32,651 nt of DNA from a virus: positions 1-32,651 of IMG/VR virus record IMGVR_UViG_3300048836_000525; one strand, given 5' to 3'. Every line of letters starts with the position of its first letter. The first letter of the stretch is position 1. The notes below the pieces were generated by a model. It was not told where the DNA came from, made no database searches, and saw only the letters and a list, made by a program, of their open reading frames with translations. Below are positions 1-32,651 of this stretch, in pieces. Made by a program: the position numbers and the translations under genes.

Positions 1-41
1 AAGGTTTGGGCGGGGGGCGGTGGTCTGGAATGAGTAGTGAT

Positions 42-65
42 CAATGCCCCTTGCCGAGGGCATTG
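42..65. terminator. Hairpin upstream of tRNA-Asn, possible terminator of a host gene
   Basis: An 8-bp perfect inverted repeat (CAATGCCC at 42-49, GGGCATTG at 58-65) is followed 11 bases later by a short T run (TATTTT). It could end transcription from a host gene left of the window. Bases 1-116 otherwise show no convincing gene. Confidence 0.35.
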
Positions 66-116
66 TGCATACCCTATTTTGCTTGGCTGTCACCCAAGGA
101 TTCCGGGTGGCGACAT

Positions 117-189
117 TCCCGAGTAGCTCAGTTGGTAGAGCAGCTGACTGTTAATCAGCGGGTCACAGGTTCGAGTCCTGTCTCGGGAG
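117..189 (+). tRNA. tRNA-Asn (anticodon GUU)
   Basis: A complete cloverleaf reads directly from the sequence. The acceptor stem is TCCCGAG (117-123) with CTCGGGA (182-188), and the discriminator base is G189. The D arm is AGCTCAGTTGGTAGAGC. The anticodon stem GCTGA/TCAGC encloses the loop CTGTTAA with anticodon GTT at 150-152. The T arm carries GGTTCGAGTCC. No 3' CCA is encoded. The gene is intact although the integrase lies 85 bases downstream, as expected when a phage restores the 3' half of its target tRNA on integration. Confidence 0.97.
150..189. other. Presumed attachment site core (anticodon loop to 3' end of tRNA-Asn)
   Basis: Tyrosine integrases often recombine within the 3' half of a tRNA gene, and here the integrase reads toward the tRNA 3' end and stops just after it. 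The core is therefore placed between the anticodon loop and the 3' end. The matching copy should lie beyond the right edge, so the exact core cannot be fixed from this window. This is inference from context. Confidence 0.5.
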
Positions 190-219
190 CTCTTACGAGT
201 CAATGAGTTAGCCGCACGC

Positions 220-244
220 GACGCCGCCTTCACCGGGCGGCGTC
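220..244. terminator. Bidirectional terminator-like hairpin between tRNA-Asn and integrase
   Basis: A perfect 9-bp GC-rich stem (GACGCCGCC at 220-228, GGCGGCGTC at 236-244) with a 7-base loop lies between two convergent genes, the tRNA and the integrase. There is no long T run, only CGTCGTTTGG on the plus side. Confidence 0.55.
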
Positions 245-273
245 CGTCGTTTGGTCCGTCGGTCCGTGCCATC

Positions 274-1314
274 TCAGTCCGCCTTTCCGGGGTGAATCCC
301 GAAGCCAGCCAGGGTGTCCCGCAACGCGGCCCGATCGCCGGGCAGGTACGGGTCAATCTCGTGTGAGGTGTAGAGGTCGGTCACGCTGCGCATCCCGTGA
401 CCGAGGTAGAGGCGGATCCGACTCGGCGGAATCCGCGCGAGCTCGCAGAGGTGCGCGAAACCCCGCCGGAGTCCGTGGGGCGTGCAGTTCGGTGCGTCGA
501 TCACGGCGCGGATCGTCTCGGACCAGCGCTTCACCGACAGGCCCGGCGGCACGGGCGCGCCCACCAGTGGTACGACGCGGTGCCGCCCCCGACGCTTCAA
601 GCCGCGGATCTCGACGCGGTCCGCGTGCACGACGAAGCCATCCTCCCAGTATTCCTTTCGGCCCATCCCCGTCAGGTACATGGACCAGAGCTCGGCCGCA
701 CGCGCCGGGGGCAGCATCCCCGCCCACGTGGCCACCTCGGTCGGCCGCGGTGCGCTGATGGACGCCGAGCGCCGCACGGTGAGCGTGGGGACGGCTTGCA
801 CCTCGACGTACAGGCGATGGGCGCGCGTGAGCGTGTCGCGGACGAACGCCTGGGCGTGCGCGCGCGCGAGGTTCACGGTGCGAGGGTGATGGGCATAGCT
901 CTTCCGCAGCGCAAGCAGTGCGGTAGCCAGATGCGCGACAAGCACTGGAGCGGGTGCCACGGTGAGCAGCAGCGCGAGCGTCCGACGGGCAGCACGGCGG
1001 TGAGCCTCCCCAGTGACGCCCTCGAGCCACGATCGCCATGCCTCGTCCAATGGCACGAGCAGCTCGGCCGACGGGAGTCGATGCACCTCGCGGCGACGCC
1101 AGTACGGAAAGACCTCCAGCGGTGTGAGTACGCCGTCGCGGATCGCCTCCAGTATGTCGGCGTGTCCGCTCTCCCAGAGGTCGAGTAGCATCGCATCGAG
1201 CTGGTGGAAGCGCCGCAGCTCGCGCGTGCCCGACGCGACGCGAATGCGGATGCGCCCACCGAACACCCGGCGGAGCTCCAGCGTGCCACGGCCCGATCCC
1301 GAACGGCTCGGCAT
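274..1314 (-). CDS. int: Tyrosine recombinase (phage integrase)
   Basis: This protein of 346 residues should carry out site-specific integration and, with a directionality factor, excision of the prophage. The C-terminal catalytic domain shows H280-G-L-R283, then L-G-H306 and tyrosine Y315 nine residues later. This is the canonical H-x-x-R, H, Y spacing of tyrosine recombinases. The first catalytic arginine is probably in the TGMGRKEYW segment near residue 219, a less usual form of this box. The N-terminal half is the core-binding and arm-binding part. The ATG overlaps the previous stop by one base (TGATG), which implies translational coupling. It is the last gene of the early operon and sits next to tRNA-Asn, its probable target. 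Confidence 0.93.
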   Translation of the reverse strand: MPSRSGSGRGTLELRRVFGGRIRIRVASGTRELRRFHQLDAMLLDLWESGHADILEAIRDGVLTPLEVFPYWRRREVHRLPSAELLVPLDEAWRSWLEGVTGEAHRRAARRTLALLLTVAPAPVLVAHLATALLALRKSYAHHPRTVNLARAHAQAFVRDTLTRAHRLYVEVQAVPTLTVRRSASISAPRPTEVATWAGMLPPARAAELWSMYLTGMGRKEYWEDGFVVHADRVEIRGLKRRGRHRVVPLVGAPVPPGLSVKRWSETIRAVIDAPNCTPHGLRRGFAHLCELARIPPSRIRLYLGHGMRSVTDLYTSHEIDPYLPGDRAALRDTLAGFGIHPGKAD

Positions 1315-1559
1315 CAGGCGGCATCCGCGCGTGAGGGGGCCATGACGGCGAGCAGGTCACCCACACGGTAGGCGTGTGCACTGCCAGGGACGTTGGCCGG
1401 CTGGAGTCCGGCAGCGTGCCGCGCGAACCACGAATGCATCGCCGACAGCCCACAGCCCGCGAGAGCCGCCAGCTCACGGCGCGTGATCAGCGCGTCTACG
1501 CCACGCGCGCGCAGCTCCACGAGCAGATCGCCACGTACGGCGGAGCAGCGCTTAGGCAT
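1314..1559 (-). CDS. Small HTH protein, excisionase-like candidate
   Basis: This protein has 81 residues. A helix-turn-helix-like segment (ITRRELAALAGCGLSAMHSW, about residues 25-44) is followed by HAYRVGDLLAVMAP, which resembles the wing and end of MerR/excisionase-type winged helices. It lies directly upstream of the integrase and overlaps it by one base, the usual place for a recombination directionality factor. The start is the ATG overlapping the stop of the upstream gene (ATGCCTAA). A longer reading frame reaching to 1706 is rejected because it would swallow the upstream gene. Role as excisionase is inferred from size, fold and position. Confidence 0.6.
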   Translation of the reverse strand: MPKRCSAVRGDLLVELRARGVDALITRRELAALAGCGLSAMHSWFARHAAGLQPANVPGSAHAYRVGDLLAVMAPSRADAA

Positions 1560-1767
1560 CGCTCGTCTCGGAGGTGGGGGTGGGATGCTCGCGCCGTTCC
1601 TGCCAGAACTTGAAGGCGGCGAACCCAACCAGTAGCGGCCAGAACGCCACGACGAGAACCAACCCGCCGAGTCCCGGCTCGGCTTCGTCGAACTCCCCCA
1701 CCACAACCATCAGGACGCCGACGTAGCAGGACAGGCCGATGACCAAATAAAGGGCCAAAATCGTCAT
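1552..1767 (-). CDS. Small two-pass membrane protein of unknown function
   Basis: This 71-residue protein has two hydrophobic stretches, about residues 2-23 (start MTILALYLVIG) and about 34-52 (GLVLVVAFWPLLVGFAAF). A charged C-terminal tail rich in Glu, Arg, Thr and Pro follows. The ATG overlaps the previous stop (TGATG); a GTG one codon upstream is also possible. I do not recognise the family. It sits in the early operon between a conserved phage protein and the excisionase-like gene, so it might act on the host membrane, but nothing shows this. Confidence 0.7.
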   Translation of the reverse strand: MTILALYLVIGLSCYVGVLMVVVGEFDEAEPGLGGLVLVVAFWPLLVGFAAFKFWQERREHPTPTSETSDA

Positions 1768-2195
1768 CACCCCTCCCCGGTGAGTGCGGCGAGGCGGGCG
1801 TACTTCTCAGCAGTGGGATGTCCGTCCCACTTGCGCCCCGCCTCCCGTGGCAAGTGCGCGAAGTTCGGTAGCTCGCTGTCGTGTATGTGCCAAGTCGCCT
1901 GCCCCGTCGGTAGGTCGATGAACACGATCCACCGCCAGTCGTCCTCCCATTCCTCCTCGGCAGGGTGACGCTCAAGCGAGGCGGGGAACATCTTCGAGAG
2001 CGCTGCGACCAACGCGTTGCGCTCGGTGTAGGCGGCGTTCTTGGCGGCATCCAGCTCCAGCACGCGGCGTGCGAGCGCGACTGCCTTGAGGTGCCGCTTC
2101 CAAACCGACACCGGCTCACGCGAGAGGATGATCTTCGAGCTGTCGGTCGGCAGCCCCGCGTACTCCCGCACCTCTTCCATCGTCAACTCATCCAT
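1767..2195 (-). CDS. Conserved phage protein of unknown function
   Basis: This protein has 142 residues. The C-terminal third contains WHIHDSELPNFAHLPRE followed by W-D-G-H and a K-Y-x-R-L-A-A-L helix. I recall this motif set from many uncharacterised phage early proteins; it is rich in His, Trp and Asp and looks like a small conserved domain. The N-terminal half is helical. The ATG at 2195 overlaps the stop of the J-domain gene and has a G-rich Shine-Dalgarno-like tract upstream, so it is preferred to the ATG six codons earlier. Function unknown. Confidence 0.75.
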   Translation of the reverse strand: MDELTMEEVREYAGLPTDSSKIILSREPVSVWKRHLKAVALARRVLELDAAKNAAYTERNALVAALSKMFPASLERHPAEEEWEDDWRWIVFIDLPTGQATWHIHDSELPNFAHLPREAGRKWDGHPTAEKYARLAALTGEG

Positions 2196-2835
2196 CTCGT
2201 CCCCCCAGGTCAATCAGGATTGTCTCGCGCGCGCGATTGACCGCGGCCATGCGCTCCTCGGTACCACCGACATCGGGGTGCGCGACCTTCGCGGCCTCCC
2301 GGTAGTACAGATCGAGGTTCGCCCGCGTGCGGTGCTCGCGCGCCATCTCGTAGTCAGGTTCGCCGGTTGCGATGTCGATCAGCAGGCGCCACGCAGCTTC
2401 CACCTTGGTTGTCATCGACGTGCTCGCCGGGATCGCCGTCCACCCGCGGTACTGCTCTCCACGAACCGAGCAGCCGTAGCGATCGACCTTTCGCAGCGCT
2501 TCGAGTGAGAGCGCGATCGCACGGATGTTGTCCTGCCATGAGGTGTAAGTGCCGCACGGCATCATCAGCGGGCCGTGCACCGTGTCGGCGTAGAGGACAA
2601 CGCGCCGGCCCTGCGACTTCGCGTTCGCCCGGAGCGTTCCATCGAGCCGGAGGTCCTGCGAGCGGACGTCGATCTCGAGCACCACGTTCTTCGCGTTGAG
2701 GTGAGCCAGCTCGCGCAGCAGCAGGTCCTCGCTCTGCGAGTAGTTGGCCTTGAACGGCGAATGCGTGGGATGCTCCGGCATCCCCTGCGGCCACTCGGAG
2801 ATCGGGCGCACGGTGTAGCTCACAGTGCTACGCAT
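2188..2835 (-). CDS. Phage J-domain (DnaJ-like) protein
   Basis: This protein has 215 residues. Residues about 174-205 read as the second half of a J domain: a basic helix ending in Y-Y-R-E-A-A-K-V-A, the invariant H186-P187-D188, then a helix with M-x-x-V-N-x-A. The HPD tripeptide is the signature by which J proteins stimulate Hsp70 (DnaK) ATPase. The N-terminal 130 residues form another domain with conserved-looking segments around KNVVLEIDV and NIRAIALSLEALRKVDRYG, which I recall from other phage J-like proteins. The gene lies in the early operon, so recruiting host DnaK for remodelling is plausible but inferred. The start chosen overlaps the stop of the preceding gene (ATGCGTAG). Confidence 0.8.
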   Translation of the reverse strand: MRSTVSYTVRPISEWPQGMPEHPTHSPFKANYSQSEDLLLRELAHLNAKNVVLEIDVRSQDLRLDGTLRANAKSQGRRVVLYADTVHGPLMMPCGTYTSWQDNIRAIALSLEALRKVDRYGCSVRGEQYRGWTAIPASTSMTTKVEAAWRLLIDIATGEPDYEMAREHRTRANLDLYYREAAKVAHPDVGGTEERMAAVNRARETILIDLGGRDG

Positions 2836-2995
2836 CGCGGCCTCCTGGCTGATCCACCTGCTCGGGGTCGGTCTCGTCGAGTGCGACCATGCCGTCCCAG
2901 TTGATGACCCCGTCGAGCACCCAGCGGAGCAAGCGCCCGATCGCGCAACCGGCCACGAAGGTGAAGACGACCCACCAGACCCAGCTAATCCGCAT
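2828..2995 (-). CDS. Small single-pass membrane protein
   Basis: This 55-residue protein has one strong N-terminal membrane segment (ISWVWWVVFTFVAGCAIG), followed by a basic RLLRW stretch and an acidic C-terminal tail with Asp and Glu. It is probably an inner-membrane protein with a short soluble tail. The ATG overlaps the stop of the upstream gene (ATGCGGATTAG). The family is not recognised. It sits just before the J-domain gene in the early operon. Confidence 0.65.
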   Translation of the reverse strand: MRISWVWWVVFTFVAGCAIGRLLRWVLDGVINWDGMVALDETDPEQVDQPGGRDA

Positions 2996-3248
2996 CGTCG
3001 GCCTCCGGTGGTGCGTCGGCCGCAATGACTGGGAGGCCGAGGAAGGTCGAAGGCTCCAGCGTGCCGGTGCACTCGTGCAGCACCACGCGCGGGACGTAGA
3101 GCACCCCGCGCCCATCGATCATCAGCTCGCTCCGCCGCGCCGTCGGGCGCACTTCGACGGGGGCGATGCCATGCACCCGCTTGTGCTCTGCGACCAGCGT
3201 CCGAATCTCTCGGAAGACCGGCAGCTCCTGCGTCGTATCGTCAGACAT
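2985..3248 (-). CDS. Small early phage protein, unknown function
   Basis: This protein has 87 residues and starts MSDDTTQELPVFREI. A helix (about 8-24) leads into short predicted strands (VEVRPT, ELMIDGRGVLYVPRVVL) and an acidic C-terminus (EADDAD). It may be a small nucleic-acid- or protein-binding fold, but no motif identifies it. The ATG overlaps the end of the phospholipase gene (ATGTCTGA), so the two are translationally coupled. The longer frame upstream is a shadow inside the phospholipase gene. Confidence 0.65.
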   Translation of the reverse strand: MSDDTTQELPVFREIRTLVAEHKRVHGIAPVEVRPTARRSELMIDGRGVLYVPRVVLHECTGTLEPSTFLGLPVIAADAPPEADDAD

Positions 3249-4119
3249 GGGGCACACTCGTCGGTGTCGCGTAGCCCAGATCCAGCATCCGCTGGATCTT
3301 CTCGCGCGTGAAGTCGAGCGCGTCGCCGAAGTCTTCGGGTGGGGCGACGACCGTGGACCGGATCGTCGCGTAGCCAGGGCGGTGATTCTTTGCGCGCAGG
3401 CTCGCGAGGTCCTCCTGGTAGACCTCGTTGAGCGTGATCGCCAACGAGCGCTTGGCGACATCCAGCGTGCGGCGCCATGGCCCCCTCGCTGGTGCGAGCG
3501 TCAACGGTGACGCGAGGTAGACCCAGAGCTCCTTCTCAGGGTCCGGGTGATCCTTCAGCCAGGTGACCGCCTCCTTGAGTGGGGTCTGGTCGCGCAGCCC
3601 ACCGTCGATGTAGTGCCACCCGGCGATCGGTACCGGCGGGAAGTACACCGGCATGCTCGCGCTCGCGAGGATCGCGGCGTGCACGTACCGGCTGCTCCCG
3701 TCGAAGCGCGCGTACTCTCCCGACTCCAGCTCGACGGTGCCGCACGAGAAGTGTGCGCCGGCCGCGAGGCGCATCGGGTCGATGTGCTGGCGGATCAGGG
3801 CGTCCAGCGGCGCGGGATCGAACAGGGCTGCGCCTCGGACGGCGCGCCACGCCATCGCGGGCCACCAGCGCGAGCCGCGGTAGATGTCTCCATTCCCCTG
3901 GATGCGTGCATAGATCTTCGTGGCGCGCCCGAGGAGTCGGTACTGCCCGCCCCGGGTCCGGCTCTGGGCACACAGCGCCGCCGTGAGGTTGCCAGTCGAG
4001 ACGCCGAACCACGCATCCCCATGCAGATCGGGGTGATCGTCGAAGGCGCGGCGGAGGGCGCCGACTTGGAAGGCACCCTTCACACCCCCGCCGCTCAGGA
4101 CCATCGCACGGACCGTCAT
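3241..4119 (-). CDS. Patatin-like phospholipase
   Basis: This 292-residue protein would be a lipid acyl hydrolase with a Ser-Asp dyad. The oxyanion-hole motif GGGVKG is at residues 10-15, the nucleophile elbow G39-V-S41-T-G43 follows, and the catalytic aspartate motif D172-G-G is in YIDGGLRDQTP. The conserved SMPVYFPPV segment precedes it, as in other patatins. All key residues are intact. No signal peptide is seen, so it should act in the cytosol on the inner membrane or on lipid droplets. It lies in the phage early operon with a good Shine-Dalgarno (GGAAGGAG) and overlaps both neighbours by 4-8 bases, so it is a true operon member. Its biological role is unknown; early membrane damage, lipid remodelling or defence against a competing phage are all possible. 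Confidence 0.9.
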   Translation of the reverse strand: MTVRAMVLSGGGVKGAFQVGALRRAFDDHPDLHGDAWFGVSTGNLTAALCAQSRTRGGQYRLLGRATKIYARIQGNGDIYRGSRWWPAMAWRAVRGAALFDPAPLDALIRQHIDPMRLAAGAHFSCGTVELESGEYARFDGSSRYVHAAILASASMPVYFPPVPIAGWHYIDGGLRDQTPLKEAVTWLKDHPDPEKELWVYLASPLTLAPARGPWRRTLDVAKRSLAITLNEVYQEDLASLRAKNHRPGYATIRSTVVAPPEDFGDALDFTREKIQRMLDLGYATPTSVPHV

Positions 4120-4367
4120 CGGATCGCTCCTTCCGTGGCCACGCGCTCCGTCCGCACCAGTCGATAGCCGGACTCGCGGGTCCGGAAGACCGAGCGCACC
4201 CCGCGAAAGACGCAGGGTGCCTCGACCGTCACGGTCGCGCGGCCATAGACGTACCGAGTACCGCCGATCTCACGGCTCCATTCGTCGCCACGGTCGACGG
4301 TCTCGGTGTTGTGCAGCGGACCGCCGACCACCGGGAGGAGCGTCTCCTTGGTGCCTCCCGGATTCAT
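4116..4367 (-). CDS. Small unknown early protein
   Basis: This protein has 83 residues. It is mostly predicted beta strand (ETLLPVVGGPL, TRYVYGRATVTVEAPCVF, GYRLVRTERVA), with many charged residues and no membrane segment. Its ATG overlaps the stop of the upstream gene (ATGA) and its own stop overlaps the start of the phospholipase gene. I do not recognise it. Its tight coupling to the phospholipase gene makes a partner or regulator possible, without direct evidence. Confidence 0.65.
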   Translation of the reverse strand: MNPGGTKETLLPVVGGPLHNTETVDRGDEWSREIGGTRYVYGRATVTVEAPCVFRGVRSVFRTRESGYRLVRTERVATEGAIR

Positions 4368-4960
4368 TCCTCGTCGTCCTCGTCTTCGGTGGACTCGCCC
4401 GCCGGATCCTCGGCATCGGTCACCCGCGCCACGCCGCCGGCGAAGAGCGGACCATGCTCCGTCTTGAGCTCGTGCTGCTCGGCGAAGAGCGGGCGGATGC
4501 GCTCAAGCAGGACCGCCGCGTCACCCAGCAGGGCGCGCGCTTCGGCGTCGCGGCTCATGTCCTGGAGGCGCTTGGCCCCCTTGGTGAGCATCTCGCCATA
4601 GTTGGTGATGGCGACCCGGAGCATCGCGCGCTCCTTGCCCGTGAAGGGCTCCTGCGCCCGACGCGACGCCTCCTCACGCGCATCGATCAGATCCTCGCGG
4701 TACCGCTCACCGAGACGACGGACCCGCGTCTCGAGACCGCGCGCAATCCCCTGCATCGTTTGCGCATCCCGATACGTGAGCCCGATTGCCTCGGCGCCGT
4801 CCGGCTGGCGCTGCTCGTCGGCCACCTTGGTCTCGTACTCTTCGATCGCGATCAGCAGCTCGTCGTACCCACGGTCCAACGTGTCCAGCACCTCGAACTC
4901 CAGATCCGTGATGGGCGACTGTTCGGCGTTCGCCTCAGGCGAGGATTCCTTCGTGGTCAT
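4364..4960 (-). CDS. Helical early phage protein with acidic tail
   Basis: This 198-residue protein is almost all helix. Heptad-like segments run over about residues 21-50 (ITDLEFEVLDTLDRGYDELL) and 85-150, which suggests coiled coil. The C-terminus is strongly acidic (STEDEDDEE), a feature shared with single-strand DNA-binding proteins that recruit partners, but no OB-fold is evident. It lies downstream of the recombination genes in the same operon. The start at 4960 overlaps the upstream stop (ATGA). Function unknown; a role in DNA metabolism is inferred only from position. Confidence 0.7.
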   Translation of the reverse strand: MTTKESSPEANAEQSPITDLEFEVLDTLDRGYDELLIAIEEYETKVADEQRQPDGAEAIGLTYRDAQTMQGIARGLETRVRRLGERYREDLIDAREEASRRAQEPFTGKERAMLRVAITNYGEMLTKGAKRLQDMSRDAEARALLGDAAVLLERIRPLFAEQHELKTEHGPLFAGGVARVTDAEDPAGESTEDEDDEE

Positions 4961-5178
4961 GATCCAGCCTCCGCGCCCCGGGGGCGCATGATGGGAGAGA
5001 CCGCTGGCCACGATTCCGGACCGGCGGCGGGAGTGATGTGTTGATCGGGGAAATGGTCACGGGCCCCGGCCCGTTGCAGGTCGTCCGCGAGCGCGAAGCA
5101 GAGGTCGACCGAATACTCCGGTCGGTGCGCGCGGATCATGCACGCGCCGAGGAAGCGAACGTCACGCGCGGTCAGCAC
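4957..5178 (-). CDS. Small unknown protein, GTG start
   Basis: This protein has 73 residues. The likely start is the GTG at 5178 because a strong Shine-Dalgarno (GGGAGG) lies about five bases upstream. The reading frame could extend to an earlier start at 5241, but that would overlap two other small genes. Residues 5-30 (ARDVRFLGACMIRAHRPEYS) form a helix with scattered Arg and Cys. The C-terminus is Pro/Ala rich. No family is recognised. It overlaps the neighbouring 31-residue gene by 17 bases. Confidence 0.55.
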   Translation of the reverse strand: MLTARDVRFLGACMIRAHRPEYSVDLCFALADDLQRAGARDHFPDQHITPAAGPESWPAVSPIMRPRGAEAGS

Positions 5179-5257
5179 GAGGACCTCCCGGGCGGATGAC
5201 GCCGATCCACTGGTGCGGGGCGCCGGCGGGGCACGTGACATAGATGGTCTGGGTCAC
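5162..5257 (-). CDS. Very small ORF, GTG start, 31 residues
   Basis: A 31-residue frame begins at a GTG that overlaps the stop of the upstream gene by four bases (GTGA). It reads VTQTIYVTCPAGAPHQWIGV and ends in a short basic tail. The hydrophobic/aromatic pattern and the Cys suggest a small beta hairpin. Support is the exact GTGA coupling and the absence of any other gene to fill this stretch. It is too short for firm assignment. Confidence 0.45.
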   Translation of the reverse strand: MTQTIYVTCPAGAPHQWIGVIRPGGPRADRA

Positions 5258-5457
5258 GGGGTCGCCCCTTCCGGTGGCGGTGCGGGCGCTTCGAGATCCA
5301 CCCCGGCCGCGAGCGCGACCCGACGCAGGAACGCCAGGTATTCGTCGGTCTTCGCGAGGTCGGCCGCGAGACGCGCACGGCGATCGACCACCTCCGCGTG
5401 CGCCTCGGGCAGGGTGTCGTGCAGGAACCGGGGGAGGTTGCCGGTCGCGGTGGTCAC
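5254..5457 (-). CDS. Small helical early protein, GTG start
   Basis: This 67-residue protein is mainly one long amphipathic helix (FLHDTLPEAHAEVVDRRARL and on to about residue 50), followed by a Pro-rich tail (EAPAPPPEGATP). The GTG start overlaps the stop of the putative annealing-protein gene (CGTGACC), so the two are coupled. It might be an accessory to the recombination pair; this is inferred from position only. Confidence 0.6.
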   Translation of the reverse strand: MTTATGNLPRFLHDTLPEAHAEVVDRRARLAADLAKTDEYLAFLRRVALAAGVDLEAPAPPPEGATP

Positions 5458-6491
5458 GGGGCGTCACCGTCCTCGGCCGCGAGCTGACGATCGAGCTCGA
5501 GGTCCTCGTCGGTCGGCTGCAACGCTTCGGGGACCTGCGCGAAGGACGCGGCGTCGGTCGAGGACGGCGCCGGCTTCTCCGTCTCTGCCTGCTGCACCTT
5601 CTTCGCGACGCGCTCCTTGAGTCCCGACGTGCCGCGCGCGCTCTTCGTGGTGGCAGCGCCCTCGCCGTGCTTCGCCTCCATGATCTCGACCCACCGCGCC
5701 TCGCCGTCCTTGAGCGCGGCGTACACGGTGCGGAGCTCGAGGAGTTCTGGCTGCGTCATCTGGTCGAGCGGGTGGCCGAGGTACTCCACGATCTGATCCG
5801 GCCCGACCCCCTGCGCGAAGAACGCATCAACCAGCTTCTTGCGTGCGGTGGTCGGGTCCTTGGCGTCCTCGTCCCGGAGCGTGGCGACGACCTGCTCCAT
5901 CGCCTCCTCCAGGATGTCCGCCGGGAGGATGCGCAGGATGCCATTCCGGATGTGCTTCGAGATCGCCGCCTGCTGCTTCGTGAGGATCTCGTCCTCGGTA
6001 GCTTCGACCAGGTACGTGACCTCACCCTGGCTGTTGGTCCGCGAGGAGATGGCCACCTGCCCGCGCCGCAGACTCTTCCGCTCGACGACCTTCTGCAGGG
6101 CGATGTCGGCCGAGTAGGAGAGGTTGCTCTCGAGGTCCGTGACGGTGACGCGCACGACGCGCCGCGTCTCGTCGTCGAAGAGCGTCGGCGTCTCGACGAG
6201 CAGGTTGCCGAGTGCGCGGCCCGCCTCCTCGGCGAAGCGGATCGACGCACCGACCACGCGCCCGTTGCCGACCGGCTTCGCGTAGCGCGCCGTCGAGGCG
6301 AACCCCGGACGCTTCGCGGCCTGCATCAGTCGCACACGCACGGTGTCGATGTTGCGCGGCCGGAAGAGCGCCATCTGGTAGCGGGCCTGCACGGCGGCAC
6401 GAGCTTGCGCCGCGGCCGCCGTCACCGCCGTCTCGCCGCTCGGCGCAAGCTCGGTGTCCTCGCCGAGGTGCTCCATGGCGGTGCCGGTCAT
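5454..6491 (-). CDS. Putative single-strand annealing / recombination protein
   Basis: This protein has 345 residues. The core (about residues 30-245) includes RYQMALFRPRN, then KPVGNGRVVGASIRFAEEAG followed by GNLLVET, VTVTDLESNLS, a VERK basic turn, RTNSQGEVTYLV, and SKHIRNGILRILP. This order of a conserved strand-helix core with GxxIRFAEEA and a DLESN motif is known to me from uncharacterised phage proteins that neighbour YqaJ nucleases. It is not an obvious RecT, Red-beta, Erf, Rad52 or Sak4 sequence. The C-terminal 100 residues are linker-like and end in an acidic tail (DEDLELDRQLAAEDGDAP), as in several annealing proteins. It overlaps the YqaJ gene by four bases. Function is inferred from context. 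Confidence 0.65.
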   Translation of the reverse strand: MTGTAMEHLGEDTELAPSGETAVTAAAAQARAAVQARYQMALFRPRNIDTVRVRLMQAAKRPGFASTARYAKPVGNGRVVGASIRFAEEAGRALGNLLVETPTLFDDETRRVVRVTVTDLESNLSYSADIALQKVVERKSLRRGQVAISSRTNSQGEVTYLVEATEDEILTKQQAAISKHIRNGILRILPADILEEAMEQVVATLRDEDAKDPTTARKKLVDAFFAQGVGPDQIVEYLGHPLDQMTQPELLELRTVYAALKDGEARWVEIMEAKHGEGAATTKSARGTSGLKERVAKKVQQAETEKPAPSSTDAASFAQVPEALQPTDEDLELDRQLAAEDGDAP

Positions 6492-7516
6492 GCGGCACCA
6501 CCCTGCGCAGCCGTGAACCGGAACGGCCGCGAACCGGCCTTGATCGTGGTGTGCGCGGCGATCAGCTCGGCAGTCGCGCCGGCTTCCTTCGCCACGGCCT
6601 TCCAGTCGGTCGCCTGCCCCTCGCGGTTCTGCTTCCACGAGATCTTGCCCCACGGCCCGACGGCGCCGGCCCGTTCACCGATCCGCGCCTTGATGCGTGC
6701 TTCGATCTCGTCCGCCTGCTCCTGCGCGACGGCCAGATCGGCGCGCGCCTGGACGAGGGCGACGGCGAGGTCGTTGACGTCCGGATCGTTCTCGAGCAGG
6801 TCCTCACGCGCCTGCCGGAGCATCTTCCCGATCAGCGCGTTGTCTGCCGCCATCGGCTCCGGACGGATACCTGCCTCGACGCCGAGCCAGAAGACGCCGA
6901 GCTCGGGAAGGAAGGTGTCGAGCAGTTCCTGATCACGACGGAGCGTGTACGTGCGGAAGTCGTTGCCACCGATCAGGACCGCGACGTCCCACCGATCGAG
7001 CCCGGTGACATGCATCGCATAGTGGCATTGCAGGGCGTAGGCGTCAGGCACCTGATCGGTGCCGTCCTCGCCCCAGAGGTGCGCGACCGCGCGATCGGCC
7101 GTCTTGCACTCGAGGCCATAGAGCCAGGAGGCCGGGTTCTCGCCATTCGCGCTGGCGAGATGGACCATCCCGTCGGGAGAGCAGACCTGCCAGTCGATGG
7201 ACGGATGCTGAATGCGGCCGACCACCGAGCCCGGCACGACATCGAGGCCGCCGGGCGCGGCAATCTTCTCGACGTAGGCCCGACGGACGGCGTCCTCAAG
7301 CCGGGTACCCCATTCGGTGAAGGCGGAACCCTCGAACTCCGGGACCTCGCCGCGCTTGCGGAGGTGCACCACCAGCGGAGTGGCGTACTTGGAGAGGCCG
7401 AGGACGGCGGCGATCTCGCTGGCACCAAGGAAGGCGCGGCGATCGCTGTCGAGGGGGAGCCGCCGGACGGCACGCCCGAGGGGCGCGTAGGCGGGGTGCA
7501 CTGCGGGTGACGTCAT
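6488..7516 (-). CDS. YqaJ-family phage recombinase exonuclease
   Basis: This 342-residue protein has the PD-(D/E)xK nuclease fold of the lambda Exo/YqaJ type. It would resect double-strand ends 5' to 3' to feed an annealing protein. The N-terminal LGASEIAAVLGLSKY (about 30-44) is the typical YqaJ opening. E74 in GTRLEDA, D115 in SPDGMV and E136-C-K138 form the metal site. Q163 in YALQCHYAMHVTG and the RDQEL region complete the family pattern. The C-terminal third is helical and may mediate oligomer or partner contact. A good GAGGAAAG Shine-Dalgarno precedes the ATG. It is paired with the putative annealing gene downstream. Confidence 0.93.
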   Translation of the reverse strand: MTSPAVHPAYAPLGRAVRRLPLDSDRRAFLGASEIAAVLGLSKYATPLVVHLRKRGEVPEFEGSAFTEWGTRLEDAVRRAYVEKIAAPGGLDVVPGSVVGRIQHPSIDWQVCSPDGMVHLASANGENPASWLYGLECKTADRAVAHLWGEDGTDQVPDAYALQCHYAMHVTGLDRWDVAVLIGGNDFRTYTLRRDQELLDTFLPELGVFWLGVEAGIRPEPMAADNALIGKMLRQAREDLLENDPDVNDLAVALVQARADLAVAQEQADEIEARIKARIGERAGAVGPWGKISWKQNREGQATDWKAVAKEAGATAELIAAHTTIKAGSRPFRFTAAQGGAA

Positions 7517-7589
7517 CTGGACTTTCCTCGCGTGCCCACGTAGGATGGAAGGGTCGTCGGCTCCGTGGGCTTCATCCCCGGCGACCGTG

Positions 7590-7617
7590 CCCCCGGCTGC
7601 TCGATACAGCGCGGGGG
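7590..7617 (-). terminator. Hairpin between the first early gene and the YqaJ gene
   Basis: CCCCCGGCTG (7590-7599) pairs with CAGCGCGGGGG (7607-7617), with one bulged C and a 7-base loop. It lies in the only sizeable gap (115 bases) of the early operon. No T run follows, so it may be an attenuator or an mRNA-protecting hairpin rather than a full terminator. Confidence 0.4.
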
Positions 7618-7631
7618 TGTTTCATTGGGTG

Positions 7632-7832
7632 TCAGCTCGTGGGCGGACCGTCGGGCCAGAGGGCCTGGTGGATCACGTCCGCGACGGTGACCCGCGCGCC
7701 CGCTTCCACCGTCGCCGCTCCGGCCCGGCGGTGGAGGTCAGCGCGCATGGCCTCGGTGAGGGGGACCGGGTACGGGCGGACGCGGCGTGAACCCTGCGTC
7801 TCGGGCGCCTCGGCCTCTGCGGTTGCGGCCAT
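7632..7832 (-). CDS. Small RHH-like protein, first gene of early operon
   Basis: This protein has 66 residues. After a flexible N-terminus it reads YPVPLTEAMRADLHRRA, then a short loop and VTVADVIHQALW. This strand-helix-helix pattern resembles ribbon-helix-helix DNA-binding proteins, though the match is loose. It is the first gene after the control region and divergent from the XRE repressor, the position of a Cro-like or early regulator. The start MAATAEAEAPE is preceded by AAAGG nine bases upstream. A regulatory role is inferred. Confidence 0.6.
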   Translation of the reverse strand: MAATAEAEAPETQGSRRVRPYPVPLTEAMRADLHRRAGAATVEAGARVTVADVIHQALWPDGPPTS

Positions 7833-7943
7833 CGTGTTGTACCTTTCGTGGGTTGTGGTTCGCGCCGTGTCTCGGCGTGTGACATAGGTAAAGTACCAAA
7901 GGTAAAGTGTCCCCGCAAGGGGGTGCTTGCCGGGGGAATCCGG
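7833..7943. promoter_or_regulatory. Divergent control region with overlapping GGTA/TACC operators
   Basis: This intergenic region lies between the leftward early operon and the rightward repressor. AGGTAAAGT occurs twice, at 7886-7894 and 7900-7908, 14 bases apart. Between them are two overlapping palindromes with 3-base centres: GGTA-aag-TACC (7887-7897) and TACC-aaa-GGTA (7894-7904). A further TACCTTT lies at 7840-7846 near the early start codon. These are good candidates for repressor and antirepressor sites. Clear -35/-10 boxes could not be assigned on either strand. Confidence 0.6.
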
Positions 7944-8417
7944 ATGGCTCGCACGTCGGCTAAGACCGACATATGGCAACGACTTAAGTCACACCTTGAG
8001 AACGGGTTAGGTCTCGGGGTGGGCGATGTCGTTCGCGCCACAGGCTTGCCTGCGCCTACGGTCAGCCGGTGGTGGTCAGGTGACCGGAGTCCGGATCCGG
8101 CAGGAATCCAGACACTCACGGTCGTCTTCGGATTGAACGGCCATTGGGTCATCACAGGCCAAGGCAGCCCTGACGCGGCCGTGCAACAGACGGTGGACAA
8201 GGCCGACGTCGTCGGCTCAATGGCCTACCAGGCAGGCGGGCGGGCTGCGTTGGCGATGATGGCTGGGGAGATCGAGAAGGCTGTAGCAGTGGCGAAGAAG
8301 GCGTGGAGCACGCCGGCGCCCGACCCAGACCAGCTGCGCCGCGTGCGTGACGCGGTGGACGTCGTCACCGAGATCCTCGACAAGCCGCAGACCAAGAAGG
8401 GGAGGAAGGCGGGGTGA
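7944..8417 (+). CDS. XRE-family phage repressor (CI-like)
   Basis: This 157-residue protein has an N-terminal helix-turn-helix (VGDVVRATGLPAPTVSRWWS, about residues 26-45) followed by the conserved sequence G-D-R-S-P and a helix ending in NGHWVITGQG, the usual XRE domain finish. The C-terminal part (about 90-157) is a long Ala-rich helix region with no LexA/S24 Ser-Lys protease signature, so self-cleavage is not expected. It is divergent from the early operon across the operator region and is one of two rightward genes, so it is the likely lysogeny repressor. The start chosen has GGGGGA six bases upstream. Its stop codon lies inside a terminator stem. Confidence 0.82.
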   Translation: MARTSAKTDIWQRLKSHLENGLGLGVGDVVRATGLPAPTVSRWWSGDRSPDPAGIQTLTVVFGLNGHWVITGQGSPDAAVQQTVDKADVVGSMAYQAGGRAALAMMAGEIEKAVAVAKKAWSTPAPDPDQLRRVRDAVDVVTEILDKPQTKKGRKAG

Positions 8418-8444
8418 GCTGGTGGTGCTACCGGCTCACCCCGC
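8409..8444. terminator. Bidirectional terminator between repressor and lipoprotein gene
   Basis: A perfect 11-bp inverted repeat (GCGGGGTGAGC at 8409-8419, GCTCACCCCGC at 8434-8444) with a 14-base loop lies between two convergent genes. The repressor stop codon TGA (8415-8417) is in the left arm. The lipoprotein gene ends 10 bases to the right. There is no T run, which is common for high-GC hairpin terminators. Confidence 0.7.
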
Positions 8445-8453
8445 CCGACAGCA

Positions 8454-8972
8454 TTACCGTGTAACCGAGATCGCCCAGGTGATCGTTGTCGGGACGCTGA
8501 ATGCCTGCCCACCCTGGGTGTAGTTGCATGGCATGAGGAGATTCCCGGTCAACTGGAGCTGCCCGTTGCTGAGTGACCCCGAAAAGCCCGTTGCACCGGC
8601 AAGCGCGACATTGCACCAGTTGAAGAGGTTCGCGAGCACTGCGTAGCTCTGGGCCGGAGACGCGGTAGGGTCACCCCACTGTGTGATCGTGATTCCCCCG
8701 TCGGTCCGGATGACGCCGGCGATGGTGCCGCTACCACCGCCGTTCGCCACGACGTAGCTGCCGGTGAAGGCACCGCTGGATGTAGTGCTCCCAAGGGTGA
8801 CCGTGATTCCCACCGCCTCCGCGAGATTTTCGACAGAGTTCTTGAACGCCATCGCGGTGCCACCTTGGTAGCTGCCGGCCACGTTCGGATAGGGATTGCT
8901 GGGTCCGCTGGGGCTGTCGCCGCCGCAAGCCGCCAAGGCGAGCAGCACTGCGGCGATCGGGACATATCGCAT
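8454..8972 (-). CDS. Secreted lipoprotein, probable lysogenic cargo gene
   Basis: This 172-residue protein has an N-terminal lipoprotein signal: MRYVPIAAVLLALAAC with lipobox L-A-A-C16, then GGDSPSGPS. This tail after the cysteine is very common in Gemmatimonadota lipoproteins. The rest is Gly/Ser/Thr-rich beta sequence with two later Cys (in NWCNV and LMPCNY) that could form a disulfide. The start at 8972 is set by GGAGG eight bases upstream. It has its own position between terminator and divergent gene, opposite to the repressor, which fits a gene expressed in the lysogen. It may alter the cell surface, for example against superinfection; this is inference. Confidence 0.8.
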   Translation of the reverse strand: MRYVPIAAVLLALAACGGDSPSGPSNPYPNVAGSYQGGTAMAFKNSVENLAEAVGITVTLGSTTSSGAFTGSYVVANGGGSGTIAGVIRTDGGITITQWGDPTASPAQSYAVLANLFNWCNVALAGATGFSGSLSNGQLQLTGNLLMPCNYTQGGQAFSVPTTITWAISVTR

Positions 8973-9068
8973 TGGGGTTGCCTCCATGAGGGTGTGCCTC
9001 AATTTTCAGCGGCTAGGAGCCGATTCGGCAAGTCCCTTGGCGAGGAAACCATTGAGGCCGATGACCCC

Positions 9069-9350
9069 ATGACCGTGACTTACCCGGTCCGAGTGCCGCG
9101 GAGTCCGAAGCGCGGGCAGTCGGCCCGCGCCAAGGCCGAACGCGCGCGATACAACGATGATGCCGAAGCGATCGAGCGGTACATCAACGACGAGGTGAAG
9201 AACAAGGAGCCGGGTGAGTACATGATCCCCTACGCCTCGATCTCACACGTCGTCGGGCTCGACGACCTGCGCGTGATGCATCTGCTCGGCCGCCTCAGCG
9301 GAGGCGCGCACACCGCGATCACGGTGCGAGTCCCGTCACCAGCTGAGTGA
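9069..9350 (+). CDS. Small basic phage protein, possible DNA-binding
   Basis: This 93-residue protein starts MTVTYPVRVPRSPKRGQ, with a very basic N-terminus (RSPKRGQSARAKAERARY). A helix with Asp/Glu follows, and then a compact region YASISHVVGLDDLRVMHLLG that could be a small winged-helix or HTH core. It is one of only two rightward genes and is divergent from the lipoprotein gene. A palindrome CGGCT-agg-AGCCG (9010-9022) lies in the shared upstream region. A GAGG sequence precedes the ATG. Function unknown; a lysogenic regulator is possible. Confidence 0.6.
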   Translation: MTVTYPVRVPRSPKRGQSARAKAERARYNDDAEAIERYINDEVKNKEPGEYMIPYASISHVVGLDDLRVMHLLGRLSGGAHTAITVRVPSPAE

Positions 9351-9370
9351 CTACTCCCAGCGACCAACCG

Positions 9371-9646
9371 TTACGCCCCCTCCACCCTGATCACTCGCAG
9401 CCCCCCCTCCGCCGGCGGGTCCATCGACTCTACGAGCTCAATGTGCCCGTCGGCTATTTCGTGCAGGAGCGCCCCGGTGGCCGCCCCGATCCCGAGCGGC
9501 CGCACCAGAATGAACCGCCGCTCAGGCGCCACGGCCGGATCATCTGGCCCGGTGTCCACGATGAAGTCCCCCCGCTTGGCACCCCACTGCTTGGTCCATC
9601 GCCCCAGCGTCCTGACCTGGTAGGCCTGCCCACGCCGCTGCCGCAT
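9371..9646 (-). CDS. Small unknown phage protein
   Basis: This 91-residue protein starts MRQRRGQAYQVRTLGRWTKQ. The middle includes GDFIVDTGPDD and RRFILVRPLG, and the C-terminus is beta-rich (HIELVESMDPP, GLRVIRVEGA). It reads like a compact alpha/beta protein, with a basic N-terminal region that could bind nucleic acid. It follows a convincing promoter and is convergent with the rightward gene 9069-9350, so it is probably expressed on its own and not as part of the late operon. The family is not recognised. Confidence 0.6.
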   Translation of the reverse strand: MRQRRGQAYQVRTLGRWTKQWGAKRGDFIVDTGPDDPAVAPERRFILVRPLGIGAATGALLHEIADGHIELVESMDPPAEGGLRVIRVEGA

Positions 9647-9677
9647 CGCTGCCCTCGATTTCGGTTTCTGTTCGGTG

Positions 9678-9705
9678 ATTCTACCCCGGATTGGCAATCC
9701 CGCAA
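9678..9705 (-). promoter_or_regulatory. Sigma-70-like promoter for the gene at 9371-9646
   Basis: On the minus strand the -35 TTGCGG (9705-9700) and the -10 TAGAAT (9683-9678) are separated by 16 bases. The -10 differs from TATAAT at one position. It lies 32 bases before the start codon and after the late terminator-like hairpins, so it would give independent expression. Confidence 0.5.
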
Positions 9706-9760
9706 GAGGGCCACCGGGGACGGACCCGCGGAGGTTAGGGCTCGGGATTTCGGGCAACAA

Positions 9761-9798
9761 CAGGTGGCGAGGCGGGGAAGTGGCAGATCTGCCACCTG
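9761..9798 (-). terminator. Nested alternative hairpins at the end of the late operon
   Basis: A 16-bp perfect palindrome GTGGCAGATCTGCCAC (9780-9795) starts five bases after the last late gene. Its right arm can also pair with an upstream copy: CAGGTGGC (9761-9768) is the exact complement of GCCACCTG (9791-9798). The two structures exclude each other. They probably terminate late transcription, and the palindrome could also be a protein-binding site. Confidence 0.55.
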
Positions 9799-9799
9799 G

Positions 9800-10480
9800 T
9801 CAGAAGAGGCGGAGGGACTTTCGGACGCCGAGACGGAGGGCTCGGCCGGTGGGTCCTTCTTCGACGCTCACGAACCATTCCCGGAGCGCGAGACCTGCCT
9901 CGGCGCGCACCCCACCGGCACCGACGCTGGCTTCCCCGAAGACCGCCACGCGCGGTGCATCGGCACCCCGGAGGGAAGCCGCTCGCTCGGCCGATTCCGC
10001 GATGTCTCCGAAGGCATCCGAGGCCGCAACGAGTGCTGGCCGAAGGGTGTCTGCAACCGCAGCGAGATCGCGCAAGCTGGCCCGCTGGCTGCCGAGAACG
10101 GCAGTCCCGGTATCGAGCGCCGTCCGTGCGGTCGTGAGGGCGCCAGCGAGGCTGTCGGCGCGCGCGACCCATTCGCCGCAGCCCGTTGGGATCGGACCGG
10201 CAGGGCGTGGCGGGATTGCCACCAACCGCTGCTCAAGTACATCCAGGAGCGAGTCTCGGACATGAGTCAGCCGCCTGATCGTATCCGCGCGGGCGGCCAC
10301 CACCTCGAGCAGGGAATCGGCGGCGGGTAGGGTGGCAGCGATCAGCGCCTGGCCGAGCCGCGCCGAGCGCTCGACCTCTCCGAGCACGCGCCAGAGCCGA
10401 ACCACCTGGACGGCCGCGAGGACTACCGCCAGCGCCAGGACCCCGCCCATCAGCCGCGGACCTATGCGGCGTCGCGCCAC
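9800..10480 (-). CDS. Spanin-like lysis protein (Rz-like candidate)
   Basis: This 226-residue protein has an N-terminal membrane anchor (LMGGVLALAVVLAAVQVVRLW), then a long helical region with coiled-coil character (about 25-90) and a second helical region to about 175. This is the inner-membrane spanin plan, and the gene directly follows the endolysin. The C-terminus is unusual: strands EASVGAGGVRAEAGLALREW and then VRKSLRLF end in phenylalanine, as outer-membrane beta proteins do. The start is probably the GTG at 10480 (GGGGAG eight bases upstream), overlapping the endolysin end by 19 bases; an ATG ten codons later is also possible. No separate nested Rz1 was found. Confidence 0.6.
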   Translation of the reverse strand: MARRRIGPRLMGGVLALAVVLAAVQVVRLWRVLGEVERSARLGQALIAATLPAADSLLEVVAARADTIRRLTHVRDSLLDVLEQRLVAIPPRPAGPIPTGCGEWVARADSLAGALTTARTALDTGTAVLGSQRASLRDLAAVADTLRPALVAASDAFGDIAESAERAASLRGADAPRVAVFGEASVGAGGVRAEAGLALREWFVSVEEGPTGRALRLGVRKSLRLF

Positions 10481-10977
10481 AGGGCGATCTCCCCCTCGCG
10501 TCGATTCGCGAGCCCGCGCGATCGGATTGGCGGCTGGCCGGTGTAGACCCAGCGGCGCATCTGGCCCGGGACCGCAGCGTAGTCGCCGGCGTTGAGCAAG
10601 CGCCGGAGGGTGCTTCGGTAGAACCCTCCCGGCTTGCTGGGGTCGGGTGAGCCCGGCCCGACGTTGAAGACGAACGACACCAGCGCGTCGAATTGGTGTT
10701 GGGTGAGCGGCACCGTCACCAGCTTGCGCACCGCTGCCTCGGCCCAATCGAGATCCTGATCGAGCAGCCGCATGGCCTGATCCTCCGTCAGGCCGCGCTC
10801 GCGCCACGCCACGACCTCCTCGCCGATCCGAAGCTGGCCCGTCCGCAGCTCCTCTTCGGTCAGCAGATGCCCGACGCCGATCGTCGGATAGCCGCCTTGG
10901 TCGCGGTACATCATCAGCCGCAGTGCCTCGAGCTCGACCAGGCGATCGAGTCCGCGCCTAGAGATCGTCTGGGTCAC
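10462..10977 (-). CDS. Phage endolysin, T4-type lysozyme (GH24)
   Basis: This 171-residue muramidase would cleave the peptidoglycan glycan backbone at lysis. The catalytic triad has the exact T4 spacing: E17 (ELEALRL), eight residues, D26 (YRDQGG), five residues, T32 (TIGVGH). The helical core contains QHQFDALVSFVFNVG and a C-terminal RRREG-like helix (ANRREGEIALW). No signal-anchor is seen at the N-terminus, so export would need a holin. The start is a GTG overlapping the end of the membrane-protein gene by 20 bases. It is followed by the spanin-like gene, forming a standard lysis cassette. Confidence 0.94.
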   Translation of the reverse strand: MTQTISRRGLDRLVELEALRLMMYRDQGGYPTIGVGHLLTEEELRTGQLRIGEEVVAWRERGLTEDQAMRLLDQDLDWAEAAVRKLVTVPLTQHQFDALVSFVFNVGPGSPDPSKPGGFYRSTLRRLLNAGDYAAVPGQMRRWVYTGQPPIRSRGLANRREGEIALWRDAA

Positions 10978-11305
10978 GGATCTCCCTGTAGCGCAGCGGG
11001 GAGGTGAAGGGCAGGGACGGTGCGGACGCGGCCACGCCGCGACTCACCTCGCCGACCATACGACTCTCAGCGAGCAGTCGCGCGCGAGAGATCGTGGCTC
11101 CCGCGATGAAGGCGAGGCCGGTCAGCGAGCCGTACCACGACCAGGCCGCGACCGAGATGGTCCAGATACCGGCGGCCGCGAGATCGAAGGCGACGATGCC
11201 GTTGAGGAACGCGACCGCGAGGATGGCCCACCCGAGATCGAGCTCGATCGTGCCGTCGCTCCGTTCGACGAAGAGCAGCCGGAAAAGAAGTCTGCGCGGG
11301 GTCAT
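10958..11305 (-). CDS. Two-pass membrane protein, holin candidate
   Basis: This 115-residue protein has two hydrophobic segments, about residues 24-48 (LGWAILAVAFLNGIVAFDLA) and 52-73 (TISVAAWSWYGSLTGLAFIA). A charged N-terminus and a soluble C-terminal tail flank them. It lies directly upstream of the endolysin and overlaps it, the common position of a holin. A holin would form the membrane lesion that releases the endolysin. The ATG overlaps the stop of the upstream gene (ATGA). Role inferred from topology and position. Confidence 0.65.
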   Translation of the reverse strand: MTPRRLLFRLLFVERSDGTIELDLGWAILAVAFLNGIVAFDLAAAGIWTISVAAWSWYGSLTGLAFIAGATISRARLLAESRMVGEVSRGVAASAPSLPFTSPLRYREIRDPDDL

Positions 11306-11538
11306 CCGACCTTCGTCTCCACGCGCACCATCCGCTCGCGGACGTCGGCCACGTCGTCTTCGACGCGGATGAACCGCGCCTGCACGTCGGCGTGGTGGGC
11401 ATCGATCTTCGTCTCGATGCGCTTGACCGTGGCACGCGTGCCGTTGAGGGCGGCCTTCACGCCGCCCCATGCCGCACCAGCGGTAAGCGCGGGGAGGATG
11501 ATGGTGACCAACACCTGCAACGTGGAAAGGTCCTGCAT
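11302..11538 (-). CDS. Small membrane / coiled-coil protein of the lysis region
   Basis: This 78-residue protein has one N-terminal membrane segment (LQVLVTIILPALTAGAAWGG) followed by a coiled coil (ATVKRIETKIDAHHADVQAR and on to VRVETKVG). Proteins of this plan often accompany phage holins as accessory or antiholin. The ATG overlaps the stop of the giant virion gene by one base. A GTG one codon upstream has a slightly better distance to GGAGG and may be used instead. Role is inferred. Confidence 0.65.
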   Translation of the reverse strand: MQDLSTLQVLVTIILPALTAGAAWGGVKAALNGTRATVKRIETKIDAHHADVQARFIRVEDDVADVRERMVRVETKVG

Positions 11539-14500
11539 CACGGACTGACCTCCGCTCGGCCGAGACCGAGCCGGGTGAAGTGACTCCGCGCGGCCTTGAC
11601 CGCGTCCTCGATCTGGGTGCGTTGCAACTCCTCGACCAGGCGCCGCCGCGCGGCCGATCCCGGCGGATACTCACTGGCCAGACGGGGGTCGGCGTCGAGT
11701 CCGGCATCGAGCTGTGCCGGAAGATCCGCGTACTCCGGTGACGATACGGAGGCCTCGACGACCGCGCGAAGGATCTGGCCCTCCTCACGCAGGCGCCGCT
11801 CGAACTGTTGCGGTGATTCGTCGCCCTGACGCTTGCGGCGCGTGATCGTGACGCCCAGCCGCTGCAACTCCGCGGCGATCGGGTCGTCGGCCGTCCGATC
11901 GCGACGACTGTTGGTGAAGTCCAGGAGCGCAGCGGTCGCGCCACCGTCGCGTGTGATCGGTTCGCCGAAGCGATCAATCTTCGCCGGCAGCGTCTTCGAG
12001 AGGCCCGGGATGCGGGCCGTCACGGCGTCCACCACGCCTTCCGTCTCCCGCTGCACTGGATCCACCGCGCGCGCGACGGCGCCGACCACCGATGGAACGG
12101 TCATGCCGGCCACGTTCTCGACGAACGACATCGCACCACGCGAGGGGTCGCGCACCGCATCGAGCGAACGATTCACGCCCTGGAGGAACGATTGCTCCAT
12201 CGCATACTTGCCGATGTCGCCAACCGCCTGCACACCGGCGAGTCCGGCGGCCGCGGTCGGGTCGAGCGGGTCGAGCTCCTCTCGCAACGGATCGAGGTTC
12301 TCGCGCAGGTGGTGCACCAGCGACGCCCCGATCGCCATCAGGTTGCCGAGCGGGCTGATCCGCTCCATGGAGTACCACCGATCGCCGAGTCGGACCGCGT
12401 TGGGGATCTTGCCCTCGGCGGCCCACTGGTCACGCGTGCGCTGATCGGTCGGGAAGGTGCCGGTCATCCGGTCCTTCGAGGCGAGCATCGCCCCTGCGAC
12501 AATGGCGGTGCTGGAGCCGACGACCGACCGCCCGAGGCGATCGGCAATGCGACGCTGCTCGGCCAGCGCTGGAGCGCCCTGCATGGCCTTCTCGACCAAC
12601 CGCCAGACATCCGGGATCGTGCCCAGCGCCCCGAGCGGTGAGTACTCGACCGTGCGACTGACCACGTTCGCGGGTGTCCGGACGAAGGGCATGAGGACCT
12701 CGCCCACTACGCGCCCAGTCGACCCACCACGGTCAGAGAGGACCCCCTTCGCGCGTGACCCGAGGTCCGCGAGGAGCCCGCGGTTCGTGAACGTGGCGAC
12801 CTCCGCGTCGGCCATTGCCTGGAGCACCATGTCATCGGTGACGGACTTCGCGCCTTGGCGCAGGTCAGAGAGGTCCGCCACGCGCGCGGCGAGTGCGTCA
12901 CCGGCGAGCCCCTCTCGCTTGGCAAGGAGCGTCGCCTGCTCGGTGAGGGAGCGCTGGAACGCGGCGCCATAGAAGATCCGGTCACCCGCCTGGAGCGCGC
13001 GGAAGACGGTCTTCGTGAACCCGTCGAGAATGGCGTTGTCGAAATTGGTCTCGCGCGAGAAGTCGTACTTCTGGAGCGCACCCTCGATCGGCACGCCTTG
13101 CATCACGGCACGCGCCTCCTCGAGCCCACGCTTCGCGCCCGCGACTGAGGCGCGGACCTGAGCGGCAGGGTCGAAGTGCTTCGTCGCTTGTCCAGTGACA
13201 CGCCCCTTGCTCACGACCTGCGCAAGTCGGATCAACATCCGGTCGACGAGCATCGCGGGCGCATCCTTGGCCGTCTCCAGCATGGCCATCGAGGTGTTGC
13301 CCACGAGGTTCGCCAAGTGCGTCTTCGGCGCCGTCAGGAGGGCGGCCTTGAGTAGCGTCGTGCCCTTCTCGGCGAGGGTGGCCTCCCGCATCGCGGCCAC
13401 CTGGCGCGCGAGGGCCTCCGCCTTCCCCTCGTTGGCGAGGCGCGTGATCGCCAGATGCTCGTCGCTGGTGAGCGGCCTTCCGGCCGTCTCCATCGCACGT
13501 GAGAGCCACACCGCAGGATCCGTGGTGCGCGCCGCGAGGATGCGCAACGCGGCCAGATCCCGTCCTGCCTCGGAGCGCTGCCGGATGAACATCCCGAGGT
13601 AGTGCTCCTGCTGCCGCTCCAGCGCCTGCACGCCGCGCTCGACGATCGCTCGCTGGTCCGGCGCGAGGGTGCGATCATCGAGTCGCTTGCGGCCCTCCGC
13701 GATGGCGTCCGCATTCGTCACGATGCGATTCCGCACCGCGAGCAACTTGTCGCGGCCGAGGCGCTCCCCGGCCTGCGGGGCGATGTCCTCCGGGTCGATG
13801 CCAAGCGAGCGCGCGATCACCGTCGCATGCGTCTCGCGCCCCTTCGGTGCAAGACCCTGAGTCGCGGCCACGCGCTGCACTTCCTCGCGCAGGACCGCCT
13901 CACCACTTGGGTCGAGCATCGCGCGGCGAAAGTTGAAGAACTCGTCCGCATCCACGTCGGCGGGATCGACGGCGCCGGACGTCGGCGTTGGCGCGGCCGG
14001 AGTCTCCGACGGCGGTTGCCAGCGACTCGGCGGCAGCTCGTAGGTGCGCGCCGGGGCAGCGACGGCAGCTCCGCGATCGGCGGGTCGACGCACCAGTTGA
14101 CCAGCAGCGTCCGCGCGATGGAGCAGTGCCTTGAGCCCCGCCTGTCCCAACGCGCCGGCGGTGAACCCGGTCGCGGCCCCACGGAGCGGGTTCTCCTCGT
14201 CGGCGACCATACCCGCCGTTGCACCGGCCGCACCACCGAGCAGGTTGTCGGAGGCTGCACGTACGGCGGCGGCCGGGAGCGGTGTCGGCAGGCCACCGAA
14301 CAGCAGATCCTCCGTGCCCTCGGGCGGGGGCGGGAGTTCGCGCGTGTACGGCCCACCACTCTCGCCAAAGGCATAGGTCGGCCGACGGCCGATCTCGTCC
14401 GGATCGAGCGCATTGTAGCGCCCAGCCAGCTCCGCTTCGACGCGTTCGAGCTGCCGGTACACCTGATTGGCGCCCGCCTTCGCGCGCCCAAAGCGTGCGC

Positions 14501-16574
14501 CCTTCGCGATCCCGCTCCGCTGCTCGGCAACGTCGTCGTCGTACCGGGTCCATGGCGTGATCGAGTTCTGCTCCTCGAGCGCGAGCGCCTGATACTCGTC
14601 GGCCAGGCGCCGGTGCATCGCCTCCAATTCCTCGGTGCCGGTGCGCCGAAACTTCGCGTCGCCGCCCTCCCACGAGACGCGTCCCGCACGCCGCACCTCG
14701 CGCACGGGCTGCACGTCCGGGAACATCAGATCGGCCGCATTGACGGCACCGGGTCCGGACCCTATCGTTTCGTCAGGTGAACGGCTCGTCGCTGGCCTCC
14801 CCGGCCCTCTTGCCGGATCGACGTCCAGGGAAGTCGTCTCACCGAGAGGTCGGCTCGTCGCGGGCGCCCCCGGCCGAACAGATGCCGGATCGGCCACCCG
14901 GGAAGTCGGCCCATCAACCTGACGCGTAACTCCAGGGACCCCCGGCAGATCCACAGCCGGATCGGTGACGGGAGCCGTCGGGGCCGGCCCCAGTGAGCCC
15001 TTCGAGGACTTGCTGGGGTCGTTGATGTCCAGGTCCCAGTAGAACACGCGTCGGGCCTGTGCGCCCTTCGGCGCTCGCTCCTCGGTCAGTGTCAGGCGGA
15101 ACTGCTGCGGCTTACCATCAACCACCGCATCAGCGGTGAAGTAGTGGTACGCCTCGACGTTCGTCGTCGACCCCTTCCCGCGAGGAGGAACATCCAGCAT
15201 CACGGGCTCGGCGTCCTCGATCAGCTCGTCGAGGACCCGCATCGCGGCCACCTTCTCGGGTGTGCTGCTGTGATGCCGCGCCTTTCCTATCGCCGACTTC
15301 CGGATCTCGGCCTTGAGGCCCGTCGCCTGATTGGTGAAGGCCTTTCCGCGTAGGGTCATCAAGTAGTCGCGCGCGCGATCGCGTGCCGCGGTCATGGCCT
15401 CTGGTGTATCCACCGGCCCGAACTCTGTGCGCGAGATCGTCCGACGATCGGGCGAGCTGCGCGGGAACGGGTCCGCAATCGGAGTCGGTTCCGGCGCGCG
15501 GGGTGCCTCGACCTCAGGGGCTGGCGCGCGACGCTGTGCGGCCTTGCCGACGTCCTGCTGAAACCGCGCGAGAGCATCGCGCACTGAGTTCGTCATCGGA
15601 TATCGCAGCTCGTCGGGATCCTTCGCCGTGCGGGCGGCGCGCAGCAGCTCCTCGTCGTGCGCCTTCGCGAGGTCGAACGTCTCGCGGCTCTTGGCCTGCG
15701 CTGCTTCGCGCACGGCATCGCGTCGAGCGAGCACGGCAGCCACCTGATCGGAGAGCCGCTCGTCACTCGCCGCACTGGCCTTCGCGGTGGACTCGGCGGC
15801 GTCGAGGCGATCCATGCCGCCTCGGATCGCGGGCGTCTGCTCACGCATGCCATCCACTCGCGCACGCTCACCCGTGAGCACATCCTCACGCAGTGCATCT
15901 GCACGAGCTCCGGCGCGCTTCGCACCGCGCTTGGCCAGCGCGCCCGCTGCCGCCTCCACCAAGCCGCCCGCGCCAGCGTCAAGCGCGAGCTCGAAGGCGA
16001 GTCGGCCGCCGGTATTGTCGGCCACCGCGCGCAGGCGATCACTATCGAGGAGCTCCGCGAAGTTCCCTGCGGCGGACTCCTCGCGCTGGATACCGGCCGC
16101 GAGATTGACTGGTGCATTGAGGACCAAATCGCGCGCGACCCGACCCTTTGCCGTCGCTGGTGCGGCGACCTTGGCAAGTCCTGGGAGCGACTTCGCGAAG
16201 GCGGGCAGCTTGGCGATGCGGTTCAGCAGACCACCAGGCGTGGCGAACTGCGCGGCGTCGCCAGCGAATCCGGCCGCACCCGCAGCCACCTTCCCGGCAG
16301 TGGTCTCGCTGTCGCGGTAGAAGGCATCGGCCTCGTCGCGGCTGGTGCGCAGGCGATCCGCGGTGCCATCGGCGCCGACGAGATCGGCGAGACCGATGGC
16401 CGTCCGGTATCCCGAGCGCGCGAGGCCCCGGCCGACACCGCCGAGCACGTCGCGCACCACGCCGCGGCGTGGCGGGGAGGGAGGAGGCGCGAACTCCGCC
16501 TCGAGGTCATCCCACGATGACGCCGGAGCGGAGAAGTCGCGTTCCAAGTCGGACCACGAGAGCGGGGTCGTCAC
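11538..16574 (-). CDS. Giant internal virion / polyvalent protein (1678 residues)
   Basis: This is the largest gene in the window. The N-terminus (1-250) has repeated short W-S/D-D-L-E segments and Ala/Gly-rich helices. Residues about 390-515 contain RDYLMTLRGKAFTNQATGL, an SAIGKARHHS basic patch and a beta section with FRLTLTEERA and YWDLDIND. This resembles the barnase/EndoU/ColicinE5-type (PBECR) nuclease domains of polyvalent proteins. A Pro-rich repeat linker (about 536-606) follows. The C-terminal half has LTAPKTHLANLVGN (1080-1093), a motif I recall from large polyvalent-protein domains, and a long Ala-rich helical end. I infer that it is packaged and injected with the DNA. A GTG start at 16574 is used, one base after the upstream stop. 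Confidence 0.75.
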   Translation of the reverse strand: MTTPLSWSDLERDFSAPASSWDDLEAEFAPPPSPPRRGVVRDVLGGVGRGLARSGYRTAIGLADLVGADGTADRLRTSRDEADAFYRDSETTAGKVAAGAAGFAGDAAQFATPGGLLNRIAKLPAFAKSLPGLAKVAAPATAKGRVARDLVLNAPVNLAAGIQREESAAGNFAELLDSDRLRAVADNTGGRLAFELALDAGAGGLVEAAAGALAKRGAKRAGARADALREDVLTGERARVDGMREQTPAIRGGMDRLDAAESTAKASAASDERLSDQVAAVLARRDAVREAAQAKSRETFDLAKAHDEELLRAARTAKDPDELRYPMTNSVRDALARFQQDVGKAAQRRAPAPEVEAPRAPEPTPIADPFPRSSPDRRTISRTEFGPVDTPEAMTAARDRARDYLMTLRGKAFTNQATGLKAEIRKSAIGKARHHSSTPEKVAAMRVLDELIEDAEPVMLDVPPRGKGSTTNVEAYHYFTADAVVDGKPQQFRLTLTEERAPKGAQARRVFYWDLDINDPSKSSKGSLGPAPTAPVTDPAVDLPGVPGVTRQVDGPTSRVADPASVRPGAPATSRPLGETTSLDVDPARGPGRPATSRSPDETIGSGPGAVNAADLMFPDVQPVREVRRAGRVSWEGGDAKFRRTGTEELEAMHRRLADEYQALALEEQNSITPWTRYDDDVAEQRSGIAKGARFGRAKAGANQVYRQLERVEAELAGRYNALDPDEIGRRPTYAFGESGGPYTRELPPPPEGTEDLLFGGLPTPLPAAAVRAASDNLLGGAAGATAGMVADEENPLRGAATGFTAGALGQAGLKALLHRADAAGQLVRRPADRGAAVAAPARTYELPPSRWQPPSETPAAPTPTSGAVDPADVDADEFFNFRRAMLDPSGEAVLREEVQRVAATQGLAPKGRETHATVIARSLGIDPEDIAPQAGERLGRDKLLAVRNRIVTNADAIAEGRKRLDDRTLAPDQRAIVERGVQALERQQEHYLGMFIRQRSEAGRDLAALRILAARTTDPAVWLSRAMETAGRPLTSDEHLAITRLANEGKAEALARQVAAMREATLAEKGTTLLKAALLTAPKTHLANLVGNTSMAMLETAKDAPAMLVDRMLIRLAQVVSKGRVTGQATKHFDPAAQVRASVAGAKRGLEEARAVMQGVPIEGALQKYDFSRETNFDNAILDGFTKTVFRALQAGDRIFYGAAFQRSLTEQATLLAKREGLAGDALAARVADLSDLRQGAKSVTDDMVLQAMADAEVATFTNRGLLADLGSRAKGVLSDRGGSTGRVVGEVLMPFVRTPANVVSRTVEYSPLGALGTIPDVWRLVEKAMQGAPALAEQRRIADRLGRSVVGSSTAIVAGAMLASKDRMTGTFPTDQRTRDQWAAEGKIPNAVRLGDRWYSMERISPLGNLMAIGASLVHHLRENLDPLREELDPLDPTAAAGLAGVQAVGDIGKYAMEQSFLQGVNRSLDAVRDPSRGAMSFVENVAGMTVPSVVGAVARAVDPVQRETEGVVDAVTARIPGLSKTLPAKIDRFGEPITRDGGATAALLDFTNSRRDRTADDPIAAELQRLGVTITRRKRQGDESPQQFERRLREEGQILRAVVEASVSSPEYADLPAQLDAGLDADPRLASEYPPGSAARRRLVEELQRTQIEDAVKAARSHFTRLGLGRAEVSP
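14757..14969 (-). repeat. Degenerate 25-residue Pro-rich tandem repeat in the giant protein
   Basis: Three imperfect in-frame units cover residues about 536-606 of the giant protein. Each carries D-P-A, P-G-x-P, T-S-R and then E-T or D-G. They read TDPAVDLPGVPGVTRQ, ADPASVRPGAPATSR and DPARGPGRPATSR in order. It looks like an extendable linker between the nuclease-like region and the C-terminal half. Confidence 0.5.
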
Positions 16575-16575
16575 G

Positions 16576-17469
16576 TCAGCGCACCTGCATCGCCTCGGCG
16601 CGCGCCTGCTCCGGGGGCACACCACGCGCTCGGAGCTCGCGATACTTGGCCGCTTGCGCCGGTGTCGGCGGAACGTCGAGTGCCGGAGCGGGGGCCGTAT
16701 CCCCGTTGACTGGAGTTCGGGCCGGCGGCGCACCATTGCGCAGCTGATCAATCAGGCTGGCAACAGGACTGCCTCCACCGGCTGTGCCCTTCGGCGGTGC
16801 GCGCAGCGGCGACCCATCCGGGCGAGTGAGCGGTTCGGGTTGGCCGTTGACGACACGCCAGTACGATCCGTCCTCGGCCTGAATGATCGAGCCCTGCGGC
16901 TCCGCGCGTGGCTGTGGCGGTGCGGCGAACCGTCGCTGCATGCGCTCGCGGTGCTCGATCTCTTCCAACGTACGCCGATGCTTGAGGTCGTCAGCTTCCG
17001 CGTCACGCGCCGCCTTCGCTGCCGCCGCACGGGCCGCCATCGCGTCCGGGGTGGCTTCGGTGTCGAGCAGCTTCCCCTCAACCCCGGGCACGGCGCGATG
17101 CCGGGCGATGTCACCCAGCGCACCAGAGGCGCGACTCAGCAGGTTCGTGCGGTGATCCTCGCCGAGGATCGGATCGAAGAGCGCCGAAGAAAGCTCGAGC
17201 CCGCCCATCGCCGCCCGCCCCTGAATGGGAGCGGCGTCGCGAAAGCCCGCGTCGTGCATCTGGATGGCACGATTCTCGGCGGCCACACGCGCAGCCTCTT
17301 CTGCCGCCGAGGCTGCACGTGCCTCGCCCGCCTTCGCCAGGTCGAGACGCTCCTGCTCCATGCCGAAGCGCTTCTCGCGTTCGGCGCGCTCTTCGTCGTC
17401 CTGGCGCCGTCGCACAGCACCGCGCGACCAGCCTGCGGCCATCGGGAGGATTGCGTCGATCAGACTCAC
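16576..17469 (-). CDS. Internal virion protein, coiled coil
   Basis: This protein has 297 residues. Residues about 20-75 form a charged coiled coil (RRRQDDEERAEREKRFGMEQ), and a second Ala/Glu-rich helix covers about 140-180. The Pro/Gly-rich C-terminal half contains short strands such as YWRVVNGQPEPL and ends in a helix with RARGVPPEQARAEAM. It sits between the hendecad-repeat protein and the giant polyvalent protein, and the three overlap or abut, so they probably form one internal ejection set. The GTG start overlaps the upstream stop (GTGA). No family name is given with confidence. Confidence 0.65.
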   Translation of the reverse strand: MSLIDAILPMAAGWSRGAVRRRQDDEERAEREKRFGMEQERLDLAKAGEARAASAAEEAARVAAENRAIQMHDAGFRDAAPIQGRAAMGGLELSSALFDPILGEDHRTNLLSRASGALGDIARHRAVPGVEGKLLDTEATPDAMAARAAAAKAARDAEADDLKHRRTLEEIEHRERMQRRFAAPPQPRAEPQGSIIQAEDGSYWRVVNGQPEPLTRPDGSPLRAPPKGTAGGGSPVASLIDQLRNGAPPARTPVNGDTAPAPALDVPPTPAQAAKYRELRARGVPPEQARAEAMQVR

Positions 17470-18698
17470 GTGCGCTGCCCTCCGAGGTAGTAACCCGCGT
17501 TGGTGGCGAGGTCACCGAGCCAGCCTCCGGCCTGACCGGCCTGCTGACCGTATTGGCCGGCCTGATCGCCATAGGCCCCATAGGCGAGGCGAAGGGCATC
17601 CATCGTCCCGTCGTCCTGCCCGAGGCCGAGGCTCAGGTACCGGTAGAGCTGGTCATCGCGACCCGTGCGGACCTGCTCCGCCAGCAAGGCTTCCTGGATC
17701 GCCTGATCGCGCGCCGTTGTCCGGAGGCTGTCGACATAGCCGCGCTCGCCCCGGAGCTCCTGACGATCCCGGTAGCCGAGGTCCTCGTTGGTGCGCCGCA
17801 CGTCCTCACCGAAGCCCAGATCGAACCGCCGTGTGTCCTCGCCGAAGTTGAGGTCGTAGCGCCGCGTGTCTTCGTAGCGGTCGAAGGTGCGCCCCTGCCG
17901 GTCCATCTCGGCGAGTGCCGCCTGGAAGGCCATCTGGGCGTTTGTTGAGCTGGCGCTATTCGCGGCGCGTGCTGCTTCCGCCTGCTGAGCCTGCTCGAGT
18001 CCTGCGAGCGACAGGCCCGCTTGCGTGGCAGCGTTGCGGTTGGAGGAGATCATCTGCGCGCGCTCGCGCAGGAGCGGCACCATCGCCGCATTGAAGTTCT
18101 CGACCTTCCCCTTCGCCAGCGTGCCGAGTTCGCTCGCGGCCGTGCTGCCCCATCCGAGGCCACGCTCTGCCAGTTGCGCCTCGAGCGCCTGCTTGTCGCG
18201 CGTGTACTGGCCGTCGATCGACTCCTTGACCTGCGCCTCGGTGGCCTTGAAGGCCTCGTCGTCCCAGGGCGAAGGGTTCGCCAGCTGCGCGCGAATTTGC
18301 CCCAACAACTCGGCCATCATCGGGCTCGAGCCGGGACCCGCCGCACTCACCTGGGGCATCCATGACGCGCCGCCACCTTGGAAGCCCGCCATGATCTGCT
18401 CGAGCGTCTGCATCTGCGGCCGCGGCGTCGCCGTCGGAGCGGGCTGGGCGCTGTACGATCCCGCCCCCGGGAGCGTGAACACATCGCGCGCCGGCGGGAG
18501 GACCTGGGCGGGCTTCTCCGCCCCCGTGATCGGCTGCACGGTCGGTGCACCGGGTGCCGATGGCGCCGCGGTGGGCGGAAGGATGACCGGCTGCGAGGTC
18601 GTCGTCACACTCGTCGTCGACGGGGCAGGCGTGGCGGCGCCTGCCGGGGCGGTGGTCTTCCGCGGGTCGATCGGGCGATAAGGGAGCGTCTGTTGCAT
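17466..18698 (-). CDS. Internal virion protein with 11-residue repeats
   Basis: This protein has 410 residues. The N-terminal 120 residues are Pro/Ala/Thr-rich and disordered. Residues about 130-265 are helical and Ala/Gln-rich. Residues about 275-310 contain tandem 11-residue units (EDTRRYDLNFG, EDTRRFDLGFG, EDVRRTNEDLG), a hendecad pattern suited to extended right-handed helices. The last 45 residues are Gly/Gln/Tyr-rich (GAYGDQAGQYGQQAGQAGG). I infer a structural role inside the head or ejection channel because it lies in the late operon with other Ala-rich virion proteins. Confidence 0.65.
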   Translation of the reverse strand: MQQTLPYRPIDPRKTTAPAGAATPAPSTTSVTTTSQPVILPPTAAPSAPGAPTVQPITGAEKPAQVLPPARDVFTLPGAGSYSAQPAPTATPRPQMQTLEQIMAGFQGGGASWMPQVSAAGPGSSPMMAELLGQIRAQLANPSPWDDEAFKATEAQVKESIDGQYTRDKQALEAQLAERGLGWGSTAASELGTLAKGKVENFNAAMVPLLRERAQMISSNRNAATQAGLSLAGLEQAQQAEAARAANSASSTNAQMAFQAALAEMDRQGRTFDRYEDTRRYDLNFGEDTRRFDLGFGEDVRRTNEDLGYRDRQELRGERGYVDSLRTTARDQAIQEALLAEQVRTGRDDQLYRYLSLGLGQDDGTMDALRLAYGAYGDQAGQYGQQAGQAGGWLGDLATNAGYYLGGQRT

Positions 18699-18705
18699 CG
18701 GTCGC

Positions 18706-19179
18706 TCAGCCCGGGAGCATGCCGGCGAAGGACGCCGCGTTGCGGAGCTTGTCGCTGATCTTCATCTTCGCGCCGTCCGGAATCTTCAGCTGCGCAATGC
18801 CCGCGAGCGCCTGCTGGATCTTGTCCATCCGCGCGCGATCGGGAGCGGCCGCGGCCGGTGCGGTCGGCGCTGGCAAGGCCGCGCGTGCTGCCACGGGGGC
18901 AGCGTTGCCAAAGTTGGCGCGGAACGGGTTGCTCTGGTCGCGGAAGGCACCGGGATCGAACCCGGGCGCGCCCTGGCCGAGCAGCTCCATGAAGCGCGCC
19001 TGGGCGGCCGAGCGCATGGGTGCATTCTCCGCCCGGCGGCCGCGCGCCTCCATCAGGATCTCATCGATGATCCGCTGCTGGTTGCCGAGCGCACGGTTCT
19101 GCGACTTGGAGGCATCGCTCTGCTTCTTCGCACCGAGCAGGCCAGCGCCAATGGAAATTGCGGGGAGAATCCAGCCCAT
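18706..19179 (-). CDS. Small internal virion protein with glycine-rich membrane helix
   Basis: This protein has 157 residues. The N-terminus (WILPAISIGAGLLGA) is a glycine-containing hydrophobic helix similar in style to the start of ejected core proteins of short-tailed phages. A coiled coil with Gln/Arg (SKSQNRALGNQQRIIDEILM) follows, then a Pro/Ala linker and a C-terminal helix. A strong Shine-Dalgarno (GGAGG) precedes the ATG. Membrane insertion during ejection is possible; this is inference. Confidence 0.65.
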   Translation of the reverse strand: MGWILPAISIGAGLLGAKKQSDASKSQNRALGNQQRIIDEILMEARGRRAENAPMRSAAQARFMELLGQGAPGFDPGAFRDQSNPFRANFGNAAPVAARAALPAPTAPAAAAPDRARMDKIQQALAGIAQLKIPDGAKMKISDKLRNAASFAGMLPG

Positions 19180-19182
19180 CGA

Positions 19183-19554
19183 TCAGCCCTCCGACGACTT
19201 GAGTGCGCGAACCTTCGCCACCATGTCCTCGAGTGAGTCGGCCCCGAGCTCCTCCCGGAGTGCCACCCACGCCGTCGCGGCCCGCTGTTCCGCCGGGGTG
19301 GCGAACGCTGGGGCCAGCTGATCGAGATGCTCGGATGCATAACGTCCGAAAAATGCGTCGAAAGTCTGCCAGCTCATCTCGATCCGAGGCACGGGCTTCT
19401 GCAAGAGCTGCTCGAGGAACGGCGAGAGCACGCCGGTCGGGATCGGTCGTCCGGGGCCCAGCACACCGGCGACGATGTAGACGAGGACCGGCGGGTCCGC
19501 ATCGCCAACGTAGGCGCCAGTGACATCATCGATGCGATCATTCTCGGTGGCCAT
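19183..19554 (-). CDS. Small unknown late protein
   Basis: This 123-residue protein has an N-terminal acidic part (DRIDDVTGAYVGDADP), a hydrophobic strand or loop (VLVYIVAGVLGPG), and C-terminal helices (LFLEQLLQ-like, then WVALREELGADSLEDMVAKV). It has a GGAGG Shine-Dalgarno and lies between the Ig-repeat protein and internal proteins. It could be a chaperone or assembly factor for the neighbours. The family is not recognised. Confidence 0.6.
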   Translation of the reverse strand: MATENDRIDDVTGAYVGDADPPVLVYIVAGVLGPGRPIPTGVLSPFLEQLLQKPVPRIEMSWQTFDAFFGRYASEHLDQLAPAFATPAEQRAATAWVALREELGADSLEDMVAKVRALKSSEG

Positions 19555-19575
19555 GATGCCTCCTCTGGGGGGTCG

Positions 19576-21540
19576 TCATACGGTGATCACCGCGTAGGTG
19601 TCGTAGGTCGTCGTCGCGGTGGCGATCACGGTGCTGCCGTTCTTGAGGCGGAGCGTGAACGTGTAGGCGGCCGCGACGTAGTCGGTGGTGAACTTCGGGA
19701 CGAGATCCACGTTTGGGTCGTGGGTGTCGGTGTCGAAGACATAGGGACTCGTGGTGCTGATGCCGGTGATCACCCCCTCGGCCCCGTCATCGGACGTGCG
19801 TGAGCGCCGACTCCAGGCGAGGTCCAGCGTATACCCACCCGGCGCGTTCTCCACGGCGAAAACGATGGTGATCGTGTCGGCCGCGTTGTCCTGCTCGGTG
19901 ACATACAACGCGGGAATGCTGGCGGGCACTGAGCCCCCCCCCGCGTCCTGCGGCCGCACGATGACGTAGGTGCTGATCGCCTGCGAGTCCAACGTCGCTC
20001 GGATCTCGACCGTCTTCGCGTCCCCGCCTGCGCTGTTGCGACTGACCGAGAAGGGAGAGGCCGGAGGCGTGGTCCAACTCCCCCCGTCGATGCGGTAATC
20101 CACTGCCCCGATGGCGTCCCACGCGATGCTGACCGTCGTCGCGAGCTCGGTCGGCGAGACTTCGAGCGAGGGACCGAAACCCTGCGGCAGGACGGTACGC
20201 TGTATGCGCTCGATCCCACCCCCGGTGAGGGATGCGGTGAACTCCACCGTCGCTGGCGCGGCTCCGGACGCAGGGCGGTTGATCGTCACGACGTCGCCGT
20301 CCGGGATCGGCACCTCGACTCCTGCGGTGAGGCCGCCATACCCGAGCGTGGATCCATCCGTGCCGCGCGGTCGAACGCTCAGCGTCGGCGGACTTCCCCC
20401 CGCCTTCGGATTGGACCCGGTGACGGTGAACTCCTGCGAGGTGGCGCCCGGGGTTGCCGGCACGACCGTCAGGTTGGGGGTCACGGTGTCCGCATCAAGC
20501 GGCGGGATCGTGACGATGTTGGTCACGGACTGGCCGTTCGCCGTGCCGCGGAAGGTGTACTCCTTGAACGCCCCGCCCGCGGCGTTGCGCGAGACGGAGA
20601 TGGGCGAGGCCGGAGGCGTCGCATACGCGGCGCCGTCGATCGAGAGCTCGACGTTGTCGCCACCCCACGTGATTGAGCTGCTCGTGGGTCCGGTCGCCAC
20701 GCGCACGTCGAGATCGGGGCCAGATCCCTCCTGCTCGGGTACGTCGATCGCCTCGACCGCGTCCAGGCGGTTGGTGAGCGTGGCCGTGAAGGTGATCCGA
20801 CGCGGCCCACCGCCAGGGCTGTTGCGCGCGATCGTGAAGGTGTCGTCGCCGTTGTCCGTCACACTCGCCGTCGGGTCCCATGTGAGGGCCGGGAGCCCGC
20901 CGTACGGATCGACGGCCACCACCAACACCGTGACCGACGTCGCGTTCGCACTCACCAGCGCCATCCCGATCGTGAGCTGCGGCAACTGCTTCCGGTAGAG
21001 TGCCCCGTCCTCCAGTCCGTCGAACGTGTCGGGATCTCCTGGCAATCCCTTGGCGAGGAAGAGCCGCAGCTGGCGACCAGCGAAGTCCTCGAAGGCGCTG
21101 CCGGCGTGACCTCCGTCCGTGAGCTGCGCGATGATGTCCACGAGTGCCGCACCGCCGGGCTGCCGCAACAGGTGCTCGGCGAACTTGTTCACCACACCGA
21201 TACCCGCGAAGTCGATCAAGCCATCGATCAGTGCGGTGATAACCGCCTTGCCGTAGAGCAGGCCATCCGGGATCGAGTCGAGGTGATCGGGGTCCGCTGT
21301 GATGCTCTTGGCGAAGAACGCGCTCGCAAGGCGGCCGAGCGCGTCGCTCGCCGTCGGCACGAGCTGGCCGCCGTAGTCGAGGAAGCCCGTTCGGGCGAGG
21401 TCCACCCCCACCGAGGTCTTGCGCGGCTCCGCGCTCGGGGGTGCATTGACGCGGGGATCCGGCGTGCCGAATGGCACCACGCGCGACGGCGGGTCCTCGC
21501 GCTCGGCATAGCCGTAGCCGCGGCGGGTCGGGTCACTCAT
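19576..21540 (-). CDS. Virion surface protein with four Ig-like beta repeats
   Basis: This protein has 654 residues. The N-terminal 190 residues are helical and may anchor it to the particle (DGLLYGKAVITALIDGLIDF). Four beta repeats of about 70-95 residues follow, at about 196-268, 276-347, 355-452 and 457-530. Each has a FTIARNSPGGG / ISVSRNAAGG / VTINRPASG / FSVSRNSAGG turn. A final beta domain ends in TTTYDTYAVITV. Such Ig-like decorations bind weakly to cell surfaces or polysaccharide. It is placed beside the nozzle-like and fibre genes, so it is probably a tail appendage. The ATG overlaps the upstream stop (ATGA). Confidence 0.7.
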   Translation of the reverse strand: MSDPTRRGYGYAEREDPPSRVVPFGTPDPRVNAPPSAEPRKTSVGVDLARTGFLDYGGQLVPTASDALGRLASAFFAKSITADPDHLDSIPDGLLYGKAVITALIDGLIDFAGIGVVNKFAEHLLRQPGGAALVDIIAQLTDGGHAGSAFEDFAGRQLRLFLAKGLPGDPDTFDGLEDGALYRKQLPQLTIGMALVSANATSVTVLVVAVDPYGGLPALTWDPTASVTDNGDDTFTIARNSPGGGPRRITFTATLTNRLDAVEAIDVPEQEGSGPDLDVRVATGPTSSSITWGGDNVELSIDGAAYATPPASPISVSRNAAGGAFKEYTFRGTANGQSVTNIVTIPPLDADTVTPNLTVVPATPGATSQEFTVTGSNPKAGGSPPTLSVRPRGTDGSTLGYGGLTAGVEVPIPDGDVVTINRPASGAAPATVEFTASLTGGGIERIQRTVLPQGFGPSLEVSPTELATTVSIAWDAIGAVDYRIDGGSWTTPPASPFSVSRNSAGGDAKTVEIRATLDSQAISTYVIVRPQDAGGGSVPASIPALYVTEQDNAADTITIVFAVENAPGGYTLDLAWSRRSRTSDDGAEGVITGISTTSPYVFDTDTHDPNVDLVPKFTTDYVAAAYTFTLRLKNGSTVIATATTTYDTYAVITV

Positions 21541-22955
21541 CGCCGCAGATAGGCCGTCGCGAGGAGGCCGGTGACGAGGATCGGCACACCGTTCTGCTCA
21601 CGCACCCGGATCGTGATCCGTCGTCCCCGCGCGCCGAAGCGCCAGGCGTAGTCGCGGATGCCAGGCCCATTGCCAGGAAGCGTCTCTTCCCCCTCACCGA
21701 GCTCACTCCGCCACTGCACCGTCAGGGCGGCGCCGACGGGTACCTCTGCTTGCACACTGAGTGCGCGGACCGTCTTCACCTCATCGGGCGCACCGAAGAG
21801 CAACGGCGGGAAAGTGATCGCCGTCGGGATTGACACGCCGCCCGTCCCATTGCGCAGGACGTCGTCCGCGGTGCCCACGTCCAGCTCACGCACGCGACCA
21901 TCCGCGCCGCCGGCCAGGAGGGTGTCCGTGCCATCCGGGCGCTCGTAGGTGGCGAGCGAGCGAATGGTGAACGGTACCGACCACGGTCCGCTCCATGCCT
22001 GCGGGCGTGTGGCCCAGACCAGCGGGCCCGAAGGCGTGACCACCCATGCCTCGCGCGCCGTGCGATGGAACGCGGCGAGGATACCGCTGCGCTCGCTCCC
22101 GGGGATGGCGTCGAAGGTTGCCTCGACCTTCTGGCCGATCTCCTGAAGCGACGCTTCGTTCGCGAGGTAGGGGCCACGATCGGTTACCACCAGCAGGAGG
22201 TCGTCGAGCTGCGTGAGCGCACCCGGTCCGACGAGCCCGAGGTTCGGGCTTACCCCCTCGGTGTCCGTGTCGATCCGAATCTGCGTCTTGTCGACGCCGG
22301 TGAAGCGGGCGATCGTATCGCTCTTGGCCAGAAGGAGCGAGGAGCCCACCCCAGCCATCGCGATCAGCGGTTCGGTGTCGAACGTCTCGACGTCCTCGAA
22401 GCCGCCGTCCGGGATCTCCCAGACGCCGAGGTTCTGGACCTTGGAGAAGTAGAGCGTCTTCCCACCACCGTGTGCGAAGCCCCGCTGCTTGTAGAGCTCG
22501 ATAAACTGCACGCCAGCCGGAGCTCCAGCGACGGGGGCCAGCGTGGTGCCGTCCCACGTGAAGAGCCCATCGGAGGCGACATAGAGCACGATCGATGCGC
22601 CCGTGCGATAGGGCAGCATCACCGTCGGACGGACCGCCGAGAGCGCCGGGCTGTCTACCGTCGTGAACTCCGTCGCACCTTCGAGCTTGTGGTGCAGCTT
22701 CCCGCCGGCAACCGCCACGACTTGCTTGCCACCCGGGCTGTCCCATTGGGTGAGCCCCAGCACAGGTGCACCGCTCGCCAGCGCCGAGTCGTGGATGCGT
22801 CGCGAGCCGGGCCGCGTCTTGAGCGCGCCGTAGGTGGTGAGGCGGACGTTGAGGGCCTCGCGCAGCTCGCGCGCGTCGAGCGTGTCCTCGGCGAACGTCG
22901 TATTCAGGCCGCCGCGGAAGTCGAAGCGCACATCGCGCACCGTTGGGCGCGCCAT
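21537..22955 (-). CDS. Tail nozzle-like beta-propeller protein
   Basis: This protein has 472 residues. The opening FRGGLNTTFAEDTLDARELR is followed by E-A-L-N-V-R, then YGALKTRPGSRRI. This matches the start of tail hub/nozzle proteins of short-tailed phages (P22 gp10-like, T7 gp12-like). The middle consists of short blade-like strands with repeated Gly/Trp turns (LTQWDSPGGKQVVAVAGG, LFTWDGTTLAPV, WVVTPSGPLVW). The C-terminus is a beta domain. It lies between the BppU-like and Ig-repeat genes and is coupled by TGATG. The likely role is closing or gating the tail tube before ejection. Family assignment is by pattern only. Confidence 0.65.
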   Translation of the reverse strand: MARPTVRDVRFDFRGGLNTTFAEDTLDARELREALNVRLTTYGALKTRPGSRRIHDSALASGAPVLGLTQWDSPGGKQVVAVAGGKLHHKLEGATEFTTVDSPALSAVRPTVMLPYRTGASIVLYVASDGLFTWDGTTLAPVAGAPAGVQFIELYKQRGFAHGGGKTLYFSKVQNLGVWEIPDGGFEDVETFDTEPLIAMAGVGSSLLLAKSDTIARFTGVDKTQIRIDTDTEGVSPNLGLVGPGALTQLDDLLLVVTDRGPYLANEASLQEIGQKVEATFDAIPGSERSGILAAFHRTAREAWVVTPSGPLVWATRPQAWSGPWSVPFTIRSLATYERPDGTDTLLAGGADGRVRELDVGTADDVLRNGTGGVSIPTAITFPPLLFGAPDEVKTVRALSVQAEVPVGAALTVQWRSELGEGEETLPGNGPGIRDYAWRFGARGRRITIRVREQNGVPILVTGLLATAYLRR

Positions 22956-23275
22956 CAGCCACGCACCTTGACCAGGACGGGGTCATCGGTGTTCGGGAAC
23001 GAGATCCGTCGACCGTCCGCGGTGCGCGTTGCCTCGATCTGCACCCGGTAGTCGCCCGCGGTATCGAGGTCGGTGGCACCCCAGTCGTGGCGCACCCACC
23101 CCGTCGCGGCATCGACGATGGTCGGGCTGCTGTTCGACACTTTGGTCGTGCCGTCCGGGTTCAACAGCTTGACCGTGACGTTGTGGCCTGCGAGATCGTA
23201 GGCGCGACCGTCATGGTAGCAGCACTGCATTTCGAGGGAGGGGAGTCGGTCCCCGACCCGGAACTCGTGCGTCAT
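22955..23275 (-). CDS. BppU N-terminal-like phage tail protein
   Basis: This 106-residue beta protein reads FRVGDRLPSLEMQCCYHDGR, then DLAGHNVTVKLLNPDGTT, an I-V-D-A-A-T-G-W-V strand, DTAGDYRVQIEA and FPNTDDPVLVKV. This pattern is typical of the small domain that begins many baseplate/receptor-binding upper proteins. Here it is a stand-alone gene next to the fibre, so it may be an adaptor attaching the fibre to the tail. The start overlaps the fibre stop (ATGA). The longer frame upstream is a shadow of the fibre gene. Confidence 0.7.
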   Translation of the reverse strand: MTHEFRVGDRLPSLEMQCCYHDGRAYDLAGHNVTVKLLNPDGTTKVSNSSPTIVDAATGWVRHDWGATDLDTAGDYRVQIEATRTADGRRISFPNTDDPVLVKVRG

Positions 23276-24420
23276 CGGCGGGACTCCAATCGCGTCGCGG
23301 TCGCCCGCGTGGTCAGCTGTGTCGCAGTCGCGCGCGACCGCAGCATCGTGGGATACAGGATGGGGATGGGCTCGAAGGACCCGACCAGAGCGGCGGTACC
23401 GGTGCCGACACCCGCGCCGCTCGCCACGAGCTGGAGGATGAATCGCAGATGCGCCGTGCCGGCACCGATGCCAGGACCCGGTGCCACGAGCCGCTGCACG
23501 AATCGAAGCGTGGCAGCGCCCGACCCCACGCCAGCGCCAACAGCACTCCACCCACCGCCAACAGTGAGGTTCGCCGACCCGGCACCGATGCCTACGCCCG
23601 CCGCACCGAACGCCTGGAGAAACCGGAGGGCGGCGGCACCTGCACCGACACCCCCGCCGGCCGCAGCGAGACGCGTCGGCAGTGTGAGCGCTGCGCCACC
23701 CGCTCCGACACCGGGACCAGTCGCCGACATCCGCGTCGGCAGCGTGAGGTGCGCGGTGCCAGCACCTACGCCAACACCGTCGGCCTCGAGGACGGTGCCA
23801 CCACCGCCGACCGAGGGGTTGTAGATGCCCAGGACATAGCCGAAGCGGATGCCGCCATCGCAGTCCCAGTCTCCTCCACCGACACTGCCAGAATCCACGG
23901 CGAGATAGCCGCCATGGAAGCAGTAATTCTGCGCGCCCGCGCTGAAGAGCTCATACCCTGCTGGAGCCGCGGTGACGGATCGCGCGGTGGAGACACTGCT
24001 GGCGAACGACGTGAAGGCCATCGACCCGTCGACCGTGCAGGTCCCGTCCGTGATGTTGAATGGGTCCGCCGAGATGTCGCCCCCAGGGGCGACGACATCG
24101 TCTGGCGCCGCACCATCCCATCCGGTTGCGCGGACAATCTGTGTGCGCCACGCCCCGCTCGGAACGCTTACGGTCGGCGTGTCGCTACCCGTCGCGTTGC
24201 CCTTGTCGCGGTAGTAGGTCGAGATTGTGAAGCTGCCGAACCAGAAGATGCGGGCACCCTCCAGCGTCCAGCCGTCCGGGGTGGTTGGAGGCGTGCTGGA
24301 AGAACTCAGCACAGTCAGCCGGAGCAGGTCCCCGGTCGAGCCCCCAGCCGGAGCCGAGGTTGTCGCCGCGGTGCCACTCCCCGACGAGACCGCGCCGATC
24401 GCGCCAATTGCGATCGCCAT
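23272..24420 (-). CDS. Tail fibre / receptor-binding protein with 20-residue glycine repeats
   Basis: This protein has 382 residues. The N-terminal 200 residues are a beta domain rich in Thr/Ser/Gly with TPPTTPDGWTLEG and YYRDKGNATGSD, a lectin-like style common in tail fibres; several Cys are present. Residues 211-347 are seven exact 20-residue units (the last cut to 17). Each carries A-x-G-x-G-V/I-G-A-G-x-A-x-L. The C-terminal tail is basic and contains two RATATxL copies. The ATG at 24420 has GAGGGTGG upstream. It is between the protease and BppU-like genes. Receptor binding is inferred from repeats and position. Confidence 0.75.
   Translation of the reverse strand: MAIAIGAIGAVSSGSGTAATTSAPAGGSTGDLLRLTVLSSSSTPPTTPDGWTLEGARIFWFGSFTISTYYRDKGNATGSDTPTVSVPSGAWRTQIVRATGWDGAAPDDVVAPGGDISADPFNITDGTCTVDGSMAFTSFASSVSTARSVTAAPAGYELFSAGAQNYCFHGGYLAVDSGSVGGGDWDCDGGIRFGYVLGIYNPSVGGGGTVLEADGVGVGAGTAHLTLPTRMSATGPGVGAGGAALTLPTRLAAAGGGVGAGAAALRFLQAFGAAGVGIGAGSANLTVGGGWSAVGAGVGSGAATLRFVQRLVAPGPGIGAGTAHLRFILQLVASGAGVGTGTAALVGSFEPIPILYPTMLRSRATATQLTTRATATRLESRR
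23380..23790 (-). repeat. Seven 60-bp in-frame tandem repeats in the tail fibre gene
   Basis: These are coding repeats of exactly 60 bases (20 residues) per unit; the last is partial. Units diverge strongly at both DNA and protein level, except for the G-x-G-V/I-G-A/S/T-G core and the following A-x-L. The fixed phase without gaps suggests structural repeats such as solenoid turns or polyglycine-type packing. Confidence 0.9.
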
Positions 24421-24504
24421 CACCCACCCTCGTGCGAAATCGCCCCGCCGCGAGGGCGACGAGGCGAGGGAGACTGCGCGCGCAATGGGCTGCGATTCAT
24501 CAGG

Positions 24505-25869
24505 TCAGAGGCTCCGCAGTCGCACGGTGAACTGGCCGGGCACATCGCCGCGCCAGCAGAGGTGGTCATCGGGCGTCTGCCACAGAGTGAGACCAGTGGC
24601 GTCGGTCGTCGCGGCCCAAGAGGCTGACGCTCCGATTACCCCGACGCACTGTGTCGCCCCTGCCGGGCTGGTGAGGTTCGCCAGCACGAGGGGCGCTGGC
24701 GGAATGACGAGCGCGAGCAGCCGCGGCACGTCCACGAGGCCGCGCCCATAGTCGGGATCGGGGCCAGCCACGCCACCATCCACCGCACTCGCGTGCAACA
24801 GCGCCGTGATGCTGTCGAGGGTGAGCGCGGGCCGCAACTGCCGAAGCAATGCCACAACCCCGGCGACATGGGGGGATGCCATCGAGGTGCCGCTCTTGCT
24901 CCCCGTGCCGCCACTCGGCAACGAGGACACGATGCCAGAGCCGGGGGCCACGAGGTCGAGGTCGGGGTCGCGGTTGCTGTAGCTCGCGCGCCCGCCGCCG
25001 CTCGTCACCGCGCCCACGCTGATCACACGCGCGTAGCGCGCCGGGTAGAGCGCCGTCGCCCCGCCTGCATTGCCACTGGACGCCACCAGCACGCCCGCGG
25101 CGGCTTGGTACGCTTGGACGGTGAGCATCATGGCCCCCGTCGCCCCGCCACCAATCGAGGCGTTGACGACGAGGATGCCCTGCTCGCGTGCCCAGTTGAG
25201 CGCAGCGGCCTGCGTGCCACCCCATGCGAGGCAGTCGCCGTTGATGTCCTCGAACACCCGGAGCGCCACCAACTCGACGCCCGGTGCCACGCCATTGACG
25301 GACGATCCGACCGACCCCGCAACGTGCGTCCCATGCCCCTTGCATGGCGCGAACGTGTCGCCCCACGCCTCGGGGCCACCGTTGCTCGCCGGGAAGTTCC
25401 GGCCCGCGACCACGTTCAGGTGAGGGTGGTTCGGCATGATGCCGCTGTCCATGATGCCGACCTTGACGCCCGCGCCGGTGACGCCGCGATCCCACGCGCT
25501 GTCGGCGCCGATCATCGCGAGGTTCCACGGCAGCGCCATCGGCGCCGACAGATCACTCAGGCCAGCGAGCCCCGTGGAGTCAGGAATGGGGAGCGAGGTC
25601 GTCGCATCGTACTCCGCATACACTGGGGCGGGCCGCAGCGCGCGCAGCGAGTCGAGGAGTCCTGGGCGGCCCGTGAAGGCCAGAACGGGCCCGTCTCGGA
25701 ACGCCACCGCCATGCCCCAACGCTTCGCCGCCAGTAGCAGCTGCGCGGTGTCGCGCTCGGCCTCGAGCACGACCGCATAGCGCACCGTCGGCGCCTGGGC
25801 ATCCAACGCCGTGACCGCGCCGGCCCCGAGGAGGAGCAGCAGCGACGCGGCGAGACGATCGGCGCGCAT
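24505..25869 (-). CDS. Secreted subtilisin-like serine protease (S8 family)
   Basis: This 454-residue protein has an N-terminal signal peptide (MRADRLAASLLLLLGAGAVT, probably cut near ALDAQA) followed by a prodomain to about residue 105. The catalytic triad is complete: D141 in GIMDSG, H179 in GHGTHVAGSVG and S329 in GTSMASPHVAGV, with oxyanion N267 in SSGNAGG. After the protease (to about 385) is a short C-terminal beta domain with two Cys. The gene begins two bases after the lipoprotein-type ORF and lies inside the late structural operon next to the tail fibre. Export by the host signal peptide pathway is expected. Possible roles are processing of surface proteins at lysis or a host-fitness cargo; neither is shown. 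Confidence 0.93.
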   Translation of the reverse strand: MRADRLAASLLLLLGAGAVTALDAQAPTVRYAVVLEAERDTAQLLLAAKRWGMAVAFRDGPVLAFTGRPGLLDSLRALRPAPVYAEYDATTSLPIPDSTGLAGLSDLSAPMALPWNLAMIGADSAWDRGVTGAGVKVGIMDSGIMPNHPHLNVVAGRNFPASNGGPEAWGDTFAPCKGHGTHVAGSVGSSVNGVAPGVELVALRVFEDINGDCLAWGGTQAAALNWAREQGILVVNASIGGGATGAMMLTVQAYQAAAGVLVASSGNAGGATALYPARYARVISVGAVTSGGGRASYSNRDPDLDLVAPGSGIVSSLPSGGTGSKSGTSMASPHVAGVVALLRQLRPALTLDSITALLHASAVDGGVAGPDPDYGRGLVDVPRLLALVIPPAPLVLANLTSPAGATQCVGVIGASASWAATTDATGLTLWQTPDDHLCWRGDVPGQFTVRLRSL

Positions 25870-25871
25870 GG

Positions 25872-26321
25872 TCACGGGTCCGTGGGAACGACTGTGACCG
25901 TGATCGTCGTGATCGAGTCGACCACCGCGACAGGGGGAGCCTGATCGTTCCGCACGTACTTCCATCCCTTCGCCGCACTCCATGATGCGGAGGGAATGCC
26001 GGTCGGACTCAGATAGCGGAGGCGGGCGGTGTAGACGAGCGAGTCACCCACCTGCGGCTGCGGGGCCGACACCACGAAGGTGAGGCCATCGGGCACCGGG
26101 ATCGCTGTGCCGTTCGCGAAGACCTCCCAACGACAGTTCACCGCCCCGGGGACCAGCTTGCAGCCGCCCTGGCTACGGACGGCGGAGTCCGTCACGGAAG
26201 CCGTGACGACGATCGCATTCGGACTGGGTATCGGCATCGGCCGATCGACCGGTGGACGAGCAGCCGCACACGCGATGAGTGTGATGGCCGCGAGCAGGGG
26301 GAATGAGGATCGAAGGCCCAT
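25872..26321 (-). CDS. Nested alternative product: lipoprotein from internal start
   Basis: The internal ATG at 26321 is preceded by AAGGGA about seven bases upstream and opens a 149-residue lipoprotein with an intact signal and lipobox at C18. A lipoprotein signal buried at residue 109 of a membrane protein would be unusual, so separate translation from this site is a reasonable alternative to the fusion. The two readings are not exclusive. Confidence 0.5.
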   Translation of the reverse strand: MGLRSSFPLLAAITLIACAAARPPVDRPMPIPSPNAIVVTASVTDSAVRSQGGCKLVPGAVNCRWEVFANGTAIPVPDGLTFVVSAPQPQVGDSLVYTARLRYLSPTGIPSASWSAAKGWKYVRNDQAPPVAVVDSITTITVTVVPTDP

Positions 26322-26645
26322 GGTTGGTCCCTTTGGTGTGGTGATGGGTGGAGTGCTCCGCCCCAGCCGGAAGGCGAGGGCGGCAGGTGCAGCGGCAGCA
26401 CTGCCCCCGAGCGTCAGCAGGCCGAGGCCGGTCAGGAGGTCGGGGTGCGGTTCGCCGCCGATCCACCGGACAGCGAGGAGGATCAGGCCGGCCGACAGCG
26501 CCAGGGCGATCCGCTTGGCCCAGTCGCCAAGCTGGCGGACGAGGGCGACGCGTTGCAGCTGCGCGAAGAGCCACGAGGCCAGCGCCGCCGCGAGGGGGAG
26601 CTGCGCGTCGAGCAGCAGGTCACGGAGGGGAGCGAGGGCGTCCAT
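25872..26645 (-). CDS. Holin-like membrane domain fused in frame to a lipoprotein
   Basis: One frame of 257 residues. The first 108 residues have three hydrophobic segments (LPLAAALASWLFAQL, RIALALSAGLILLAV, GLGLLTLGGSAAAAPAALAF) and resemble a phage holin. Then, without a stop, a typical lipoprotein signal begins: MGLRSSFPLLAAITLIAC with lipobox L-I-A-C. The remaining 130 residues are beta-rich with two further Cys. The ATG start overlaps the upstream stop (TGATG). It may be a true fusion, or two products from one frame through the internal start. Confidence 0.7.
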   Translation of the reverse strand: MDALAPLRDLLLDAQLPLAAALASWLFAQLQRVALVRQLGDWAKRIALALSAGLILLAVRWIGGEPHPDLLTGLGLLTLGGSAAAAPAALAFRLGRSTPPITTPKGPTMGLRSSFPLLAAITLIACAAARPPVDRPMPIPSPNAIVVTASVTDSAVRSQGGCKLVPGAVNCRWEVFANGTAIPVPDGLTFVVSAPQPQVGDSLVYTARLRYLSPTGIPSASWSAAKGWKYVRNDQAPPVAVVDSITTITVTVVPTDP

Positions 26646-27040
26646 CACTCTTCCGAGACGGTGAGTTCACCGGTGGCAAACGTGGGGGGATCGGTCAGGT
26701 TGAGGACCCGGGAAGAGGCGAGCGCGATGACCTTCCGCAGGTTGCCACCCGATGAGGCATCGTAGATCCCGACGTGCGTGATCGTGGGCGTCCCGCCGGT
26801 CGACACAGGGAAGGCCACCAGCGAGGAGTTGGCGACTTGGCGCTTCCCGCTCACTGTCGACGGCGCCGCGAAGGTCACTGCCTGCCGCGCGTAGCTTGTG
26901 TAGGTCGTCTCGGTGACGGTGCCGGCCAGCAGGTCGGTGACCCCCGTCAGCAGCGCGGCGTACGGGGTATAGTCGAGGTAGTCCAGCCCTCGCATCGTGT
27001 TGAGCTGGGCATCAGCTTCGAAGCTGGTCTTGATCGGCAT
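26645..27040 (-). CDS. Small tail protein, Gp80-like beta domain
   Basis: This protein has 131 residues. After an N-terminal helix (YTPYAALLTGVTDLLAG) it reads TTYTSYARQAVTFAAPS, then VAFPVSTGG, ITHVGIYDASSGGNL and a final strand. This is the pattern of a small, widespread phage tail or fibre-associated domain (YxRQAVxF then ITHVGIYDA). It is coupled to the next gene (TGATG) and lies in the cluster of small tail genes. Likely a minor tail component. Confidence 0.7.
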   Translation of the reverse strand: MPIKTSFEADAQLNTMRGLDYLDYTPYAALLTGVTDLLAGTVTETTYTSYARQAVTFAAPSTVSGKRQVANSSLVAFPVSTGGTPTITHVGIYDASSGGNLRKVIALASSRVLNLTDPPTFATGELTVSEE

Positions 27041-27042
27041 CG

Positions 27043-27408
27043 TCAGGCCTCGTCAGTCCAGGCGACGTGCACCACGGCTGCGCCGCCCGTGCCGCCGCTC
27101 TTCGCGCGCACCCGTGCGCCGTACCAGCCGGCCGGAGTGAGCGTGGCGTTGAGTCCGGCCGCCGTCAGGGACAGCACCGGAGGGGTGAGCCAGTCGCCGT
27201 TCGCGGGCGTGGCAGCGTTGGGGGCATCCGCCTTCAGCAGGTCGACCTCGATCGCGCACGAGGCCGGGAGGCTCGCCACGAAGACGGCGATTCGTTGCAG
27301 GAAATCGAAGGTCCCGCGGTCGTTGTCCTGGCGGAGGTAGAGGACCTCCGGCGCGTAGGACCCGGATCCCGCCGGTACCGTGAATGAGAGCGCGCGTCGT
27401 TGCCGCAT
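27043..27408 (-). CDS. Small beta-rich late protein
   Basis: This 121-residue protein begins MRQRRALSFTVPAGSGSYAP, with strands such as VLYLRQDNDRG, AIEVDLLKAD and YGARVRAKSGG. It has no membrane segment. It lies between the adaptor-like gene and the Gp80-like gene and has GAGG before the ATG. It is probably a minor virion or tail protein; the family is not recognised. Confidence 0.65.
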   Translation of the reverse strand: MRQRRALSFTVPAGSGSYAPEVLYLRQDNDRGTFDFLQRIAVFVASLPASCAIEVDLLKADAPNAATPANGDWLTPPVLSLTAAGLNATLTPAGWYGARVRAKSGGTGGAAVVHVAWTDEA

Positions 27409-27416
27409 AATGATCC

Positions 27417-28070
27417 TCAGTAGAGTTCGTCGCCGTGATGCTCGCCATAGCTCGCGAGCATCGCCTCGCGCAGCTCTCCGCCGCCCTGCCCGTCGAACGT
27501 CGCGAAGCGGTCCTCGAGCTGGGCCATCTCGCGCTCGTAGAGCTGCAACGCAATCCGCCCATCGCTCCGATCGTCCTTCGATTGCGCGAGGAGCGCGGCC
27601 AGCTTCCCCACCGCGCGATGTGCCCAGGTTGGCACGCCGATCGCCAATTCCGCCGTCTGTGAGTTGATCGCGCCGAGATCGAGCGTCACTTCCAGTTCAA
27701 CGCCCTGGCCGATGTCGACGTGCTCTCCGATCAGCAGCGTCCGCGGATCTCGCCACTGGTAGTCACCGCCATCCTGATCGAGCGACGCGCTCGGCCGAAG
27801 TCGCCGCTTTGAGGGCAGGACGCGCACGGCCTCGACCGCGATCGGGTCTCGCACGTCGCTTGGCACCACATACTCACGCGTGCCGCTACCGGCCTCCAGC
27901 GTCACTGACACGAGCTGCAACCGCGGGGCGGCCATCGAGAGACGTCGGCGCACCTCGTCGCGCGCTTCGGTCAGGTAGTCGTACAGCTCCTCCGGCCCCA
28001 GATCGTCGTCTGGCGTCGTGTCCACCCCGAGGCGGCGCTCGAGGTACCGGAGGAGCTGTTCACCGGTCAT
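27417..28070 (-). CDS. Head-tail adaptor-like protein
   Basis: This protein has 217 residues. An N-terminal helical part (MTGEQLLRYLERRLGVDTTP then ELYDYLTEARDEVRRRL) is followed by a beta part (LQLVSVTLEAGSGTREYVVP) and a C-terminal helical bundle with R-A-V-G-K-L-A-A-L-L-A and YEREMAQLEDRFA. This helix/beta/helix layout and its location after capsid genes match adaptor proteins that sit under the portal. The start overlaps the upstream stop (ATGA). A further in-frame start at 28148 is less likely. Confidence 0.6.
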   Translation of the reverse strand: MTGEQLLRYLERRLGVDTTPDDDLGPEELYDYLTEARDEVRRRLSMAAPRLQLVSVTLEAGSGTREYVVPSDVRDPIAVEAVRVLPSKRRLRPSASLDQDGGDYQWRDPRTLLIGEHVDIGQGVELEVTLDLGAINSQTAELAIGVPTWAHRAVGKLAALLAQSKDDRSDGRIALQLYEREMAQLEDRFATFDGQGGGELREAMLASYGEHHGDELY

Positions 28071-28435
28071 TCCTCGGTCAGGCCCTTCTCGGCGAACGCG
28101 GCGAGCACGGTCTTGCGCTTGCCGTGGGCCAGCTCGTACTCGAACCATTCGGCGAGCTGCTCGAGATGCTCGGGGGTCTCACCCATGGCCTCGATCGCCG
28201 CGATGGCGTCCGCCGCGTTGGCCTCGGGGAAGACGAACGTCTCGTCGCTAACACCCGGCGTGTCGTACTCTTCCGGCCACTGCGCACGCAGCCGCTCGAG
28301 CTCGTCTGCCGTCGGCTCGACGAGCTGGTCGGTGGGCCGCAATTCGTCCTCCGGGACATGCCCACGGTACGGCGTGCGAATGACCCCGTTGCCGGGGCCG
28401 GTGTGCTCTTCAACGACACGAGCGATGAACGGCAT
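28067..28435 (-). CDS. Small acidic late protein
   Basis: This 122-residue protein begins MPFIARVVEEHTGPGNGVIR and is strongly acidic in the middle (EPTADELERLRAQWPEEYDT) and at the C-terminus. Predicted helices cover about 80-115. A good AGGAG Shine-Dalgarno lies upstream. It is placed between the 176-residue gene and the adaptor-like gene. It may be a head completion or decoration protein, but there is no diagnostic motif. Confidence 0.6.
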   Translation of the reverse strand: MPFIARVVEEHTGPGNGVIRTPYRGHVPEDELRPTDQLVEPTADELERLRAQWPEEYDTPGVSDETFVFPEANAADAIAAIEAMGETPEHLEQLAEWFEYELAHGKRKTVLAAFAEKGLTEE

Positions 28436-28443
28436 AGCTACTC

Positions 28444-28974
28444 CTACTGGGTGAAGGCGGCACCTTGGACCAGCGGCTTCCGCTCGTCCCAGTGGCCGGA
28501 GGTAAGGGCAGGGAGGTATCGAGCGATCTCGCGGAATCCCTGCGCCATTTCGCCCGCGACGAAGCGCCGCTTCCGGAGACGCGCCTGCCGGAGGATGGCC
28601 GCCTGGCGATCGTGGTACCGGGCGACGCCGAGCTCTTTGAACTCGAAGGCTTCGCGGATGCGTTGCCGCACGAACCGATGATCGAAGTCGCGGAACAGCT
28701 TGCGGACCCGGGGTGAACCGGTGCGGATCAATTCGGCCATCTCCTCCTCCGAGACCGGCGTGCCGTCATCGTCGAAGACCGGGCTGTACCAGAAGACGTA
28801 TTCGTAGAACTCCTCGGCGCCGGTGGCCTCGTTGCGCTGCCACACCTCCCACAGCTGCCGGCCGACGTTCCACCGCAGGAACCGACGCGGAAAAGCCCGC
28901 AGATACTCCTCCAGCGCGGAGGGATCGGCGTGCATTTCCGAGGCGGGCATGAAGCGGATCGGCCCAACGAGCAT
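28444..28974 (-). CDS. Late structural protein after the capsid gene
   Basis: This 176-residue protein begins MLVGPIRFMPASEMHADPSA. It has a Trp/Arg-rich segment (RRFLRWNVGRQLWEVWQR), an aromatic strand (FYEYVFWYSPVFDDDG) and C-terminal basic helices (HDRQAAILRQARLRKRRF). It follows the major capsid gene across a stable hairpin, so it would be made at a lower level than capsid. A capsid-associated or connector role is possible. A start at the next ATG (MPASEM) cannot be excluded, as the Shine-Dalgarno is weak. Confidence 0.6.
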   Translation of the reverse strand: MLVGPIRFMPASEMHADPSALEEYLRAFPRRFLRWNVGRQLWEVWQRNEATGAEEFYEYVFWYSPVFDDDGTPVSEEEMAELIRTGSPRVRKLFRDFDHRFVRQRIREAFEFKELGVARYHDRQAAILRQARLRKRRFVAGEMAQGFREIARYLPALTSGHWDERKPLVQGAAFTQ

Positions 28975-28993
28975 CAGGAGAGCGCCCCCGATG

Positions 28994-29023
28994 GTGGGGT
29001 GGCGCCCGAAGGCACCACCCCAC
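28994..29023 (-). terminator. Strong hairpin after the major capsid gene (UUCG tetraloop)
   Basis: A 13-bp stem (28994-29006 with 29011-29023, one G-T pair) with loop TTCG on the minus strand lies eight bases after the capsid stop. There is no T run. It probably reduces downstream transcription or stabilises capsid mRNA, explaining high capsid yield relative to the genes that follow. Confidence 0.65.
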
Positions 29024-29030
29024 GCACCGG

Positions 29031-30314
29031 TTACCGGAGGATGGTGACGTCGTCGACCAGGTCGCCGATCGCATAGTGCGCGTTGCGGCTGAACCAGATC
29101 GCCTGGTGAGGGAACCAGAGATAGGCGACGTAGACGTGCCGGTTCTCGACCCGGTGGAGCTTGGCGCCGTCAAGATCGACGTAGCCCATCTTCACGAGGT
29201 CCACCATGCCGACGGCGTCCTTGTCGGTGTTGACCCCGAAGAGGAAGCCCTTCGGACACCAATCGCCCTCGATCAGCTTCCGGCCGTTGATGCTGATTGC
29301 ATCGAGGCCAGAGTCCTGGAGGCCGCTCGTCTCGCCGAGGTAGCGATGCCGGTTGGCGAGGGCCGCCTGGTACTCGATCGCGATGCCCCGCGTCGTGTAG
29401 AGCAGGTCCGGCTTCTTGCCGGCCTTCGCCTTGGCCGTCGCGTCACCCTGCGCGAGCAGCTTCTCGGTGATGGCGCGTGGCGTACCCGAGTTGAGCAGTC
29501 GGCGCGCGTTCCACCGGGAGTAGTCCCCCCCGTTGATGTTCTCGAACGTGTCGCCCGAGTTGATCGCGGCGAGGAGGCCGGAGGCCTCGGCGAGGTAGTT
29601 CGTCGCCTTGTCGCTCCCGGTGGCATCGACCGCGTTGCAGAGCACGACGTAGTCGCCGATCGCACCACCGGCCGGGGAGGCCGAGAGCTCGAACGTCTCC
29701 GCGTCGTAGTCGACCGCGTTGACCTTTGCTCGTCCACGCTCGGTGCCGTTCGCCGGGTTGATGAAGGCGACCTCCATCCCCTCGACGATCAGCATCGTGC
29801 CGGGGCCAGCGCTCACGCCGAGACCGTAGGGCCGCTCGAGCGCGTACGTTGGCGCACCCACGACCGTCTTCACGAGCGCGAGGATGCCGCGCCCGTCGCC
29901 GTTGTACTGGCGCTCGATGTCGAGGGCGACGCGCGTCATCCCGTCCTCGAGCTGGTCCTCGAGGTTCGAGACGAACGCCTTCGAGGTGTCCTTCGTCAGC
30001 GGGATCGACTGCCCGCCCACCGAGACGGTGGTGTAGGTGTGCGCGAGGCCCACCTTGCCCTGCTTGCGCTTCGGCGCGCTGGGGCTCGGCAGTAGCCGTC
30101 CCTCAGGGACGTTGGCGACCGTCCCGCCGGTCTGGAGCTTCACGTTGAAGTAGAGCCCGTCGGGGCCAGCCTTGAACTTCTTGGTGCGACCCAGCGCCTG
30201 GGTCAGAGCGGTCGCATCCGGCACCGCATCCACCGCCATCAGGTAGGCCCGCTTGAAGGTCTCCTGGACATCGGCGAGGTTGGTGCCCGCGACCTGGTCG
30301 AGCGCGATTGGCAT
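29031..30314 (-). CDS. Major capsid protein
   Basis: This protein has 427 residues. It has no signal peptide and is a mixed alpha/beta protein, with segments typical of HK97-fold capsids: an N-terminal helix (LADVQETFKRAYLMAVDAVP), beta sections around YFNVKLQTGGTVANVPEG, E-loop-like glycine-rich parts, and a C-terminal AIWFSRNAHYAIGDLVDD. It follows the scaffold gene and precedes a strong hairpin, the standard place for the major capsid gene. AGGAAAG lies eight bases before the ATG. Fold is judged from pattern and order, not from a search. Confidence 0.88.
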   Translation of the reverse strand: MPIALDQVAGTNLADVQETFKRAYLMAVDAVPDATALTQALGRTKKFKAGPDGLYFNVKLQTGGTVANVPEGRLLPSPSAPKRKQGKVGLAHTYTTVSVGGQSIPLTKDTSKAFVSNLEDQLEDGMTRVALDIERQYNGDGRGILALVKTVVGAPTYALERPYGLGVSAGPGTMLIVEGMEVAFINPANGTERGRAKVNAVDYDAETFELSASPAGGAIGDYVVLCNAVDATGSDKATNYLAEASGLLAAINSGDTFENINGGDYSRWNARRLLNSGTPRAITEKLLAQGDATAKAKAGKKPDLLYTTRGIAIEYQAALANRHRYLGETSGLQDSGLDAISINGRKLIEGDWCPKGFLFGVNTDKDAVGMVDLVKMGYVDLDGAKLHRVENRHVYVAYLWFPHQAIWFSRNAHYAIGDLVDDVTILR

Positions 30315-30336
30315 GATTCAGCTTTCCTGCGGCCGG

Positions 30337-31554
30337 TTACTCGTCGTCCCCGATGCCGCTACGGAGGGTCTGTCGAATCGCCGCCATGTGTTCGCGGAAG
30401 TTCCGCGGCCGGCCCGATTCGTCGGTGGCCGGTGTCCCCGTGGCGGGCGGAGCAGGCGTCCGGCGCAGCGTGACCGATTCGTCGCGCCGCTGGAGCCGCT
30501 CAGTGGTCTTGGCGTTGTGGGCCGCGGCATCCGCGGCGGCCGAGGTCGCCTTCACCCGCTCCACGTGCGGGCGAACCCGCGTCTCGTAGCGCGCGTTGAG
30601 CTTCTCGAGGACCTTCACGAGGTTGTCGGTGGTGAGGACTTGCAGGGCTTCGCGCTCGATGGTGGCGGCGAAGTCCGCGTCGCTCAATCCGACCTTGGAC
30701 TGCATGGGCTTGTACTGCTCGAGGAGACTGTCCCGGGTGGCGACGAAGAGGCCGTGGAAGGTCTGAAGCGCTTCCTCGGTGTCGTCCGCGGTCAGGAACT
30801 CGAACTCCCCCAGGCGCTCCGCGACGACCTCGCGGGCCGCGCCCCAGAACTGCTCGTGCTGCGATTGCTCCACGGCCGTCCGCTCACGCGCCTCGTCGGC
30901 CTCTCGACGGGCGAGGTCGGCCTTGAGCTTCGCGTTCTCACGAGCTTCGGGTGAGAGCTGTGGCGCGAGCTCGCGCGCCACCTGGTCGTACTTGTCCGGG
31001 TCGCTCAGGATCTCGTAGAGGATCTCCTCGGCCCGGTCCGCCCGCTGTTCTGCGGTGCTGACGCGGCCGCGCTCGTGCTGGAGATCCGACTCGAGGCGCC
31101 CCTTCAGGACCCCGAACTCACTCCGGACGCGCTGCGCGTGGACGCCCTGCTGCGCGAACTCCACGAGCTTGTCGAGGGTGGTGACCTCGACCTGCTTGCC
31201 GTCGCCCTTGAAAACGATCTTCGCGCCTTCGGGGAGGGCCATCGGCACCGGCTTGCCATCGGCGCCGAGGACCTCGAATCGGGGCTTCGCGGGCGCATCG
31301 TCTGCCGGTGCGGTCGGCTGTTCCGTGGGAGAGGGAGTCGGCGGCGCGTCAGGCTTGGCCGAATCCTCAGGCTGGGTCGCAGGTGGCGTGGACTCGTCGT
31401 CCTCGTCATCGTCCGCGGTCAGCGTCGAGGCGATGTCGCCCCAACGTGGACGGGCAGGCGGCTCGGTGGCTGCCGGGGTCGCAGGCGTGCCGGCTTCGGG
31501 TGGCTCGATCGCAGGGGCGGTCTCGAGCGTCTCGGTCGCGGTGGCGTCAGACAT
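30337..31554 (-). CDS. Capsid scaffolding protein
   Basis: This protein has 405 residues. The N-terminal 100 residues are acidic and Pro/Thr-rich (DDDEDDESTPPATQPEDSAK), the middle is a long charged coiled coil (about 150-300), and the C-terminus is a basic/helical capsid-binding segment (NFREHMAAIRQTLRSGIGDDE). This composition and the place between portal and capsid identify a scaffold. A GGAGG lies just before the ATG, unusually close. No protease domain or gene is visible, so scaffold exit rather than cleavage is more likely. Confidence 0.85.
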   Translation of the reverse strand: MSDATATETLETAPAIEPPEAGTPATPAATEPPARPRWGDIASTLTADDDEDDESTPPATQPEDSAKPDAPPTPSPTEQPTAPADDAPAKPRFEVLGADGKPVPMALPEGAKIVFKGDGKQVEVTTLDKLVEFAQQGVHAQRVRSEFGVLKGRLESDLQHERGRVSTAEQRADRAEEILYEILSDPDKYDQVARELAPQLSPEARENAKLKADLARREADEARERTAVEQSQHEQFWGAAREVVAERLGEFEFLTADDTEEALQTFHGLFVATRDSLLEQYKPMQSKVGLSDADFAATIEREALQVLTTDNLVKVLEKLNARYETRVRPHVERVKATSAAADAAAHNAKTTERLQRRDESVTLRRTPAPPATGTPATDESGRPRNFREHMAAIRQTLRSGIGDDE

Positions 31555-31573
31555 GCCTCCACGCTACGGGCCG

Positions 31574-31592
31574 AAAAATTCCCCGCGAGGGG
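31574..31592 (-). terminator. Small hairpin with T run between portal and scaffold
   Basis: On the minus strand CCCC-TCGC-GGGG is followed directly by AATTTTT. Despite the short stem this has the classic stem plus T-run shape. It may lower scaffold transcription or act as an attenuator in the late operon. Confidence 0.45.
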
Positions 31593-31598
31593 GGTGAC

Positions 31599-32651
31599 CT
31601 ACACCGGCGGGGGTGCGTCCGGCATCGGGGGCTCGCCCGGCGGGGCCATCATGCTCTCGGCCATCTGCGCCATGGCTTCCGCGCCTGCGGCCGGCACGCC
31701 GGGCTGACCGTTCGCCCCGATCGGTTGTCCCGGTTGCGGTGGCATTCCCCCACCCCCAGGCTGCGGCGGTTGCATCTGTGCCATCTGCGCCTGCACGAGG
31801 ATCTGCTTGAAGGCCTGCCAGCGTCCGGTGATCGCCTGCTTGACTGGATCGGGGAGGCGCTCAAAGCGCTGGGCGAGGAGCGCCTCCTCAAGGACGCCGA
31901 GGTGCACGGCGGGATCTTCCCACGGCTGCGGCGGGTCGACCTCGCGACCCTGCTCGATCGCCATCAGCTGGCGTCGCGCCCGGGCGTACTGGAGCGAGTA
32001 GCTGTTGCGGAAGGCGTCCGGCACCGCGGTCGGCAGCAGCTTCTTGACCGTGACCTGGTCGATCAGCCCCGCACCCATCAGCGTCATCAGCTCATTCTTG
32101 ATCGCCTCCTTCTGGCGCGAGAGCATCGAGCCGGGCACGAAGGCGTAGTCCACCTCGACGTTCATGTGATCGGCCGTGATCTCGGCCTCGACCTGGTAGA
32201 GGCGATCGTGCCCGACGACGCGCACCTTCCGGAGCTCCTTGTACTCGACTGAGGTGATGGCGTCGAGCGCCTCAGCGAGGTGACGGAGCGCGATGTCCTG
32301 CATGGTCGAGACTTCGGCGATCGAGCGCTCGTCGGCGTACTGGAGGGCGTAGACCGCCTTCGCCGCGAGCCCGGCGCTCGGGAGCTTGCCCGTCGACGCG
32401 TCGTTCATGTAGCCGACGTCCTGCGCGGCCGCCATCGACGCGTTGTAGAACTCGCCCACCGCCCGCGACGGTTCGCCGAGTTGCATCGGGGAGATCTGCG
32501 TCCCTTCGCGCGTCGTCACCAGCACGCCTGGCATGTCGCCGAGGGCACGGATTCGCATCTGGTGGTTGTGCGGCGCGGTGAGGATCAGGCGATCCCGGAG
32601 CGCGATGCCCTCGGCGGTGTGGCTGCGGGTCCGGTTGATGTCGTCCTGGAG
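31599..32651 (-). CDS. Portal protein, C-terminal part (5' end outside window)
   Basis: The reading frame is open to the last base of the window, giving 350 residues without a true start. The first 31 codons at the edge read LQDDINRTRS and then HTAEGIALRDRLI, the LQD-x-x-NR-x-RS motif of portals of short-tailed phages. The body has GEFYNASMAAAQDVGYMNDA and a helical clip/barrel region. The C-terminus is Pro/Gly/Met/Gln-rich (QMAQMQPPQPGGGGMPPQPG). The portal forms the ring through which DNA is packaged and ejected. It is upstream of scaffold and capsid, so terminase genes are expected just to the right. Confidence 0.85.
   Translation of the reverse strand, partial: LQDDINRTRSHTAEGIALRDRLILTAPHNHQMRIRALGDMPGVLVTTREGTQISPMQLGEPSRAVGEFYNASMAAAQDVGYMNDASTGKLPSAGLAAKAVYALQYADERSIAEVSTMQDIALRHLAEALDAITSVEYKELRKVRVVGHDRLYQVEAEITADHMNVEVDYAFVPGSMLSRQKEAIKNELMTLMGAGLIDQVTVKKLLPTAVPDAFRNSYSLQYARARRQLMAIEQGREVDPPQPWEDPAVHLGVLEEALLAQRFERLPDPVKQAITGRWQAFKQILVQAQMAQMQPPQPGGGGMPPQPGQPIGANGQPGVPAAGAEAMAQMAESMMAPPGEPPMPDAPPPV

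Follow-up and report, generated by a model that had tools for sequence, protein, structure and literature searches.

Candidate single-strand annealing proteins of the phrog_3657 family occupy the place of RecT beside phage exonucleases

Introduction

Single-strand annealing proteins (SSAPs) are drivers of phage mosaicism and the working part of recombineering tools. This study concerns a 32,651-nt virus record from IMG/VR (IMGVR_UViG_3300048836_000525, positions 1 to 32,651), referred to hereafter as the window. On its minus strand a nuclease gene is followed by a gene for a 345-residue protein, which a first-pass annotation made from the sequence put forward as an undescribed SSAP. Does this protein act as the annealing partner of the nuclease, and if so, is it a member of a known annealing family or the representative of another one?

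Results

The gene pair and its family

Both ORFs are real. In minus-strand order the nuclease gene comes first (6488..7516; 342 aa) and the SSAP candidate gene second (5454..6491; 345 aa), with the start and stop of the two overlapping by 4 bases, ATGA, at 6488..6491. The annotation of the first product as a clear YqaJ nuclease held. It is identified securely from its sequence as a YqaJ/RecE-like PD-(D/E)XK exonuclease, matching PF09588 (E=7.1e-24), phrog_434, a RecE-like exonuclease (E=1.9e-63), and TIGR03033 (E=7.7e-19, at the cut-off of that model). A 67-aa ORF without a Pfam match (5254-5457, minus strand) begins at the other end of the candidate gene, its start overlapping the stop of that gene by 4 bases; the two are possibly coupled in translation.

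The one PHROG match of the 345-aa protein was to phrog_3657 (E=6.7e-58 over residues 18-300), which is annotated "unknown function" in PHROGs v4 and which we take as the family of the window protein. Sequence searches of Pfam, NCBIfam and the PDB with this protein gave no match; weak matches such as NGO1151 and TPR_20 lay below curated cut-offs and were dropped. Nothing was found in the PDB with other single family proteins or with profiles. An identical copy of the protein is present on a second viral contig (L002). By tblastn, the window protein matched 29 phage records, a relative from viral contig L104 matched 85 and the core of the Mycobacterium phage Sparky member matched 79. Each of two profile scans of IMG/VR yielded at least 560 confirmed members, and bacterial genome contigs added 109. 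Phages of Proteobacteria, Firmicutes and Actinobacteria all include members. Among the hosts are Acinetobacter, Pseudomonas, Bordetella, Aeromonas, Vibrio, Bacillales, Lachnospiraceae, Mycobacterium, Gordonia, Rhodococcus and Streptomyces. One record, Dulem virus 31 (L018, PP511318.1; 35.8 kb), is assigned to Microviridae in GenBank but carries tailed-phage repressor, replisome organiser and exonuclease genes, and its placement is probably a taxonomy error.

Among 101 non-redundant members, the near-invariant residues are P45, R46, R61, A65, Y70, P73, G81, I84, R85, E88, N96, D119, E121, N123, R182, L186 and P190. Three of the motifs that had been quoted from the window protein therefore mark family-wide sites: GxSIRxAE (noted as GxxIRFAEEA), DLExN (noted as DLESN) and SKxxRNxxLR. 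The other, RTNSxG, is specific to the subgroup of the window protein, where it lies in an insertion around residues 134-165.

Comparison with known annealing families

Every one of nine diverse and three actinophage members matched phrog_3657, and none matched a Pfam SSAP profile. PF03837 (RecT/Red-beta) had no match in the window protein or in any of these members; PF04404 (Erf), PF04098 (Rad52/22), PF06378 (Sak3) and PF13479 (Sak4, a P-loop ATPase) had none in the window protein or in the nine. At the level of profiles, the protein is thus not RecT, Red-beta, Erf, Rad52 or Sak4, as had been proposed, and Sak3 can be added to that series. Profile-profile comparison (hhalign) with alignments of RecT, Red-beta, Sak and Erf returned probabilities below 2% (1.7% for RecT). 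The control comparison of RecT with Red-beta scored 99%, while Sak-Erf and RecT-Sak were missed; because hhalign also misses Sak-Erf, its negative result for the family is uninformative at superfamily depth.

Nuclease neighbourhood

Gene context was examined in 50 records drawn from across the family, 14 of them GenBank phage records. A PD-(D/E)XK exonuclease of the YqaJ, DUF3799 or another type adjoins the family gene in all 50. Pfam searches, used in place of a mixed-type nuclease HMM that detected only 173 of 259 loci, found YqaJ above the cut-off in 26 records and DUF3799 in 21. The remaining three have a sub-threshold DUF3799 (L016), an annotated PD-(D/E)XK gene (L013) and an adjacent ORF whose PD-(D/E)XK-like motif was judged by eye (L069). 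The nuclease ORF lay less than 100 nt from the family gene in 39 of the 47 cases in which it was located; in Touem01/Dolphis-like phages an SMC-like or AAA ATPase gene stands between them. The number of records with either nuclease, together with the short distances, excludes chance pairing, and the exonuclease/annealing-protein arrangement first suggested by the window locus holds across the sample. Pairing with a RecE/YqaJ/DUF3799-type exonuclease, a feature of RecT/Red-beta proteins, is present. The usual neighbours of recT in a published survey are YqaJ, DUF3799 and SMC/AAA genes; in Firmicutes, the gene next to erf, rad52 or sak3 is as a rule ssb, not an exonuclease (PMC8093625).

Profile searches detected RecT, Erf, Rad52 and Sak3 in none of the 50 records, and Sak4 above the cut-off in none, with only four sub-threshold fragments of the latter. 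Relatives of the DUF3799 nuclease of L104 are found beside an annotated RecT in PG1, PLE3, iLp84, LF1, phi5218 and ctekg1 and beside a phrog_3657-family protein in Lilo, CBP1, A403 and Dulem virus 31.

Exchange with RecT in near-identical operons

RecT genes were collected from 15 of the 41 bacterial genomes that also carry the family; their neighbours were compared and the DNA was then aligned. Scans that used E. coli RecT or lambda Bet as a single query recovered near-identical copies only and were unsuitable as profiles. Three operon pairs were found in which the flanks or nuclease are 85-93% identical and a RecT core is encoded in one operon and a family core in the other. The RecT operons of Metaclostridioides mangenotii (L511/L519) and the family operon of viral contig L104 are 90-92% identical in DNA upstream of the exchanged gene and 90-91% identical downstream. 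Two loci of the same strain, Clostridiaceae 1XD21-72 (L512 with RecT, L204 with the family gene), share 93% DNA identity that ends only a few bases short of the start codon and returns 47 bases ahead of both stop codons; among the flanking proteins, the ATPases are 94% identical and the nucleases 90%. In one Aeromonas enteropelogenes genome, the nucleases upstream of RecT (L509) and of the family gene (L253) are 85% identical, and the last 60 or so residues of the RecT and the family protein are clearly homologous (blastp E=8e-18).

Each of the three exchanged operons keeps the same nuclease, and each RecT shares a C-terminal tail (blastp E 1e-5 to 8e-18) but not a core with its family counterpart. 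The family proteins concerned belong to another subgroup, with about 22-25% identity to the window protein, and the swaps were not seen in the close lineage of the window. Interchange with a known SSAP, a feature of SSAPs as a functional class, takes the form of three independent natural operon exchanges with RecT, seen in genomic comparison only. Where nuclease and tail stay the same and the family core repeatedly takes the place of the RecT core, the simplest account is that the two cores are functionally equivalent.

Actinophage members and earlier names

In Mycobacterium phage Sparky gp57 and phiT45-1 gp49, a phrog_3657 core is followed by a tail with a match to the RecT-like annealing protein phrog (E=1.6e-17 and 1e-9, respectively). 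Both proteins, like Gordonia phage Twister6 gp57, are family members adjoining RecE/DUF3799 nucleases, and their depositors called them RecT or ssDNA binding protein, names that merge the new-family core and the RecT-like tail. Some actinophage members are called "putative RecT" or "RecT-like ssDNA binding protein" in GenBank, and Gordonia phage members "ssDNA binding protein". The RecT label on the Mycobacterium copies may be due to the match between their tails and the RecT-like annealing phrog. The known mycobacterial recombineering RecT comes from Che9c.

The description of the protein as an undescribed annealing protein therefore needs dividing. It stands for the core, which no database family and no SSAP survey that we located recognises as such, but less so for the function, since some actinophage copies were already labelled RecT or RecT-like. 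The phrog_3657 core is absent from the seven SSAP families listed in a 2021 survey of Firmicutes and phages (PMC8093625), and Firmicutes also contain members of the family. No prior paper on the family was found by number or by description among open-licence full texts. What is new is the core family, which is absent from Pfam and NCBIfam; SSAPs as a kind, and the functional guess of some depositors, were known. The candidacy itself gained support from the position in the annealing-protein slot, the swaps with RecT and the RecT-type tails on this core in Mycobacterium phages.

Predicted structure

AlphaFold2 models were obtained for the window protein and the L104 relative. The core reached a pLDDT of about 97, with blocks at 92-98, and the whole-model means were 85 and 87, respectively, the ends being disordered. 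In the window protein the well-modelled core comprises residues 18-282 (5646..6440, minus strand; pLDDT mostly 90-98). In both models, N-terminal helices lead into a beta hairpin and a helix; three long strands with a small hairpin, a long helix, more helices and a disordered tail follow. Model and alignment together place a predicted beta1-beta2 hairpin at residues 69-82 (6246..6287, minus strand), with conserved Y70, P73, G75 and G81; a predicted helix alpha2 at residues 84-94 (6210..6242, minus strand), with near-invariant I84, R85 and E88 in GxSIRxAE; and a predicted long helix alpha3 at residues 166-188 (5928..5996, minus strand), with invariant R182 in SKxxRNxxLR.

The core that Rad52 and LiRecT have in common is described as a beta1-beta2 hairpin, a three-stranded sheet (beta3-beta5) and a central pair of helices (PMC9772228). 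The order in our models, hairpin, alpha2, beta3-5 and alpha3, is that described for LiRecT and RAD52, and by this order the hairpin at residues 69-82 may be equated with theirs. The residues of LiRecT and RAD52 that contact ssDNA are located in alpha3, and R182 lies in the predicted helix that corresponds to it.

Foldseek searches of a viral library returned five best hits (E 1e-26 to 8e-10) that we read as family members. The next were Erf (E=1.9e-3, prob 0.94) and Rad52 (E=1.2e-2, prob 0.95), with low TM-scores, and nine of the 12 named non-self entries among the best 50 viral hits were Erf, Rad52 or SSAP. Neither model had a significant Foldseek hit in the PDB; the top rows there (an H. pylori nucleotidyltransferase, porphobilinogen deaminase and relaxases) had no significant E-value and were dismissed as chance. 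The structure-prediction check proposed with the first-pass annotation thus returned the Rad52/RecT element order and weak viral Erf/Rad52 hits, but no confident match to a solved structure, and this combination makes the fold claim probable, not proven. The family probably forms a diverged lineage within the Rad52/Erf/RecT superfamily. It is unlikely that the core is instead an independently evolved annealing fold outside the Rad52 superfamily, exchanged freely with RecT cores while a common portable docking tail is kept.

The family resembles RecT/Red-beta (PF03837; Rac RecT, lambda Bet, LiRecT) in its slot beside a RecE/YqaJ/DUF3799 nuclease, in common tails, in predicted order of core elements and in mutual replacement in near-identical operons. 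It differs in that the cores have no detectable sequence relation and the conserved motifs are not the same. The Erf/Rad52/Sak3 superfamily supplies the best named non-self viral Foldseek hits and has a similar, Rad52-type order of elements, whereas the family has no match to PF04404, PF04098 or PF06378.

The C-terminal tail

Residues 291-345 (5457..5621, minus strand) form a tail that is disordered in the model and acidic in composition. The acidic character attributed to it at first reading was confirmed, there being 10 D/E and 2 K/R in the last 40 residues. Across the family the tail is weakly conserved and, in the models, disordered; in relatives, the segment at this position is one that is common to RecT proteins. 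Of 259 members, 146 have a net acidic stretch as their final nine residues, and 34 combine three or more acidic residues with an aromatic one close to the terminus, a combination seen in 16 of 1135 other ORFs from the same loci. These acidic-aromatic ends (DNDVF, EDDVF, DNDMFG and DSDMFA in L007, L008, L009, L014, L045, L061 and others) resemble the C-terminal tip of SSB; the window protein is acidic too but has no aromatic end. The segment of about 60 residues common to the two Aeromonas proteins covers residues 311-373 or so of the L253 product, and the shared RecT tail had no sequence match in the PDB.

Discussion

In our judgement the 345-aa protein is very probably the annealing partner of the nuclease in a two-component phage recombinase, and phrog_3657 a distinct family in the RecT slot. 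From its sequences and gene contexts, the family is best read as a set of unrecognised SSAPs that would be functional equivalents of RecT. On the model of established exonuclease/annealase pairs, the YqaJ nuclease would resect a double-strand end 5' to 3' and the annealing protein would bind the exposed 3' strand as an oligomer, holding it in a groove formed by alpha2, alpha3 and the beta hairpin. The bound strand could then pair with a complementary single strand, in phage-phage or phage-prophage recombination or at a lagging-strand template. We infer that partners, the nuclease or host SSB for example, dock on the acidic tail, a portable segment through whose contacts the strand might be handed over.

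The constant adjacency of family gene and nuclease would also be seen if the protein were an accessory of the nuclease or protected DNA ends, as a Gam-like protein or a loading or processivity factor that accompanies the exonuclease without annealing DNA, and recT modules do hold non-annealing accessory genes such as DUF1351 (PMC8093625). Such an accessory would be expected alongside RecT, yet the family core replaces the RecT core with the RecT tail kept, and another SSAP is found in 0 of 50 records; we regard this explanation as very unlikely. The exchanges also fit a very diverged member of RecT (PF03837), as do the shared slot, nucleases and tails and the "RecT" labels on actinophage copies. 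No PF03837 match, however, turned up either in the family or among the 50 records, hhalign gives 1.7% for the family and RecT against 99% for RecT and Red-beta, the named proteins nearest to it in Foldseek are Erf and Rad52 and not RecT, and the labels are consistent with tail homology plus a RecE neighbour. We consider membership in RecT proper improbable.

The acidic tips, including the 34 of 259 that carry an SSB-like tip with a nearby aromatic, and the GenBank label "ssDNA binding protein" on Gordonia phage members would suit a Gp2.5/SSB-kind protein that guards ssDNA and anneals only secondarily. The predicted fold (hairpin, helix, three strands, helix) is not an OB fold, separate ssb genes are annotated in some family-carrying genomes, and the family protein replaces RecT, all of which makes a guarding protein of this kind extremely unlikely.

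If the family, which is widespread in elements of Bacillus, Clostridia, Acinetobacter, Pseudomonas, Mycobacterium and Gordonia, does consist of RecT equivalents, it would supply the partner that many phage nucleases seem to lack, and would offer new recombineering candidates for hosts in which RecT performs poorly. The exchange of whole cores with retention of the tails suggests that the tail is a portable module on which partners dock.

Other features of the window

A tRNA-Asn gene (117-190, plus strand) adjoins an ORF (274-1314, minus strand) that reads like a tyrosine recombinase and for which a Pfam search gave nothing at E<=0.01; an integrated prophage probably has its left attachment end here. 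The early region carries a patatin-like phospholipase gene (3241-4119, minus strand; PF01734, E=4e-25), an unusual cargo for a phage. A 1737-aa protein (11538-16751, minus strand) has the large polyvalent protein-associated domain LPD3, and a subtilisin-family serine protease gene (24505-25983, minus strand; PF00082, E=3e-46) lies amid the structural genes.
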